From Akkermansiaceae bacterium (lineage in GTDB: Bacteria; Verrucomicrobiota; Verrucomicrobiia; Verrucomicrobiales; Akkermansiaceae): DNA of 64,000 nucleotides. How positions within the stretch are numbered: the stretch's first letter is position 1; every line of letters starts with the position of its first letter. Shown piece by piece: positions 1 to 64,000 of the stretch. The position numbers and the translations under genes are program-made. The notes below the pieces were generated by a model that did not search any database, was not told the origin of the DNA, and was given only the letters and a program-made list of their open reading frames with translations. The stretch is taken from contig JABDRB010000012.1 of NCBI GenBank assembly GCA_013041925.1, positions 62,001 through 126,000 of the forward strand. Direction: 5' to 3'.

Positions 1-6
1 AGCAAT

Positions 7-945
7 ATGGTGCGGATCATCCAGAACCTGAACGAAATCAAGACCGTGACCCAGCCGATCCACTTGGCATTGGGGGTTTTTGATGGGGTGCATATCGGTC
101 ACCAGGCGGTTATTCGCTCGGTGGTGGCCGCGGCCAAAGCTGATGGCGGCGTCGCCGGCGTGTTAACCTTTGACCCCCATCCCATCCAGGTCTTGGCACC
201 CGACGTGGCTCCTAAAAGAATCCTCGCATCCCTCAATCATAAAAGGGACCTCCTGGACACCCTCGGGGTGGATGTGATGCTCGTTCTTCCCTTCACTCAG
301 GAGCTCGCCCACGAGGAGCCTGAGATGTTTCTGGAGAGATTGTTACAAGCCTGCAACCACCTTCAAACGTTAGCCATTGGTGAAGATTGGAAGTTTGGTA
401 ATCAACGGCGCGGTAATGTCTCGTTACTCAGGGAGTTCGGACTCGCAAACGATATTCATATCCATTCCCACGGTGCTGTCATGTTAGGTGGCGAGCGGGT
501 GAGCAGCACCCGTATCCGACAGGCGATACGCGATGGGGAAATGCAAGCCGCGGCGGCGATGTTGGGTCGGGATTACACGGTTCTTGGGACGGTTATCGAG
601 GGGCGTCGACTCGGGCGCACGCTTGGGTTTCCAACCGCCAACCTCAAAGTCTACAACGAGCAGCTTCCCCGCGACGGGGTCTGGGCGGTGATGGTGACAC
701 TGGAAAACGGGCAGATCTATGGAGGCGCGGGTAACCTCGGTAAACGACCCACGGTCGAGGGCTCCGACGCTAAACGCATGTTGGAGATCCACCTCATCGG
801 CTTCACCGGTGACCTTTACGGGACCGACATGGAGGTGCGATTTGTTGAGTTTGTCCGGGCTGAACAGAAGTTTAATTCTCTGGATGAACTTCAGCATCAG
901 ATCCGTGAAGACGTCGCATTCTGCCGAAACCTCTGCACATCCTGA
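7..945 (+). CDS. ribF: bifunctional riboflavin kinase / FAD synthetase
   Basis: Makes FMN from riboflavin and then FAD from FMN in the cytoplasm. The 312-residue length is normal for RibF. The N-terminal nucleotidyltransferase half shows GVFDGVHIGH at residues 23-32, whose HxGH is the adenylyltransferase signature, and SSTRIRQAI near residue 165. The C-terminal flavokinase half has GRTLGFPTANL near residue 203, with the conserved PTAN. The ATG lies six bases from the window edge, so its leader cannot be judged. A gap of about 90 bases separates it from mdh. Family assignment is very secure. Confidence 0.96.
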   Translation: MVRIIQNLNEIKTVTQPIHLALGVFDGVHIGHQAVIRSVVAAAKADGGVAGVLTFDPHPIQVLAPDVAPKRILASLNHKRDLLDTLGVDVMLVLPFTQELAHEEPEMFLERLLQACNHLQTLAIGEDWKFGNQRRGNVSLLREFGLANDIHIHSHGAVMLGGERVSSTRIRQAIRDGEMQAAAAMLGRDYTVLGTVIEGRRLGRTLGFPTANLKVYNEQLPRDGVWAVMVTLENGQIYGGAGNLGKRPTVEGSDAKRMLEIHLIGFTGDLYGTDMEVRFVEFVRAEQKFNSLDELQHQIREDVAFCRNLCTS

Positions 946-1036
946 GAAAACGCAGATGTGAGGTGATATCAGTTTGACCATCACAGGAAGCTGTGGCAAT
1001 GCGTGTGCGACTTAAACCGTCACAACAAAATACATT

Positions 1037-2020
1037 ATGAAACCACCTATCACTGTTTCAGTTACAGGTGCAGCCGGTCAGATCGGCTATGCACTCCTCT
1101 TCCGTATCGCATCTGGTGCCATGTTTGGCCCTGACCAACCCGTTAACCTTCGCTTGATCGAGATCGAGCCAGGCATGAAAGCGCTCCAGGGTGTTATCAT
1201 GGAACTTGACGACTGTGCGTTCCCATTGTTGAACGACATCGCCGCTACCTGCGACCTCGATGAAGGATTCAAGGGGGCGAACTGGGCACTGCTCGTCGGT
1301 TCCGTTCCTCGTGGCCCAGGCATGGAGCGTGGTGACCTGCTTAAGGTCAACGGTGGTATCTTCACCGGCCAAGGAAAAGCCATCGCCGCTAACGCCGCTG
1401 ATGACGTCCGCGTGCTTGTTGTCGGTAACCCGTGCAACACCAACGCACTCATCGCCATGAACAATGCCGAGGGCGTGCCAAACGACCGCTTCTTCGCCAT
1501 GACTCGCCTCGACGAAAATCGTGCCAAGTCACAACTCGCAGAAAAAGCAGGATGCCACAACAGCGACATCACCAATATGTGTATCTGGGGTAACCACTCC
1601 GCGACACAATATCCTGACTACACCAACGCCAAGATCAATGGCAAGCCCGTCTCCGAGGTCATCACGGACGAAGAGTGGCTTCAAGGTGAGTTCATCAAGA
1701 CCGTGCAGCAGCGCGGTGCCGCTATCATTAAAGCCCGTGGCGCATCATCCGCCGCTTCTGCCGCCAATGGTGTGGTCGATACCGTCCGCAGCCTGACCAC
1801 TCCTACACCTGAGGGTGACTGGACCAGCGTCGCTGTCTGTTCGGATGGATCTTACGGTATCGATGCCGGCCTGATTGCCTCCATGCCGATCAAGGTGGAC
1901 GCGGAAGGCCGTTGGGACGTTGTCCCAGGTGTTGAGCTCGACGCGTTCTCACGTGAGAAAGTCGACGCCACCGTGCAAGAGCTTCGTGAAGAGCTTGAGG
2001 CGGTAGCTGACCTTATCTAA
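1037..2020 (+). CDS. mdh: malate dehydrogenase
   Basis: NAD-dependent interconversion of malate and oxaloacetate in the TCA cycle. The protein has 327 residues, the usual length of the cytosolic-type (group 1) enzymes. The dinucleotide-binding loop GAAGQIG is at residues 11-17. The mobile loop with its substrate arginines is in [14 protein letters not shown], the second arginine region is [12 protein letters not shown], and the catalytic histidine is in [10 protein letters not shown] near residue 187. It has its own strong terminator 26 bases downstream, so it is probably monocistronic. The ATG is preceded by an A-rich stretch without a Shine-Dalgarno motif. Confidence 0.97.
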
Positions 2021-2045
2021 TAGGATTGAGAAATAATTCACCCAG

Positions 2046-2082
2046 CGCGGGGTTGCCTTTTTCAGGTGACCCCGCGTTTTTT
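2046..2082 (+). terminator. rho-independent terminator of mdh
   Basis: A perfect 8-bp stem (CGCGGGGT at 2046-2053 with ACCCCGCG at 2069-2076) is followed directly by six T residues. It sits just past the mdh stop codon. Confidence 0.9.
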
Positions 2083-2250
2083 ATGGAGTGCGGTGGCTTG
2101 ACACCGCTTTGTGGTGGGGGCGGGGCTTGACCCGCGTGGGGGGGGCGAAGAATCAGGTATTCATCGTGCAAGGGCGAGGGATCCCACGTTGAATGGTGTG
2201 TGATATGATCGGCGGAGAAAAGCTCCGTCAACCCGGAGCACTCCATGTGT

Positions 2251-2472
2251 CTAACGGTTCACGTAAATAATGTCCACCGGGCAGCCTTCTTCGGCTTTTT
2301 CAAGGTCTTCTAGGTCCTCGTCAAAGCCTTCAGTAATTTGAAAGACACCTTGTTGGCTCGATCCGATAAGTTGGGCCAAGCCTTCGTCATCCATTTCGAA
2401 ATACTGGGGTGCGACATCGGCACACAGTTTGCAGCCGATGCACTCGGGTTTTTTATGACGGATGCGGATCAT
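2251..2472 (-). CDS. single-cluster [4Fe-4S] ferredoxin
   Basis: A 73-residue electron-transfer protein. CIGCKLC supplies Cys11, Cys14 and Cys17, and Cys64 sits in the terminal CPVDII motif, so four cysteines can ligate one [4Fe-4S] cluster. The middle and end are strongly acidic, as in single-cluster ferredoxins. It begins 30 bases after the stop of the U32 family gene on the same strand, so the two are probably one transcript. The U32 protein is therefore its most likely partner (inference from position). Confidence 0.88.
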   Translation of the reverse strand: MIRIRHKKPECIGCKLCADVAPQYFEMDDEGLAQLIGSSQQGVFQITEGFDEDLEDLEKAEEGCPVDIIYVNR

Positions 2473-2502
2473 CGCGAGTTGGGTGTGTGGGATGATGACG
2501 GC

Positions 2503-3783
2503 TTAAGCATCAACCACCTTGTATAGCTTGTCGTTCATGCGGATTTTCCCTTCGATGCCTAGAGTGATGGTTTGCCCGTTTTGACAAGTATCAGCAGCAA
2601 GCATGTTGCCATCGTCTTGAAGGACACGCATTTCCCCCACCTTGGCTTCAATGACACCGGTGGTCTCACCAATGACAAGGAGGTCATCGCCATGGTTCAA
2701 AGTTGTTGCCGACGAGCGAATCTCGATGACACCCGCCTTGCGGTAGGCGTGGGCAACGTTCCCCACGAGCACCTTACGGCGTTTCGATTTGTTACCGTAG
2801 TCGGCCGACCACCCTTGTTCGCGGCCCAGGTAGTAGCCGCTGGATAGTCCACGGTTATAGACACCCTCGAGTTGCGGGTAGAGTGACTTCACAAACGCCT
2901 TGTTAAACGTGCCTGCGTGCACGGCATCGATCGCCTTGCGGTAGGCACGCACCACGGTGGCGACATATTCGGGGCTGCGACCACGCCCTTCGATCTTGAG
3001 CACCTTGACACCTGCTCCGAGAAACTGGTCCATGAAATCGAGTGTCGCGATATCGTTTGGGCTCATCACGAAGTTGTTATCGACCTTAAGTTGTTTTCCT
3101 GTTTCGGCATCGGTGACGAGGTATTCCTTGCGGCAGTTCTGTTCGCAGGCGCCGCGGTTCGCCGATGCATTGGAGGTGAACAGGCTCATGCCACATCGAC
3201 CCGACACCGCAATGCAGAGGGCTCCGTGAGCAAAGGCCTCGATCTCCATTTCCCGACCGTCACGGCCGACCAGTCCCTGTTGTTGGATTTTGTCATAAAT
3301 CGATTTGATCATCTTGAGGTTCAGCTCGCGTGCGAGCACAACACGATCGCAGTAGGGGGCGTAGAATTGGACGGACTCGAAGTTGGAGAGGGAGAGTTGA
3401 GTGGATAAGTGCACTTCCAAGCCAAGCTCGTTGGCCATCTGCACGGCGGCCATATCGGAGAGGATCACGCCGTCGACGTTTTCCTCTGCGGCCGTTTTAA
3501 GCATTTTTCGGCAAATGTTCAGGTCATGTTCATAGAGCAGCGTGTTGAGTGTGAGGTATCCCTTGACGCCCCCCTCGTGCAGGCGACGCATGATTTCTTT
3601 TAGATCCGGCACATTAAACGAGCGCCGGGCACGGGCACGCATGTTGAGCTGGGCGAGGCCAAAGTAGACGGCGTCAGCCCCGTTATCGATGGCTGCTTGC
3701 AACGATGGGAAACAGCCAGCAGGCGCGAGCAGTTCAGTTTCGAGTAGGGGGTGGTGGGAGGAATCGGACACGGAATCGGGCAC
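2503..3783 (-). CDS. U32 peptidase-family protein (TrhP/RlhA-like RNA hydroxylation family)
   Basis: A 426-residue protein of the U32 collagenase-like family. It has an N-terminal TIM-barrel start ([26 protein letters not shown] begins near residue 16) and the family signature [19 protein letters not shown] near residue 183, followed by further cysteines in [12 protein letters not shown]. Characterised relatives in E. coli hydroxylate uridine 34 of tRNA (TrhP) or C2501 of 23S rRNA (RlhA) rather than cutting protein. The adjoining ferredoxin fits a redox/Fe-S role better than proteolysis (inference). Which RNA is modified cannot be told from the sequence. The C-terminal ~80 residues resemble the beta-barrel domain of these proteins. 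Confidence 0.85.
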
Positions 3784-3955
3784 AGGATGGGATGGAGTGG
3801 ATGGTTAAAATGCTGATCGGGTGGAGCTGCGGAGCATCGCTTGCCGCGGCAACGCTCACCGTGCTAGGCAAATCACGCAACTCTGAAAAGAACATTGTGT
3901 CGCGATTTCCGCATAATGCTTGCTTACTCATCACAATAAACGTATCAATTTTTGC

Positions 3956-4531
3956 ATGAAATTCGCCTGTTTCCTCCTCCTGGCCGTGACCTTGGCCGGC
4001 GGGATCTCGCGTGCGGATCAGATGAGGGTCGCCACCGTGAATGTGCGGCAGATCTTTGATGCGTGGAACGACTCGATCCAGTCCCAGGAAACGTTCAAAC
4101 AAGCGAAGAAGGCACTTGATCAGGAAAATAGCGATCGTCTGGCGGTGATCAAGCAGCATCAGATCGCGCGCACTAAACTGCATCAGGAATTTAAGGCAAA
4201 CCATGCCAGCATGAGTGATGCCGAGAAAAATAAGCTCGATGCTCGTTACCGTAGCCTCGGTAGGGACGCAACAGCGCTCGAACAAGACCGACTCGATTTT
4301 TTGAAGAAAGGCGAACGTGAATGGGCACGCGCCATTTCCAGCGAGTCGAAACTCATCCTCGATCGTATCCATCAGGCGGTGCAGGTCTACGCACTTGAAA
4401 AAAAATACCAGATGGTCGTCGAATCGGGAGGGCAGACAACACGTGACCTGCCACTCTTCGTCCATCTCGCGGGAGCCGTGGACATCACCAGTGACGTGAT
4501 TGATCGACTCAATCAACCCAAGGAAAACTAA
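3956..4531 (+). CDS. OmpH/Skp-family periplasmic chaperone
   Basis: A predicted periplasmic holdase for outer-membrane proteins, 191 residues. An upstream in-frame ATG at 3920 exists, but the ATG at 3956 begins a clean signal peptide (MKFACFLLLAVTLAGGISRA), so I chose it. The mature protein starts with the typical Skp strand MRVATVNVRQIFDAW, followed by a long charged coiled-coil region (about residues 45-150) and a C-terminal strand YQMVVESGG. It lies 22 bases upstream of lpxD, the usual skp-lpxD order of the outer-membrane biogenesis cluster; bamA is not in view. Confidence 0.85.
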   Translation: MKFACFLLLAVTLAGGISRADQMRVATVNVRQIFDAWNDSIQSQETFKQAKKALDQENSDRLAVIKQHQIARTKLHQEFKANHASMSDAEKNKLDARYRSLGRDATALEQDRLDFLKKGEREWARAISSESKLILDRIHQAVQVYALEKKYQMVVESGGQTTRDLPLFVHLAGAVDITSDVIDRLNQPKEN

Positions 4532-4553
4532 TCACGATATCGACCCATACGCT

Positions 4554-5594
4554 ATGAAACTGACACTTGATGAAATCGTTACCCTGACCGGAGGCACGCT
4601 TGTCCGCCCAGGTTCCGCCACTTTAATCACCGGGCTGGCATCACTCGATGAAGCATGCGCAGAAGATGTCTCGTTTCTCGGGAACGAGAAGTATTATAAG
4701 GAATTTTTGCAAACGGCGGCCGCTGTCGTCTTGATCCCGCCCGATGTGCCCGAGCAACCCGCCGAGTCCGCTCTCATCGAGGTGGCCAACCCCTCACTCG
4801 CCTTCGGCGAAATGGTAAAACATTTTGTCAAAAAACGCCAAGCATTCACCCCCGGCGTGCACCCCGCCGCACATGTCGCCGACAATGTCACATTCGATCC
4901 CTCCCAGGTCTGTATCAAACCTGGTGCCGTGGTTGAATCCGGCGCCCACATCGGCGCCGGCACCGAGATCGGCCCCGGCGCCGTGGTCGGCACCGACGTG
5001 CGCATCGGCGAGGATTGCACCCTCTATGCCAATGTCACGGTGCGCGAAGGCTGCATCATCGGTAACCGTGTGACACTCCACTCAGGCTGCGTCATCGGCT
5101 CCGATGGCTACGGCTATGAACTCGTCGACGGAAGGCACCAAAAAATCGACCAAGTCGGCATCGTGCTTCTCGAAGATGATGTGGAAATTGGCGCCAACAG
5201 CACCGTGGACCGCGCCCGATTTGGTAAAACGCTCATCGGGGAGGGGACCAAGGTCGATAACCTCGTGCAGATCGGTCACAATGCCCAGGTCGGTAAACAC
5301 TGCCTGGCCGTGGCTCAATGTGGAATTTCCGGTAGTACCCACCTGGGCGATTACGTGACGATGGCGGCTAAGTCCGGCTGTGTCGGGCATATTAAAATAG
5401 GCGATCATGCCGTGCTCACGGCCAAGGCGGCCGCGATGGGTGACCTCGAAGGCGGGCAGGTCTATATGGGGATGCCAGCACGACCCATGCGTGAGACACT
5501 CAAGAGCAAAGCCCGTATCGCGCGCCTGCCGAAATTAATGGCCGAGGTCAAGGAGATGCGGCGCAAACTCGATCAGCTTAATCCGGCATCGTAA
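4554..5594 (+). CDS. lpxD: UDP-3-O-acylglucosamine N-acyltransferase
   Basis: Third step of lipid A synthesis: transfers a hydroxyacyl chain from ACP to the 2-amino group of UDP-3-O-acylglucosamine. With the ATG at 4554 (MKLTLDEIVTLTGGTL) the protein has 346 residues, the family norm; the reading frame opens further upstream but that part overlaps skp. The N-terminal uridine-binding domain is followed by a left-handed beta-helix of hexapeptide repeats (many GAxIGxGTxIG units, residues ~100-300). The catalytic His is expected in the VQIGHNAQVGKH segment. Its presence implies a lipid A-bearing outer membrane. Confidence 0.95.
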   Translation: MKLTLDEIVTLTGGTLVRPGSATLITGLASLDEACAEDVSFLGNEKYYKEFLQTAAAVVLIPPDVPEQPAESALIEVANPSLAFGEMVKHFVKKRQAFTPGVHPAAHVADNVTFDPSQVCIKPGAVVESGAHIGAGTEIGPGAVVGTDVRIGEDCTLYANVTVREGCIIGNRVTLHSGCVIGSDGYGYELVDGRHQKIDQVGIVLLEDDVEIGANSTVDRARFGKTLIGEGTKVDNLVQIGHNAQVGKHCLAVAQCGISGSTHLGDYVTMAAKSGCVGHIKIGDHAVLTAKAAAMGDLEGGQVYMGMPARPMRETLKSKARIARLPKLMAEVKEMRRKLDQLNPAS

Positions 5595-5632
5595 ATAGGG
5601 GGGGGGGATTGTGTGGCGATTAAACGAGGCGC

Positions 5633-5702
5633 TTTTTTGATCCGCAAACGGGCAGCCATGGGACGCCATTTTTCCACACCCTCCGCATGCGAGGATCAAA
5701 AA
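5633..5702. repeat. long-spaced inverted repeat in the lpxD-DUF6941 spacer
   Basis: TTTTTTGATCC (5633-5643) is matched in inverse by GGATCAAAAA (5693-5702) across a 49-base gap. It lies in the 230-bp non-coding stretch after lpxD. It may be a weak bidirectional terminator or a structured leader of the next gene. A similar TTTTTTGA(T/C)CG arm pair occurs downstream of dnaK at 53760-53791. Confidence 0.4.
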
Positions 5703-5824
5703 GGATCAATCGACATGGTTTCCGCCTCCTTGCTTGCGTTTTGATGAGGATTCTCCATTTTATGGGTGGACTCAAAATGAATTTAGGGGCAAACAAGGCG
5801 TGCCTTCATTAAGGCCACTGACCC

Positions 5825-6247
5825 ATGGATATTCAAATTGCTACTCTTTGTGACTTCGCCGCTGACTACAACGGCAAGTTGGTTGTTTCTGGAACGATTG
5901 ACGTGCTTGCCGCTCCGGCTCTTCCCGTCGTGCAGCCTCACAGCTGCCTCGCTATGCGCCTCTGCATCACCCCCGAGGACAACGGCCCCCATAAGTTCTC
6001 CGTCAACATCATCGATGGTGATGGTAAGTCGATTGACGAAAAAATGCCGATCGATGCCGATATGCCTGTCGAGCTCCCCGATGACGTTCCTTTTTTGCAC
6101 CGGAATCTGGTCTTGAATTTGCAAGGCCTCAAATTTGAAGAGACGGGGGTTTATTTCATTGATATCAGCATCGACGATGAACTCATCCAGCGCCTGCCAC
6201 TTCGTATCGTGCAGGTCGACCCTAAACAACAGCAAGCTCCAAAGTAA
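5825..6247 (+). CDS. DUF6941-like small protein of unknown function
   Basis: A 140-residue cytoplasmic protein with no signal peptide or membrane segment. The opening MDIQIATLCDFAADYNGKL and the following GTIDVL strand match the pattern I associate with the DUF6941 family of Planctomycetes and Verrucomicrobia; the middle looks like an all-beta sandwich (alternating hydrophobic strands at ~60-130). No catalytic motif is visible. It is followed 31 bases later by a short-chain dehydrogenase on the same strand and could be co-transcribed with it. No function should be assigned. Confidence 0.7.
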   Translation: MDIQIATLCDFAADYNGKLVVSGTIDVLAAPALPVVQPHSCLAMRLCITPEDNGPHKFSVNIIDGDGKSIDEKMPIDADMPVELPDDVPFLHRNLVLNLQGLKFEETGVYFIDISIDDELIQRLPLRIVQVDPKQQQAPK

Positions 6248-6278
6248 GCTTGTCGAAAAACTGCCCGATTTTTAGGCC

Positions 6279-7085
6279 ATGGAGACCCCGCGAACCTACC
6301 ACTGCGCCCTGATTACGGGGGCGTCTTCCGGTCTCGGCGAGGAATACGCCCGCCAGCTGGCACCCGCCTGTGATGCCATCGTCCTCGTCGCCCGCCGTGG
6401 TCAGCTGCTGGAGGACTTATCAAACCAGTTGACCACAGAGTCACCTGGGACGGAGGTTTTTTGTGTCAGCTCTGATCTCACCAACGCCAACGACCGGGCC
6501 GAACTCATCAAAACATTGCAGTCATTGGGCATGGTGCCCGACCTGCTGGTGAATAATGCCGGCATGGGCGACTACGGGTCGTTTTCCAGCGCTGATTGGC
6601 CAAAGCTCGATGCCATGCTGCAGCTCAATATCACGGCACTCACCCATCTTTGCCACGCGCTTTTACCCGCGATGATCACTCGCGGCAAGGGAGCGGTCAT
6701 CAATGTCAGCTCGTTGGCCAGCGCGCTGCCGATGCCAGATTTTGCCGTTTACGCAGCAAGTAAAGCATACGTCACCAGCTTTTCCGATGCGCTGAGATCG
6801 GAGCTCGCTGCATTCAATATCCCCGTGCTTGCCGTTTGCCCCGGCCCGGTTCACACCCATTTTGGTGAAGTCGCCATGCGCGGCAACCAACTCAGTAGCC
6901 TCCCGTCACGCGAAGGCTTTTACACCAGCCGCGAAAAGGTGGTATCCCAATCCATCGACGCCCTGCTCGCCAACAAAGCCCGCGTCTATCCAAGCTGGAA
7001 AATAACCCTCTTGGCTGCCGGAATCTCGATCCTCCCCATGGCCGTCATCCGCACCCTTTTGGCCAATCGACGGGCTGACGCCTAA
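6279..7085 (+). CDS. short-chain dehydrogenase/reductase
   Basis: A 268-residue NAD(P)-dependent oxidoreductase of the classical SDR type. It has the cofactor loop TGASSGLG at residues 13-20, LLVNNAG for the NNAG motif, a catalytic serine in NVSSLAS, and YAASK with Tyr158 and Lys162. The C-terminal ~25 residues are hydrophobic (WKITLLAAGISILPMAVIRTLL), suggesting membrane association as in the DltE-like SDR group. The substrate cannot be deduced. No terminator is evident; the gene faces a 630-bp gap and then a gene on the opposite strand. Confidence 0.9.
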   Translation: METPRTYHCALITGASSGLGEEYARQLAPACDAIVLVARRGQLLEDLSNQLTTESPGTEVFCVSSDLTNANDRAELIKTLQSLGMVPDLLVNNAGMGDYGSFSSADWPKLDAMLQLNITALTHLCHALLPAMITRGKGAVINVSSLASALPMPDFAVYAASKAYVTSFSDALRSELAAFNIPVLAVCPGPVHTHFGEVAMRGNQLSSLPSREGFYTSREKVVSQSIDALLANKARVYPSWKITLLAAGISILPMAVIRTLLANRRADA

Positions 7086-7362
7086 GCTCGCCAGCTCTGA
7101 GGGGTGTGTGGGCGTCCCGCACGCACACACATCAGATAGATCCATGGCGTTTCTAATGTGGGACATTTTGACCCGTCTCCTTGCCTCGCACGTGGTCGCA
7201 TCATGCCTAGGCCTTTTTATCCAGCAAGCCGCTGAGCCGTTGACGGGATGCTCGTTGGATCCCATTTAAGAAGATCCTCCTCCGGCGAATAAGTCGGTAA
7301 AATGGCCATGAAAATGCCGCAATAAAGTGCCAGGTAGATAGGCGAGGGGATGCTAATGCGGC

Positions 7363-7526
7363 TGTGAATAACTTGTCAGTTCATGCTGGTTCAGATCATC
7401 TCTGTGTTTATTCGGGGTGGCGTTTGATTGTGAGTAACTTGTTAATAAGCTGTTGGTAAGTTGCTTTTGAATGCTGGCTAGGTTTGTTAATAAGCTGTGA
7501 ATAAGCTGTGATTAGCCTGTGGATAA
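7363..7526 (-). promoter_or_regulatory. array of DnaA-box-like 9-mers (candidate origin or DnaA-titration site)
   Basis: On the plus strand TGTGGATAA, the complement of the classical DnaA box TTATCCACA, occurs at 7518-7526. Variants lie at 7363 (TGTGAATAA), 7429 (TGTGAGTAA), 7440 (TGTTAATAA), 7451 (TGTTGGTAA), 7485 (TGTTAATAA), 7496 (TGTGAATAA) and 7507 (TGTGATTAG). All point the same way, and 7429/7440/7451 and 7485/7496/7507/7518 are spaced by exactly 11 bp, about one helical turn. The array lies in a 633-bp gap between two convergent genes, where no promoter is needed. The gene context is not one I recognise as a conserved origin neighbourhood. Confidence 0.7.
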
Positions 7527-7610
7527 GATGAGATCTCGGGCGCATCTTGGCGTGCATGATTGGGTCTGGGGCAACCTTACATGGACCCGTTCACTGCGCA
7601 TAGGTTGCTT

Positions 7611-7680
7611 ACGTTGATTTAGTCGTAATTCGTTTATTATGAACGATTATTGACTATAATAACACAAAAGACATCAACGT
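7611..7680. other. AT-rich tract bounded by an inverted repeat, next to the DnaA-box array
   Basis: ACGTTGAT (7611-7618) and ATCAACGT (7673-7680) form a perfect 8-bp inverted repeat around 54 bases with only 14 G/C. A smaller repeat TCGTT/AACGA (7630-7646) lies inside. The tract starts 84 bp from the consensus DnaA box. Its composition and placement resemble a DNA-unwinding element (inference). Confidence 0.5.
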
Positions 7681-7718
7681 GATGCTAGGTTGTTTAAAGC
7701 GCCGTTTTCTACGAGGTA

Positions 7719-9413
7719 TTATGCCTCTTCGTCGAGAGTGGCTGTGTAGCAATCCATGACGGCGTGGGTCATGGCACGGCCGCTTTCCTCCTCGTCGTGG
7801 AGCACATGATTCACCCCGGCTCTCAGCAGTTCGGCGGCTTCGGATTCAAACTTGGTGCGACCGAAAACGAGGATGGATGGATTGATTTCTCGGATGATGG
7901 GTAAGGCGCCCAGTGCGACTTCCTTGTGCGGGAAGGTGTAGGCGATGGCGCGGGCGTATTTGAGTCGAGCGAGCTTCAGGGCGACGCGTTGACCTGCATC
8001 GGCGAAGATACATTTGGTTCCCTCGTTCAGGAGTTTTTTGACCGTGCTGGCATTCATTTCGATGATCACGGCTCTGACATTGGATTTGCGCAGGTTTTCA
8101 TGAAGGTTTCGCCCAACTGGCCCATAACCACAAATAATGACGTGATCGGTCAGTCCTTCAATTTTGCCTCCCATACCGAGGTTGCGGTCGGAGCGGGTGC
8201 CAGGTTTTCGGCTCAGGTGAGCTCTGAGTTTGACCGCGGCAGGCACACTGAGCTTCATCAGAAAGGGGACCACCCCCATGGTGACGGCGGTGCAGACCAG
8301 TAAAACCTGCTCGATCACGGGGCTGAGTGCCTCCAGTTCCGTCGCTCGGTTCAGCAATACAATGGAAAATTCACCCGTGCTGGAGAGGGCCGCTGCGGTG
8401 ATCAACCAGTCGCCCATTCTGAGACCCGACAAGCGGGCGGCGAAGGCCACAATGGACCCCTTGATCACGATGATGAGGAAGGTGCCACAAACGATCAGAT
8501 GCCAGTGGGCAATCACGGAATCTAAATCGATGAGCAACCCGATGGATACAAAAAAGAGCGTGAGGAATAGATCCTTGAGTGGCAGCACCTCGGCCAACAC
8601 ACGATGGCTGTAGATGGAGCCGCTGACGACCACGCCGGCGGCGAAGGCACCCAGCGCAGGGCTGAGGCCGAGCAATCCGGAAAGCACGGCCACCGCGGTG
8701 CAGAGACCAACCACCGTGACGGTAAACAACTCCCTGCTCCGTGTCAGTGCGACGGCGCTGAGCATTTGGGGGATACCGTATCGGCTCAGGAAAACGGCCC
8801 CCACGCAGAACGCGACCCCTTTGACCAAGGCCAGCGAGAGATCCACCACTGGATTGCCTCCCGCATTGAGGATCACTGGCAGGAGCACCATAAAAAAGAT
8901 CACGGCAAGATCCTGAAACAGGGCCATCCCCAGTGCCACGCGACCCTGTGGACTGTCAGGCTGCCGCATGTCTTGGAAACTTTTGAGTGATACGGCGGTG
9001 GACGACAGGGCTATGGCAAAACCAATCACAATCGCGTGTCGGACGGGTAAGCCCATCAACACAACCACACCGGTGCCCGCGAGTGCGCAGAGCAGCATCT
9101 GGACACCTCCGCCGAGAAATGCAGGGCGACGGAGGTTTTTGAGTTCATTGACGGAGAATTCGACCCCCAGCGTAAACAGGAGCAAAATGATCCCAATTTC
9201 TGATAACGCGTGGATCATTTCGCTGGAATCCGCACCTGCCCACACGAGGATGCCGGAGTTGGCTAAAACGAGACCACAGAGGAAGTAGCCGACCAATAAT
9301 GATTGTCGAAACCTCGCTAGGACAAGCGAGACGACAACCACAGAGCTTAGAATAAGCGTTAATAAAACAAAAAACGCCGGGACGGTTCCTGCGCTACCCA
9401 GAAAATTTGGCAT
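7719..9413 (-). CDS. Kef-type monovalent cation:proton antiporter with RCK domain
   Basis: An inner-membrane CPA2-family transporter of 564 residues. About a dozen hydrophobic segments cover residues ~12-395, including the conserved GVEFSVNELKNL and FQDLAVIFFMVLL regions. A cytoplasmic TrkA-N/RCK domain starts at HVIICGYGPVGRNL (the GxGxxG nucleotide-binding loop) and runs to the end. Family members exchange K+ or Na+ for protons and are gated by NAD(H) or glutathione adducts. The gene stands alone; a Usp gene lies 138 bases upstream on the same strand, which suggests a stress context but not an operon. Ion selectivity is unknown. Confidence 0.9.
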   Translation of the reverse strand: MPNFLGSAGTVPAFFVLLTLILSSVVVVSLVLARFRQSLLVGYFLCGLVLANSGILVWAGADSSEMIHALSEIGIILLLFTLGVEFSVNELKNLRRPAFLGGGVQMLLCALAGTGVVVLMGLPVRHAIVIGFAIALSSTAVSLKSFQDMRQPDSPQGRVALGMALFQDLAVIFFMVLLPVILNAGGNPVVDLSLALVKGVAFCVGAVFLSRYGIPQMLSAVALTRSRELFTVTVVGLCTAVAVLSGLLGLSPALGAFAAGVVVSGSIYSHRVLAEVLPLKDLFLTLFFVSIGLLIDLDSVIAHWHLIVCGTFLIIVIKGSIVAFAARLSGLRMGDWLITAAALSSTGEFSIVLLNRATELEALSPVIEQVLLVCTAVTMGVVPFLMKLSVPAAVKLRAHLSRKPGTRSDRNLGMGGKIEGLTDHVIICGYGPVGRNLHENLRKSNVRAVIIEMNASTVKKLLNEGTKCIFADAGQRVALKLARLKYARAIAYTFPHKEVALGALPIIREINPSILVFGRTKFESEAAELLRAGVNHVLHDEEESGRAMTHAVMDCYTATLDEEA

Positions 9414-9551
9414 AACCTATCATTACTTCCAATGGTGGCTCATTGCCAACTGAAAACGGGAAAAGCTGGTGCAACACGGGTGGACGCGCCCGGCGGATCT
9501 TATCCGTCCACCGAGGACATAGGGGGCGAGTGACCATCGTGGGCGACGAGA

Positions 9552-10436
9552 TTACACACGGACAGCCAGCACGGACACGGTGGCATCGCGCATTAGGCGT
9601 TCCGCATTGGTGCCCATGAAATAGCCAGCAAGCTTCGAGTGCACACGCGTTCCCAGGACGGCAAGGTCAGCGCCGGAATCTTGAATATGATAGGTTAAAG
9701 CCAACGAGGGGACTTCGGATTCCAAAATAACCGAGCTGGAGTGGATGTCTGCGAGTTGGGGGGCGTAGGCGTCCAGGGAGCGTGCCATTTTCTCCTTCGC
9801 CTTAGCCCGGCATTCCTCAGCGTAACTCAGAGGCGAGTTTTCGTCGTGATCAAGTGTCTCGCCCCAGATGTTTTGATCCGGTGGGTAAATAACGTGGACA
9901 ATTTCAAGCTCCGCACCATAGGCGGTAGCAAGCTCGATGCCACGCTGGACGACCTTATCGGAAGTGAGAGAGAAATTGGTGCCGACCACGATTTTCGAGC
10001 AGTCGTCACGTTGCCAATCCCTCAGGATAAGTACATCGCAGGGGATGGTGCGCACGCAACGTGACGCAATGAGTCCGAGATGTTTTTTGGTCATATCATT
10101 GGCGGCGATCACGAGGAGTCGACTATCATGCTGCTCGACGATGCGGCTTAACTCGACGGACGGCCTGCCGCGGCAAACCTCAATGCGCACATCGGCATCT
10201 GGGGTGACGTCGGCAACCCTCTTTTGCAATCGTTCTCTGGCCTCGGATTCAAGGCTTTCGATTCCCTGCGCCGCGCCGCCGCTCTCCGTCCAGTGGGTAA
10301 TCAGTTGGTCGCTCAACACATGCACGGCAATCACGGGCGCGCCGTGTAAAGCGCCCGCATGCGCCGCGTGGCGGAGCACCATGGATGAAGAAGCTGAAAA
10401 ATCAATACCGGCAATGATGGGTGGGATAGGTTTCAT
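9552..10436 (-). CDS. tandem universal stress protein
   Basis: A 294-residue cytoplasmic protein made of two Usp domains. The first starts at IIAGIDFSASSSMVLRHA (residues 8-25) and the second at KIVVGTNFSLTSDKVVQRG near residue 148. The ATP-binding loop is only partly kept in the second domain (LGTRVHSKLAGYFMGTNAE retains G and GT but lacks the second glycine), and it is hard to recognise in the first. This may therefore be a non-ATP-binding type (inference). It lies upstream of, and on the same strand as, the Kef-type antiporter. Confidence 0.9.
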   Translation of the reverse strand: MKPIPPIIAGIDFSASSSMVLRHAAHAGALHGAPVIAVHVLSDQLITHWTESGGAAQGIESLESEARERLQKRVADVTPDADVRIEVCRGRPSVELSRIVEQHDSRLLVIAANDMTKKHLGLIASRCVRTIPCDVLILRDWQRDDCSKIVVGTNFSLTSDKVVQRGIELATAYGAELEIVHVIYPPDQNIWGETLDHDENSPLSYAEECRAKAKEKMARSLDAYAPQLADIHSSSVILESEVPSLALTYHIQDSGADLAVLGTRVHSKLAGYFMGTNAERLMRDATVSVLAVRV

Positions 10437-10568
10437 GGCATCGTTAATTTAAAATGAATCTTATCATAGATCTATCAAATGGGAACCTATTGTCAAGAAG
10501 GGAGGCGGTTGATCGCTGAATTTGAATCATTCTCAATCATCGCCACCTCCTCGCACTGAACGCAATAA

Positions 10569-10613
10569 GTGGCACTCTTTTGAAGAATTTATCTTCATGG
10601 TGGTGAGTGCCAC
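10569..10613. repeat. 9-bp inverted repeat in the Usp-sulfatase remnant spacer
   Basis: GTGGCACTC (10569-10577) and GAGTGCCAC (10605-10613) are perfect inverse copies 27 bases apart. The spacer contains a smaller TGAAGA/TCTTCA pair, so a bulged hairpin is possible. There is no T-run. It may be a leftover of the decayed sulfatase locus or a transposon end; no transposase is near. Confidence 0.5.
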
Positions 10614-10750
10614 GCCTTGCGTGAATGATCAACTTTGTTCAGATGGTGGCCATTTGCGAGGAAATGACCGACGGTTTAAAACCGTTGCCGTTAGCCGTAG
10701 CGTTGCTCCGCGCACCTATCGTAGGGACTCGCTCCCATATGGGGAGACTG

Positions 10751-10951
10751 GAGCTTTATGACCTCAAAAAAAACCCGTCCGAGTCAAACAATCTCGCTGT
10801 GACTTTTCCTGAAAAAAACAAGCGACTAGCCAGCCAACTTGACCTGTGGCTTGAATCCGTCGATGCTCAACACATGTCACCCAATCCCGCCTATGATCGA
10901 AATAGCTCGAAGCGGGGGAAAAAGAAAAGGCAGCCGAAGAAACAAAAATAG
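10751..10951 (+). pseudogene. C-terminal remnant of a sulfatase
   Basis: The reading frame from 10751 encodes ELYDLKKNPSESNNLAV, a stretch ending in WLESVDA and NPAYDR, and a lysine-rich tail. This is the typical C-terminus of alkaline-phosphatase-fold sulfatases (LYDLxxDPxExxNLA followed by a last helix). The region upstream (10453-10750) contains no sulfatase active-site motif (CxPSR), and its frame shows no family similarity. About 65 residues of a ~450-500 residue enzyme survive, so the gene is dead. Sulfatases are numerous in polysaccharide-degrading Verrucomicrobiota. Confidence 0.7.
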
Positions 10952-10984
10952 CTCGTAGTATGAGGGATCCCCCTCCGGCGGGAT

Positions 10985-12367
10985 CTACCTTCCTCTTGGA
11001 TTGCGGCGGCGACTGGCTCCTGGTCCTGACCGTCGACCACGGCCGCCGGCTTTATGACCGGCTGGCGGGTTCAATGAACCATCAGATTTGTCGGATTTAG
11101 GGCCTGATGGTTTCGGGGAGTTCGATTTCCTGCGGCCACCGCCCTGAGCCTGACGGGCTGCTTTTTTACGTGCCGCCTCCTCTTTCTGCACCTCACTGGC
11201 CGTAGGGCCTTTCGCTGGCCAGAGCTCGGGCTCGAACCCATTTAAATCGATCAGCGGGATTTTTTGAGAAATGATTTTTTCAATCCCCTGCAGGTAGGGT
11301 CGCTCGTTATTACAAACCAGTGAGACGGCTTCGCCTTCCTGCCCAGCACGACCGGTCCGACCGATCCGATGCACGTAATCTTCCGGCACGTTCGGGAGCT
11401 CAAAATTAATCACATGCGGAAGGTTGGCGATATCGAGTCCGCGTGCCGCGATGTCGGTAGCGACAAGCACCCTAACACTCCCTTCTTTGAAGCCTGCCAG
11501 TGCCTTCGTCCGCGCCCCTTGGCCTTTGTTGCCATGGATGGCGCTCGACTGGATCCCCGCTTGATCGAGACTCTTGCTCAGCCGGTTCGCCCCATGCTTG
11601 GTTCGGGTGAAAATAAGGACCTGCTCCCAGTCGCCATCCCGAATGAGCTTGATCGCGATCTTGGTTTTGGACGTCTTATCACAGCGGTAGGCACGCTGCG
11701 ACACCGTCTGGGCGGCAGTATTTTTCGGGCTGACCTCGATGGTGATCGGGTCGATCAAGAGCTCCCGTGTCATGTGACGGATCTCCTTGGAAAAGGTGGC
11801 CGAGAACAAAAGATTTTGCCGTTTTTTAGGCATCAGTTTGATCACCTTGCGGATGTCATTGATGAATCCCATATCGAGCATGCGGTCGGCTTCATCGAGC
11901 ACTAACATATTCACCTGATCCAGCTTGCACGCCCGTTGTTGGCAGAGGTCGAGAAGTCGACCGGGGGTGGCGACGAGGATATCCACGCCATCGCGGAGCT
12001 GGCGGATCTGTGGGTTGATTTTCACTCCACCAAAGACAACGGCACTGCGCAGATGAGTGTGGACGCCATAGGTCTTGATACTTTCTTGCACCTGAGCCGC
12101 AAGCTCACGAGTCGGGGTCAGCACAAGCGCACGTATGGGTCGTCCCTTCGATGGCTTTTGGCTCCCCGTCTCATCGAGGATCTGAATCATAGGGAGTGTG
12201 AAACCCGCGGTTTTACCCGTTCCTGTTTGGGCGGCGGCTAAGACATCCCTGCGTTTTAAAACGGCGGGGATCGCCTCGGCCTGCACAGGGGACGGGGTGT
12301 CGTAGCCTTTGTCAGTGACGGCACGGAGAAGTTCCTCGGACAATCCGAGATCGGAGAATTTTTTCAT
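10985..12367 (-). CDS. DEAD-box RNA helicase, RhlE-like
   Basis: An ATP-dependent RNA helicase of 460 residues. I chose the start at 12367 ([17 protein letters not shown]) because the Q-motif phenylalanine then lies at its usual place; an in-frame ATG at 12430 would add an unrelated hydrophobic extension. Motifs in order are AAQTGTGKT (I), PTRELAAQ (Ia), TPGRLLDL (Ib), [12 protein letters not shown] (II), FSATF (III), [11 protein letters not shown] (V) and [11 protein letters not shown] (VI). The last ~75 residues are a disordered basic Gly/Arg/Ser-rich tail as in cold-adapted RhlE proteins, likely to bind RNA nonspecifically. Monocistronic. Confidence 0.93.
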
Positions 12368-12637
12368 GATAAATGGGTGGGGAGTGGGGGTTATAAAGAA
12401 TGCCAAATACAAAAAAGCCGCCTTTCGCACGAAGCAAATAGCGACTTCTCAATGGGTTACGTGGTGGGGGGATATACGTCACTTGCCCCACTTTACAAGT
12501 AAAACATCACCTGACGTGATTTCAGAGGATGGTTGGCGGGAAGAGGGCCGGATCACTTCCTCGACGTTGCGAGAGCTAGACGACGTGAGAAGTCGGACTG
12601 AATCAAGGTCAGGCAACACGACGGGCCTTATTTCAGT

Positions 12638-12668
12638 GCGTGGGCCGAGTCGGCCGGAGCTCCGGCCG
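12638..12668. repeat. 31-bp direct repeat, copy 1 (palindrome-centred)
   Basis: The 31 bp from 12638 match 12827-12857 at 29 positions. Both copies contain the perfect palindrome GGCCGGAGCTCCGGCC, which could form a strong hairpin. The copies are 189 bp apart. Confidence 0.8.
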
Positions 12669-12826
12669 GTGCGGCTGGTGGGCGGTCCGAGGCGAAAATG
12701 CGGTCGATCCCAGGAATGATCGACTCAAAACGGTCATTTTCGGAGCGGAGCAGGTCGGATGAGGGGACGTTTGTCCGAAAAACCCCAATTTTCAGTGTGA
12801 CCGACCGGCCGAAAGGGTCGGCTGAT

Positions 12827-12857
12827 GCGTGGGCCGATTGGGCCGGAGCTCCGGCCG
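12827..12857. repeat. 31-bp direct repeat, copy 2 (palindrome-centred)
   Basis: Second copy of the repeat at 12638, with two mismatches outside the central palindrome. It leads into a stretch rich in CGGCC units (12857-12890). Confidence 0.8.
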
Positions 12858-12890
12858 CATCGGCCCGAGCCTCGGCCTCATCGGCCGGGG

Positions 12891-12975
12891 CGATTTTCGT
12901 CGATTTTGGGGGTTTTTTAGGGATTTTTGTCGATTGAGGGGCGATTGAGCCCGATTTCGGCTATATTGGTCGATT
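12891..12975 (+). repeat. short degenerate CGATT repeat tract
   Basis: CGATT occurs at 12891, 12901, 12931, 12942, 12952 and 12971, at steps close to multiples of 10 bp. It directly follows repeat copy 2. Its role is unknown; helical phasing would suit a protein-binding or bent-DNA site (inference). Confidence 0.5.
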
Positions 12976-13096
12976 CGGGGCAATTTTTCCGTGGGGGTGG
13001 GGATGATCCCAGCCAGGCGGCCTTGCCATGCAATCATGGGCAACGCATCCGTCGATTGCTCTTTCCTGGATCTTCAAAAAAGGCTAACTCGGAGCC

Positions 13097-13450
13097 ATGC
13101 ACATTCAACGACAAGAAACAAAGCCACGTATGAGTCGCGCCGTCATCCACAACGACACGGTTTATTTATGCGGACAGGTGGCTAAGGACTCCACCCAGGG
13201 CATGGCTGAACAGACCGCGACGATGCTTGAAAAGGTGGATGCATTACTCCTTCAAGCGGGATCCAACCGTGAACATCTGCTCTCGGCCACCATTTACGTG
13301 CGGGATATGAAAGATTTTGACGCCATGAATGCCGTGTGGGACGCCTGGGTGCCCGATGGTTATGCACCAGCGCGAGCTTGCGTAGAGGCGCGGATGGCAC
13401 GGGCTGAGCTCTTGGTAGAGATCTCCGTGGTCGCCGCTGTTAAGAAGTAG
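13097..13450 (+). CDS. RidA/YjgF-family protein
   Basis: A 117-residue trimeric Rid-family protein, the usual length. RidA proteins hydrolyse reactive enamine/imine intermediates made by PLP enzymes. The family core is evident: [15 protein letters not shown] near residue 15, [14 protein letters not shown] near residue 60, and [18 protein letters not shown] near residue 94, whose first arginine corresponds to the substrate-carboxylate-binding arginine of active RidA. The gene is isolated between the repeat-rich spacer and a minus-strand gene. The exact Rid subfamily is not certain. Confidence 0.9.
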
Positions 13451-13510
13451 ATAGGTCCTTTCTTTGATTGGCCCCTTTTGCAAGATCGAGGGAAAGAATC
13501 CGGATTTATG

Positions 13511-15352
13511 TCAGTGCTGTGGCCATACCTTGAGGCTCATCTTAGCACCTTCGACTTGGGCGAATGGTCCGGGTGTTGGGATTTTGGCGGTTCTTTTTTT
13601 ACCAAAGTAGTCAGTATTGATACCTTGGTATGGGCTGCCGTCTGGCTGGAGGAAGGCTTTGTTGCCGGTTTTTGTTTTGCCCATGCGTTCAGTGGTGACC
13701 CATCCTGAGTTTGGGTTGTTGGCCCATCGGCTGTCGACGTTCATTTCAAGGTAATAGCTATCGCCTTTTTGGATAAGTTTCACATCAGGGTTGATGTCGG
13801 TAAGCAACATGGGGGCTTTGGCGTGTTCGCTAGGTTGGGCATCAAGGAAAAAAACATTACCCTGCATCCACACGGGGAGTTTGGCTTCGTTATACGGGGA
13901 GAAATTTGGACCATTGACATACAGATTATTATAGTGGCGCTCGTCTCCAGCAACGTTTGGAGCCAACCCACCTACCTTGGTGGAGTGTGCCAATAGCCAT
14001 GGTGTGACCCGACGTTCTCTCAAAGAGATACTTATTTTTCCTAACACAAGGTTGTGGGCGTAAGCAGCGCCTTGAGAGTTGATCCTCATGGCAAAGGGAG
14101 AGAGCATGATGTTGTTATCGATGACAACAGGACCGTGGTTGACCTCTAGAAAGAGGTCAGCATTACCTCCATTGTGGTGGAGCAGGTTACGCGTGACACG
14201 TGTGCCCTCGGTCATCCAATCGAGCCAGATACCGCGAACGCAGTGGTGAATATGGTTGCCCGCAATGGTCGAGTCCATCGCTGCGTGAAATTTGATGCCG
14301 GCCATTTCAGCCCCCGCAAAGAGTTGGCGGAAATGGATGTGGTGGATGTGATTGCCGGTGACCGTGCTGAAAATTGCGCCGAGGCTGCCAACGATACCAG
14401 CTTGTTCGCAGTGGGCGATGTGGTTGTTCCTTACGGTGTGGTGGCCGATGTTTTCTTTGGTCCATCCGTGAGCCGTGGCACGGTTGATTGTTTTTACATA
14501 ACCACCTGCGCTGTTCGCAGAGGTGTTGTCGAACTCGTCTCCGTGCTTGCCGAGGGTGATACCAGTGCAGGTTGAATACTGGATCGTGTTGTTCTCAATG
14601 ATCCATCCTTTGCTCCAGTTGGTTCCGATGATGCCGATCTGCTCGGCTGTGGGAGGTGCCCAGGGTGTGGCGGCTTGTTCGAGGGTGAACCCGCGTATGG
14701 TAATGAAGTTGATGCCGGTTTTGCTAGGGTAGAAAACGGACTGACGGGCATTGATCTCCACCATCTCCTTGTTGGGGTCGACCTCCTTGAATTGAGCCCA
14801 GAGGGTGGTGGATGTGTTGTCTTTGTTTGCAGTGAACCAGAGAGGGGTCTTGCCTGTGGGTTTGAAAACGTTTGTTTTGGCAGCGGCTTCGGTCAGCCAG
14901 TGTCCATTGAGATACACCGCCCCCGTGTGGTGATCCCTGCCTTTTCTCCTGAACCAGTCACCATCGATGAGATCTTTGAACGGATTGAAGTCACCAAAGA
15001 CATCATTGGGGATATTGATTTCCCAGACATCGCCTTCTACGTGTTTCCACCCCTTTGCAATCTCGGAGCCTTTGATGACAACTTTTTCGCCCTTGGCGGC
15101 CTGATAGGTGATACGGTTTTTGTCCGATGTGCCACCACGTGGTGGGTCGATGCGTTCACGATAAATTCCCTCGTGAACCGTCACCACGTCACCTGGTTGG
15201 GCAAGATCTGCGGCGGCGGAAATCGTTTTTAATGGTTTAGCATGACTACCATTATTGCTGTCGTTGCCGGTGTTGGCAACATGGTATTCCTTGGCCGAAA
15301 TCAAGGGGGCGATTCCGGCGAAGAAAAGCGCGAGATAGGTTGGTTTTTTCAT
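13511..15352 (-). CDS. secreted right-handed beta-helix protein, probable polysaccharide-active enzyme
   Basis: A 613-residue exported protein. The signal peptide is MKKPTYLALFFAGIAPLISA. The mature protein begins EYHVANTGNDSNNGS with KPLKTISAAADLAQPGDVV, the DUF1565/pectate-lyase-like entry to a parallel beta-helix. Helix rungs with N-H-I-H-H patterns (NNHIAHCEQAGI, GNHIHHIHF, GNHIHHCVRGIW) fill residues ~230-430. Such proteins include pectate lyases and GH141-like glycosidases, but I cannot name a catalytic residue set or substrate. The last ~100 residues look like a separate beta domain. The gene has no operon partner. Polysaccharide degradation is inferred from fold and secretion only. 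Confidence 0.75.
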   Translation of the reverse strand: MKKPTYLALFFAGIAPLISAKEYHVANTGNDSNNGSHAKPLKTISAAADLAQPGDVVTVHEGIYRERIDPPRGGTSDKNRITYQAAKGEKVVIKGSEIAKGWKHVEGDVWEINIPNDVFGDFNPFKDLIDGDWFRRKGRDHHTGAVYLNGHWLTEAAAKTNVFKPTGKTPLWFTANKDNTSTTLWAQFKEVDPNKEMVEINARQSVFYPSKTGINFITIRGFTLEQAATPWAPPTAEQIGIIGTNWSKGWIIENNTIQYSTCTGITLGKHGDEFDNTSANSAGGYVKTINRATAHGWTKENIGHHTVRNNHIAHCEQAGIVGSLGAIFSTVTGNHIHHIHFRQLFAGAEMAGIKFHAAMDSTIAGNHIHHCVRGIWLDWMTEGTRVTRNLLHHNGGNADLFLEVNHGPVVIDNNIMLSPFAMRINSQGAAYAHNLVLGKISISLRERRVTPWLLAHSTKVGGLAPNVAGDERHYNNLYVNGPNFSPYNEAKLPVWMQGNVFFLDAQPSEHAKAPMLLTDINPDVKLIQKGDSYYLEMNVDSRWANNPNSGWVTTERMGKTKTGNKAFLQPDGSPYQGINTDYFGKKRTAKIPTPGPFAQVEGAKMSLKVWPQH

Positions 15353-15744
15353 GTTTTTGCTTGTGTCAGATTCAATAGGTTAAAGGAAGGATGTTAGGAT
15401 TGGGGGCAGAGGGAATGCGGTAAGCATTGTTTTCTACCACAAAGACGATGCAAAACCCCCACCTCCACGAGGAAGATCGTGGAGGAATCTACCGAATGAA
15501 TAAAGCTGTAAAACCCCAATCTGAGACAGCTGAAGCCATAGACTTTGGCCAGAGTGCTGTGTCGCACACGCCACACTTTCATTATCTACATCGAGAAAAT
15601 TCCAACGGCTCTTCACCGACCGCTTACGAATACGTGTATAGGTGGTGGAAATTCAAGACTTGAAGCGGGTGACTAGCCGGGTGTCTGAAAAGTGCCATTG
15701 AGGGGTGTTTGAGTGTCATTGACTGACCTCGTCCGTCTACGCAA
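15353..15744. other. gene-free stretch upstream of the island
   Basis: No credible gene is seen. A perfect 8-bp hairpin (CCTCCACG 15462-15469, CGTGGAGG 15478-15485) without a T-run is the only structure noted. This is host sequence between the beta-helix gene promoter and the displaced tRNA terminator. Confidence 0.5.
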
Positions 15745-15777
15745 AAATCCCCGCAACTCGATGAGTTACGGGGATTT
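15745..15777 (-). terminator. displaced original terminator of the initiator tRNA gene
   Basis: AAATCCCCG (15745-15753) pairs with CGGGGATTT (15769-15777), and inside it AACTC (15755-15759) pairs with GAGTT (15763-15767) around loop GAT. Read on the minus strand it follows the tRNA 3'-end fragment and ends in a short T-run. Its architecture equals that of the hairpin at 23232-23262 next to the intact tRNA. Confidence 0.7.
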
Positions 15778-15807
15778 AGATTGGTTACGGGGGTAGGATT
15801 TGAACCT
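15775..15807 (-). repeat. attachment site: 33-bp duplicate of the initiator tRNA 3' end (left)
   Basis: These 33 bp are identical to 23260-23292, which hold the last 26 nucleotides of the initiator tRNA gene (T-stem side, acceptor 3' strand, CCA) plus 7 bp of flank. Identity ends abruptly at 15808. This is the fragment left after site-specific integration into the tRNA gene. Confidence 0.88.
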
Positions 15808-15929
15808 CAGGAACACTGGTTACGACTCGGGCAATTTGACCATAAACGTTGAAATATGGGGATTTGATAACCACCAAGTATTCGTATGTCCGTCACTTTA
15901 AGTCGATTTCATCGGAACAAATCGGAACT

Positions 15930-16142
15930 TCATTTCGGCCTCAAAGCAAACCAAGCTTCACCCTCTACTTTTGATCTAGGATTATGGTAATGTCGTTTCA
16001 GCATGGTTTCCGATGAAGTCGTTTCCTCAGCTCTAATTCCATACTTCGATTTTTTCTTAGCTCCTTGCTTGCTAGGAGGAGCTACCTCCTCAGGGCGCAT
16101 ACCACAAAATGCCTGCAAGTCGACGATCACCAACATCTTCAC
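15930..16142 (-). pseudogene. tyrosine recombinase (phage-type integrase) remnant
   Basis: The 70-codon frame combines LQAFCGMRPEEV, which resembles the first catalytic-arginine motif of tyrosine recombinases (A-x-x-G-x-R-x-x-E-[IVL]), with MLKRHYHNP and EGEAWFALRP, which resembles the C-terminal helix carrying the nucleophilic tyrosine. Between them about 100 residues, including the H-x-x-R box, are missing, so an internal deletion fused the two ends. It sits 120 bp from the left attachment repeat, where an integrase is expected. It is inactive. Confidence 0.65.
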
Positions 16143-16257
16143 TCATGTCGGTCAGGACTGCCCAGGTGCGATCCAGTTCATATCTGAGGAAAAGGAAGAT
16201 ACCCTGATCAATCAACCCTATACGGAAACGGTTCAGTGGCTGGGCGAAGATGTTATT
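16132..16257 (+). pseudogene. HipA-like N-terminal fragment
   Basis: Reading on the plus strand gives NIFTHVGQDCPGAIQFI followed ~25 residues later by WLGEDVID. The VGxDCxGAxQF pattern and the following LxxxI stretch are characteristic of the N-terminal domain of HipA-family kinases (toxin of type II HipAB modules). Neither the start nor the kinase domain is present, and the fragment abuts the integrase scar. I read it as toxin-antitoxin debris; the similarity is short. Confidence 0.5.
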
Positions 16258-16259
16258 GA

Positions 16260-18182
16260 TTACTCAATGAAGATTACCTGCTCCCAACGAAAGTATTCGG
16301 GCTTGATCGATTCCTTGTAGCTGACTCGGAATGGTGGATATAGTTTTGATCCTAGGTAGGCAGGTCCGTTGATGATAATCGCCTCGTAGGTTGTTTTCCC
16401 GTGTTTGCGCGAAAATCCGGTCACGATTGCGTGGCCTTCTTGAGCATCTGGCGGGGTCCCAAAAACTCCGGGGTTCTTAAGGTGTATCACCACGGGTTTG
16501 TTTGTGCGTAGAAACTGCCGCGTGATTCTTTCATTCAGGTAATCTCGGAAATTGTAGCGGTCATTATAGAAAATGCTAATTACTGGGTCTGCTTGCCAGT
16601 ATTTTGCTTGGTGAGATTTTTTCACTGCTTCTAGGGGACGTCCGTGCCAATCGTAACTGTAGAACCCCGGACGTATTTGATAGGTTTGAGAGTTGGATTC
16701 TAGGGATTCTCTGAGGAAATCCAAGTAACGGACTTTGGGTCTCCCTTTGCTCATGCCGATATATTGCGCTACGAAGTGGTATGCTTGCATTTTGCCATCG
16801 ATGGGTTGACCGTGTCCTTGCTTCTTCTCCTGGCCGAGCGGTTTATTGGGTGCCTTTTCCTCATAGGGTTTCAGGCCTGTTTTATCGATACGTTGTTTTA
16901 ACGAGATGCTCTCGGTTTGCGGTTCGACGCCGAGTTGGGGCATGATTTCGGCTATGTTGCGTATATGTTTAGCGTCGAAGATCTTTGATGCAGGTTCTTC
17001 GTTATTACTCTTCCAGTCTAAGTATTCGTGAATGAAGGCGGTGTTCAGCGTTCTGACTTGGAGATGATTAAAAATTTCTTCTGCCGTATAGGCTTTTAAA
17101 AACTGATTGAGTGCAAGATCGAATAGTGTCTCTTTTTTATAAAACCTGTTCCTAGGTCGACTCTTCGGGGCGCTGACTTTACGTGTTATTAACTCTGCGG
17201 GGTTGAACTTGTAGATTGACTGGCGCAGTTTTGATATAGTTTCAATCGCGTGCTGGCGGTCTTTCATAGACAGATCGTCAAGTTGCAAGTATAGCGTTTC
17301 CTTACCTTCTTCAAGCACATGCACGTTACCCCTAGTTAAATAGATGTGATCTGCTTTGATCAATGAACCGTCTTTTTTCGTGATCGTATTCTTAAATGGG
17401 AGCGGAAAGAGTTGTCGGTCGAAAATTGGATACATGATGCGCGAGTATATATCTTGCCCATCGGGTGTTTTTTTGCCTGTTTTTTCAGTATGCTCCCAGT
17501 AATTTCTATTTTCATAGATCCATGCTGGACGTCGGACAACTGGGACTTCAAGTCCAGTGTGCTCCTTGATCAGATTTCTGTCGTGTTCAGTGAGCATAGC
17601 CAGAGGCAAATCGATAGTTGGACTATCTTTTGTAACTGGTGAAAGGTAGGTTAATCTATTGGACTTGTCTGGCACTCGCAGCATATCTTTACCGACCAAT
17701 TCTGCTTTAGCGATCTTTCCGTCCGCCCCCAAATATTGAGTGCCTGGTGCAACGTTAATGAACGACCGTGGCATGACCTCTTGGCGAAATAAATTGAGTG
17801 GCACGAGTGGCTTCTCTCCCGTGTCCCAGATAATCCCATTTTCAAGGCGAGCGTATGCGAGGTCATGTTCGGATAGTTGAGCGAACGGGATGACATATTC
17901 CTTTCCATCTGATTGTTTTCGAAATTTCACAGTTTCCGCCCCACGATCAATGACCAGCCATTCTCCAGCAATTACCCTTCCCTTAATATCTGTGATTTTG
18001 TCGCGTTTGTAGCCCTCGGGTATTTTGACAGTTGTCAAATCAACGACTTCCGCTTGCTTAAACATTGGCCAGACGTCTGCGTTATTGGGTAGTTTAGCTG
18101 GATCTGCACTTAGAGCGCAGATACAGAAAATTTGTGCTGTGAGAATAGCTGGTCTTATCAGTGATTTCATAGAGATACGCAT
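16260..18182 (-). CDS. secreted island protein with SHD1-like repeats and a C39-like C-terminal domain
   Basis: A 640-residue exported protein of unknown function. The start at 18182 (MRIS) or the next Met at 18170 (MKSLIRPAILTAQIFCICALSA) both give a signal peptide. Three SHD1/SLA1-like beta repeats follow: ~50-110 (GRVIAGEWLVIDRG to PFAQLSEHDLAYARL), ~150-210 (ending LAMLTEHDRNLI) and ~270-325 (ending LQLDDLSMKDRQHA). The C-terminal part (~530-640) has PVVIHLKNPGVFG and GHAIVTGFS, reminiscent of C39-type papain-fold domains with their histidine. The mature protein has no cysteine at all, so a cysteine peptidase is excluded. Codon use and G+C look foreign to the window. Confidence 0.6.
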   Translation of the reverse strand: MRISMKSLIRPAILTAQIFCICALSADPAKLPNNADVWPMFKQAEVVDLTTVKIPEGYKRDKITDIKGRVIAGEWLVIDRGAETVKFRKQSDGKEYVIPFAQLSEHDLAYARLENGIIWDTGEKPLVPLNLFRQEVMPRSFINVAPGTQYLGADGKIAKAELVGKDMLRVPDKSNRLTYLSPVTKDSPTIDLPLAMLTEHDRNLIKEHTGLEVPVVRRPAWIYENRNYWEHTEKTGKKTPDGQDIYSRIMYPIFDRQLFPLPFKNTITKKDGSLIKADHIYLTRGNVHVLEEGKETLYLQLDDLSMKDRQHAIETISKLRQSIYKFNPAELITRKVSAPKSRPRNRFYKKETLFDLALNQFLKAYTAEEIFNHLQVRTLNTAFIHEYLDWKSNNEEPASKIFDAKHIRNIAEIMPQLGVEPQTESISLKQRIDKTGLKPYEEKAPNKPLGQEKKQGHGQPIDGKMQAYHFVAQYIGMSKGRPKVRYLDFLRESLESNSQTYQIRPGFYSYDWHGRPLEAVKKSHQAKYWQADPVISIFYNDRYNFRDYLNERITRQFLRTNKPVVIHLKNPGVFGTPPDAQEGHAIVTGFSRKHGKTTYEAIIINGPAYLGSKLYPPFRVSYKESIKPEYFRWEQVIFIE

Positions 18183-18201
18183 TTTATATGTTGAGGTTGG
18201 G

Positions 18202-18768
18202 TTATTGTCTGATGAATGTGACGTTCGGTATGCTGACGCCTTTTCCTTTATGCTTTGCCATTTTGAGCGAAGTCGCTCTCTCTGCCTCTAACGCACCTTC
18301 GGTAGTGCCTATTTTGATGTCACGAGAAATCCCAGATAGAAACATCTTATCATCTTCAACTTTGAAATCATATTGATTGAAGAAATCAGTTGAGTTGATT
18401 TGTTCAGAGGATGTGGTGCTCCATTCTGTCACCTTCAAGTTCAAGCTTACGCCGTCATATCCGCTAGTCCAAGTGCCTTCTAATTTTATAATGTCTGAAT
18501 GTTTGAAGCTCAATGCCGTCGTGTTGATATGGTTTTTGATATTCATGATGGCTTTGCCATCTGCTTTGAGTTCGAGATGAATTCCATAATTTCCGTGTTT
18601 TGGGCCAAGAAATTGAGGTCCCTGAGCCACCCAGTTGCCTACGAAAAATTCATCGGCTGAGTTGCTCTCTTTTTTTTGCTTTTCGCCACAAGATATGAGG
18701 AATGCAAATGCTGAAAGGAAGGTCAATCGAGCTAAGTGACCAGTGAATTGTTTAATATATGCTGTCAT
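18202..18768 (-). CDS. island lipoprotein of unknown function
   Basis: 188 residues. The N-terminus carries a hydrophobic stretch and a lipobox FLISC near residues 23-27, so it is predicted to be lipidated. The mature part (GNWVAQGPQFLGP, then beta-rich LELKADGKAIMNIKN and LEGTWTSGYDGVSLNL) looks like a lipocalin-like beta-barrel as in many 'lipocalin-like/DUF' lipoproteins, but I cannot name the family. It lies 19 bases upstream of the 640-residue protein gene on the same strand and 27 bases downstream of the next membrane protein gene, so the three probably form one operon. Confidence 0.75.
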   Translation of the reverse strand: MTAYIKQFTGHLARLTFLSAFAFLISCGEKQKKESNSADEFFVGNWVAQGPQFLGPKHGNYGIHLELKADGKAIMNIKNHINTTALSFKHSDIIKLEGTWTSGYDGVSLNLKVTEWSTTSSEQINSTDFFNQYDFKVEDDKMFLSGISRDIKIGTTEGALEAERATSLKMAKHKGKGVSIPNVTFIRQ

Positions 18769-18795
18769 GATTTTGTGAATGTTTGTTCGTTTTTG

Positions 18796-19215
18796 TTAGC
18801 TGAGCGCAATAAGACCGAATAGTAAAATTATTGCGATTATGATTAAGTTTCCGATCATGCCGATGAGGCTAATCGTTTTAGATTTGAGGCAAAGCCCTGT
18901 AATACCGCAACCCAGCCCAATACCATGAATGCATAGACCAACAAAACCCATCGCTAGTATCATGGTTGGATCTTTCTTTTTGCTTACCCAAAATGCGTGT
19001 TGTTCGTATTGCCACTGACCTCTGCCTTGCATTGTCTCATAGCATGCAAGAACATAGATTATCAGAGGTAGTAGACCGACTGCGGCAATGATAATCGATA
19101 TGATTGCAAATGGCATGCCTTTGGCTTTCGTTTTAAGTGGAGGTGGTTGATGCACTTGAATATTAAATGTAGGTGTTTTTGCTAAATTGTTCGGGTTGTG
19201 AAATTCAGCCTTCAC
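18796..19215 (-). CDS. small membrane protein of the island (DUF4190-like)
   Basis: 139 residues. A soluble N-terminus with a PPP motif is followed by three to four hydrophobic helices: ~34-57 (FAIISIIIAAVGLLPLIIYV), ~88-108 (ILAMGFVGLCIHGIGLGCGI) and ~115-138 (LIGMIGNLIIIAIILLFGLI). The repeated G-rich helix pattern is like DUF4190 proteins. It is the first gene of the minus-strand trio and starts about 140 bp from the divergent sigma factor gene, so both probably share one regulatory region. Confidence 0.7.
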   Translation of the reverse strand: MKAEFHNPNNLAKTPTFNIQVHQPPPLKTKAKGMPFAIISIIIAAVGLLPLIIYVLACYETMQGRGQWQYEQHAFWVSKKKDPTMILAMGFVGLCIHGIGLGCGITGLCLKSKTISLIGMIGNLIIIAIILLFGLIALS

Positions 19216-19359
19216 AGATACATGCGCAAGTGAGCTCGCCCACCGGACATCAAAATCGAATAATTTTTCATTCTTGTTTTACCAACAGCCAAAACAATCC
19301 TTCCAGATCGACGTCTTTAGTGTTTCAATGTGGTTGCGAACAAGATTACTATTTTTGAG

Positions 19360-19905
19360 ATGCACACCCAATGGAACGCCTTAAAGTTAAGCGATGACAG
19401 TGCGCAGGAGTTTTTTCAGGATCTCTACCGGGAACTCAAGATCATTGCTCGTAGCAGGATGATTGGAGAACAATCTTTTATCACCTTGAGTGCTACGGCT
19501 CTGGTTCACGAAGCATGGATGCGTTTGGAAAAAAGTGCCCCTGAAGCGTGGCGAGACCGATCTCAGTTTTTTGCAGCTGCTTCAGAGGCGATGCGGCGAA
19601 TCCTTGTAGAGGCTGCACGTAAGAGAAACGCTATCAAACGGGGTTCTGGGCAAGCAGCAGTTCCTTTGGAAGGAATCGAATTACCTGATGATATTGATCA
19701 CCAGCAGTTATTAGAGGTAAACGATGCTTTGGAAGGGCTGGAAGCAGATGACCCCTTCAAAGCTCAAATTGTGAAGATGAGGTTCTACTGTGGTATGGAA
19801 AACGAAGAAATCGCAGCTGTTCTGGAAGTGAACGAAAAGACAGTGCGTCGTCACTGGCAGCTTGCCAAAGTTAAGTTGTATAGAGCGATTCAGGATGGCA
19901 GCTAA
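19360..19905 (+). CDS. ECF RNA polymerase sigma factor (TIGR02999-like)
   Basis: An alternative sigma factor, 181 residues from the ATG at 19360; an in-frame ATG at 19330 would add ten residues. Region 2 is seen in FFQDLYRELKIIARSRM and LVHEAWMRL, and region 4 is a helix-turn-helix EEIAAVLEVNEKTVRRHW ending in ALVKLYRAI-like sequence. The long linker with RDRSQFFAAASEAMRRIL is typical of the Planctomycetes/Acidobacteria/Verrucomicrobia class that travels with Ser/Thr kinases. The kinase gene follows 42 bases later. Regulation by that kinase is likely; phosphorylated ECF factors such as EcfP with PknT are a known precedent. Confidence 0.88.
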   Translation: MHTQWNALKLSDDSAQEFFQDLYRELKIIARSRMIGEQSFITLSATALVHEAWMRLEKSAPEAWRDRSQFFAAASEAMRRILVEAARKRNAIKRGSGQAAVPLEGIELPDDIDHQQLLEVNDALEGLEADDPFKAQIVKMRFYCGMENEEIAAVLEVNEKTVRRHWQLAKVKLYRAIQDGS

Positions 19906-19947
19906 AATTTTTGTCCGAAATACAGAGGAAAATACGCATGGATAGAT

Positions 19948-22900
19948 ATGGATAAAGCTATCGAAGAACTGTTTTGCGAATTGATGGATATGCCCTTGCA
20001 CCAAAGGGTTTCCGCTCTTGAGCAGATGGAACAGCTTTCTCAGGATGACAAGTTGACACTGCGCACAATGTTGTCAGATGCGCAGCAGGCAGAGTCCTAT
20101 TTCAGTGCTACTTCAGCAGCTGTAAAAATGTTGCCTAATAGCTCTCATATTGAAGGCGCGGGTGACATGTGTGGCCCTTATCAACTGATTAGTAAGCTGG
20201 GTGAAGGTGGCTTCGGATTCGTTTGGTTGGCCAAGCAAGAAAAACCCCTCAAGCGTGAAGTTGCTCTCAAGGTCATCAAAGCGGGCATGGATACGAGTGA
20301 GGTGCTTGCGCGCTTTGATGCTGAAAAACAGGCGTTGGCTAGAATGGATCATGCCAATATTGCGAAGGTTCTCGATGCTGGTATGACCGAAATGGGGAGA
20401 CCGTTTTTTGTCATGGAGTTGGTAGAGGGGATTTCTATCACCGATTACTGCCGAGAATATGGGCTCGATTTAAAGCAGCGTCTTGAGTTGTTTCGCGATA
20501 TTTGTGAGGCTGTGGGGCACGCCCACCAAAAGGGAATCATCCACAGGGACATAAAGCCTTCTAATGTGATAGTTAGGCAGACAGAGTCAGGTCCCTTGGT
20601 TAAAGTGATTGATTTCGGCATCGCAAAGGCAATTGAAGGGGATCTAACCGAGCACACGCTATTTACCAAAGTTGAAAACTGGGTTGGAACGCCGACCTAT
20701 ATGAGTCCTGAACAGGCAAGCGTAGTATCAAGAGATGTGGATACGCGTAGTGATATTTACTCTCTCGGTGTATTGCTCTATGAGCTAATTGCGGGTCTTC
20801 CGCCTTTTGATACTAAGGCCTTGATGAAGGCAGGCTACGAAGAAATGCGGAGGATTATCCGTGAGGTTGATCCACCAAGACCTTCAACACGGATAACGTC
20901 CTGTGAGAGCCCGACCAAGAGAGAGTTTTCTGAAAAGAATACGGCACACCATGATGGCATCAAGTCGATCAAATCGGAATTGGATTGGATCATCATGAAG
21001 GCAATGGATAAGGCCAAGGAAAGGCGCTATGAGACAGCTGCAGCACTAGCTGACGAGGTCGAGCGGTTTCTGAATGATGAACCGGTTCTGGCGAAGCCTC
21101 CGAGTATCCTGTATTCATTTGGAAAAATAGCACGACGCCACCGTGGATTGCTTAAAGTGGCAATCATCATCACTGTCACACTTATTGGGGCTACTGTATA
21201 TAGCTCATACCAGGCAATTCGTGCATCTAAGGCTGAGACGCTCGCTGAGCAACGAGCTGAAGAAGCAGTCGCAGATCGTAATGCAAAAGAGAGGGCATTA
21301 GAGGAAGCTGAGGCGGTTGCCCGATTGCTTGGCAGCGTGCTTCAGAGTCCTCAGCCTGGCGTGGACGGGCGTAGTGTAACGGTAATGCAGGCACTTGATT
21401 CGGCGGCAATAAAGCTTGAGAAAGAGCTGGTCACTCAGCCTGAGCGTCGTGCCGCGTTACGATCGGTGCTTGCTGAGACCTATGAACGCCTCGGTATTTT
21501 CGAACGAAGCTTCGAAATGCGGAAACAGGACTTTGAGTTTCAGAAAAAAAACTTTGGCACGAACCACATCCAGACGCGGCAAGCACTGCGTAAACTAGTG
21601 GAAACGACCGAGGCTAAAGGCGATAGCAAGACCGCGCTCGATTACGCCAACTTGGAAAACGAAATTAATGATGAGCATGGAGCCACCCGTAAACAGGTTG
21701 AAGCCGCTATGCGCTCTCAAATACGAGGTTTATTTGGTGTTGGCGAGCGAGGCCAGGCCATTGAGCGGCATCGCGAACTCGTTGCTTACTGTGCCGAGGC
21801 TTTTGGCAAGGAATCACAACAGTATGCGAAAGCCATCTGGGAACTACGGCAGTATGAAGCTCGTTCGTTGAAGTCGTCCACTGATAATACAGACAGCCGT
21901 ATTGATAAGAGAATCATTGAACTAGAAACGGGATTTGCCCGCATGATTCAAGACCACGGTTATACGCATCCAGAGACCCTTGAGGTTCAAGTGAAGCTTG
22001 CCAGTTCTCTAGCTAAGGAGGGGTATACCATTGAGGCTTTACAGCACCTGAAAAGTATCCAGCCAATCATACTTGAAAAATATGGCCCGCAGGATGACCG
22101 AACGCTGGGAGTCCAGTCTCAACTGGTATGGGTTTATGTTAAATTGAGTGAGCTGGTAAAAGCCGTGCGTATCCAGCAAGCTATTGTAGCTGCACGTCGT
22201 GAGCGCGACGGTGGGGAGGCTAAGTCAACGATAAATGCAGAGAACACCCTTGAGCGAAGATTGTTGTATGCTCGTCTTGTTAATGAACGAGAGGCCTATC
22301 TTGAGGACTTACTAGAGCGCAGAACTAAGTTGTTTGGCAAAGATCACATCCACACAGCAGTTATCCGAATGCACCTTGCCCACAAAGGAGAGCAGCTTGA
22401 AGAGGAGATTGAAAACACCATCCGTGTAATAAGTGCTCATTATGGTGAAAAATCGCGAACCGCCGCGGATGCAATTGCCGCACTTGCCCGAACATTTGTG
22501 AAACAAAAAAAAGTTAAAGAAGCACTGCCTCTCTACGCTCAATGCGGCCCGAATATGCGGGACGATACTTGGCTGAACTTCGAACTCGCCGCCCTTCAAA
22601 TATGGTTTCGTGACCTTGAAGGTTACAGAAATACACGTCGTTACATGTTGGCATACTGGGAGCGCAAAGTCGGCGTGCAAAGATCAAGAGCTGAAATGTT
22701 TGATCGAGCCATGTGGTTGTGTAGCCTAGCCGATTACGATGACGAAAATCAGAAGGACACCATTGAGAAGATGTTAGAATATACCGCGATCATGCGGAAA
22801 AATAGGCACATCGAGGCGCAAGATCGCCACAGTCAAACACTTCAGAAACAACTCCACGGGATCGTTCTGTTCCGACTGGGTAGGCATGAAGAAGCAATGG

Positions 22901-23181
22901 CCATGCACCAAGAAGTCGTGCGTGTGATGAGTTCCAGCAAGTTTCAAAAAAGTAGATACGACTATCAACTTTCCCTTCCATTGATCTATTTCACAATGGC
23001 AATGACGCAACATCGTATGGGCAACACTGAGGAAGCCCACAGGATGTTCAAATCGGGTGAATCCCTGCTTCGCATAAAGCAAAAGTCTGAGGAAAACCCT
23101 CATTTGCCATACTTCACAGGCGGCCATGGGCTAATACACTGGATCAGCCAACGGGAAAGCCAGGAAATGCTTGGTAGGTAG
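19948..23181 (+). CDS. transmembrane Ser/Thr protein kinase with C-terminal TPR repeats
   Basis: 1077 residues. A short acidic N-terminus is followed by a Hanks-type kinase domain (~75-365): glycine loop GEGGFGFVW near 84, lysine in EVALKVIK near 106, HRDIKPSNV near 198, DFGIAKA near 222, and GTPTYMSPEQ. All catalytic residues are present. One transmembrane helix (LLKVAIIITVTLIGATVYSS, ~398-420) is followed by a coiled coil rich in Ala/Glu and then helical TPR-like repeats to the end (~480-1060), predicted to be outside the cytoplasm. It is co-transcribed with the ECF sigma factor. A sensor role through the TPR region is inferred. Confidence 0.9.
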   Translation: MDKAIEELFCELMDMPLHQRVSALEQMEQLSQDDKLTLRTMLSDAQQAESYFSATSAAVKMLPNSSHIEGAGDMCGPYQLISKLGEGGFGFVWLAKQEKPLKREVALKVIKAGMDTSEVLARFDAEKQALARMDHANIAKVLDAGMTEMGRPFFVMELVEGISITDYCREYGLDLKQRLELFRDICEAVGHAHQKGIIHRDIKPSNVIVRQTESGPLVKVIDFGIAKAIEGDLTEHTLFTKVENWVGTPTYMSPEQASVVSRDVDTRSDIYSLGVLLYELIAGLPPFDTKALMKAGYEEMRRIIREVDPPRPSTRITSCESPTKREFSEKNTAHHDGIKSIKSELDWIIMKAMDKAKERRYETAAALADEVERFLNDEPVLAKPPSILYSFGKIARRHRGLLKVAIIITVTLIGATVYSSYQAIRASKAETLAEQRAEEAVADRNAKERALEEAEAVARLLGSVLQSPQPGVDGRSVTVMQALDSAAIKLEKELVTQPERRAALRSVLAETYERLGIFERSFEMRKQDFEFQKKNFGTNHIQTRQALRKLVETTEAKGDSKTALDYANLENEINDEHGATRKQVEAAMRSQIRGLFGVGERGQAIERHRELVAYCAEAFGKESQQYAKAIWELRQYEARSLKSSTDNTDSRIDKRIIELETGFARMIQDHGYTHPETLEVQVKLASSLAKEGYTIEALQHLKSIQPIILEKYGPQDDRTLGVQSQLVWVYVKLSELVKAVRIQQAIVAARRERDGGEAKSTINAENTLERRLLYARLVNEREAYLEDLLERRTKLFGKDHIHTAVIRMHLAHKGEQLEEEIENTIRVISAHYGEKSRTAADAIAALARTFVKQKKVKEALPLYAQCGPNMRDDTWLNFELAALQIWFRDLEGYRNTRRYMLAYWERKVGVQRSRAEMFDRAMWLCSLADYDDENQKDTIEKMLEYTAIMRKNRHIEAQDRHSQTLQKQLHGIVLFRLGRHEEAMAMHQEVVRVMSSSKFQKSRYDYQLSLPLIYFTMAMTQHRMGNTEEAHRMFKSGESLLRIKQKSEENPHLPYFTGGHGLIHWISQRESQEMLGR

Positions 23182-23231
23182 TTATGAAAAAATCCAAACG
23201 CCATCGGAAGTTTGTCGGATGTTAAAGAAAA

Positions 23232-23262
23232 AAACCCTGCAAGTCATTGACTTACAGGGTTT
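23232..23262 (-). terminator. terminator of the initiator tRNA gene, supplied by the island
   Basis: AAACCCTG (23232-23239) pairs with CAGGGTTT (23255-23262) and AAGTCA (23241-23246) with TGACTT (23248-23253). On the minus strand the hairpin ends in a seven-T run. It directly follows the tRNA CCA end. Confidence 0.85.
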
Positions 23263-23266
23263 AGAT

Positions 23267-23343
<77 letters not shown>

Positions 23344-23441
23344 ATTGAAATGGTTTTACCCTTTCGGGTGCGGGCGGAAACTAGGGTGGGTTCTGTGGGA
23401 TTGCAAGGATTATTTCGATGAATTGATCGCTCGAGGTTAAA

Positions 23442-24512
23442 TTACTCCTTTGTGTCGGGATAGCTTCCGAAAATTTTGACCAGTGAGCAGTGCTTCTCGA
23501 GCTCGGAGAGGGCGTCGGCAACATCGGGATCCGTGCAGTGGCCGGCGAGGTCGACGTAGAAAATATACTCCCAGTCGCGTTGCTTTGACGGGCGGGATTC
23601 GATTTTGCTCATGTTGACGTTAAGTTTATCAAATGCCTGCAGAGCATTGACCAGCGAGCCTGGACGATCATGCACGGAGAACAAGATGGACGTGCGGTCG
23701 TTACCGGTGGCTGGGCAGGTTTTCTCACCAATGACGAGGAATCGGGTGGTGTTGGTGGCGCGGTCTTGGATTGATTCCTCCAGCATGGTGAGGTCATGGA
23801 GTTCGGCGGCGAGTTTACCACCGAGAGCGGCGGCGCCATCGGCGGAATTTTGTTGGGCGAGCTGGGCGGCCTTGGTGGTGGAGGAGACCTCGACGAGGTC
23901 GGCCTCGGGGAAATTGCGTAAGATCCAGTTCCGGCACTGGCCAAAAACCTGTGGGTGTGAGTAGAGGGTTTTAATGTCCTCGCGTGGGATGCAGGCCATG
24001 AGGCCATTTTCGATACGCAGCAGGACTTGGGCGCAGATTTGCAAGGGGGAATCGACAAAGAGGTCGAGGGTGTGCGACACGGCTCCCTCGGTTGAGTTCT
24101 CGATCGGGACAACACCGTAGTGTGCTTTGCGGCGTGCGACTTGGTCAAACACATCGGCAAAATTGGCTTGGGACGAGTAAGTGATTGAGTGGCCAAACTT
24201 TTTGATGGCGGCCTGGTGGGTCCATGTCCCTTTGGGTCCGAGGTAAGCGACGGTGAGGTCGTCCTCGAGTGCGAGCGCGGCGGACATGATCTCACGGTAG
24301 ATGGCGAGGATGGATTTATCTGGCAAGCGCCCGTGGTTCATTTTGGCGAGGCGCTTGAGTAGGGCGTCCTCACGTTCAGGTGCGTAGATCTGGAGGTCCT
24401 CCTTTTTTTTAATCACACCGACTTCGTGGACGAGGTCGGCTCGCGCAGAGAGGAGGTCGAGAAGTTTTTGATCAAGCTGGTCGATCTTGATGCGTATGTC
24501 GTCGAGTGGCAC
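23442..24512 (-). CDS. pheA: bifunctional chorismate mutase / prephenate dehydratase
   Basis: Converts chorismate to prephenate and then phenylpyruvate in phenylalanine synthesis. 356 residues, with a GTG start at 24512. The AroQ-type mutase domain (1-~90) shows RIKIDQLDQKLLDLLSARADLV. The dehydratase domain (~92-272) starts at VAYLGPKGTWTHQAA and has the catalytic NTTRF motif near 252. A C-terminal ACT domain (~280-356) contains RPGSLVNAL and KIESRPS, the phenylalanine-binding region, so feedback inhibition by Phe is expected. It lies 38 bases downstream of scpB on the same strand. Confidence 0.95.
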   Translation of the reverse strand: MPLDDIRIKIDQLDQKLLDLLSARADLVHEVGVIKKKEDLQIYAPEREDALLKRLAKMNHGRLPDKSILAIYREIMSAALALEDDLTVAYLGPKGTWTHQAAIKKFGHSITYSSQANFADVFDQVARRKAHYGVVPIENSTEGAVSHTLDLFVDSPLQICAQVLLRIENGLMACIPREDIKTLYSHPQVFGQCRNWILRNFPEADLVEVSSTTKAAQLAQQNSADGAAALGGKLAAELHDLTMLEESIQDRATNTTRFLVIGEKTCPATGNDRTSILFSVHDRPGSLVNALQAFDKLNVNMSKIESRPSKQRDWEYIFYVDLAGHCTDPDVADALSELEKHCSLVKIFGSYPDTKE

Positions 24513-24550
24513 GTTGGAGTGGGGTGGGTGAGTGGGTGTTGGCGGGGGGA

Positions 24551-25360
24551 TTAGGCATCATCCTCCGTGGTGGGTGATTCTGAGGAGGTTTCGTCCTCGG
24601 CGATATCCGTATCGGGGGTTTGTGGGATGCCGGTGCCGCTGAGGGCGAGTTGTTTTTCGACATCTTCCACGGGTTGACGGTTCTCATCATCTGAGGTGGA
24701 GGTTTCGTCGGAATCTGAGTCGGACTCGGTGTCGGGCTCGGGAAGTTTGACGGATCGAAGTTCCGAGGCATTGGGGAGTTCGTCCACCGACTTGACCCCG
24801 AAGTGCTCGAAAAAGAGGTCCGTGGTTTCGTAGAGCATGGGTCGGCCTGGTAGCTCGGCACGTCCGCCGATCTTGATGAGTTCACGATCGAGAAGTTTCT
24901 GGATCATCCCGTCACATGACACACCGCGCACGGCTTCCAAGGATGCTTTGGTGACAGGTTGGCGGTAAGCGATGATGGCGAGCGTCTCCATGGCAGGCCC
25001 ACTGAGTCGGCTCGGCTTCCTGCCGGGGAAAAGTTGGCGGACAAATTCAGCGTAGTCGGGGCGGGTGAAAATCTTCCACCCCTTAGCGCGCTCGGTGCAG
25101 AGAAATGCCCGACCGCTGACTTCGTAGCTGTGGTTGAGCTGAGCGATGGCCGCGGTGATGGTATCCTCGTTGACATCGGCGATGGCCGCGAGCTCTGCGG
25201 GTAACTCAGGTGCGCTGTCGGGTTGTTCTTCTTCGGCCTCAGCGGCGAGTGTATCCTCGGCTTCAGCCACGCGGGCGCGGATAAGGCGGGCAATTTCTGA
25301 ACTGGGGAGGGGGTCCTCAGATGCGACGAGCAGGGCTTCAATGATGGCGGAGAGTTCCAT
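24551..25360 (-). CDS. scpB: segregation and condensation protein B
   Basis: ScpB is the kleisin-partner subunit of the SMC condensin complex. I chose the ATG at 25360 (MELSAIIEALLVASEDPLP), which matches the family N-terminus; the frame runs 13 codons further but the additional residues do not fit. It has 269 residues. Two winged-helix domains are present, with GPAMETLAIIAYRQPVTKASLEAVRGV as the diagnostic stretch, followed by LLDRELIKIGGRAELPGRPMLYETT. The C-terminal ~85 residues are an acidic Ser/Asp/Glu-rich tail, longer than usual. scpA is not adjacent, which is unusual since scpA and scpB often neighbour each other. Confidence 0.93.
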   Translation of the reverse strand: MELSAIIEALLVASEDPLPSSEIARLIRARVAEAEDTLAAEAEEEQPDSAPELPAELAAIADVNEDTITAAIAQLNHSYEVSGRAFLCTERAKGWKIFTRPDYAEFVRQLFPGRKPSRLSGPAMETLAIIAYRQPVTKASLEAVRGVSCDGMIQKLLDRELIKIGGRAELPGRPMLYETTDLFFEHFGVKSVDELPNASELRSVKLPEPDTESDSDSDETSTSDDENRQPVEDVEKQLALSGTGIPQTPDTDIAEDETSSESPTTEDDA

Positions 25361-25444
25361 GGGAAAGCGGCAGATTATGAGATCGTGACAAGATTGCAAG
25401 CCTGTGGACTCAAATTAAGTGTCGATGACGATGCAGGGTAAACG

Positions 25445-25479
25445 CAAAATCGCCCCTGCCGGTGTAGGGCGGGGGCGAT
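25445..25479 (-). terminator. terminator of the alanine-rich lipoprotein gene
   Basis: ATCGCCCC (25449-25456) pairs with GGGGCGAT (25472-25479). Read on the minus strand the hairpin is followed by TTTTG. It lies about 40 bases past the stop of the lipoprotein gene. Confidence 0.75.
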
Positions 25480-25517
25480 CGGTGTGATTATCTTAGCTGA
25501 GACAAGGGGATCGGAGA

Positions 25518-25913
25518 TTACTCGGCTGCCTTGGGCGTGATGGTTTCAGTGGTTTTCTCAATGAGATCACCGGCTTTTTCCTTTGCCGCATCTTTAACGG
25601 CTTCGACAGCATCGGCTCCTGCCTCCTTGATTTTGTCGGTTGCTGATGCAGCGTCTTCTGCGGCTTTCTGGGCGGCATCTTCTGCGGCCTTTTTGGCTTC
25701 GGCCGCTTTTTGCTCAGCAGCCGCTTTGGTTTCAGCCGCTTTTTTCTCGGCGGCGGCTTTTGCTTCTGCGGCTTTTTCGATGGCTGAATCGGCTGCATTT
25801 TCTACCGATTCGGCAGCTTTTTGTTTGGTTTCTTCTGCTGCTTCTTTGGCCTTCTCACAGGATGTGAATATGACGGGTGCGGCGATCAGGGTGATGATGT
25901 AATGAAGTTTCAT
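25518..25913 (-). CDS. alanine/lysine-rich helical lipoprotein
   Basis: 131 residues. The signal peptide ends in a lipobox (VIFTSC, Cys at ~19), so it is predicted to be lipidated. Residues ~22-120 are almost pure Ala, Lys and Glu with heptad-like AxxKAAExKAAAE repeats. They would form one long amphipathic helix or coiled coil, much like apolipoprotein/LEA-like or Lpp-type spacers. A role in envelope spacing or peptidoglycan association is possible (inference). It has its own terminator and appears monocistronic. The repeats also create long antisense open frames, which are not genes. Confidence 0.8.
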   Translation of the reverse strand: MKLHYIITLIAAPVIFTSCEKAKEAAEETKQKAAESVENAADSAIEKAAEAKAAAEKKAAETKAAAEQKAAEAKKAAEDAAQKAAEDAASATDKIKEAGADAVEAVKDAAKEKAGDLIEKTTETITPKAAE

Positions 25914-26138
25914 AGGTTATGGGGTGGGGTTGTTTTGATGTGCTGCGGGTATTGTTTCCCGTGAGCATCTTGGATCATAGCAGTAATGGGCGAATTGTCA
26001 CTTGTTATTCACCTCGTGGAGTCCCTCACTTTGGTGGAGAACCATGATGTTCCGATCCTTCGGCTTGCAAGCCGCCTCTTGCTTGTAAGGTGACGACTAC
26101 TTGGAAAGGTGTCGGCTACTTGGACACATCCAAAAAAC

Positions 26139-26215
<77 letters not shown>

Positions 26216-26423
26216 TAGCCTGTTCAACTGCCACCCAGATTGGACGGCGCGCAGAAACTCTACGAAGTGGGCCTTGAGATCAAGAGTAAAATGATAAATT
26301 TAACATTTCGTGAATCATTCCTTCTGTCAGTGCCGTCTCGGTGATGTGTTTTAGGCGGACTCGATGAGTGATTCCCCCGACTTCTTCGTGACAAAAAGAC
26401 GATTACTTGAGCATAATCACGCC

Positions 26424-26642
26424 ATGAAAGTTGAAATCGAATATTGCGAGCAGTGAAACTACCGTCCCCAAGCCGACCGTGTGTCGGCTGAGATCAATGA
26501 ATCTACTGGTATCGAGGTTACTCTTGTAGGTGGTAGTGGTGGCATTTTTGAAATCCGACGTGATGGTGAGCTTCTCTGGAAAAAAGAACGAGGCGGATCC
26601 TTTCCCGCTCGGGGTGAGGCGGCTAAGCTTTTTCTCCCGTGA
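26424..26642 (+). CDS. SelW-like (Rdx family) selenoprotein with in-frame TGA
   Basis: A 72-codon frame that reads through one TGA at codon 11 (26454-26456). The N-terminus is MKVEIEYCEQ, then the TGA codon, then NYRPQA. This matches the C-x-x-U redox motif and the following x-Y-R-P-x-A of SelW/Rdx thioredoxin-fold proteins. The rest fits the family too: strand GIEVTLVGGSGGIFEI, then RRDGELLWKKERGGSFP and a final helix GEAAKLFL, ending at a TGA at 26640. A hairpin at the expected bacterial SECIS distance lies just downstream of codon 11. A stop-codon-based gene finder will miss it. Requires SelA/SelB/SelD and tRNA-Sec elsewhere in the genome. Confidence 0.82.
26471..26489 (+). promoter_or_regulatory. 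candidate bacterial SECIS hairpin
   Basis: AGCCGAC (26471-26477) pairs perfectly with GTCGGCT (26483-26489) around the five-base loop CGTGT. The loop starts 21 bases after the in-frame TGA. Bacterial SECIS elements lie inside the coding region with an apical loop about 16-37 bases after UGA and a G among the first two loop bases; both conditions hold here. It would recruit SelB. Confidence 0.65.
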
Positions 26643-26789
26643 TTCCTCGGTGGCTAACGGGTGAGAAGTGAGGGAGAGAGAAAAGTGTGGGGTGTCGGAT
26701 GATATGAGCTAGCTGACTAAGCTGACTGGTAGGGTGATCACATCCACGAGTTTCATTGACGGCGGGTTGGCTATCCTTCATACTCCGAG

Positions 26790-27647
26790 ATGATGAAACT
26801 CATTCGACACGGTGGTAGCGGCAGAGAGTCCCCTGGAGTTATCCTGCCTGGTGGTAGGATGGTTGATGCCTCGAATGAGTTCCGTGAGTATGACGAGGGT
26901 TTTTTTGCTTGTGGGGGGCTTGATTCACTACGCAGTTGGGTTGCGGATGGCTGCCCGGGAGGGTTTGAATTACCAACGGATGTCAGGCTGGGGTCACCTA
27001 TTGCCCGTCCGTCGAAGCTGGTTTGTGTTGGGAAAAATTATGCGGATCACGCCAAGGAGTTTGGTGGAGGAATGCCTGACGAGCCGGTCCTATTTATGAA
27101 AGCGACCACGGCATGCTGCGGTCCTTTTGATGAAGTCATCCTCCCAGCGGGATGTAAAAATTTGGATTATGAAGTGGAACTTGCCGTTGTTATTGGACGA
27201 ACGACAAAAAACATCAAAGAAGCCGAGGCGATGGGATCCATCGCGGGATACACGGTGATGTGCGACTACAGTGAGCGCGCATGGCAAAAAGAGCGTTGCG
27301 GTCAGTGGGTGAAAGGAAAGAGCGCCGACACCTTTGCGCCGCTCGGTCCGTATTTGGTGACGACGGACAACCTAACTGACCCGCAAAGTCTCTGTCTGTG
27401 GACGAAGGTCAATGGGGAGAAACGTCAGAACGGATGGAGTGGTGACATGACGTTTAGCGTTGCCTTCTTGGTGAGTTATATTTCCCAATTCATGACCCTG
27501 CTGCCAGGGGATGTGATTGCGACGGGAACCCCTGCGGGAGTCGGCATGGGGATGAAGCCGCCACGTTTTCTCTCGGCCGGCGATCAGGTCGAGTTGGGGA
27601 TCGAAGGCATTGGCATCATGCGCCAACGCGTCATCCCTGAAGGCTGA
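26790..27647 (+). CDS. fumarylacetoacetate hydrolase-family protein
   Basis: 285 residues, cytoplasmic. A short N-terminal domain precedes the catalytic FAH domain, which begins PSKLVCVGKNYADHAKEFG near residue 72. Metal-binding acidic residues are in NLDYEVELAVVIG (E-x-E) and the later DYSERAWQ region. The C-terminal GDVIATGTPAGVGMGMKPP is the family signature. The closest functional types are 2,4-diketo-3-deoxy-L-fuconate hydrolase and ureidoglycolate lyase-like enzymes; I cannot choose between them. It stands alone and converges on the moxR gene. Two ATGs in tandem leave the start uncertain by one codon. Confidence 0.88.
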   Translation: MMKLIRHGGSGRESPGVILPGGRMVDASNEFREYDEGFFACGGLDSLRSWVADGCPGGFELPTDVRLGSPIARPSKLVCVGKNYADHAKEFGGGMPDEPVLFMKATTACCGPFDEVILPAGCKNLDYEVELAVVIGRTTKNIKEAEAMGSIAGYTVMCDYSERAWQKERCGQWVKGKSADTFAPLGPYLVTTDNLTDPQSLCLWTKVNGEKRQNGWSGDMTFSVAFLVSYISQFMTLLPGDVIATGTPAGVGMGMKPPRFLSAGDQVELGIEGIGIMRQRVIPEG

Positions 27648-27723
27648 ACTTAGTGGGTTGCCTATCGCATTATCCTATCGGACGTCCGAAGATGTGCGGT
27701 CGTGCCATTTCGCCGCCCGCCCC

Positions 27724-28707
27724 TTACGGCACGGGGACACGAGCGAGGATACGATCGATGATGATATCGGTGGTGATGTCTTCGGCTTCCGCTTCATAGC
27801 TGGGAAGGATACGGTGGCGGAGGATGTCATGTGCCAGGTCCTTGATGTCTTGCGGGGTCACAAAGGATCGTCCATGCATGAAAGCCTTGGCGCGCGATGC
27901 CAAGGCCAGGTTGATCGTGGCACGGGGTGAGGCACCGACACGGATCAGGTTTTTCAAGTTGCTATCGACATTATCGGGGAAGCGGGTGGCATGCACGAGC
28001 TCGACGATGTATTTCCGCACAGCCTCATCGATGTAGATGTTATTGACGAGTTGGACGCTCGCCGACACCGTCGGAATATCCACCACTGGGGACGTTTGGT
28101 AAATCGGCTCGGAGGTTGCCATGCGGTCGAGGATCAGGAGTTCTTCGTCGCGGCTTGGGTAGTTCACCGTCACCTTGAGCAGGAATCGATCCAGTTGTGC
28201 TTCGGGGAGTTGGTAGGTGCCTTCTTGGTCGATCGGGTTTTGTGTGGCGAGGACCAGAAACGGATCGGGGAGTGGGTAGGTTGTGTCTCCGATCGTGACC
28301 TGACGTTCTTGCATTGCCTCGAGCAAGGCGGATTGCACTTTTGCGGGGGCTCGGTTGATTTCATCGGCGAGGATGAGATTACTAAAGATCGGGCCGAGTT
28401 TTGCCGAAAAGGTAGCCTCCTGCGGGTTGTAAATCATCGTTCCCAGCAAATCAGACGGCAGCAGGTCGGGTGTAAACTGGAGTCGGGCGAAATCTGTATC
28501 GATACAGCCCGAAAGCGCTTTGATGGCCAAGGTCTTTGCGAGCCCCGGCACCCCTTCCAAAAGGATGTGACCCTTGCATAAAAGCCCGACAATGAGACGA
28601 TCGACGAGGTCGGTCTGGCCGACCAGCACCTTGCTCAACTCATGTTTGACAGCAGGGACCCACTGGCAGGCGGATGTGATATGATCTGAAAGTTCTTCGT
28701 TGTTCAT
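27724..28707 (-). CDS. MoxR-family AAA+ ATPase
   Basis: 327 residues. The AAA+ core has Walker A EGVPGLAKT near residue 56, Walker B LILADEINRAPAK with the downstream SALLEAMQERQ, sensor 1 LATQNPIDQEGTYQLPEAQLDRF, and an arginine-finger/sensor 2 region in RVGASPRATINLALASRAKAF. MoxR proteins act as chaperones, usually with a VWA/DUF58 partner encoded next door. Here no VWA, DUF58 or transmembrane partner lies downstream; the next gene converges on it. It is therefore an orphan in this window. The coding start at 28707 has no Shine-Dalgarno sequence. Confidence 0.93.
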   Translation of the reverse strand: MNNEELSDHITSACQWVPAVKHELSKVLVGQTDLVDRLIVGLLCKGHILLEGVPGLAKTLAIKALSGCIDTDFARLQFTPDLLPSDLLGTMIYNPQEATFSAKLGPIFSNLILADEINRAPAKVQSALLEAMQERQVTIGDTTYPLPDPFLVLATQNPIDQEGTYQLPEAQLDRFLLKVTVNYPSRDEELLILDRMATSEPIYQTSPVVDIPTVSASVQLVNNIYIDEAVRKYIVELVHATRFPDNVDSNLKNLIRVGASPRATINLALASRAKAFMHGRSFVTPQDIKDLAHDILRHRILPSYEAEAEDITTDIIIDRILARVPVP

Positions 28708-28941
28708 AGGAGGACGCGACTAATATCCAAAGAATGAGCAAAGGTGCAACGGTGAATAACGAATAAAATAGGAGATGCACGGTCGATTGGCGCCTCGTTG
28801 ATATCCATTTCGATGCTCTGATGACTGGCTAAAGGTCAGATTCAGGCGGTCACCCCTTTTACACCTCTGATGTTTTCCTTCAGGCCACGCACTCTATTTG
28901 TCGTGGATTCTAGTGGTTGTGTTATCTACCAGAAATCTATC

Positions 28942-28961
28942 ATAATTCTATCAAGAATTAT
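28942..28961. promoter_or_regulatory. inverted repeat upstream of the 28997 gene, sharing a 14-bp motif with the micro-lipoprotein promoter
   Basis: ATAATTCT and AGAATTAT form a perfect 8-bp inverted repeat around ATCA, 36 bases before the start of the secreted-protein gene. The 14-bp stretch TAATTCTATCAAGA within it recurs exactly, in the same orientation relative to transcription, at 56829-56816 upstream of the micro-lipoprotein genes. A common regulator or promoter element is possible. Confidence 0.4.
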
Positions 28962-28996
28962 TTCGACATGAATGCGCTGGCCTGTATTGTTAGTTT

Positions 28997-29905
28997 ATGA
29001 ATATGAAAAGCATCATTCAGGTTGTTGTCGGAAACAAGGGGTTTATCATCTTGGGATTGGTTGTCAGTTTGTCACAGTGGGTGTCGGCGGGGTCGCTCCC
29101 GATCATGACGGATCACCCATGGATAGGGTATTTTTCGGGATATGAAAGGAGGGGATTTGAGTTTGGCATCCGAGAAGACGGGCAATGTGAAGTTTACCTC
29201 ATCGCGTCAAAAACAAAAAAACGGATTGGGATGGCGCGGACGATTAACATCCAGGCTGAGGTCATCGTGGAAGATGATCAAGGTAGACGGACGACGCAAA
29301 AACTGAAAAAAGGCAGTTTAAGCACCGAGATGAAGGCGGGGGCTGACCATCGAGATGTCAGGTTTAAAGCCGAATCCACGGGCGGTGCCAAGTTCGAGGT
29401 GAGGGTCGAGTATGATGGGAACCGGATCATGATGGATGGACGGATACTCGACCGCGGGTCAATCAAAGGCGAAAAAATCTACATGGGTTTTTGTGTGAAG
29501 GTGCCAGCGATGTATGGCAAGTCGACCTATGATGGAGCCGACGAGAAAAAGGTGAAGGCGGCGATGCGAAGTGATCGTATTCGGATGACGCGTGCCGACG
29601 ACCGGAAACGCGTTTCGCTCAAGTCGTATGAGTTCGTGGATTTACAGGATAAAAACATCGCCCTCGGGGGGGTGACAGAGCTCTATGTCTCCATGAAATC
29701 CCAAGAAGGGAACGACTTCATATTTACGACGGAGCACCGTAAGGGGGTGATTGATGTGACGTATAAACAAGAGCACCTCAAAGCACCTATGTGGAAAGGC
29801 TACCTCGTCAAATGGAGGCGTGAATTTACCGACGCTCCCGCATCGAAGAAGCCAGGATATCGGGGCGGGGCGGGGAACTCACCCTTGGTCATTGAGTTCC
29901 GATAA
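28997..29905 (+). CDS. secreted protein of unknown function
   Basis: 302 residues, not recognised. The N-terminal hydrophobic segment FIILGLVVSLSQWVSA, preceded by lysines, is a signal peptide or anchor with cleavage likely near residue 31. The mature protein begins LPIMTDHPWIGYFSGYERRGFEFGI, then is beta-rich with many Lys/Arg (GIREDGQCEVYLIASKTKKRIGM, AKFEVRVEYDGNRIMMDGRIL). It contains two Cys in the mature part. No catalytic motif is visible. The gene is single, transcribed away from moxR, with a candidate operator in front. Confidence 0.75.
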   Translation: MNMKSIIQVVVGNKGFIILGLVVSLSQWVSAGSLPIMTDHPWIGYFSGYERRGFEFGIREDGQCEVYLIASKTKKRIGMARTINIQAEVIVEDDQGRRTTQKLKKGSLSTEMKAGADHRDVRFKAESTGGAKFEVRVEYDGNRIMMDGRILDRGSIKGEKIYMGFCVKVPAMYGKSTYDGADEKKVKAAMRSDRIRMTRADDRKRVSLKSYEFVDLQDKNIALGGVTELYVSMKSQEGNDFIFTTEHRKGVIDVTYKQEHLKAPMWKGYLVKWRREFTDAPASKKPGYRGGAGNSPLVIEFR

Positions 29906-29919
29906 ACCCTCGATGGGGC

Positions 29920-31173
29920 TCACTTGCTCAGCGCTTTCAGTGCATTGATCCTCACGAGCATGGGTGGGTGCGAGTAGTCGAGAAATACCGGGAGCGGGTG
30001 CGGGGTGAGGTTGGAAAGGTTATCTGCTGCGAGTTTCTTGAGCGCCTTGATGAGGTGCTCCGGCGTTTCTTGGATTTCAGCCGCATACGCGTCCGCTTCG
30101 AACTCGTGTTTGCGGCTGGATAGGTTTCCGATCACCGTGAGCACACGACTCACTGGCGCGAATAACAACATGAAAAAGACCAAGCCAGCGTAGGTCGAGA
30201 TTTGTTCCACTCCGAAGGCGTCAAAAAGCTGCCGAGCAAACGCACTCGACGCGTCGGTCACTAACCCGAGAAGGAAGAAAATGACGGCCGTCTGCACAAA
30301 TAAAAAAATCATGCGTTGGATGATGTGTTTCTTTTTAAAGTGCCCGACCTCATGGGCAAGCACACCGAGCAACTCGTCTGTGCCATGGTTTTTAATCAAC
30401 GTATCAAAGAGGGCGATTTTTTTTCTTTTTCCGAAGCCGGTGAAGAATGCGTTGGATTTGGTTGATCGCTTGGAGCCGTCCATGACGTGGATCTCGGTGA
30501 GGGGGAAATCACATTTTTGGGACATCGCCTGAATACTTGATTTGAGTTCGCCGTCCTCCATGGGTTCAAATTTATTAAACAGAGGGAGGATAAACGTCGG
30601 AGCAAGATAGGTCATGAGCAGTTGGAATGCGGTAAATGCGAGCCATGCCCAGAGCCATGCGTTTGTCACGGTGCCAAAAATCCAGAGGACCAGAGCAAGC
30701 AGGGGGACGCCCAGAATCGCGGCAAGGATGAGACCTTTCAATTGATCGACCACAAACGTCTTTGGCGTTGTTTGATTAAACCCGAATCGCTCCTCGATGA
30801 CAAAGGTATCGTAAATCTGGAATGGCAGGGTGAGCAGGGTGTTGCCGATGAATAGCGCCCCTATAAAGGAGATGCCGGTGACGGTGTCGGTCCATCCGAA
30901 GCCACGCAACCAGACATCGAGCCAACCGAATCCACCCGAGAACCAGAATACGATAAGCAGCGTCAGGCTGTAGCTCGAGGTGATGATGCCGTATCGTTCC
31001 GAGACGCGGGTGTATTCCTGCGACTTGGCATATTTCTCCTCATCATAGACGCCGCGGAACTCCTCAGGAAGTTGAGGGTCGAGCGCTTTCAGGTTGAAAA
31101 GAGCTGAGATGAAATCGAGGTTCCACAATGCCAGCAAGGCGATGACAATAAAAAGGGCAGTCGAGTTGTCCAT
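29920..31173 (-). CDS. M48 family CAAX prenyl protease-like metallopeptidase (Ste24 type)
   Basis: A membrane zinc endopeptidase of 417 residues. I prefer the ATG at 31173 (MDNSTALFIVIALLAL), where the first helix begins; an upstream in-frame ATG at 31209 adds residues of no recognisable kind. N-terminal Peptidase_M48_N region: several helices (TSSYSLTLLIVFWFSGGFGW, GISFIGALFIGNTLLTLPFQ). The catalytic motif is LAHEVGHFKKKH (HExxH) near residue 280, with the third ligand in KHEFEADAYA. Two helices flank the site. Ste24-type enzymes cut prenylated substrates in eukaryotes; in bacteria the substrates are membrane proteins under quality control. It converges on the 28997 gene. Confidence 0.92.
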   Translation of the reverse strand: MDNSTALFIVIALLALWNLDFISALFNLKALDPQLPEEFRGVYDEEKYAKSQEYTRVSERYGIITSSYSLTLLIVFWFSGGFGWLDVWLRGFGWTDTVTGISFIGALFIGNTLLTLPFQIYDTFVIEERFGFNQTTPKTFVVDQLKGLILAAILGVPLLALVLWIFGTVTNAWLWAWLAFTAFQLLMTYLAPTFILPLFNKFEPMEDGELKSSIQAMSQKCDFPLTEIHVMDGSKRSTKSNAFFTGFGKRKKIALFDTLIKNHGTDELLGVLAHEVGHFKKKHIIQRMIFLFVQTAVIFFLLGLVTDASSAFARQLFDAFGVEQISTYAGLVFFMLLFAPVSRVLTVIGNLSSRKHEFEADAYAAEIQETPEHLIKALKKLAADNLSNLTPHPLPVFLDYSHPPMLVRINALKALSK

Positions 31174-31284
31174 GCGCGGGATGGTCATGAGGCTGGAGTC
31201 ATTAGTCAATGGTCAAAGCTCGGAAGTATGGCGTGGCAGATTGAGGTTTCATACCGATGCATTTCCTGTAAGATCAGAGCCATC

Positions 31285-31899
31285 ATGATCAATCTACATA
31301 ATCTGGCATCATCTCTGTGTTTCATCTCATGCTTGGCGCTCTGTTCCTGTGGCCATATCATGACGAAAAGCCACACCTACCAAAAGAGCTCGGTGGTGAC
31401 CATCAATGGCGCTATGGTCGGGAGCTCCGTCAAGCCGATGGGAGGGAAGCCAGGTTTTGCGCTATCCGCGATGGTTTACATGGCGGGCTCTGCAACGCTT
31501 GATGGCCCATTTATCTGGCGCATCGAGGCTGAAGGTAACAAGGGTGAACATCAATCCATGGTGGTGCATCGCGTCAAGGTCACCACCAGCAAAACCAAAC
31601 GCAGCGAGTGGTATCCGCGGGAACACCTCGGCTACAGGATGCCCTTCGTGCCGTTTAAAAAAGAGCCGGGCAAGGTTTACGCGCATTTCCAGATTCCAGG
31701 AAAACTTAAAGTTTACCCACGCACCGATGGTGATATTACGATCCTTGCCGATGTTTCCGTTAAAAGCACCCAAGGCACCGGACGCAAGCTGGTTAAATTT
31801 CAGCTTCAATCCGACACCACCAAAGACGTCGAGTTTATCAACCTGCCAGCAGAAATCGTTAAGGGCGCGCAAAAAGACCCCCGCGAGTGGAAATGGTAG
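31285..31899 (+). CDS. lipoprotein of unknown function
   Basis: 204 residues from the ATG at 31285, which starts a signal peptide ending in lipobox LALCSC (Cys ~22). An earlier in-frame ATG at 31228 would put charged residues ahead of it. The mature part is beta-rich and basic (VVTINGAMVGSSVKPMGGKPG, WRIEAEGNKGEHQSMVVHRVKV, DITILADVSVKSTQGT) and has no cysteine beyond the lipidation site. The family is not recognised. It converges on the TolC-type gene with a gap of 18 bases and is transcribed oppositely to the M48 gene. Confidence 0.75.
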   Translation: MINLHNLASSLCFISCLALCSCGHIMTKSHTYQKSSVVTINGAMVGSSVKPMGGKPGFALSAMVYMAGSATLDGPFIWRIEAEGNKGEHQSMVVHRVKVTTSKTKRSEWYPREHLGYRMPFVPFKKEPGKVYAHFQIPGKLKVYPRTDGDITILADVSVKSTQGTGRKLVKFQLQSDTTKDVEFINLPAEIVKGAQKDPREWKW

Positions 31900-31917
31900 C
31901 CGCCGAGGCGGTCATCA

Positions 31918-33276
31918 TCAGGATGCACCACCCAGCGCCTTGATGAGATGGAGGTGGTCGATGAGTAACGCTTGTTGAATTGCGGCTTCACTGCGCTTGG
32001 CATCGAGCCATCGTCGTTCGGTGTCGAGGTATTCAATCTGGCTCGTGACCCCTGCCTTCAGCTGAGCCGCGGCGTATCGGCGGGTTTCTTGCATCGATGC
32101 CAGCTCTCGTTGGACGATGCGTAATTGCTCGCGGCGGCTCTGCATGCTGATCCGTGCTTGGTCGACCTCCCCCAAAACGGTCAACACCGCCGATCGATAC
32201 TGCGCGGCGGCGGATTGGGTTTCGGCTCGGCGCAGCTTGATCTTGGCGAGTCGGGTAGGATCGTAGATCGGGATGTCGAGGGACGGACCGACCTGGTGTT
32301 GCCAGACTTGATACGGGCGGGTCAGTGAGCTTGCGGCACCTGTGGCGGACACCTTGAATCGGAGCGACGGCAACAGGTCAAGCTTGGCAGATTTTTCCAA
32401 CTGGAATGCCGAGCGGACCCGTGCTTCGGCGGCCAGCAGGGTGGGCGATGCTTTGAGAAGTTGGGGTAAGGGGAGTGGGGACGGGTCGCGTGGCGACGGG
32501 AGCTGCCGACGTGTCGTGCCTGACACCATGGTGCCGCCGACGAGTGTGCGCAGCTGCACCACGGTGATGTCACGGAGCCGATTCACCCCGACGAGTTGCC
32601 GTGTGAACTTCTCATGTTCGGCTTGTTGGCGGTGGTAGGTGCTGGTGGCGATGATGCCTGCATTGGCGCGAGCCCTGAGTGCTTGCAGCGTCTCCTGGCT
32701 GGCACCGGTCGATTGTTTCAGCAGGGCAATCTCCGTATTAAATCGATACAGATTAAAGCGTGTGGCCGCAATCCGAGAGGCCAATTGCAGTCGCGCCGCA
32801 TGCACGTCCCAGAAGGCGGCGTCGCGTGCATGCCTGGCCGATCGGGTCGTAGCTCGGAGTCGACCGCTCAAGTCGATTTCCCAAGAAAACTGTCCGCGAC
32901 TTTCCCAAGGAGCAAGCGCGTAGGGGCCGAAATCGGCTTCGCGTTTACGCCCGTCGCGGTGCCCTAATCCGAGGTTAATGGTCGGTATGCTCGAGGCCCG
33001 TGCCGATGCTACCTGGGCGTCGGCGCGGGCCAATCGAGCCGCGATCACGGCAAGGTCTGGGTTATGGGCAAAGGCGGCTGCCACGTCGTGGTTTAACCGA
33101 GCATCCCCATAGATTGTCCACCATCGCTGCTGCATACGCGCACTGGCCCAGGCGGGAACCTGTTGCCACGTCTTGCTCTCGGCTCCCGACGATGTGGGGG
33201 GCGAGATGGCACAGCTCGCCAACAAAAAGCTAACAACGCAGCAAGCTGAGAATGCGATGGGGGTGGGGGAGATCAA
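31918..33276 (-). CDS. TolC/NodT-type outer membrane efflux lipoprotein
   Basis: Outer-membrane channel of the efflux operon, 452 residues. A lipobox FLLASC (Cys ~22) suggests N-terminal lipidation as in NodT-type proteins. Two OEP repeats follow: coiled-coil helices rich in Ala/Arg with ARLARADAQVASARASSIPTI (~85) and later the equivalent LLAAEARVRSAFQLEKSAKLDLLPSL (~290), and an ERRWLDAKRSEAAIQQALL helix near the end. Its start overlaps the stop of the upstream lipoprotein gene by four bases (ATGA type), which ties it to the ABC efflux operon. Confidence 0.9.
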   Translation of the reverse strand: MISPTPIAFSACCVVSFLLASCAISPPTSSGAESKTWQQVPAWASARMQQRWWTIYGDARLNHDVAAAFAHNPDLAVIAARLARADAQVASARASSIPTINLGLGHRDGRKREADFGPYALAPWESRGQFSWEIDLSGRLRATTRSARHARDAAFWDVHAARLQLASRIAATRFNLYRFNTEIALLKQSTGASQETLQALRARANAGIIATSTYHRQQAEHEKFTRQLVGVNRLRDITVVQLRTLVGGTMVSGTTRRQLPSPRDPSPLPLPQLLKASPTLLAAEARVRSAFQLEKSAKLDLLPSLRFKVSATGAASSLTRPYQVWQHQVGPSLDIPIYDPTRLAKIKLRRAETQSAAAQYRSAVLTVLGEVDQARISMQSRREQLRIVQRELASMQETRRYAAAQLKAGVTSQIEYLDTERRWLDAKRSEAAIQQALLIDHLHLIKALGGAS

Positions 33277-33821
33277 TGATTTGATGGGTTTGATGGTTTG
33301 ACAAAAATCTTGGTGGCATTGATGAGCAGGTTGTCGTCATGGGAGCCTTCCGCGATCGTCCCCTGAACCACGAGTTCGCTGAGTTCCTTGATTCCATGCA
33401 GCCCCTTGAGCCCCTGTTTAATGAGCATCCCATCCTGGTCGAGAACCTGAATGGTTGTGGTGGCCGCCTTAATGACATCGTTATCATCGCAACAAACATC
33501 CCACGGGGTGGTGCATGAATCACCTGGGCGGAGGTCGCAGGAGGTGATGACGGCAGGATCGCCGAGGATGAGCATCGCGCGCCCTTGCACAAATGGGTCT
33601 ACGTGTCCCATGACTTTTCCTTCGAGAGTGACCACCTTGCCGACCTCAGGCGACTTTCGGGCTTCCGTAATCGAAAGGGCACCAGCGGGTGAGGAAGTAA
33701 CGATGAGTGTCTCCAAGGTGGCGCCGGCGGATGCTGGGGCGGCCTCGTCTGGAGTTGATTTTTTCTCGCCGCAGGATGCCAGGGCAAGGGCGGAACATAG
33801 GATCAGTGTGGTGTATTTCAT
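33273..33821 (-). CDS. cysteine-rich lipoprotein of the efflux operon, OB-fold-like
   Basis: 182 residues from the ATG at 33821 (MKYTTLILCSALALASCGEK), which gives a clean lipobox ALASC. The mature part has an OB-fold-like order of strands (KVVTLEGKVMGHVDPF, then LVVQGTIAEG near the end). Between them lies CDLRPGDSCTTPWDVCCDD, a C-x7-C-x6-C-C cluster that could bind a metal or form disulfides. I have the impression of a similar CxTPWDxCC motif in planctomycete proteins, unverified. It overlaps the TolC gene start and lies just after the permease genes, so it probably works with the pump. Confidence 0.75.
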   Translation of the reverse strand: MKYTTLILCSALALASCGEKKSTPDEAAPASAGATLETLIVTSSPAGALSITEARKSPEVGKVVTLEGKVMGHVDPFVQGRAMLILGDPAVITSCDLRPGDSCTTPWDVCCDDNDVIKAATTTIQVLDQDGMLIKQGLKGLHGIKELSELVVQGTIAEGSHDDNLLINATKIFVKPSNPSNH

Positions 33822-33837
33822 GGTTGTTTGGGTTGGG

Positions 33838-34986
33838 TTAAGATGATCGAAGAGCATGAGGGAGTGAGGGGGAGAGGCAGCGGATCGCAGGTGGCAGGGT
33901 GCCGAGTGTCCCTAGAAGTAGGCCGGAGACAAGGCCTGTGATGATGACCGTGGGTGTGAGGGTCAAGATGAAGGTCCCGACCGAAAACGGGATCGTTTGG
34001 CCATCGAGTAAAAAGTAAGCGGCGAGGAATGCCAGCAGGGTTCCGGTCAATGTGGCAAGCAATGATTCTTGAATCAGGGAAACCATCAAGGCCATGCGGG
34101 TGTATCCGATCGATTGTAAGGTTGCCATTTCGCGGATCCTCGACGCAAAGGCTGCGTAGAGGGTATTTAATCCACCAAAGATCGAACCGGCAGCCACCAA
34201 GGCGGCAGTCACCCAAGTCATCACCTTGATGGGTTGGTAAAAGAGACTCAATTTTTCATAATACTTATCCTCAGGGATGGCGGCGAGTTCGAGATCATTA
34301 CGCTGCAGGGTAAACGCATGCACATCATCAAACTCGGCACGGTCTAAGCGTAAGACCACCGCCGAGAGTGTGTTGCGCTGCGTCAAGCTGGCGAGGTCAT
34401 TGCGGTCAAACCAGACCTCCGACTCAAGGACCGTCCCCGGGGCCTCGAACACGCCGACGATACGGAGATCGGATTTCCCGAAGTAGACATTTTTGCCAAC
34501 CGCAAAGCTGGCGGCATCGATACCCATTTTGCGATGGGCGAGGCGGCCGACCATGACTTCGCCTGGTCCGGGGAAGTGGCCGACCAAGAGTCTGACCGAG
34601 GTGTGCACGAGCAGCGACTTTTCGAATACGCCACGCAGAAGGGCTTGATTTTCAACTCCTGAAGAGGATTTGAGAGGCGCTTGGTAAAAGATTTCGCCCG
34701 ACACCGCAGCCACGCCCAGTTGTTCGTCCAGCCCGCGGATTGCGGTGGAAATAATTGCCTCGGCCTCGAGATGAACCTCGGATCGTTCGATCGATTCCTC
34801 CGACCCTTTGCCGAGAATCACCACATTTTGTGGCGACCCTGAGGCCGACAGCACCGAGCTCATTCCTTGGTTCAGCGCGACGGCGGCAATCAGAAGGATC
34901 ACCACAAGCGCGGACCCACCCACCGTCTGGGCCAGCCGTGTCGGGTCCCGGAATAAATTGCGTATGGCGTAAGTAAAAGGGAGCAT
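33838..34986 (-). CDS. ABC transporter permease, MacB/FtsX type (first of two)
   Basis: 382 residues. One N-terminal membrane helix (LVVILLIAAVALNQGMSSVL, ~24-45) leads to a large extracytoplasmic MacB_PCD domain (~45-255), then three C-terminal helices (~260-375: WVTAALVAAGSIFGGLNTL, LLATLTGTLLAFLAAYFLL, PTVIITGLVSGLLLGTLGTL). This is the FtsX-fold architecture of ABC efflux permeases without a fused ATPase. It is followed on the same strand by the cysteine-rich lipoprotein and preceded by a second permease with 7 bases between, so the pump is probably a heterodimer. Confidence 0.9.
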   Translation of the reverse strand: MLPFTYAIRNLFRDPTRLAQTVGGSALVVILLIAAVALNQGMSSVLSASGSPQNVVILGKGSEESIERSEVHLEAEAIISTAIRGLDEQLGVAAVSGEIFYQAPLKSSSGVENQALLRGVFEKSLLVHTSVRLLVGHFPGPGEVMVGRLAHRKMGIDAASFAVGKNVYFGKSDLRIVGVFEAPGTVLESEVWFDRNDLASLTQRNTLSAVVLRLDRAEFDDVHAFTLQRNDLELAAIPEDKYYEKLSLFYQPIKVMTWVTAALVAAGSIFGGLNTLYAAFASRIREMATLQSIGYTRMALMVSLIQESLLATLTGTLLAFLAAYFLLDGQTIPFSVGTFILTLTPTVIITGLVSGLLLGTLGTLPPAIRCLSPSLPHALRSS

Positions 34987-34993
34987 AATCTTG

Positions 34994-36133
34994 TTAGTCT
35001 GCGCTTAAGGATTGAATCAGAGGTTGGGACGTGGCCTTCCATGCGGGATAAATCGATGCGATAAGGCCGAGGAGTAGGGCGACCATCATCCCGCTCATAC
35101 ACACGGATGTGGTCGGGGCTAATGCCAGGGTTAGCCCTTCATTACCAATGGTAAACGACTTGATGATGAAAAAGAAAAACGCGCCAAACACGCCCAGAAG
35201 TCCACCGATCACCCCGAGCAATGCACCTTCAAAAACGACGATAGTGGCGATATTTTTACGTGAGTATCCCAACGTTTGTAAGATCGCAGTTTCCTTAACA
35301 CGAGCTCGCACGATGAGCAGCACCGCATTGGCCACAAGACCCAAGACGGCCAATACGGCACCCAGGCCCAGCCAGCGCGTGAATCCAATCAGCTCGATCA
35401 TCTGTTTTGCCGTCTCGGCAAAAAAGGCTTTTTCGGGGCGGGTATGTGTCGGTTGCTGGTCCGATTTGAAGGTGGCATCGATCTTGGTCGCCACGCGATC
35501 CAGCATGTCAGACGATGCCACCTTGACATTAAACTGAGTCACAATTCCCAAGCCAACCCGTGACGCTTGTTGCAAAAAGGGAAGGTGGACGTAGGCGACG
35601 TTGTCATCCTGCGGTGCGTCCGATGTGATGATCCCCGCAACGTAAACATTCACTCCCACCGCCTCAAACTGGTCGCCTGGGTTTAATCCACGCCGACGGG
35701 CAAAGTGGCTCCCGACAAGGGCAGCGTCGCTGCGCATGGTAAAGGCCTCGTAGGAGCCATCGATCACCTGGAGGTTTGCATTGTATTGCCTGAGCGCATC
35801 AGGGGGGACGCCACGAAAGGTAATGACGTCCAATGAGGCTCCGCAGTTGTTGACGCTGATCTGAATAGGGATGACCTGCCTGACTCCTGGTATCCGTTGA
35901 ATCGTTGATAAATAATGCTCCGGCAGGCGCGAGGTCATCGGACAGAAGCGGTTCTCACGGTAAACGACCAAGGTGGTGTCGTCGGCGCTGGATTGGGTCG
36001 CCTTAGCCAGTGCTTCCTGCATCGTTTCCACGGAAGTGTAGAGGAACATTCCAGCTGCCACACCAAGTATCGTTAGTAGCGATCGAAGTCGGTGCCTTGT
36101 CAGGTTTTTGAGGGCGAGTGCAATGAGTTTCAT
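34994..36133 (-). CDS. ABC transporter permease, MacB/FtsX type (second)
   Basis: 379 residues with the same topology: first helix SLLTILGVAAGMFLYTSV (~17-36), extracytoplasmic domain to about 255, then helices WLGLGAVLAVLGLVANAVLLIV, FEGALLGVIGGLLGVFGAFFFF and TSVCMSGMMVALLLGLIASI near the end. Its start overlaps the ATPase stop by four bases, which is strong evidence for one transcript. It differs clearly from the neighbouring permease, so this is not a recent duplication. Confidence 0.9.
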   Translation of the reverse strand: MKLIALALKNLTRHRLRSLLTILGVAAGMFLYTSVETMQEALAKATQSSADDTTLVVYRENRFCPMTSRLPEHYLSTIQRIPGVRQVIPIQISVNNCGASLDVITFRGVPPDALRQYNANLQVIDGSYEAFTMRSDAALVGSHFARRRGLNPGDQFEAVGVNVYVAGIITSDAPQDDNVAYVHLPFLQQASRVGLGIVTQFNVKVASSDMLDRVATKIDATFKSDQQPTHTRPEKAFFAETAKQMIELIGFTRWLGLGAVLAVLGLVANAVLLIVRARVKETAILQTLGYSRKNIATIVVFEGALLGVIGGLLGVFGAFFFFIIKSFTIGNEGLTLALAPTTSVCMSGMMVALLLGLIASIYPAWKATSQPLIQSLSAD

Positions 36134-36861
36134 AATCGGTGATCTGGCGCGGGGGAGGGGGTGTTTTCTGCGGCAGGATTCAACCCGCCTTGCTCGATCA
36201 GTTGACCTTTTTCGAGATGCAGGATGCGGTCGGCAGCATCGGCGGCTTTCGGGTCGTGGGTGACCATGACAATGGTTTTATCGTGCTCGCGGGCGAGTGT
36301 TTGGAGCAGGTTCAGGATGGCGTCAGCGGATTCACGGTCTAGGTCGCCGGTTGGCTCGTCAGCCACTAACAAGCTGGGGTCATGCACGATGGCTCGGGCT
36401 ATCGCGACCCTCTGCTCTTGTCCACCGGAAAGCTCGGATGGTCGGTGGTGGGCACGATCAACTAAATCGACAAGCTCGAGGGCGGCATACACTTTTTCCC
36501 GTCGTTGTGCCTTGGTGAGTTTTCCTAGCAGAAGTGGAAGCTCGATGTTTTCAAAGGCAGAGAGGATGGGCACCAGGTGGTAGAGTTGGAAAATATACCC
36601 GACATGGGATGCGCGCCAGCGGGTGAGCTCACTACGCGACAGTCGGGCGATGTCACGACCGTCGACCTCGAGTTCGCCCATGGTGGGGGAATCGATCCCG
36701 GCAATGAGATTGAGTAAGGTGGTTTTCCCTGACCCCGAAGGTCCCATCAGTGCGAGGAACTCGCCACGAGGGACATTCAGGGAAAGGTTTTCCAGAGGTG
36801 TGATCGTCGACTTCCCTTTGGTGTAGGATTTTGTCAGGGAGTGGATGGAAATCAATGACAT
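36130..36861 (-). CDS. ABC transporter ATP-binding protein (LolD/MacB class)
   Basis: Motor of the efflux pump, 244 residues. I chose the start at 36861 ([16 protein letters not shown]), where the ATPase fold begins; the open frame goes further up but that sequence is low-complexity and lies against the adaptor gene. Walker A is [14 protein letters not shown] (~38), Q-loop is in [24 protein letters not shown], the signature is [14 protein letters not shown], and Walker B is [12 protein letters not shown], followed by a switch histidine in VMVTHDP. The gene precedes both permeases and overlaps the second. Confidence 0.94.
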
Positions 36862-36898
36862 GGGCGTGGGTGATGGATGGGTTAGGGGAGGGGGGGAG

Positions 36899-38305
36899 TT
36901 ACTTCCGTTGGGAGTGGCGGATGCGGATGCCTTCTTTGAGTTCGGTGTGTGGTGGCAGGATGACATGTTCACCGGACCTGAGGCCCGTGAGCACACGTCG
37001 GTGGTCGTCACGCCTTTCGTTTCCGAGTTCAATCTGTCGTTGTTCCGCGGTGTGTTCTGGGGTGACCACCCAGACGGTGGATTCGTTTACGATAGCGGCG
37101 ACGGGTGCGTAGAGTGCCAGTCGTTGGGATGTGGAGGATGACGTCTGGGCATTGGATGATTCATCTGAGCCAACGTCATAGAACTTGGCACGGAGGAGCA
37201 TTTCAGGTCGGAGCCGATGATCGGGGTTTTTGATCGACACCTTGGCTTGCAAGGTATTGCGCTGAAGATCGGCTTCGCCACTGATACGGGTGACCTTGCC
37301 CATTAAGATGAGGTCGGGAAGGAGGTCCGAAACGAGCTCAACCGCTTGCCCAATTCGCAGCCCAGCGGCTTCGTTTAAGGGGATATCAATGCGTGCTTGA
37401 AGTTGGTTCGGGTTGTAGAGCTCTACGATCACCGCGGACTTTGGATCATCCATATCGAGCATCCGTTTTTTTCCTGGCGCTGCGTGTAAATGGAGAATGC
37501 GGCCATCCATCGGGGAGGTGATGCGGGTGCGGTTCATGGCGAGCTGGGCACGATCGCGGGCGGTTTCCAGCTCGCTAAGCGTGGCCGTCATGGCGATGCG
37601 TTCGAACTCAATCTGCTCAAGGCGTGCGCGTAGGCGTGGAATCTGGGATTCGGCGACGGCGACTTGTGCCCGTTTTTGTGTGGTTGCGAGACGTGCCTGC
37701 ACGACTTGTTGGGTGGAGACGGCACCATCTGGAATGGCCTCCATGCGTGCCCGATGATCTTCCGCCTCGGCAAGCTCTGCCTTGTGGGAATCGATCTTTT
37801 TTTGAGCGGCGACCAGTTCCGCCTGGGCAATATCAGATCCCGCGCAGTGGGCGGTGATCCGGGCTTGGTGAGCGATGATTTTCTGCTTGGCCTGACGTAG
37901 ATTTAGCTTCGCATCGTCATCAATGAGGGTGGCGATGAGTTCCTCTTTTTTGACGACTTGGCCTTCAAGCACAAACACCTTATCGATCACACCATTGATC
38001 AAGGTGGGCAGATACGTGGTGTAGGGGTCGGGCTCGACCCATCCCGAGGCTTGAAAAAGCATCTTCCCCTGAGTGTTTGTCTTTGATGGCGACGGCGGAG
38101 TCGGGTCGGATTCTCCCACCAGTCGGATGGTGACGACGGGTGCGGTATCGACTTCGACGGCAGGAAGTAGACGCTTTCCAAAAAGAAGCGCGATAACAGC
38201 CAGAAAACCGACTAGCAGAGTGACCGGCAAGAGCCATGTGATGGAGCGCCTTGCTGGCAGGGTCGCTTCCGTCTGGCGTGATGATGTGAGTTGTTCGAGA
38301 GACAT
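36899..38305 (-). CDS. HlyD/RND-type membrane fusion (adaptor) protein
   Basis: 468 residues. A short cytoplasmic N-terminus precedes a transmembrane anchor (ITWLLPVTLLVGFLAVIALLFG, ~23-44). A lipoyl-like barrel half starts TYLPTLINGVIDKVFVLEGQVV. A long coiled-coil hairpin of Ala/Arg/Gln/Glu helices (~140-260) follows, then the second half-lipoyl region RITSPMDGRILHLHAAPG, and beta-barrel/membrane-proximal domains. It links the ABC permeases to the TolC-type channel. It is the first clearly pump-related gene of the operon, 37 bases upstream of the ATPase. Confidence 0.92.
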   Translation of the reverse strand: MSLEQLTSSRQTEATLPARRSITWLLPVTLLVGFLAVIALLFGKRLLPAVEVDTAPVVTIRLVGESDPTPPSPSKTNTQGKMLFQASGWVEPDPYTTYLPTLINGVIDKVFVLEGQVVKKEELIATLIDDDAKLNLRQAKQKIIAHQARITAHCAGSDIAQAELVAAQKKIDSHKAELAEAEDHRARMEAIPDGAVSTQQVVQARLATTQKRAQVAVAESQIPRLRARLEQIEFERIAMTATLSELETARDRAQLAMNRTRITSPMDGRILHLHAAPGKKRMLDMDDPKSAVIVELYNPNQLQARIDIPLNEAAGLRIGQAVELVSDLLPDLILMGKVTRISGEADLQRNTLQAKVSIKNPDHRLRPEMLLRAKFYDVGSDESSNAQTSSSTSQRLALYAPVAAIVNESTVWVVTPEHTAEQRQIELGNERRDDHRRVLTGLRSGEHVILPPHTELKEGIRIRHSQRK

Positions 38306-38519
38306 AAGAAATGCGGGTGAATCGTCAGGGTGTTTTGATGGTTTGAGGTTGGGCCGCCATCCTCATTGAGGTGATGGCAGAGCCCAGCGAGCGCTTGAGC
38401 ACGTGAGAACAGTCAGACTGCCAATCCTCTAAGGAGAAGGCGTCCAACGTGAATGTGTGCCGTGGACAAAAACTTGGCTCATCAAGCAGGGCAAGTGGTC
38501 CACAGGCAGGCAGGGGGTA

Positions 38520-39011
38520 TCAAAGCCTCAGCACCAGGTTCCTGAGGTAAAGAGGCGGGCCGTCATCGATGCGATCCGGCGGCGGTCCACTGCGAACCGC
38601 CATTGTTGCGTCGGTTAAAACCACCGGAAACGATGGTGTATGGGGCGACCATACAATAGGAAAGGATATCCACGATGTGGTATCCGCAGGGATTTTACCC
38701 GAACTCTGCCAGACAAAGGCACCGACATCGACGTTGAGGTGCTTGATGCAGTCGTCACACGGGGTCGATGGTTGGGGGGTAGGTGGATCATCCGATGCCG
38801 AGCAGGCATCCGCGCAGCAGGTCGAGCAAGGAGGAACGGACGATTCCGATGCTGCGGGTGATGCGGGTGAGGTAGCATCGGCATCCCGACAAATACAGTC
38901 GCCGGTAAAATAAGCATCCAGACACAGGCAGTATCCAAGCACAGGATGTTTTAAGGTGATCAGCATTACCATCACCAGCATGAACATCACAGCTGTCAGT
39001 TTCCGTAGCAT
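38520..39011 (-). CDS. exported cysteine-rich protein upstream of the efflux operon
   Basis: 163 residues. The N-terminal helix LTAVMFMLVMVMLITLKHPVLG is a signal peptide. The mature part has at least eleven cysteines: YCLCLDAYFTGDCICRD, VPPCSTCCADAC and CDDCIKHL, separated by Pro/Ser/Ala-rich linkers. The C-terminal ~80 residues are a separate beta-like domain ending LYLRNLVLRL. Such paired cysteines suggest metal or redox binding (inference). It is on the same strand as, and 215 bases upstream of, the adaptor gene, so it may be the operon's first gene or a separate unit. No function is assigned. Confidence 0.7.
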   Translation of the reverse strand: MLRKLTAVMFMLVMVMLITLKHPVLGYCLCLDAYFTGDCICRDADATSPASPAASESSVPPCSTCCADACSASDDPPTPQPSTPCDDCIKHLNVDVGAFVWQSSGKIPADTTSWISFPIVWSPHTPSFPVVLTDATMAVRSGPPPDRIDDGPPLYLRNLVLRL

Positions 39012-39269
39012 CTTATCCTTACTCGCTAAGAAAAACCTAATGGCGTGCGGAGAAAGGTCAAACTGAAAGAATCAACGTCACATCCAGCAGGGGTAATCTT
39101 TTAGACCTCCAGACGAGGACTGCATCCTAGACAACCACGCATTACATGTATTGTGCGAAGTTGTGTTTATGTGTTGTGGATCGTCGTGGTGCCGAGCTGC
39201 GCTGTCTTGATGACGATGTCATGTAAAACGACGATAACGCTAGCTGGTGTCGATGATCATCCATGGGCT
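39012..39269. other. 258-bp stretch without gene
   Basis: I see nothing coding here between the cysteine-rich gene start and the htpG terminator. It contains the putative promoter region of the cysteine-rich gene but no confident sites. A TGTGGATCG word at 39176 resembles a DnaA box poorly and is isolated. Confidence 0.4.
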
Positions 39270-39305
39270 CAAAAAAACGGCCGCGTTCGTAATGATCGCG
39301 ACCGT
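39270..39305 (-). terminator. rho-independent terminator of htpG
   Basis: AACGGCCGCG (39275-39284) pairs with CGCGACCGTT (39296-39305) with one G:T pair. On the minus strand the stem is followed by a T-run (39270-39276 as A on the plus strand). It lies about 30 bases beyond the htpG stop. Confidence 0.9.
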
Positions 39306-39333
39306 TATGAAGTTTGAGTCGATCAGCCGAGCT

Positions 39334-41175
39334 TCACTTCACCAGCTTTTCAATGAGCTGGTTCATGCGGGATGACATCTGGTGGGTGTTTTCCAGAAGC
39401 CCTGCTGACAAGAGTGCGTTGTCGGTGAGCTGCTGTGCAATCAGTTTTGCTGTGTCGGTATCACTCTCGATGAGTTTGGATAAGCCGTGGATGACATTGT
39501 GGCGTGTGTTGATCTCGAGCGTTGCTTTAACGGATGGCATATCCTGTCCCATGGCCTGCATCATGGCGCGCATCTGAGCATTGGGGGCTTCCTTGGGGGT
39601 AAGTGCTGCCACCGGGCTATCGACAAGTCGGCCGGATGATTCGACATAGCCGATCCGATCAGTGAGTTCCTCCTCGAGGAATTTGATCAGGTTTTTGCTG
39701 TCTTTTTTACTCAGCTCCTTGCCCTCGGCGGCGACGTCCTCGAGGTCGATCTCGGCACGGTCGGCAGAGACAAGTTTTTTACCTTTGAACTCAGGCAGTG
39801 CTTCCAAGACATATTGGTCGACGGCTTCGGTGAAGAAACAGACCTCAAGTCCCCTCGCCTTAAAGGCTTCGAGGTAAGGGCCATTTTCGATGGCATCGCG
39901 TGACTGCCCTGTCAGGTAGTAGATATTCTCCTGCTCCTCCTTCGCACGGTCGATGTATTGTGCGAAGTTGGTCTGAGTGCCTTTGTCTTCGAGTGACGAC
40001 TCAAACCTGAGTAAGCCAGCGAGTTGTTCTTGGTGTTCGTAGCTGGTGGCGATGCCTTCTTTGAGGAATCGGCCGAACTTCTGGTAGAAATCGAGGAATT
40101 TCTCGGGTTCATTTTTTGCCTCTTTTTCAAGGAATTTGAGGTAGCGTTTGGTGATGAGTTTATTGAGTTTCTGGACCAAGGCGCTGTCCTGCATCGACTC
40201 ACGGGAGATATTGAGTGGCAGGTCTTCGCTATCGATGACGCCACGGAGGAAGCGGAGCCATTCGGGGAGCAGTTTTTCAGGTTTGGCATCGATCAGCACC
40301 TTGCGGCAGTAGAGTGAGACGCCGGCTTCCATCTGTCCCATGCCGAACTGCTCGGTGTTTTCCGTTGGGGTGAAAAGCAGAGCGTGGATCGACAGAGGGG
40401 CGTCGGCACTGAAGTGCATGGTGTGGCGTGGGTCATCAAACGAGTGGGAAGTAAACTTGTAGAACTCGGTGTATTGCTCGTCGGTGATATCCTTTTTATT
40501 TTTCAACCACAGGGCCTCGACCTTGTTGATGTGCTCGTCGTTGAGTTTGATGGGGAATGAGACGAAGTTGGAATACTTCTCAAGGATCGCCTTGATGCGC
40601 GCCACCTTACTGAACTCATCCATATCATCCTTGAGGTGGACGGTGATGCTGCATCCGCGTTGGGCGTCGGGGTTTTCATCGATGCTGTAACCGGTGGCGC
40701 CGTCGCTGCTCCAGGTGTTACCGGTGCTGTCTTTTTCCCAAGAATGGGAAGCGACCTCGACGTGGTCAGCGGCCATGAAAGCGGAGTAAAATCCGACACC
40801 AAACTGACCGATGACGTCGGCATCGGTGCCGCCATCCTTCATTTTTTCAAGGAATGCCTTTGTGCCGGAGTGTGCGATGGTTCCGAGGTTCTCGACGAGT
40901 TCCTCTTTATTCATGCCGATACCGCTATCGGCGATGGTCAGGGTTTTGGCTTCTTCGTCCACGGTGATGGCGATCTCGAGCTCGCGGTCGGCCTCAAAAA
41001 CGTCTTTTTCCGTCAACTGCTTGAGTCGCATTTTTTCCAGTGCGTCGGAGGCATTGGAGACGAGTTCGCGGACGAAGATTTCTTTATCCGTGTAGAGCGA
41101 GTGGATGACGATATCGAGGAGCTGGCGGACCTCGGCTTGAAATGAGTGGGTATGTTCTTCTGTGGCTGTAGACAT
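39334..41175 (-). CDS. htpG: molecular chaperone HtpG (Hsp90)
   Basis: 613 residues, bacterial Hsp90. The GHKL ATP-binding domain (1-~230) starts HSFQAEVRQLLDIVIHSLYT, with LVSNASDALEKM, DSGIGMNKEELVENLGTIA and the lid region GQFGVGFYSAFMAA. The middle domain contains LFTPTEN and RGVIDSEDLPLNISRE (with the ATPase-activating Arg). The C-terminal dimerisation domain ends at LIEKLVK. The sequence is complete and the length is normal. It has its own terminator. The region upstream (41176-41324) is separate from the beta-helix gene, so transcription is probably independent. Confidence 0.96.
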   Translation of the reverse strand: MSTATEEHTHSFQAEVRQLLDIVIHSLYTDKEIFVRELVSNASDALEKMRLKQLTEKDVFEADRELEIAITVDEEAKTLTIADSGIGMNKEELVENLGTIAHSGTKAFLEKMKDGGTDADVIGQFGVGFYSAFMAADHVEVASHSWEKDSTGNTWSSDGATGYSIDENPDAQRGCSITVHLKDDMDEFSKVARIKAILEKYSNFVSFPIKLNDEHINKVEALWLKNKKDITDEQYTEFYKFTSHSFDDPRHTMHFSADAPLSIHALLFTPTENTEQFGMGQMEAGVSLYCRKVLIDAKPEKLLPEWLRFLRGVIDSEDLPLNISRESMQDSALVQKLNKLITKRYLKFLEKEAKNEPEKFLDFYQKFGRFLKEGIATSYEHQEQLAGLLRFESSLEDKGTQTNFAQYIDRAKEEQENIYYLTGQSRDAIENGPYLEAFKARGLEVCFFTEAVDQYVLEALPEFKGKKLVSADRAEIDLEDVAAEGKELSKKDSKNLIKFLEEELTDRIGYVESSGRLVDSPVAALTPKEAPNAQMRAMMQAMGQDMPSVKATLEINTRHNVIHGLSKLIESDTDTAKLIAQQLTDNALLSAGLLENTHQMSSRMNQLIEKLVK

Positions 41176-41324
41176 CTTTTAAAAGAGGTTGGATTGATTA
41201 GGCGGGAGGGAGGTGTTTGGTTCCCCATTTTGGTTCCCCCTTCCCGGGAGGCGCAAAATAGCCAGACTCCCCTGCCCTGCAAGCGAAAAGGCTGGCAGAA
41301 TTTGCACCTAAAGTGTCGCGTTGG

Positions 41325-42959
41325 CTACTTTTTCAACCTTGCATCACGCCAAATCTGGCGGCGGGCATTGTTGTGGGCTTTGTTTTTCGCAAACCGGCTG
41401 ACCTTGACGCCGAGGTGAGTCAGGATGCCCACCTCACCATTGGCAGAGGTTCTGTTATTGACGATGCTAACGGATGTGCCGTCGCCTCTTACCACAATGC
41501 CGCTGAGCTGATTTTTTTCGCAGCGGTTGGAATCAAGGGTGGCGGTCACTCCACCAGCGACAAGGATCCCCGCCTCGCGGTTTTGTGAGCAGGTGGTGGA
41601 CTTGATGGTCACTTGTATGCCTTGGCTCATAGCGACAACTCCGCAGAGTCCATTTTTGAGCATGCGGCTATTGATGACGCTGCCGCTGCCGCCGAGCCAA
41701 AAGCCTGTGCCATGCTGTAAGTTCCCCTGGGAAAGCGTATCGACCACGGTGACGTGGCTTCCCACACCGTAGGCGGCAATACCATCCCATCCGCAACCCG
41801 TGATCTTGCATCCCGTGATGCGGGTCTTACCACCACCGACCACCGCGACACCGTGCCCGGCACTCTGACGGATATGGCATCCGCTCACGGTAACGTCTTT
41901 GGCCTCGATGGTGATACCAGAAAATCGGTCCTTACGGTGATCAAACCCGAGGTGTTTGATGGTTAGCCCATGAATCTGGCTACCCATGGCATCGGGCGTG
42001 ATCGTGATGATGGAGGCGTCTTTACTCGGCCATTCAAGGATGACATCACCCTCGGCGGTCGCCTCCAGATGGATCGGCTTATCGATGACAATCGACTCTT
42101 TATAGGTGCCGGGAGCAATCCGGATGACGTCGCGTGGGCGTGCGACCTCGAGGGCTCGGGTGATGGTTGGGAAATCGCCTGGCACATGGATCGAGCGGGT
42201 GTAACGCGTCATTTTTTGGTGTAGGGCCTTGATCTCGGGCGAGTCGGGATGGAGTCTCATGGCTTCATGAACCAGCGACATTGCCTCGGGTGAATACTTG
42301 CCAATATCGAGCTTTAACGCCTGCTGGTAGAGGGTGAGTGCTTTATCGAGGCGCCGTTTGAGTTTGGCTTTCTCTACGCTGATACGTTCGGCGAAAGCCT
42401 GAAGGTTGGGGTTTTGAGGATCGGACACCTGGAGCTGGGCAAAAGCGCGTTCGGCCTCGGCCCACTCCCCATGATCGAGCGCGTCGGTGATCGCCCTCAT
42501 TTTCAGCGAGATCTCCTGCTTCAGGCGCCCCTCGGCAATCATGTCCAGCTTCCTCAGCGCTGACTTGTTTCCAGGCGTTAGCTTGAGAACGGCCATGGCC
42601 AGCGTCTCAGCCTCAGTCCATCGGCCGGCTTCAACGGCCGCCTGGCTTTCACCCAGCGTGTAAAAGACCTGCTGGCTGAGCTCTTCCTTTTTCCCGCGTT
42701 TGATCGATTCTAACCCGGCGGCGGCGATGGATGAATGGGGGTCGAGTTCCTCGATTTTCTGGTAGGTCTCGTTAGCGACCCGCCATTCCCGTTCCCTCAC
42801 TGCGTCACGTCCGACCGCTTGAAGCTGCGCGATATCGGCTTCATTCTCGGCGTAGGCATTCCACCTCTTTTGATACTCATGATACCCCCACCAACTGGCG
42901 GATAAAAATAAAACGACCAGAAGCCCCCCCCAGACGTTGCGTGCTTCCATGTTTTTCAT
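41325..42959 (-). CDS. membrane-anchored TPR/beta-helix protein
   Basis: 544 residues from the ATG at 42959 (MKNMEARNVWGGLLVVLF); the frame extends upstream but that part falls into nadE. One N-terminal membrane helix (WGGLLVVLFLSASWWGYHEY) anchors a helical region of TPR-like repeats (~35-230; VANETYQKIEELDPHSSIA). Then comes a right-handed beta-helix starting FPTITRALEVARPRDVIRIAPGTYKESIVI near residue 270, with regular NosD/CASH-type rungs (GSQIHGLTIKHLGF, VSGCHIRQSAGHGVAVVG, TGCKITGCGWDGIAAYG). No catalytic residues stand out. The combination suggests a periplasmic scaffold or carbohydrate-binding protein (inference). Confidence 0.75.
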   Translation of the reverse strand: MKNMEARNVWGGLLVVLFLSASWWGYHEYQKRWNAYAENEADIAQLQAVGRDAVREREWRVANETYQKIEELDPHSSIAAAGLESIKRGKKEELSQQVFYTLGESQAAVEAGRWTEAETLAMAVLKLTPGNKSALRKLDMIAEGRLKQEISLKMRAITDALDHGEWAEAERAFAQLQVSDPQNPNLQAFAERISVEKAKLKRRLDKALTLYQQALKLDIGKYSPEAMSLVHEAMRLHPDSPEIKALHQKMTRYTRSIHVPGDFPTITRALEVARPRDVIRIAPGTYKESIVIDKPIHLEATAEGDVILEWPSKDASIITITPDAMGSQIHGLTIKHLGFDHRKDRFSGITIEAKDVTVSGCHIRQSAGHGVAVVGGGKTRITGCKITGCGWDGIAAYGVGSHVTVVDTLSQGNLQHGTGFWLGGSGSVINSRMLKNGLCGVVAMSQGIQVTIKSTTCSQNREAGILVAGGVTATLDSNRCEKNQLSGIVVRGDGTSVSIVNNRTSANGEVGILTHLGVKVSRFAKNKAHNNARRQIWRDARLKK

Positions 42960-42982
42960 GGTGGGTAAAATCCGGGAGGTGA

Positions 42983-44626
42983 TTAATCGGAAAACCGCTG
43001 TGCCACGGGCATACGGCGCCCCATGCCAAAGGCTTTGGACGTGACCCTGAGGCCAGGTGCTGCTTGGCAACGCTTCCACTCGTTGAGGTCGACCCGTCGC
43101 TGCACCCAGCGGACCAGCGTCTCATCGAACCCGTGGTCTTCAATGATCTCGGTGCCTGAGAGATGTTTCTCGACATAAAGCTCGAGGATGGCATCGAGGA
43201 TTTCATAGGGAGGTAAGGTGTCTTGGTCCTTCTGGTCCGGGCGGAGCTCGGCGCTTGGGGGCTTTTCGATGGTGTCCCACGGGATGATTTCTTGGTCGCG
43301 ATTCATCCATCGAGACAAGGCATAAACCTGCATTTTAGGAAGGTCGCTGATGACAGCGAGGCCACCACACATATCGCCATAGATGGTGCAGTAACCGACA
43401 GCAAGTTCGCTTTTATTTCCCGTGGTCAGGAGTAAGTGACCTGACTTGTTGGAGAGCGACATCAGAAACACCCCACGGATGCGCGCCTGCATATTTTCTT
43501 CCGTCACATCTTCAGGAAGATCCCCAAAGATCGGCTTCATCGCGGCTTTTACCTCACCGAAGGTATCTCCAATCGGCACGGTGTCGCAGCGCATACCGAG
43601 GTTCTTGGCTAGCTCGACCGAGTGATCGACACTGCCGCCAGATGAAAACTCACTGGGCATCGTCAAACCATACACATTTTTCGCCCCCAGCGCGTCACAA
43701 GCGAGAGCGGCGGTGAGCGCGGAATCGATGCCCCCGCTGAGGCCGAGACACGCCGTGGTGAAACCGCACTTGTGGGCGTAATCACGCAGGCCAAGGACGA
43801 GCGAGCGATAACATTCCTCCTCTGGGCAGGTTGCGGCGGGGGCATGGGCATCACTCCCTTCATGGTCGATATCGACCACGACACAGTCCTCCTCAAAGGC
43901 CATGAGTGATGCCAGTGGGCGACCCATGGCATCAAGAGCAAGTGAGTTGCCATCGAAGATTAACTGGTCGTTTCCTCCGACACAGTTGCAGTAAACCAAG
44001 GGGGCGCCGGCGGCCATCGCCACGTCGGCGAGCATTTCCAATCGACGAGTTGGTTTCCCCAAGCTGAATGGGGAGGCACTGAGGTTGAGGATGAGATCCA
44101 CGTCCTGGGCTACAAGTTCTTGGGCGGGGTCGCGGTTGTAGAGCGGGCGGTGGAGAAAATCCTCCGTCCAAATGTCTTCGCAGATGGTGATTCCGATCCG
44201 CACCCCCTGCCAGACGATCGGCTCACAGCTCTCGCTGGGTTCAAAATACCGACGTTCGTCAAAAACGTCATAGGCTGGCAGCAGGGTTTTCCAGATCTTA
44301 TGTTGAACCACCCCTTGATGAAGGAATGCCGCGGCGTTACGGAAGGGTTTGCCAACACTCGCATCAGGACAATTATCGACATAACCAACAACAAGCGGCA
44401 CATCACCTGTCTCATCGGCAAGATAATCGAGCGCCTGCAGGCATTTCGGCACAAACTCGGACTTAAAGATTAAATCCTGGGGCGGGTACCCGACCAGTGC
44501 CATCTCTGGCACCACGACTAGGTCCGCACCTTTTTCGAGGCACTCGCGGTAGGCGGCGAGAATGCGTTTGGCATTACCGGGAAAGTCACCAACGACGGCG
44601 TTGATTTGGGCGATTCCTACTTTCAT
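42983..44626 (-). CDS. nadE: glutamine-dependent NAD+ synthetase
   Basis: Final step of NAD synthesis: amidates deamido-NAD with ammonia released from glutamine. 547 residues, the two-domain length. The N-terminal nitrilase domain has the Glu/Lys/Cys triad: VVVPEMALVGYPPQDL, HKIWKTLLPAYDVFDE, and the cysteine in VYCNCVGGNDQL near residue 219. The C-terminal synthetase domain has the PP-loop LGLSGGIDSALTAAL near residue 295 and GNKSELAVGYCTIYGDMCGG. It is preceded by the CPBP protease gene and followed 23 bases later by the beta-helix protein gene. Confidence 0.96.
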   Translation of the reverse strand: MKVGIAQINAVVGDFPGNAKRILAAYRECLEKGADLVVVPEMALVGYPPQDLIFKSEFVPKCLQALDYLADETGDVPLVVGYVDNCPDASVGKPFRNAAAFLHQGVVQHKIWKTLLPAYDVFDERRYFEPSESCEPIVWQGVRIGITICEDIWTEDFLHRPLYNRDPAQELVAQDVDLILNLSASPFSLGKPTRRLEMLADVAMAAGAPLVYCNCVGGNDQLIFDGNSLALDAMGRPLASLMAFEEDCVVVDIDHEGSDAHAPAATCPEEECYRSLVLGLRDYAHKCGFTTACLGLSGGIDSALTAALACDALGAKNVYGLTMPSEFSSGGSVDHSVELAKNLGMRCDTVPIGDTFGEVKAAMKPIFGDLPEDVTEENMQARIRGVFLMSLSNKSGHLLLTTGNKSELAVGYCTIYGDMCGGLAVISDLPKMQVYALSRWMNRDQEIIPWDTIEKPPSAELRPDQKDQDTLPPYEILDAILELYVEKHLSGTEIIEDHGFDETLVRWVQRRVDLNEWKRCQAAPGLRVTSKAFGMGRRMPVAQRFSD

Positions 44627-44674
44627 GATGTGATATTAAAAACAATAAACGGGGTGAATAATCAATCGTCGAGT

Positions 44675-45445
44675 CTACCAAAGTCCGTATTTACCGCATT
44701 CGAGGGCATACCACCCCATCAGCAGGTTGGCCACTCCGTGCATCACCACACAGGCGAGTAGGCTCTTGGTGCGCACCGCCACCCAGTATGTCAGCGAGCC
44801 ATAAATAAATGCGGCCGCGTAATCGACCGGTTGATGCACCAGCATAAAGGCCACCGTGACCACCCCGTAGGAGATCCACGCCGGCTTACCAAAAGGAACC
44901 TTCCAGTAGTCATGATCCCTATCCAGAAGAAATCGCATCAGGAAACCACGCCAGAAAATCTCCTCAACCAGCGCCACCACCACCACGGCCCGAAAAAATC
45001 GCATAATTAAAGAAGCCCAGTAAACCGTGGGGCTCCCCCCAAGCTTATCAGCGAGGTCTTGCGGGTTGAATCCCTCCTCGCGCGGCATCACACCCAGCCA
45101 CTTCAATACCCCCTCCTGCGCTCCCTCCAAGCCCATCCATGTGTGTATCTGGGTAGGTAAGATCCAAATCCCAATTCCCACCGCCCCCATTATCGCTCCT
45201 AAAAACACATGACGACTCCACTTCAGTTCATAGTTTTTACGGAAGAATAGGAGTAAAGCGGTCGCTATCAGTGACTGGAGGGGGTATTGCCATTGTTCGG
45301 GATACTGTTGCCACCATGGGGCATCGGGGTGTTTCCACTCGAGCCAACCGGTCAGTTGAAACGGGGCGAGCAGCACCATAAAGACAGCTAAGGGCACGAC
45401 GTGCGCCTTGGTGCGATCGGTTTTAAGCTGTGCCAATGTCTCCAT
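44675..45445 (-). CDS. CPBP-family intramembrane metalloprotease
   Basis: 256 residues, multi-pass inner-membrane protein. The Abi/CAAX-protease motifs are VEEIFWRGFLMRFL (EExxxR) near residue 165 and the later FMLVHQPVDYAAAFIYG (with catalytic His). Its length and N-terminal layout recall the exosortase-linked CAAX group (TIGR03008-like), but no exosortase is in the window, so this is only a possibility. It lies 13 bases after the aminotransferase gene on the same strand, pointing to co-transcription. Confidence 0.85.
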   Translation of the reverse strand: METLAQLKTDRTKAHVVPLAVFMVLLAPFQLTGWLEWKHPDAPWWQQYPEQWQYPLQSLIATALLLFFRKNYELKWSRHVFLGAIMGAVGIGIWILPTQIHTWMGLEGAQEGVLKWLGVMPREEGFNPQDLADKLGGSPTVYWASLIMRFFRAVVVVALVEEIFWRGFLMRFLLDRDHDYWKVPFGKPAWISYGVVTVAFMLVHQPVDYAAAFIYGSLTYWVAVRTKSLLACVVMHGVANLLMGWYALECGKYGLW

Positions 45446-45458
45446 GTGATACGATCGA

Positions 45459-46625
45459 TTAAAGAGTACCTACGAATCGCTCCATGCGGTTCATGGCGGT
45501 CTTTATTTCTTCCAAGGATGTCGCGTAACAGCAGCGGAGAAACCCTTCGCCAGCCTCGCCAAAGGCATCGCCTGGAACCGCTGCGACGTCTTCGGCACTA
45601 AGCAACTGCATGGCAAAATCCTTACTGGTGAGTCCGGATTTTCGGATGTCAGGGAACACATAGAATGCGCCACCCGGCGAGTGGCAATCGAGACCCATGT
45701 CATTGAGTCGACCGACCATGTAATCGCGGCGGTGATGGTAGCTATCGCGCATCTTGGTCATGGCGGCTTCACCATGTTCCAGCGCCTCAAGGGCTGCGGC
45801 TTGGCTTGTGATTGGAGCGCAGAGCATCGCGTATTGGTGGATTTTCATCATCGCCTCGATCAGCGGGGCGGGCGCGCAGGCGTAGCCGAGACGGAATCCG
45901 GTCATGGCAAATGCCTTGGAAAACCCGTGCAGCAGAATGGTGCGTTCTTGCATTCCGGGCAGGGATGCGATCGAGACATGCTCGCCATCATTGTAGCGGA
46001 GTTCGCAGTAGATCTCATCGCTGATGACAATCAGGTCATGCTGGATGCAGAGGGCTGCGATTTTCTCCAATTCCTCCAATGGCATCACAGCGCCCGTGGG
46101 GTTGGTGGGGAAATTCAGCATCAGCACCCGTGATTTGGAGGTGATGGCCGCCTCCAGCATCGAGGCCCTGAGCGCAAAATCATCCGCTTTTCGGGTCGGC
46201 ACATCCACTGGAACCCCATACGCTAAAGAAATACTGGGTAGATAGGAAACATAACACGGTGAGTGAAAGATCACCTCGTCACCCGGGTTGAGCAGGGCAC
46301 GCAAAGCCAGATCAATCGCCTCAGAAACGCCCACCGTGACCAGCACCTCGGAGTCCGGGGTGTAATCGATATGAAAAAAATCACGGACGTATCGACTGAT
46401 CTCCTTACGCAGTCGCAGCAATCCGAGATTCGAGGTGTAGCTCGTGTGGCCTTTTTCCAACGAATAAATCGCCGCTTCTCGGATATGCCAAGGCGTGGCA
46501 AAATCGGGTTCGCCGACGCCGAGTGAGATTACGTCATCCCGACCCTGCACCAACTCGAAGAAGTCCCGGATGCCTGAGCGCGGGATGTTTGCCACCTGGT
46601 GAGAAATTTTTGCCGAATAGTCCAT
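45459..46625 (-). CDS. class I/II pyridoxal-phosphate aminotransferase
   Basis: 388 residues, fold type I PLP enzyme. The N-terminus is VANIPRSGIRDFFELVQGRDDVISLGVGEPDFATP. The PLP lysine is in HGFSKAFAMTGFRLGYACAP near residue 235, with the phosphate-binding Ser/Arg in SFSKAFAMTGFR. NFPTNPTG is the conserved Asn-Pro-x-Gly motif and ISDEIYCEL supplies the Asp that contacts the pyridine nitrogen. The closest functional group is the PatA/aspartate-aminotransferase-like branch; the true amino donor is unknown. An Lrp/AsnC regulator directly upstream probably controls it (inference). Confidence 0.92.
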   Translation of the reverse strand: MDYSAKISHQVANIPRSGIRDFFELVQGRDDVISLGVGEPDFATPWHIREAAIYSLEKGHTSYTSNLGLLRLRKEISRYVRDFFHIDYTPDSEVLVTVGVSEAIDLALRALLNPGDEVIFHSPCYVSYLPSISLAYGVPVDVPTRKADDFALRASMLEAAITSKSRVLMLNFPTNPTGAVMPLEELEKIAALCIQHDLIVISDEIYCELRYNDGEHVSIASLPGMQERTILLHGFSKAFAMTGFRLGYACAPAPLIEAMMKIHQYAMLCAPITSQAAALEALEHGEAAMTKMRDSYHHRRDYMVGRLNDMGLDCHSPGGAFYVFPDIRKSGLTSKDFAMQLLSAEDVAAVPGDAFGEAGEGFLRCCYATSLEEIKTAMNRMERFVGTL

Positions 46626-46671
46626 CTTTTTTTACCCATCACAGAATTACCAATCGCAAGACCGCTGAGCC

Positions 46672-47154
46672 CTAGGGGGTGACGGGCAGACGACCTTCGG
46701 GCTCCTCGATTTCAAAAATGAAACCCATTTCCTTGTAGGCCTTGAGCCGAAAGTGGGTCGCCGTGGAAATAACACCATCGAGCGTGCTCAGCTTCTGGGA
46801 AACAAAGCTGGCCACTTCCCGCAAATCACGACCTTCTGCCACGACCATCAGATCGTAGCCACCGCTGGCGAGGTAACAGGAAACCACCTGATCAAACCTC
46901 GCCACACGCATGGCGAGACGATCAAATCCGCCGCCGCGCTCGGGGGTGACTTTGACCTCGATGAATGCGGAGACGCCAGTTTCATCGACCTTATCGTCGT
47001 CGATGACGGCTTGGTAGCCGAGAATGGTGCCGTCCTTCTCCCATTGATCGATGCGGGTACTAACGTCGTCCGGTGAAAGGCTCAATGCCTCCGCAAGCTC
47101 CGTATGGGAGTAGCGGGCCTTCGTTTGTAAAAGAGTAAGTAACGGGTCGTTCAT
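46672..47154 (-). CDS. Lrp/AsnC-family transcriptional regulator
   Basis: 160 residues from the ATG at 47154 (MNDPLLTLLQTKARYS). The N-terminal winged helix-turn-helix (ELAEALSLSPDDVSTRIDQWEKDGTILGYQAVID) is followed by a RAM ligand-binding domain (SAFIEVKVTPERGGGFD, VVSCYLASGGYDLMVVAEG). Lrp-type proteins sense amino acids and regulate amino-acid genes; its neighbour is an aminotransferase, which is the likeliest target. It lies 26 bases downstream of the phosphofructokinase gene. Confidence 0.92.
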   Translation of the reverse strand: MNDPLLTLLQTKARYSHTELAEALSLSPDDVSTRIDQWEKDGTILGYQAVIDDDKVDETGVSAFIEVKVTPERGGGFDRLAMRVARFDQVVSCYLASGGYDLMVVAEGRDLREVASFVSQKLSTLDGVISTATHFRLKAYKEMGFIFEIEEPEGRLPVTP

Positions 47155-47180
47155 GCGCCGAATCCATGACAGAAAATCGA

Positions 47181-48257
47181 TCAGTCGCCCAGACAAATAC
47201 CGAGCGCACGTGCGGTTTGAACCACTTCCCCGTCAGGATTAACCAGTCGGAGCTGGTGGACAGCATCACCAATAGGCACGGAACCGACCTCTGATGACTG
47301 GTAACTCACCATGCGACCAAATCTCTTCTGCTCAATCAATTTAACCGCTTGCACACCAAATCGAGCGCTGAGAACGCGGTCGAGTGCCGTGGGTGATCCA
47401 CCACGCTGAAGGTGACCGAGCGTGCAGGCACGCACGTCTTTATCTGTCAACCTGACCAACTCACGCGCAACGAGATCGCCCGCGCCTCCAAGACTCACCT
47501 CGCTGGCCTCACCTTCGCAGCGGGTCACAATTTTCCCGTCCTGCAGTTTAGCACCTTCAGCCACAACGACCAATGAGCTACGTTTGCCCGCAGCCTCGCG
47601 ATACTTGATGAAATCAGCCACCTTTTGAATGCACGTATCGATCTCGGGGATCAGAACAACGTTGGCACCGCCGCCAATCGCACCCCAGAGGGCGATCCAG
47701 CCGGCGTGGCGTCCCATCACCTCAAGAACCATCACGCGTTTGTGACTCTGGGCGGTTGTATGAAGTCGATCGAGGGCTTCGACCACAGAAGAAACCGCAC
47801 TATCAAAACCAAATGTCATGGATGTCGCCTGAAGATCATTGTCGATGGTTTTAGGCACCCCGACGATGTTAAACCCTTCCTCGCTCATCTGCAGAGCCGT
47901 CGTTAACGAGCCGTCACCGCCGATGACGACCAGTCCGCCGACGTTCAACTTTTTAAGGTTCTCTTTGGCTTTATCCATGATCTCGGAGGGGATACGTGCG
48001 ACGTCACCCTCCCCTACCTTGGCTGCAAAATTCCCCTTATTGGTCGTTCCGAGGATCGTTCCGCCTAGGCTGGCTGCCGCGACGGTTTCGTCTGGCGTCA
48101 GTGTCATGTAATCTCCTCCATCTGGCAAAAGACCTTCGAATCCATCACGGAAACCAAGCACTTCCCAACCTAATTTATCGGCTGCTCCCACTACACCGTT
48201 AATGACGGCATTCAATCCTGGGCAATCGCCCCCACTGTTTAAAACTCCTATTCTCAT
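47181..48257 (-). CDS. 6-phosphofructokinase (probably ATP-dependent)
   Basis: Phosphorylates fructose 6-phosphate in glycolysis. 358 residues from ATG 48257 (MRIGVLNSGGDCPGLNAV). The phosphoryl-donor loop reads VVIGGDGSLTTAL (GGDGS), and the downstream motif PKTIDNDL supplies the catalytic Asp. GGDGS with a Gly at the discriminating position predicts ATP rather than pyrophosphate, although the PKTIDNDL form is typical of the 'group III/mixed' family that includes PPi enzymes. The fructose-6-phosphate region VMGRHAGWIALWGAIGGG is present. It heads the minus-strand series leading to htpG. Confidence 0.92.
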   Translation of the reverse strand: MRIGVLNSGGDCPGLNAVINGVVGAADKLGWEVLGFRDGFEGLLPDGGDYMTLTPDETVAAASLGGTILGTTNKGNFAAKVGEGDVARIPSEIMDKAKENLKKLNVGGLVVIGGDGSLTTALQMSEEGFNIVGVPKTIDNDLQATSMTFGFDSAVSSVVEALDRLHTTAQSHKRVMVLEVMGRHAGWIALWGAIGGGANVVLIPEIDTCIQKVADFIKYREAAGKRSSLVVVAEGAKLQDGKIVTRCEGEASEVSLGGAGDLVARELVRLTDKDVRACTLGHLQRGGSPTALDRVLSARFGVQAVKLIEQKRFGRMVSYQSSEVGSVPIGDAVHQLRLVNPDGEVVQTARALGICLGD

Positions 48258-48336
48258 ATGTGTATTTATTTTTTCGAGTGAGTCGGCCGACGAAGGTCGA
48301 CACGACATCAAATTTTTCTGTTACGGGTCAGAATGA

Positions 48337-49287
48337 TCAAAGTGATGGCACCACAATCAGTTCACGTCCCTTGGGCGAGACGGGATATCCATCCGCTGCC
48401 CACTGGTCGTATAGTGGCCATGACTGGTTAATCAACTGTTTTGCGCGCCCAATTCTGTCAGCACTACCCAGCACAACCACCATCAAATCGCGTTTTCTTA
48501 TTTGAGAGCGTGAATCGTCGATTTTTTTCACCAGCGGGCTCCGGTGTGCATTGACAACCAAGCATTGACCCGCAGCGGCGGTGAGCCCTGTTTTGATACC
48601 GTTGATCCCCAATTGGCCGAGCAGCGAGTTGGTGTTCCCTATCTTATAATTGAGCTTTTTCCCCTCAACGTTGACGACGGAGACCGAGCGGGTAGCCTGT
48701 TTGACAAAAAACGTGAAGCCAGTGTCGCGCATGACATGCACACCAAGTCGGGCCATATCCGCTGCGGTTGAGTATCCTTTGCGGCGCGGAAGATTAAAAC
48801 CGTGAGCATTGGCAAAACGTGTCCGCCTCATCCCCAGCGCCTTCGCCAACTGGTTCATCTCCGCCACAAAGGTTTTAATTGGGTCTCCAGCCCGTTGCCG
48901 TCTTACCAGTAAAGCCCGACCCACATGATCCGCCAGCGCTTGTGCCGCTATGCCGTCCGAACCCAGCAGAGCCGAGTAGAGGGCGTCCCGAAATGAAATG
49001 CGGTCGCCTGGGCGCAGACCCATTGGATTGGCTCCCCCAAAGGTAAAGGCTGCCGCTGGCACCGTGATCATCGTCGACAGACTGGTCTGCGATATCTTTG
49101 CCCAATCCAGTGCGACCTTCGCCGTTGCTACCTTCGTCAGGCTCGCGACGGGACGCTTTTGTTCGGAATTGGCTGCCAGCAACACGCGGCTGCTGTGAGC
49201 TTCCATGACCAAGTAACTTTCTGCGGCCTTGATCGACGTGGGCAAAGTCACGGACAGGCTGGTGAGAAATAGGATCAAATACTTCAT
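48337..49287 (-). CDS. D-alanyl-D-alanine carboxypeptidase (low-molecular-mass PBP)
   Basis: A periplasmic peptidoglycan D,D-peptidase of 316 residues. Signal peptide: MKYLILFLTSLSVTLPTSIKA. Active-site motifs are SLTKVATAK (SxxK, near residue 50), SDGIAAQALA (the S-x-N position holds Ser-Asp-Gly) near residue 108, and GIKTGLTAAAGQCLVV (KTG) near residue 215. The Ser-Asp-Gly variant occurs in S11 peptidases but deserves a check. No C-terminal amphipathic anchor like that of PBP5 is obvious. It is transcribed alone. Confidence 0.9.
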   Translation of the reverse strand: MKYLILFLTSLSVTLPTSIKAAESYLVMEAHSSRVLLAANSEQKRPVASLTKVATAKVALDWAKISQTSLSTMITVPAAAFTFGGANPMGLRPGDRISFRDALYSALLGSDGIAAQALADHVGRALLVRRQRAGDPIKTFVAEMNQLAKALGMRRTRFANAHGFNLPRRKGYSTAADMARLGVHVMRDTGFTFFVKQATRSVSVVNVEGKKLNYKIGNTNSLLGQLGINGIKTGLTAAAGQCLVVNAHRSPLVKKIDDSRSQIRKRDLMVVVLGSADRIGRAKQLINQSWPLYDQWAADGYPVSPKGRELIVVPSL

Positions 49288-49720
49288 GATATTATCGAGA
49301 TGCGATAGTGCGCGCTGATCTTACCTAAGCAAAAGCATCTGACAACTCTTGATTACGTTCTTGTCTTTCCGTGATTCAAGGCTAGATTGTCCGCGCCAGC
49401 ACATATTTCCATGCGAACGCACATGTACACACCCCCCCTTACCAACTTGAGGCCTCGGTTCCAGCCGAGACCTAGACGGCAAGGTGCGTTTACATCTCAT
49501 TGGAACCCCCAATGGAATAGCTTGTCCGGATATGCCATGACAAGCTTGGGAATCGCGGCGAACAACCAACGCACCTATGGCGGGGCTCGACAAGTGGATC
49601 AGATATCATCCGTTTCTGCGGTTCAGACCGCAACGGATACGCTCGTGTCAACATCGACCATCCGATTCCACCATGCCGACCCGCCTAGGCCATCATACCA
49701 ACCCATAACGACTTATTACC
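49288..49720 (+). other. 433-bp leader in front of the RNA-binding protein gene
   Basis: No gene is seen. The long 5' region contains a perfect hairpin TGCGGT/ACCGCA (49617-49632). RRM protein genes in bacteria are often cold-inducible with long structured leaders, so this may be regulatory (inference). Promoters for the divergent carboxypeptidase gene also fall here. Confidence 0.4.
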
Positions 49721-50593
49721 ATGTCTCAAGAAAACAACAGCACCCCTCGCAAAGACGGGGCTCAGGGCCGCCAGGGCGGCAACAACCGTAACCGAAATCG
49801 CAATCGCAACAGAAACCGTAACAGAAACAGCTCTGACCAAGGAGGTGGCCAAGGAGGCAACCGATCTGGCCAAGGACGCTCAGGTGGAGGAGGCAATCGT
49901 CAGGGCGGAAACCGCTCAGACGGTCAAGGCCGGCAAGCAGGTGGTGGACCACGCCGCCGTCAGGCAAAACCTGTCCCGCTGACACTTTGGGAAAAAATCC
50001 TCAAGGTTTTTGGTCTCTACAAGGCACCGACCCGACCACCGAGGCGCCAATCACCCGCCAAGCAGGCCGATCAAGCTGCCAAGACGGGTAAACCTGCCAA
50101 ATCGAACACTCGTAACGCACGCGGCAACGGCCCAGCCAAAGGTCAAAAACAAGAATCGATCAAAGCCAAGGGGCGTGGCGCAGGAAAAAGCGGCAAGGAT
50201 TTCCCCGTGGAAACCCCGCGACTTTACCTCGGCAACCTCTCTTATGATGCCACCGAACACGACCTTGAGGACCTCTTTAAAGGTGTAGGTTCCGTGCGAA
50301 GTGTCGAGATTATCTACAACCGTCAAACTCATCGATCCAAGGGATACGGGTTTATTGAAATGCTGCACGTTGACGAAGCAAAACGTGCTGTCGAAGTGCT
50401 GCACGATCAACCCTTCATGGGGCGCAACCTCGTCGTCAATGGTGCCACCAACAAACCTGTTAATGACGATCAACTTCAAGGCGATAACCGAGCTCAAAAA
50501 GAAGCCAAGGCTCAAGCTGAAGAGCAGCCTGCTTCTGATGAGTCGACTCAAGACAAACCCAGCACGGAGACTCCAGCACCCACCGCTGAGTAG
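49721..50593 (+). CDS. RRM RNA-binding protein with long low-complexity N-terminus
   Basis: 290 residues. The N-terminal ~165 residues are disordered and basic: runs of Asn-Arg dipeptides (GGNNRNRNRNRNRNR), then Gly/Gln/Arg (GGGQGGNRSGQGRSGGGG), then Pro/Lys. One RRM follows (~166-245): RNP2 LYLGNLS and RNP1 SKGYGFIEM with a basic-rich C-terminal half. An acidic tail (EEQPASDESTQDKPSTETPAP) ends the protein. This is much longer than the ~90-residue RRM proteins of cyanobacteria and many Verrucomicrobiota. A role in RNA binding, possibly condensation, is inferred. The (AAYCGN)n DNA pattern in the NR region suggests repeat expansion. Confidence 0.88.
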   Translation: MSQENNSTPRKDGAQGRQGGNNRNRNRNRNRNRNRNSSDQGGGQGGNRSGQGRSGGGGNRQGGNRSDGQGRQAGGGPRRRQAKPVPLTLWEKILKVFGLYKAPTRPPRRQSPAKQADQAAKTGKPAKSNTRNARGNGPAKGQKQESIKAKGRGAGKSGKDFPVETPRLYLGNLSYDATEHDLEDLFKGVGSVRSVEIIYNRQTHRSKGYGFIEMLHVDEAKRAVEVLHDQPFMGRNLVVNGATNKPVNDDQLQGDNRAQKEAKAQAEEQPASDESTQDKPSTETPAPTAE

Positions 50594-50615
50594 ATCGCGA
50601 GCACGTCATCATTTT

Positions 50616-50655
50616 AAAAACCCGCTTGCGAGTCCGCCTCCAAGCGGGTTTTTTA
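50616..50655 (+). terminator. rho-independent terminator of the RRM gene
   Basis: CCCGCTTG (50621-50628) pairs with CAAGCGGG (50641-50648), with extra A:T pairs from the A5 stretch before it, and is followed by an eight-base T-run. It lies just before the start of miaA. Confidence 0.92.
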
Positions 50656-50695
50656 TCGCCATTTCAATCGATCCCCCCCCTAACGAACCAGCACC

Positions 50696-51595
50696 ATCTC
50701 GAACGCCATCTACATTTGCGGCCCCACCGCATCAGGAAAGTCGTCGTTGGCCATTGAGATGGCACGCCTCGTCGATGGTGAGGTTGTCAATGCCGATGCC
50801 TACCAACTCTATCGTGGGTTAGAAACTATCTCAGCGGCACCGACGCGTGAGGAACTCGCACAAGTCCCCCATCACCTTTACGGAGTGCTTGACCCTGCGG
50901 AAACCTGTGATGCGATGCGTTTCCGTGAGCTCGCCCTGCCTGTGGTCGATGCGATTGAGTCGCGGGGAAAGGTTCCCATTATCACCGGTGGATCGGGTCT
51001 TTATCTTAAATTTCTGACCCATGGCCCCTCGCCCGTCCCCGCAGGCGATGACGCATTACGTGCCGAGCTCGAGCGGGAATCCGATGCCTCGTTGATCGCC
51101 CGACTCACAGAGCTCGACCCCGTGGGCGCGGCCAGCACCAACCTTAAAAATCGCCGCTATGTTATCCGGGCTTTGGAGATCTGTATTCTTTCTGGACGCA
51201 AAATGTCCGAGGTGAAAAGTGACTGGAAATCAGCCAGTGCTACAATCGAACAAGGTCTCCGAGGTGTTTATCTGATCTGGGACCGTGAATGTCTCCGGCA
51301 GCGCATCAACCGCCGAACGGACATTATGTTGGATGCCGGCGCCATTGAAGAAGTTTCCGCACTCACGCACGCCTCCACGACCTGCGAAAAAGCCATTGGT
51401 GTCCCACAGATTCGCGCCCACCTCGTTGGCGAATTATCCCGTGACGCGTGCGCAGAACGGATTGCCGCAGCTACCCGCCAATACGCTAAACGACAACGCA
51501 CGTGGTTCAGCAAGGAATCCTGGCTCACCCCCACCCCTGTGGATGAACTCACCGACGTGGCCACTTTAGCCAAAAACGTGACCACCTCATGGTAG
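50696..51595 (+). CDS. miaA: tRNA dimethylallyltransferase with non-canonical start
   Basis: Adds dimethylallyl to A37 of UNN-reading tRNAs. The P-loop GPTASGKSSLA is encoded at 50720-50752, followed by AIEMARLVDGEVVNADAYQLYRGL with the conserved Asp and downstream YFVGSTS-region motifs (PIITGGSGLYLKFL). The only ATG/GTG/TTG in this frame after the in-frame stop at 50681 is TTG 50747, which falls inside the P-loop and would destroy it. ATC at 50696 (then SNAIYICGPTASGKSS) is the best-placed start, differing from ATG at one base; ATC 50708 or ATT 50714 are also possible. So either initiation is at a rare codon, or the gene is damaged, or there is a sequence error. 299 residues if ATC 50696 is used. 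Confidence 0.7.
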   Translation: MSNAIYICGPTASGKSSLAIEMARLVDGEVVNADAYQLYRGLETISAAPTREELAQVPHHLYGVLDPAETCDAMRFRELALPVVDAIESRGKVPIITGGSGLYLKFLTHGPSPVPAGDDALRAELERESDASLIARLTELDPVGAASTNLKNRRYVIRALEICILSGRKMSEVKSDWKSASATIEQGLRGVYLIWDRECLRQRINRRTDIMLDAGAIEEVSALTHASTTCEKAIGVPQIRAHLVGELSRDACAERIAAATRQYAKRQRTWFSKESWLTPTPVDELTDVATLAKNVTTSW

Positions 51596-51636
51596 TGTAA
51601 CGCCATCAGGCGCCGGCTACGCAATAATATACAAAA

Positions 51637-51672
51637 GAAAAAACCCCGGCTGCAATCAAAGCAACCGGGGTT
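51637..51672. terminator. bidirectional terminator between miaA and groEL
   Basis: AACCCCGGCTGC (51642-51653) pairs with GCAACCGGGGTT (51661-51672) around TATCAAA-like loop. A-run and T-run lie on the two sides, so it can end both miaA (plus) and groEL (minus). Confidence 0.8.
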
Positions 51673-51732
51673 GGTGAGAGGTCGTGTGTCGCGTTGGCAA
51701 TGGATACTAACGGATCACACGGGGGTCGTGGA

Positions 51733-53711
<1,979 letters not shown>

Positions 53712-53759
53712 AATAGTATGTTTGGATGGGTTGATTTAATGGTTGTTCGTTTGGTTTGG

Positions 53760-53791
53760 TTTTTTGACCGCAAATCATGGCGATCAAAAAA
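53760..53791. terminator. imperfect hairpin between dnaK and groES
   Basis: TTTTTTGA (53760-53767) pairs with TCAAAAAA (53784-53791), extended by C:G pairs and one mismatch, around a ten-base loop. It can end dnaK (minus). The arm resembles the inverted repeat at 5633-5702. Confidence 0.6.
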
Positions 53792-53825
53792 GAGTTGTTT
53801 GCGGGTGCTGATCGCAGGTTGAGGT

Positions 53826-55742
53826 TTAGTCGTCGACGACTTCGGCGTCTACCACCTTCCCTTTCGCTTGCTTTGGCTCCCCGGCGTCGGCTTCGGCTTC
53901 GGGCGCAGCATCAGGTGCACCTTCTGCGGTTGCTCCGGCAGCTTGTGCTGCTTGGGCGAGTTCCTGGAGTGACGCTTCAAGCTCCGTCGTGGCGGCTTTG
54001 ATTCCGTCGATATCATCAGCGGTGAGTGCGGCCTTAACGGCTTCGATCTTTGCTTCGATACCGGATTTGATTTCTGCGGGAAGTTGCTCGCCGAGTTCGC
54101 CGAGTTGTTTTTCGACCTGATGGACAAGGTTTTCTGCGTTGTTTTTGGTTTCCACCGTTTCAGCGCGTTTTTTATCTTCATCGGCATGGGCCTCGGCGTC
54201 GCGCTTGGCTTTTTCGATTTCATCCTCGGAGAGTCCACTGGATCCTTCGATGGAGATTTTCTGTTCCTTACCGGAGTTTTTATCCTTGGCTGAAACGTGG
54301 AGGATTCCGTTGGCATCGATGTCAAAGGTGACCTCGATCTGTGGCATGCCACGTGGAGCGGCGTCGATGCCGTCGAGGCGGAAGTTACCGAGCATTTTAT
54401 TGTCATCGAACATTTTACGTTCGCCCTGGCAGATCCGGATATCCACGGCGGGCTGATTATCAGCAGCGGTCGAGAACGTCTGAGATTTCTTGGCAGGAAC
54501 GGTGGTGTTCCGCTCGATCATAGGGGTCGCAATGCTGCCCATGGTTTCGATCGACAAACTGAGTGGTGTGACATCGAGGAGAAGCACGTCGGTCACATCA
54601 CCTTGGAGAACGCCACCTTGGATGGAGGCACCGATGGCGACCACCTCATCTGGGTTGACACCTTTGTGAGGCTCCTTGCCGGCCAGTTCGCCAGCAATCT
54701 CCTGCACCTTCGGCATGCGGGTCATTCCTCCGACAAGAACAAGCTCGTCGATTTCGCTGGCTGCGACACCAGCTTCCTTCAGGCAGTCGAGGACGGGCTT
54801 CTTCGTGCGATCGAATAAGCGATCGGCAATCTGCTCGAGTTTAGGGCGACTGAGGGTCGTTTGGATGTGCTTGGGGCCGGTCTGGTCGGCGGTGATGAAG
54901 GGCAGGTTGATGTCATAACTCTGAGCCGAACTCAGGGCGATCTTCGCCTTTTCCGCCTCTTCGCGAATACGCTGAAGGGCGTCTGGCTGTCCACTAAGGT
55001 CGATGCCTTCGGCGGTTTTGAATTCTTCGACAATCCAGTTAATGATGGTCCGGTCCCAGTCGTCACCGCCGAGCTGGGTGTCACCATCGGTGGCGAGCAC
55101 CTCAAAGACGCCGTCGCCGATTTCGAGCACAGAGATATCGAAGGTTCCTCCTCCGAGATCGTAAACCGCGATTTTCTCATCGGATTTTTTATCGAGGCCA
55201 TAGGCAAGTGATGCGGCGGTGGGCTCGTTGATGATACGTCTGACCTTAAGGCCAGCGATTTCACCTGCTGCCTTGGTGGCATTACGTTGGGAGTCGTTGA
55301 AGTATGCGGGCACCGTGATCACGGCCTCAGTGATGGTTTCACCGAGCTTCGATTCAGCATCGGATTTGAGCTTGCCGAGGATCATGGCGGAGATCTCTTG
55401 CGGTGAGTAGGTTTTTGCCTCGCCACCGACTTCGACTTCGATATGGGCGTCGCCATTGTCCGCTTCCACAACGCTGTAAGGCAGCTGCTTGTCCTCTTCA
55501 CTGAGTTCGGAGAACTTACGTCCGATCAGACGCTTGGCAGAGAAAATGGTGTTTTTTGCGTTGGTGACCGCTTGGCGTTTAGCCGCCTGGCCTACGAGTC
55601 GTTCGCCGCTTTTGGTAAAAGCAACGACGGATGGAGTGGTGCGTGCACCTTCCGAGTTTTCAAGCACTTGTGGTTCACCCCCCTCCATGACAGCCATGCA
55701 GGAGTTGGTGGTTCCGAGGTCGATTCCGAGTATTTTAGCCAT
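53826..55742 (-). CDS. dnaK: molecular chaperone DnaK (Hsp70)
   Basis: 638 residues, complete. The ATPase domain starts [24 protein letters not shown] and contains the phosphate loops [16 protein letters not shown] and [11 protein letters not shown]. The substrate-binding domain has [13 protein letters not shown] and [14 protein letters not shown], and the lid helices follow ([16 protein letters not shown]). The C-terminus is Ala/Glu-rich and ends in an acidic DAEVVDD, typical of DnaK. grpE and dnaJ are not adjacent. It lies in the same strand cluster as groES and groEL but appears separately transcribed. Confidence 0.98.
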
Positions 55743-56090
55743 GATATTTGGGTGTTTTTTGGTTTAGTTCTGATGTTTGAGAAGAAAGAATGGGTGAATG
55801 ATGCTCCATTTCGGTGCTGATTCTTAGTCCATTGAGGTGGGAGGTGTTAATACCAACTACCCGTTCTCTTGCATATAGTGTGCCACCATCAGGCGACATC
55901 ATCTTAACCCTCTCAACATGAGTTAGTTAATGGTTGTTTTATGCCGCGGATGAGTTTGGGTGGGGCAGGTATCGCGTCATAATGACACGGAGAAACCCAG
56001 GTTTCTGTGCCAAGGTGGCGCAGCGCGACAAAATGCACGGGGTAGCCAGGCGAGGCATCCGTGGCGTTTGGGGGTTTTTGGGAGGAAGAA
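55743..56090. other. non-coding region upstream of dnaK
   Basis: The 5' region of dnaK holds no convincing gene. Promoter candidates are visible but none is strong. A short open frame here is without family resemblance. Confidence 0.4.
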
Positions 56091-56120
56091 AAAGGGCCAT
56101 GGATCAAGCCATGGCCCTTT
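56091..56120 (-). terminator. terminator of the first micro-lipoprotein gene
   Basis: AAAGGGCCATGG (56091-56102) and CCATGGCCCTTT (56109-56120) form a perfect 12-bp stem around ATCAAG. On the minus strand a T-run follows. It lies 60 bases beyond the stop of the lipoprotein gene. Confidence 0.9.
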
Positions 56121-56180
56121 GATTAAAAATTCGAAGAATCGATGATCCCGCTGCAGCGTTGTGTTGGCAGCGAAAAACGT

Positions 56181-56339
56181 TTATTTGGCATGTTCCACTG
56201 ACGGAGTGGGAACCTCATTGAACTGAGGTAGAGGGCGGAGCTTGGGCGGGCGCTCTTCACCGGTGCAGCAACCGCAGGAAGAAAGGGCAACACCACCAGC
56301 GACGGTGGCCAACATGACGAGAATCTTAAGTGCTTTCAT
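56181..56339 (-). CDS. micro-lipoprotein 1 (52 residues)
   Basis: Too short for common gene-length cut-offs. ATG at 56339 gives MKALKILVMLATVAGGVALSSC, a signal peptide with lipobox ALSSC (Cys 22), then GCCTGEERPPKLRPLPQFNE and a short Pro-rich tail ending VEHAK. It is followed by a strong terminator. Two similar genes lie just upstream on the same strand; all begin MK and end their signal peptide with S(A)SC. They look like a paralogous set; function unknown. Confidence 0.72.
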   Translation of the reverse strand: MKALKILVMLATVAGGVALSSCGCCTGEERPPKLRPLPQFNEVPTPSVEHAK

Positions 56340-56414
56340 AATAGAGATAAATAGAGATGTTATCGAGTGTGTGTTTGGTGTCCCTTTTTAGGGATGGGCC
56401 CTGCCTGATGGCAA

Positions 56415-56451
56415 GAAAAAAGGGTGGGTCACATTTAACTGACCCACCCTT
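56415..56451 (-). terminator. terminator of the second micro-lipoprotein gene
   Basis: AAGGGTGGGTCA (56420-56431) and TGACCCACCCTT (56440-56451) make a perfect 12-bp stem with loop CATTTAAC. On the minus strand the stem is followed by TTTTTT. It lies 25 bases past the stop of the second lipoprotein gene. Confidence 0.92.
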
Positions 56452-56475
56452 GTTGATGTTTTTTAGTCGTTTCCG

Positions 56476-56592
56476 TTACTTGACTGGCATGTCCACCATA
56501 GGTGCTGGTGGGACTTGGGTGTCAGGCTGGGAACCACAGGATGCACTGAGTGCGATACCTGCGGCTGCGGCAAGAATGATTGCAATTTTCAT
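56476..56592 (-). CDS. micro-lipoprotein 2 (38 residues)
   Basis: ATG at 56592 gives MKIAIILAAAAGIALSASCG, with lipobox ALSASC-type (Cys 19), then a Pro-rich mature peptide SQPDTQVPPAPMVDMPVK. It has its own terminator. It shares the plan of the neighbouring two genes. A real gene is supported by the signal peptide, terminator and repetition of the pattern, not by database similarity. Confidence 0.72.
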   Translation of the reverse strand: MKIAIILAAAAGIALSASCGSQPDTQVPPAPMVDMPVK

Positions 56593-56645
56593 TGTTTTCT
56601 TAGGCAGCTAATAGTTTCTAATTCTAAAGAATAAAGAATTTACCG

Positions 56646-56759
56646 TTACTTCATAGGAGCAACTTCAACGGGGGCAGGTGCAGGCTTTGAGCAGCAGGAA
56701 GCGCTGACCATAACTCCACATGCGGCGGCGGCGATTGCGATAATTTGAATAAGTTTCAT
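56646..56759 (-). CDS. micro-lipoprotein 3 (37 residues)
   Basis: ATG at 56759 gives MKLIQIIAIAAAACGVMVSASC with lipobox VSASC (Cys 22), followed by CSKPAPAPVEVAPMK. Same design as micro-lipoproteins 1 and 2: MK start, hydrophobic helix, SASC-type lipobox, short Pro/Ala/Val tail ending in lysine. A candidate promoter lies upstream (56831-56858). Confidence 0.7.
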   Translation of the reverse strand: MKLIQIIAIAAAACGVMVSASCCSKPAPAPVEVAPMK

Positions 56760-56830
56760 ATAATTTTAGTAGGTTGTTGTAGTTAGGTTCGAGTAATCAA
56801 GTGAGAGGATTCTCGTCTTGATAGAATTAA

Positions 56831-56858
56831 TCTATATAATTCTGATGGTGGCATGCAA
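56831..56858 (-). promoter_or_regulatory. candidate sigma-70 promoter of the micro-lipoprotein genes
   Basis: On the minus strand TTGCAT (56858-56853) and TATAGA (56836-56831) are 16 bases apart, a reasonable -35/-10 pair. An inverted repeat AGAATTA/TAATTCT (56823-56829, 56837-56843) overlaps the -10 region. The 14-bp motif TAATTCTATCAAGA, read on the minus strand, occupies 56829-56816 and is shared with the region before the 28997 gene. Confidence 0.45.
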
Positions 56859-56880
56859 GCTGTAAATATAAAAACAACCT

Positions 56881-58344
56881 TCATTTTTTTTCGATGGCGA
56901 TCAGTGTGATGTCATCCATTTGTGGCTGATCCCCTGCAAATGAGGAAACCGCCTGACGAATCGAATCGACAACGGCCTCGGCTCCCATGGGGGCTGATTT
57001 AAGAAATTCCGTTTCCAATCGATCGGGGCCAAACTCATCACCCTCTTTGTCCACCGCTTCGCAGACTCCATCCGTGTAGAGCAACAAACAATCTCCCGAC
57101 TCCATCTGCAGGTCGAGATCCTTGGTGACACGCTCGAACACGTCCCCTTCGTCAATTCCAATAGCGAGTCCAGGTGGCTTTATGTATTCGACCTGTCCTT
57201 TACCACTGCGAAACATAAGAGGTGTGTCATGGCCAGCACGCGACATCCGGAGGTTGCCCGTTCCATTATCGAGAACAACATAAACGAGGCTCACAAACAT
57301 ATCCTCGCGGACATCGGGGAAAAGGTGCCTGTTTACTAGGGACAGAGCCTCCGTTGGGCTTGCTGCGGATAATGCCGTTAGTCGAAGGACGCTGCGGCAC
57401 ATGGCCATCAGTAGTCCGGCAGGCACGCCCTTTCCGGTTACATCGGCAATCACGATGCCCGAACGATCCTCAGGCAATTCGATATAATCAAAATAATCTC
57501 CACTGATCATCCGAGCAGGCGTATTGCTTCCGCTCACGCGGTAACCTGGTATGTTCGGCTCCGTCGATGGCAACAGCACATTCTGGACTTCACTGGCGGT
57601 GCGTATCTCGGCATCGAGCTTCCGTTTCTCGGTTAACTCCTGATGGATCATGGCATTGCCCATCGCGAATGCCGATTGCTCGGAAACCGATCGAAACACA
57701 TCAAAGTCGTTGACCGAAAACCGCCCATTTTCGTGTTTACGGACTAAGGCAACCACCCCGAGGTCACGCCCGCCGTGTTGTAAAGGGGCAAGCAGTGCGG
57801 ACACGTTTTCTTCATAACTGACAAATGCGTCCCGAAACGATTCGTGATTTTTGACGTTGGTAATGTGCAAACATTCACCTGCTGCGAGAGCGGAACCCAA
57901 GATTCCCTCATCAACGGATGATTTGGAGAGGCGTATATGACTATGTAACGCGCGTCGATCTTTCTTCGCGCGGTTGGCAATCTCAACAGGGATACCAATG
58001 ATCGGTGGGCAGTCAGGGGAAATATACTTGGGGATCAGATGGTTTCGATTCTCGCTCAGGAGGTAGAGCGCTCCCCCGTCGGAGCCTAACACATTACTGA
58101 ATCCGTCCACGATTTCCTTATGCAATTGAACCGATGAGATGTCGGACTCGATGGCACGGCCGAGTTGATGCAGGAAGTTGAACATCCGTTTTTCCTCGCC
58201 GACAATATCATCTTTTTCCTTTTGGATGTGATTGAGGCGCATCTGCGCATTGCGCAAGACTAACAGACATACGACAAATAATACGGCGGAAACAGCGACA
58301 ACGAGAAAGATACTGTCCGACAAGATGGATGCATAGAGGGGCAA
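56881..58344 (-). CDS. GAF/PP2C-type (RsbU/SpoIIE) phosphatase
   Basis: 487 residues. A single N-terminal membrane helix (FLVVAVSAVLFVVCLLVLRNA, ~13-33) and a short coiled coil lead to a GAF domain (~65-235, ALYLLSENRNHLI through NDFDVFRSVSEQSAFAMG). The PP2C/SpoIIE phosphatase domain follows (~255-487) with the metal-binding DYFDYIEL and IADVTGKGVPAGLLMAMCRSV motifs, and DCLLLYTDGVCEA near the end. It would dephosphorylate an anti-sigma antagonist; the STAS protein encoded 75 bases upstream is the likely substrate. A partner-switching pathway is inferred; a kinase (RsbW type) is not seen in the window. Confidence 0.9.
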   Translation of the reverse strand: MPLYASILSDSIFLVVAVSAVLFVVCLLVLRNAQMRLNHIQKEKDDIVGEEKRMFNFLHQLGRAIESDISSVQLHKEIVDGFSNVLGSDGGALYLLSENRNHLIPKYISPDCPPIIGIPVEIANRAKKDRRALHSHIRLSKSSVDEGILGSALAAGECLHITNVKNHESFRDAFVSYEENVSALLAPLQHGGRDLGVVALVRKHENGRFSVNDFDVFRSVSEQSAFAMGNAMIHQELTEKRKLDAEIRTASEVQNVLLPSTEPNIPGYRVSGSNTPARMISGDYFDYIELPEDRSGIVIADVTGKGVPAGLLMAMCRSVLRLTALSAASPTEALSLVNRHLFPDVREDMFVSLVYVVLDNGTGNLRMSRAGHDTPLMFRSGKGQVEYIKPPGLAIGIDEGDVFERVTKDLDLQMESGDCLLLYTDGVCEAVDKEGDEFGPDRLETEFLKSAPMGAEAVVDSIRQAVSSFAGDQPQMDDITLIAIEKK

Positions 58345-58418
58345 GGTGGTAGTAAGTCTATGTTATGGGGGGGGACGCCGTCTTGCCTAGTGCATGGCTG
58401 GAAGCAGTCGGAGAAGGA

Positions 58419-58949
58419 TTACTTTTCTGTAGACTCTTTGGCTTTCACCTCGGCTTCGAGAAAATCAAGCACGGTGCCGAATTTTTGAGTGTTTCTTTCA
58501 TCGGCTTCGCAGAGTTTTTTGTGGGCATAAAGAACATGCGGGGCTTCGGCTTTTTCCTGCATGCCATTGGGCACACACGGTTGGAGTTTCCCCCGGATGG
58601 CATCGATCTCGTCGCGCCAAATGCCATCGGCCGGATCAATCTGCATCAGGACATCAAGACCGAGGTCTTCGAGCGATTTTTGATTTCTCTGTCCGGGTTC
58701 GGCAACTTGAAGTTTCCCCTTGGGGAGTTTCATCAAGCGCATGGCTAGACCAGCCATGGTTCCCATGAACGTGGAATCCATCCCCTTACATGCATGTAGA
58801 TCGATAACGAGGCAGGTCGCGCCGTTGTCGATTTGATTCTCGCACCATTCCTTCAGGATGGGGCTATTGAGAAACGAGCCCTTTCCGTCGCAACGGATCC
58901 ACGAGAATGTGCTTTCGCTATAGGCTGAAATTGAGTTGTTTTTACTCAC
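58419..58949 (-). CDS. STAS domain protein (anti-sigma-factor-antagonist-like)
   Basis: 176 residues. The STAS core lies in residues ~1-110: TCLVIDLHACKGMDSTFMGTMAGLAMRL carries the conserved D-S/T phosphorylation motif (MDST; Ser near residue 59). The rest (~110-176) is a charged helical extension. The PP2C-type phosphatase gene follows on the same strand with a gap of 74 bases, so the two form the usual pair of a partner-switching system. Which sigma or effector they serve is unknown. Confidence 0.85.
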   Translation of the reverse strand: MSKNNSISAYSESTFSWIRCDGKGSFLNSPILKEWCENQIDNGATCLVIDLHACKGMDSTFMGTMAGLAMRLMKLPKGKLQVAEPGQRNQKSLEDLGLDVLMQIDPADGIWRDEIDAIRGKLQPCVPNGMQEKAEAPHVLYAHKKLCEADERNTQKFGTVLDFLEAEVKAKESTEK

Positions 58950-59066
58950 TCGGTGTGTGTTGAGGGTTATGTGATTTCGATGCGCTTAAAGATAGACAAA
59001 GTCATGGCTCAGGTCAATCATAAGAGAGGTTATTTTACGCATGGAGGCAAAAAGTAATCGCTCGGA

Positions 59067-59822
59067 TCACAAGCGGAATCGTGTCCCCCCTTCCCTTCCA
59101 GAGATGATGTCTGATAAAGCCGATGGATTGCGTCCGCTGGCAATGACGGTTTCCACGCCTGACTCGAGGGCGGATCTTACCGCGGTGAGCTTGGATGCCA
59201 TACCTCCTATCGAGAACTTCCCGTGGTCGTCGCGCACGTGGTCGACAATCGAGTCGATATCGTCGACCTGCTTGACGATCTTGCCGTCGGGGCTTTGAAG
59301 ACCATCCACCGTGCTTAGCATAATGAGCATACGAGCTTCAAGCAGGCTGGCAACCTTGGCTGAAAGCATATCGTTGTCCCCCACCCTGAGTTCTTCAACC
59401 GCCACGGTATCGTTTTCATTGATGATGGGGATGATATTGCCTTCATCAAGCAGGCGATGCAGGGTATCCATGACATGAGAGCTTCGGCGTGCATGGTCGA
59501 AGTCAGCAGCGGTGAGTAGAATCTGAGCCACGTTGAGACGGAATTTCTGAAAAAGGTTTTCGTAGGCATGCATCAATCGCGTCTGGCCGACGGCAGCGCA
59601 AGCTTGGCGTGATGCGATATCTTCGGGGTAGCCATCGAGATTGAGGGCAGAGACCCCGGCACCCACAGCACCGCTGGAAACCATGACGCAGCGGGCTCCT
59701 CCGGCGACGAGTTCAGAGATGGAGGTGACCAATTTTACGAGGGATGCCTCATCAAGCGTGCCGTCCTGTTCGCGTGTGAGGACCCCTGTCCCAATTTTGA
59801 TGATAATAATTTCCCTAGACAT
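59067..59822 (-). CDS. proB: glutamate 5-kinase (without PUA domain)
   Basis: First step of proline synthesis: phosphorylates glutamate to gamma-glutamyl phosphate. 251 residues from ATG 59822 (MSREIIIIKIGTGVL). The amino-acid kinase fold is evident: GGARCVMVSSGAVGAGVSAL, INENDTVAVEELRVGDNDMLSAKVA, SKLTAVRSALESGVETVIASGRNP. The protein ends right after the kinase domain, so the C-terminal PUA domain of E. coli ProB is missing, as in a number of other bacteria. proA is not adjacent. Another in-frame ATG two codons upstream is possible. Confidence 0.93.
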   Translation of the reverse strand: MSREIIIIKIGTGVLTREQDGTLDEASLVKLVTSISELVAGGARCVMVSSGAVGAGVSALNLDGYPEDIASRQACAAVGQTRLMHAYENLFQKFRLNVAQILLTAADFDHARRSSHVMDTLHRLLDEGNIIPIINENDTVAVEELRVGDNDMLSAKVASLLEARMLIMLSTVDGLQSPDGKIVKQVDDIDSIVDHVRDDHGKFSIGGMASKLTAVRSALESGVETVIASGRNPSALSDIISGREGGTRFRL

Positions 59823-59854
59823 AAACAATGCGTGGTGATGAAAAAAATGGATCT

Positions 59855-61537
59855 TTAGCTGTGCGCCGCAACTCGGATGGCTTGGCAGACGGCGGGGAAT
59901 ATTTGTTTCTTTCGGCTGACCACACCGGGGGCCTGGAACACGCCATCGGCATCACGCTCAAAAGGCAGTGCGTCAATGATCTTCGGGTCCCCACTGGTCA
60001 GAACAAGACTATGGTGGCGAGTGATATCAGTGACAATGAGCAGTGCCAAGTCGTAGCCTTTTTCCCTGATTAGGTCATCCAGTGTTTTGCCTAGTTCATG
60101 GTGTCTGCTGCCGAAGAGATCAAGCCCCGCCTCCTCGACATGAGAAATACTCACACGCGCTCCATTCTCTTCAAAAACTTTCCGGTCAGCGCCGAGAGCT
60201 TCGGCTGCCGTGTTATGGGCCAACAAAGAACCTGAGGCAAAGAAATCTTGGGTAAACTGAGCCGCATCGACATGGGCGATTTCACACAACCAAATAAGAA
60301 TTTCTCGATCGAGGTCCGCTGTCGTTGGTGATGTCAGATTAAGTGTGTCCGACACCATGCCCGCGATCAGGCAAAGTGCTACGCCCTTCGGGATATCAAT
60401 GCCGGCATAGCGATATTCACGCGCGACCAATGTTGATGACGAGCCGACGGGTTCGTTGAGGTATCGGATCGGTTCACGGGAGATGAGATCACCCGCAAGG
60501 CGGTGGTGGTCGATGACCTCGATCACCTCCGCGTCCTCGACACCTGGGACAGCCTGTGAAAACTCGTTGTGATCGACGAGCACGAGGCGGATCCGTGGCG
60601 GGTCAATCAGGTCGGATTTGGAAATCACGCCCATCAGCGTGTTGTCACCTGGATCGACCACGGGGAAAAGATCTTGTTTTTGGCTACTCAAGCAAAGGCG
60701 TAATTGTTTGACGGAATCATCAGCCATGACGCGCACAATGGTGTTATTGAGCGCGTAGTTAACCATTCGCGAGCACCGGATGAGTTTAGAAACGGTGGCT
60801 GTGTCCTGTTGGCAGTGGAGGATCACGACGCCTTTTTCACGCGCCAACGCAACCAGATCAGCTGAAACACTGAATCCTCCCGTCACTACAAGCATACAGA
60901 CACCGTGGTCGATCGCCGTCCGTTGAATGATCGGCCTGTCACCACATATCACCACATAGGAACCGACATCTCCAATGGTCGTGGCATGAGTGAGACGCTT
61001 GAGGACCGCATCCACGCTGGACGCCGCGATCAACTGGACAATTTCCCGTTCATCGGATTCCAGATCCGCGCCCAATGCCTCGGCCTCGAGTGTGACCGCG
61101 ATTTTTGCCGGGCAGGCAACCATTCGGCGAACCGACTCGGCATCCGTATCCGTGGGCATGAGTAATTGCAGGAGGTCGAGGTATTTCAATAACCCGCATA
61201 AGCGGTCATCGGCATCAACAACGGGAATGCTTCGCACACCACTGGACAACATCACCTGATACGCATCGAGGAACGTCGCGTCATTCCTCACCTTGACGAC
61301 ATCTTTGCGGCAGATCATTTCTGCCGTTGCGCTTACATCATCGAGCAAGAGTGGCTTTTCCATTCTCGCTTGTTCGAGCACCCAAGCGGTGCGTGCCGGA
61401 ACGGGGCCACAACGCGCAGCCACGGCCTCAGGGCATCCTTTTTTCTGTAAGAGGTCGGCATAACCAATGGCGGCGCAAATCGCATCCGTGTCTGGATTGA
61501 GGTGACCAACCACATACAGTGGCATAGGAGATGGCAT
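59855..61537 (-). CDS. manganese-dependent inorganic pyrophosphatase (family II) with CBS/DRTGG insert
   Basis: 560 residues from ATG 61537 (MPSPMPLYVVGHLNPDTDA); alternatives at 61555 and 61600 exist. The catalytic DHH domain begins VGHLNPDTDAICAAIGYADLL (HNPDTD metal motif) and continues in later parts with VLVDHNEFSQ and VIEVIDHHRLAG (DHH motif). Between residues ~75 and ~300 lie two CBS halves (VRSIPVVDADDRLCGLL; DLFPVVDPGDNTLMGVI) and a DRTGG-like region. The C-terminal DHHA2 part contains SRHHELGKTLDDLI. CBS-bearing enzymes are regulated by adenine nucleotides. Downstream of proB? No: it is upstream on the same strand with a gap of about 32 bases. Confidence 0.9.
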   Translation of the reverse strand: MPSPMPLYVVGHLNPDTDAICAAIGYADLLQKKGCPEAVAARCGPVPARTAWVLEQARMEKPLLLDDVSATAEMICRKDVVKVRNDATFLDAYQVMLSSGVRSIPVVDADDRLCGLLKYLDLLQLLMPTDTDAESVRRMVACPAKIAVTLEAEALGADLESDEREIVQLIAASSVDAVLKRLTHATTIGDVGSYVVICGDRPIIQRTAIDHGVCMLVVTGGFSVSADLVALAREKGVVILHCQQDTATVSKLIRCSRMVNYALNNTIVRVMADDSVKQLRLCLSSQKQDLFPVVDPGDNTLMGVISKSDLIDPPRIRLVLVDHNEFSQAVPGVEDAEVIEVIDHHRLAGDLISREPIRYLNEPVGSSSTLVAREYRYAGIDIPKGVALCLIAGMVSDTLNLTSPTTADLDREILIWLCEIAHVDAAQFTQDFFASGSLLAHNTAAEALGADRKVFEENGARVSISHVEEAGLDLFGSRHHELGKTLDDLIREKGYDLALLIVTDITRHHSLVLTSGDPKIIDALPFERDADGVFQAPGVVSRKKQIFPAVCQAIRVAAHS

Positions 61538-61644
61538 ATTGGAAGGTGATGACATAGCTAGGAAAGGACAAACCCTCTCTGAAGATGGGGCATTTGGCAA
61601 TGCTGGGGTTTGGCATTTCTGCCACCATGCGTCACCAACTCAAA

Positions 61645-62097
61645 TTAAAAAACATCGTTCACCACCGTCACCTCAGGCGGATCTCCATCGTGCAGGATAA
61701 TCTCGACCACATCAAATCGCCACAGGATTTTGCGGGTGCCTAGGAGGTGGAGCCATGAGTTAGCCCCCCGCTCGATGAGTTCTTGTTTCTCGGTATTCAC
61801 CGCATCCAGGGGGCGACCGTAACCGCGCCGCGTGCGGGTTTTCACCTCAACAAAGCTCAGGGTGTCACCATCGCGCGCCACGATATCGACCTCCCCACCC
61901 TTCGGTCCTCGGTAATTCCGGAAAAGCACTTTACGGCCATCAGCACGCAGTTGTGAGCAGGCAATGTTCTCACCCAAATCACCGATCTCTATGTGACTCA
62001 GCGCCTCCCCATCCTTACCCGTGAGCGAACAGGGTGCATGAAGTAATCGGCTAAACCGCCGATAAATAAGGGGGATCGGGCTGATCACGGTGTGCAA
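61645..62097 (-). CDS. YraN/UPF0102 family protein
   Basis: 150 residues. The family core is GDLGENIACSQLRADGRKVLFRNYRGPKGGEVDIVARDGDTLSFVEVKTRTRRGYGRPLDAV (read in shorter pieces: GEVDIVAR, FVEVKTR). Asp, Glu and Lys form an endonuclease-like D-ExK site. Function is not established for this family; involvement in DNA repair or processing has been suggested. The start at 62097 is the only plausible one; it gives an unusual N-terminal extension of ~35 residues before the family core. It is followed, oppositely oriented only to its neighbours' order, by the CBS pyrophosphatase on the same strand. Confidence 0.88.
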   Translation of the reverse strand: MHTVISPIPLIYRRFSRLLHAPCSLTGKDGEALSHIEIGDLGENIACSQLRADGRKVLFRNYRGPKGGEVDIVARDGDTLSFVEVKTRTRRGYGRPLDAVNTEKQELIERGANSWLHLLGTRKILWRFDVVEIILHDGDPPEVTVVNDVF

Positions 62098-62114
62098 GGG
62101 GGATCAAACATCCA

Positions 62115-62540
62115 TTAATCATCCTCATATTTCTTGTGGCCTTCTTTTTTGCCCGCCTTGACCTTCTTCATCGCAGCATCGACTTTGGCCTGATCTTCAT
62201 CAAGATAAGCCAATTCTAGCTCACAGAGGGCGGCATAAGAAAGCCCCATCATCCGGCGGTAATCAGCGATGGCTTGGGTCTTCTCCTTGCCGTCTTTCAT
62301 TTCCTCAACGAGGATAGGAATGAACGCCATCCCCTTACGACAACCATCGGCCGCTGTCCGGGCCGCCTTAGCCGCACCCGCCCAGTCGCTTTTGTCCATC
62401 TTGCGCAGGCTTTTTAAAGCGTCACTCATTTGTTCCATCGTCTTGGCTAAGGGGGTGTCGTCATCCGCCATCGTGGGCTGAGCCAAAACAAGGCTCACGG
62501 TCATTACGGGTAATACGATTCGGTTAAAAATTGTGTTCAT
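62115..62540 (-). CDS. cytochrome b562-like four-helix periplasmic protein
   Basis: 141 residues from ATG 62540 (MNTIFNRIVLPVMTVSLVLAQPTMA), a signal peptide cut after TMA. The mature protein starts DDDTPLAKTMEQMSDALKSL and ends KEGHKKYEDD. A Met near the N-terminus of helix 1 and a His in the C-terminal H-K-K-Y are in the positions of the heme ligands of cytochrome b562 (cf. AYHQKY in E. coli). Whether heme is bound is not known; most relatives appear not to bind it. It is divergently placed to mutS. Confidence 0.65.
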   Translation of the reverse strand: MNTIFNRIVLPVMTVSLVLAQPTMADDDTPLAKTMEQMSDALKSLRKMDKSDWAGAAKAARTAADGCRKGMAFIPILVEEMKDGKEKTQAIADYRRMMGLSYAALCELELAYLDEDQAKVDAAMKKVKAGKKEGHKKYEDD

Positions 62541-62656
62541 TTTCATCAGAACCAATACAGTCATAGGTTGAGAACCTGTCAATCCCTCTTCACATAAAAC
62601 AGCATGATAGCAATGCTCGACAAGTTACCCTGCGCCTCGCTACAACAGTCTTCGAC

Positions 62657-64000
62657 ATGGCAGACAAGCAAGAAAAGAAGCTTACACCGATGATGGCACA
62701 GTATCAGGCAATGCGCCGATCCCTGCCTGATGACATCCTCCTCTTCTACCGTCTTGGTGATTTCTATGAAATGTTTTTTGAAGATGCCAAGAGGGCGTCG
62801 AGTATCCTCAATGTCGCGCTCACCAAACGTAACAATATCCCGATGTGTGGCGTCCCGCATCATGCCGCGCAGGGGTATATCGCGAAGTTAATCCAAGGTG
62901 GTATGCGCGTCGCCATCGCCGAGCAAACCAGCGACCCACAACCTGGTAAAATCGTCGAGCGCGAAATCGCCCAGATCATTTCAGCGGGAACCGTCAGCGA
63001 CATCACGCTGCTTGATGATACCCGCCACAATTATGTGGCTGCCGTTTATCAAGTAGGGAAATCCATCGGTCTCGCATGCGCCGACCACTCCACCGGCGAG
63101 TTTACCGTAGCTGAGTTTGCAAATGCAGACGCCCTGCAAGATGCCCTGCAGCGACTCGCCCCCAAGGAACTCATCATTGCCGACGATCAAATCAGCCGCT
63201 TCGGACACCTCCGTGGATGCCTCCCCTACGACGGTTACGCCTTCCTCACCGACCAGGCCAGATTCGCGCTCTGCGACCATTTTAAAGTCCAGTCGCTTCG
63301 CGGCTTCGGGTGTGATGATATGGCGGCTGCCATTTCTGCCGCCGGAGCGATCCTCCATTACCTCTCGTTCCAGCTCCGCCGGTCCTGTGACCACCTCAGG
63401 CATATCGCAGTCCGCGCCGAAGGTGAACATGTCATCATCGACGCCTCATCACAGCGGAATCTCGATCTCGTCGACTCCCCGACTGGGCGTCAGCATTCGT
63501 TGCTCGGCGCGCTCGATCGCACCGCCACTCCGATGGGTGCAAGGAAGTTGCGCGATTGGATCCTGCATCCACTCCGTGACCTTACTCTCTTGATTGCACG
63601 GCAGGAAATGATCGCATCTTTTCTCGCCGAACCCTTCCTCTTAGGACAATGTCGCGAGCAGCTCAAGGGGATCCGTGACATTGAACGCACCACCTCCCGA
63701 CTGTCACAAAACTCCGGCAATGCAAGGGACCTGCTTTCCCTGTTAACCTCGCTGCAGAAAATCCCAGACCTCAAAAGCCATTTGGAGGCACTTAGCGAGC
63801 AAGCGCCTGATTCCGGATTTCAAGCCGACCTCATCCACAACCTGCACCTTTTCCCCGGGCTGACGGGTAAGCTCGAACATGCCCTCACCGATGAACCACC
63901 GGCAGGAACCAAGGACGGCGGGATCATCCGCGATGGATGCCACCCCGAACTCGATGAACTTCGCGCCGCATCCAGTAGCGGCAAACAATGGCTCGCCGAG
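62657..64000 (+). CDS. mutS: DNA mismatch repair protein MutS (N-terminal part)
   Basis: The first 448 codons of MutS; the frame continues past the window edge. Mismatch-recognition domain I starts LTPMMAQYQAMRRSLPDDILLFYRLGDFYEMFFEDA, with FYEM carrying the Phe-x-Glu that stacks on the mismatch. GVPHHAAQGYIAKLI and AEQTSDP follow. Connector, core and lever regions are present (VIIDASSQRNLDLV, the start of the core). The ATPase and C-terminal domains lie outside. The start ATG at 62657 follows a 116-bp gap from the divergent b562-like gene. Confidence 0.96.
   Translation, partial: MADKQEKKLTPMMAQYQAMRRSLPDDILLFYRLGDFYEMFFEDAKRASSILNVALTKRNNIPMCGVPHHAAQGYIAKLIQGGMRVAIAEQTSDPQPGKIVEREIAQIISAGTVSDITLLDDTRHNYVAAVYQVGKSIGLACADHSTGEFTVAEFANADALQDALQRLAPKELIIADDQISRFGHLRGCLPYDGYAFLTDQARFALCDHFKVQSLRGFGCDDMAAAISAAGAILHYLSFQLRRSCDHLRHIAVRAEGEHVIIDASSQRNLDLVDSPTGRQHSLLGALDRTATPMGARKLRDWILHPLRDLTLLIARQEMIASFLAEPFLLGQCREQLKGIRDIERTTSRLSQNSGNARDLLSLLTSLQKIPDLKSHLEALSEQAPDSGFQADLIHNLHLFPGLTGKLEHALTDEPPAGTKDGGIIRDGCHPELDELRAASSSGKQWLAE

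Follow-up and report, generated by a model that had tools for sequence, protein, structure and literature searches.

The stretch of DNA analysed here (64,000 nucleotides from an Akkermansiaceae bacterium; hereafter, the window) contains on its plus strand, at positions 26424-26642, a 72-codon gene of the Rdx/SelW family, whose frame is broken only by a TGA at codon 11 (26454-26456). The gene starts with an ATG (26424-26426) and ends with a TGA (26640-26642). Its read-through product would be MKVEIEYCEQ-U-NYRPQADRVSAEINESTGIEVTLVGGSGGIFEIRRDGELLWKKERGGSFPARGEAAKLFLP, a protein of 72 residues with selenocysteine (Sec) at position 11. The internal TGA takes the last place of the redox motif C-E-Q-U (C8-E-Q-U11, codons 8-11; 26445-26456). 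Re-reading the frame reproduced what the first-pass annotation had described, namely a 72-codon frame with a single TGA at codon 11, placed in a C-x-x-U motif. That annotation had also called the gene invisible to standard ORF calling. This is correct for the full gene, which the plain ORF list misses, but not for the locus as a whole, because a 53-aa fragment starting with GTG (26481-26642, plus strand) is listed in its place.

Upstream of the gene, and on the same strand, lie a -35-like hexamer, GTGACA (26388-26393), and a -10-like hexamer, CATAAT (26412-26417), which ends 6 bases before the ATG. This pair scored 10 of 12 in a promoter scan that found two sites against 0.3 expected, the second of which is located downstream of the gene. 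The GTGACA-18-CATAAT arrangement (26388-26423 in the window) is conserved in the genus. GTGACA is present at exactly -36 to -31 from the ATG in eight of ten genus members (own genome included) and one base nearer to the ATG in the other two, but at exactly -36 to -31 in none of the other 64 genes. The -10 box of the genus members reads CATAAT, CATACT, CATAGT or TACGAT, and is shifted by one base in one of them; a ribosome-binding-like word was found at -20 to -5 in three of the ten. The transcript would then start at or adjoining the ATG, giving a leaderless mRNA, and since the genus-conserved promoter ends six bases before the ATG, this suggests that Sec decoding takes place on a leaderless mRNA. 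In the open-licence literature we found no paper on leaderless mRNAs and start sites in Verrucomicrobia.

On family criteria, the gene product is assigned to the SELENOW-like family (Rdx, PF10262), with a predicted redox activity. With Cys in place of Sec, it matches the Pfam Rdx model with E=6e-17 and 62.1 bits (curated cut-off 22.6), and a match running through the TGA reaches 53.7 bits. The part downstream of the TGA, for which a family match had been proposed, is recognized by the same model on its own (E=3.3e-7, 30.8 bits). Regarding NCBIfam, the score for TIGR02174 (CXXU_selWTH) is 50 bits and lies above the cut-off of 34.2, and the score for the equivalog NF041051 (SelTWH_Campy) is 75.1 bits, below the cut-off of 88, so that the protein is not filed there. 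The structure predicted from 22 aligned sequences (mean pLDDT 93.6) is a thioredoxin-like Rdx fold. Its first strand spans residues 3-8, and the in-frame TGA follows shortly after it within CEQU, as in the C-x-x-U proteins of the family. The best match of the model among solved structures is 2fa8_A, a SelW-related bacterial protein (TM 0.88, E=1.6e-7). SelW-related proteins, or small bacterial proteins related to them, make up the top 21 PDB matches (TM 0.86-0.89); after the bacterial SelW-related structures follow MIEN1 (C17orf37) and mouse SelW (TM 0.62), the latter (2npb) being matched also in sequence (E=1.9e-6).

A perfect 7-bp stem closed by the loop CGTGT, with a G at loop position 2, is located at 26471-26489 (plus strand). 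It begins at the 15th base past the TGA, with 21 bases between the TGA and the loop, and these coordinates agree with the 7-bp, 5-base-loop hairpin first noticed there. According to the available text of PMC13188914, a bacterial SECIS is modelled with a loop of 3-9 and a stem of 4-16, a G among the first two loop bases, a distance of 16-37 nt from the UGA and an energy of at most -7.5. The window hairpin fits all of these values (loop 5, stem 7, G at position 2, 21 nt, -10.4 kcal/mol). Taken alone, its folding energy had a z-score of -4.2 and was equalled by 1 of 200 shuffles, for a piece picked after the hairpin had been seen; in a 58-nt context, the fold stood out only mildly (z -1.73, equalled by 11 of 200 shuffles). 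Single-sequence folding was therefore discarded as proof of a SECIS, also for two double-TGA relatives described below (L036, z 0.14; L029, z 0.02), which in context folded no better than shuffles. The main support for the hairpin is covariation.

For covariation, 74 genes were aligned from the TGA onwards. Of 75 assembled genes, L134, which has NYRG instead of NYxP, was missed by the pattern, and this gene looks intact. Left out of the 74 were the decayed L042, three Cys-type copies (L022, L023 and L091), a second copy in G510 (L114) and named duplicates of G loci. In this alignment, 91.4% of the cells of the stem are paired, and the covariation score is 0.500 compared to 0.186 for shuffled alignments, none of which, out of 500, scored as high; according to a warning of the tool, such controls are inflated by relatedness among the rows. 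When the partner is shifted by 1-3 columns, the paired cells fall to 10.8-51.6%. Of the five measures of covariation, one does not exceed its shuffles: the count of pairs with changes at both positions is 5, a value reached in 114 of 500. The two pairs adjacent to the loop are kept in each of the 74 sequences by way of several pair types; judged by eye, this is so even where the encoded residues change together (D with S, V with T or A, and A with A). The G at loop position 2 is also present in 74 of 74. Among the 70 distinct rows, the outer stem pairs are broken in 17 and 16. At least four unbroken loop-side pairs are found in 63 of the 74 genes and fewer in 11, and the energy limit, applied to a 24-nt piece, is reached by 56 and missed by 18.

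The genome carries the genes expected for the insertion of Sec, for which the first-pass annotation had advised looking. Matches were obtained for selA (504.2 bits), selB (324 bits), selD (370.5 bits) and tRNA-Sec (56.4 bits with the Rfam model; also called tRNA-SeC, anticodon TCA, by ARAGORN); the gene for the last shares its contig (C22) with the window and is separated from selW by about 133 kb. Among 14 control genomes, given without individual names, 5 likewise pass the cut-off of the Rfam tRNA-Sec model, and in two other machinery searches, which gave weaker matches to related families, controls exceeded the cut-off in 2 of 14 and 2 of 14. Since the controls match related families too, only machinery matches above the cut-off were used. 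Judged by this gene content, the genome is Sec-decoding. Its selD (L019:1501-2427) contains one in-frame TGA, within CAGUASKL, which we take to be the catalytic Cys/Sec position of SelD, and hence selD itself probably encodes a selenoprotein. None of the five molybdopterin enzyme (formate dehydrogenase type) domain matches in the genome has an in-frame TGA, and such an enzyme was therefore rejected as an additional reason for the Sec machinery.

The distribution of the gene was analysed in samples of 58 genomes, 386 genomes of the order and 387 genomes of the phylum, which overlap. Among the 58 (own genome included), 22 have an Rdx match and 31 have selA (in G009 as two fragments, both below the cut-off); selA is present in all 22 SelW genomes versus 9 of the 36 without SelW (Fisher p=5e-9). 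Conversely, SelW is present in 22 of the 31 selA-bearing genomes, with one copy decayed. In 53 further SelW genomes, selA was found in 51 (49 over the cut-off), the two misses being G701 (83% complete) and G585 (53% complete). In the sampled group, SelW therefore accompanies Sec decoding. In the order sample, 70 genomes yielded 74 Rdx matches, and all 70 have a TGA copy, one of them decayed (G045); the three stop-free matches (G013, G008 and G618) are of a CxxC-RW type and belong to genomes that also hold a TGA copy. In the phylum sample, 48 genomes have a match, 8 with TGA and 40 stop-free. The stop-free copies examined (33 of the 43 of order and phylum) have CxxC, then R/H/K/N, then W/F, and not NY; in the 30 from the phylum sample, the second residue after the CxxC is W or F.

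Within the genus, 9 of the 13 other genomes have the TGA gene together with its downstream protein and 4 have no match, which runs counter to a real stop without downstream conservation in close relatives. The first-pass annotation had named this, and a genome lacking Sec machinery, as what would refute its proposal, and neither applies. A FAH-like gene lies beside selW in eight of these nine (G001, G002, G003, G005, G009, G011, G012 and G013; not G008), and a MoxR-like gene is within the examined locus in seven of the nine. In the window, this FAH-like/MoxR-like neighbourhood spans 26790-28707; the loci compared in the relatives are L026, L028, L031, L032, L033, L034, L040, L043 and L044. With respect to selection, dS against the window is at or close to saturation (from 1.23 up to undefined values), and therefore only closer pairs are informative. 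Their dS and dN values are 2.10 and 0.069 for L043/L044, 0.54 and 0.068 for L026/L028, 0.49 and 0.068 for L026/L032, and 0.25 and 0.058 for L031/L033. A contrary pair is L028/L032, in which dN (0.038) is no lower than dS (0.03), on 5 changes.

Taken together, the frame, the family match, the conserved TGA, the covarying hairpin and the Sec machinery support the original proposal of a SelW-like selenoprotein. The predicted fold, the translation of Campylobacter jejuni SelW past its UGA and the placing of selW near selA in four of five more distant SelW genomes speak for it as well. We estimate a probability of about 96% that the gene encodes a 72-residue SELENOW-like (Rdx) selenoprotein, a small redox protein in which UGA codon 11 specifies Sec; the internal stop is almost certainly read as selenocysteine. 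The view that the TGA is a true stop, leaving either a decayed gene or a short peptide plus a 53-aa part started separately at GTG 26481, could draw on the 53-aa fragment of the plain ORF list and on the decayed copy in the relative G045, which has extra TAG and TAA codons. However, the parts before and after the TGA occur together in 74 genes of six family codes (f1, f2, f3, f10, f39 and f80), found with a pattern that required the motif, and the would-be GTG start is GCG, CTG, GTC or GTA in some members. The covarying stem and the fact that SelW presence tracks selA also argue against a true stop, which we consider very improbable.

Two further explanations appear even less probable. In a genetic code with TGA for Trp or Gly, the codon would be read as a residue other than Sec. 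We found no support for such a code; the same gene terminates in TGA, the genome has tRNA-Sec with the TCA anticodon as well as selA, selB and selD, and the position is the family's known Sec site (PMC13188914, in its available part). An error of sequencing or assembly that turned a Cys codon into TGA is conceivable in principle for single bases, and the assembly consists of 33 contigs, but the TGA is at the same place of the motif in all 70 Rdx-bearing genomes among the 386 of the order, and the three copies without a stop, out of 74 matches, represent a different type, CxxC-RW.

If codon 11 is indeed read as Sec, then, by analogy with established bacterial Sec decoding, SelB carrying GTP and Sec-tRNA-Sec would bind the hairpin at 26471-26489 immediately in front of the ribosome, and the UGA at codon 11 would then be decoded as Sec. 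C8 closes the first strand of the thioredoxin-like fold and U11 comes just after that strand; the two could form a reversible selenenylsulfide. The protein may thus act as a small thiol/selenol oxidoreductase that would be re-reduced by glutathione or a thioredoxin-like partner.

The window gene itself has a CxxU motif, but 15 of the 74 genes have a TGA also at the first position of the motif (UGMU in 12, and UGQU, UGVU and USKU in one each). These UxxU loci are L024, L029, L036, L089, L094, L095, L096, L097, L098, L099, L101, L102, L103, L105 and L131; they come from 14 of the 70 Rdx genomes of the order sample and one Rubritalea record (L089). A pattern scan of the genome contigs with Met fixed in the motif, and hence blind to other motif letters elsewhere, gave 16 stretches, 13 of which are in Verrucomicrobia-labelled records. 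Three pattern stretches (L077, L078 and L090) lack a SelW protein and were set aside as chance. In UxxU genes, the hairpin loop is AGTTT in 15 of 15 and lies 30 nt from the first UGA, within the 16-37 range of the model; 89 of 105 stem cells are paired, versus 384 of 413 in CxxU genes, and 7 of the 15 reach the energy limit. The UxxU genomes G034, G053 and G056 have selA, as do 10 of the 11 others from the order sample (not G585; G495 has a partial match). When the trait column is left out of tree building, UxxU takes four changes on the resulting tree, and the starred branches make at least four changes between Cys and Sec necessary, for a tree of 70 columns with many unresolved forks, in which gains are indistinguishable from losses.

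It is likely that the redox pair of Verrucomicrobiales SelW has repeatedly turned into a diselenide, with one hairpin after the second UGA placed for both UGAs. Such a repeated Cys/Sec exchange at the catalytic partner position, served by a single SECIS, would constitute a new variant of bacterial SelW. With the UxxU genes, two questions become accessible to tests: whether a single bacterial SECIS is able to direct the reading of two UGA codons spaced nine bases apart, and what advantage a diselenide offers compared with a selenenylsulfide in one and the same small protein. In the main text of the open-licence literature, we met no bacterial UxxU SELENOW, and UxxU SelW only for eukaryotes.

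Eukaryotic SELENOW shares with the window gene the Rdx family and a CxxU or UxxU motif, and the window gene matches mouse SelW 2npb. It differs in that the window hairpin lies within the coding region, whereas the eukaryotic SECIS is located in the 3' untranslated region. The Cys-form Rdx proteins of the CxxC-RW type found in relatives belong to the same Pfam family and were matched in the same searches, and solved SelW-related bacterial proteins have the same fold; unlike the window gene, these Cys forms have Cys for Sec and no stop (3 of the 74 order matches; 40 of the 48 matching phylum genomes). Two-Sec (UxxU) SELENOW is described for amphioxus and Ostreococcus lucimarinus in the parts available of PMC7539508, PMC2375036 and PMC3473315.

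The closest known counterparts are the bacterial SELENOW-like proteins (PF10262, CxxU), including SelW of C. jejuni. Like the window gene, these encode small Rdx proteins with CxxU and a SECIS just past the UGA, and they are sometimes missed by annotation (passages of PMC13188914, PMC1088965, PMC4607533 and PMC11955535). The window gene differs in coming from Verrucomicrobiales, and in lying over the TIGR02174 and under the NF041051 cut-off. We found no paper on SelW-like proteins in Verrucomicrobia in the open-licence literature. According to the available sections of two reviews, bacterial SELENOW-like proteins are catalogued with CxxU and one Sec (PMC13188914, 2026) or given with CxxU (PMC9312934, 2022). 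In excerpts of the metagenomic studies, SelW-like is the most abundant family of the Sargasso Sea set (PMC1088965) and tops the GOS table (PMC2398784). SelW-like proteins have few Cys homologues in Sec-using organisms, as stated in the part available of PMC1794560, which is the same pattern as in the present samples. In comparable extracts, SelW genes of Epsilonproteobacteria were overlooked by annotation (PMC4607533), and Ribo-seq together with peptides is reported to show that SelW of C. jejuni is translated beyond the UGA to its full length (PMC11955535). The window gene is thus ordinary in kind, a further and well-supported bacterial SELENOW-like CxxU selenoprotein that adds a gene missed by the plain ORF list; its UxxU relatives are less ordinary.

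Two further observations concern selW and selA in other genomes. The decayed selW copy of G045 (L042) is found in a genome that retains selA. In four of five distant SelW genomes of the phylum (G115, contig C88; G385, C73; G221, C9; and G069, C13; not G393), selW precedes selA on the same strand, at a distance of approximately 190-1300 bases.
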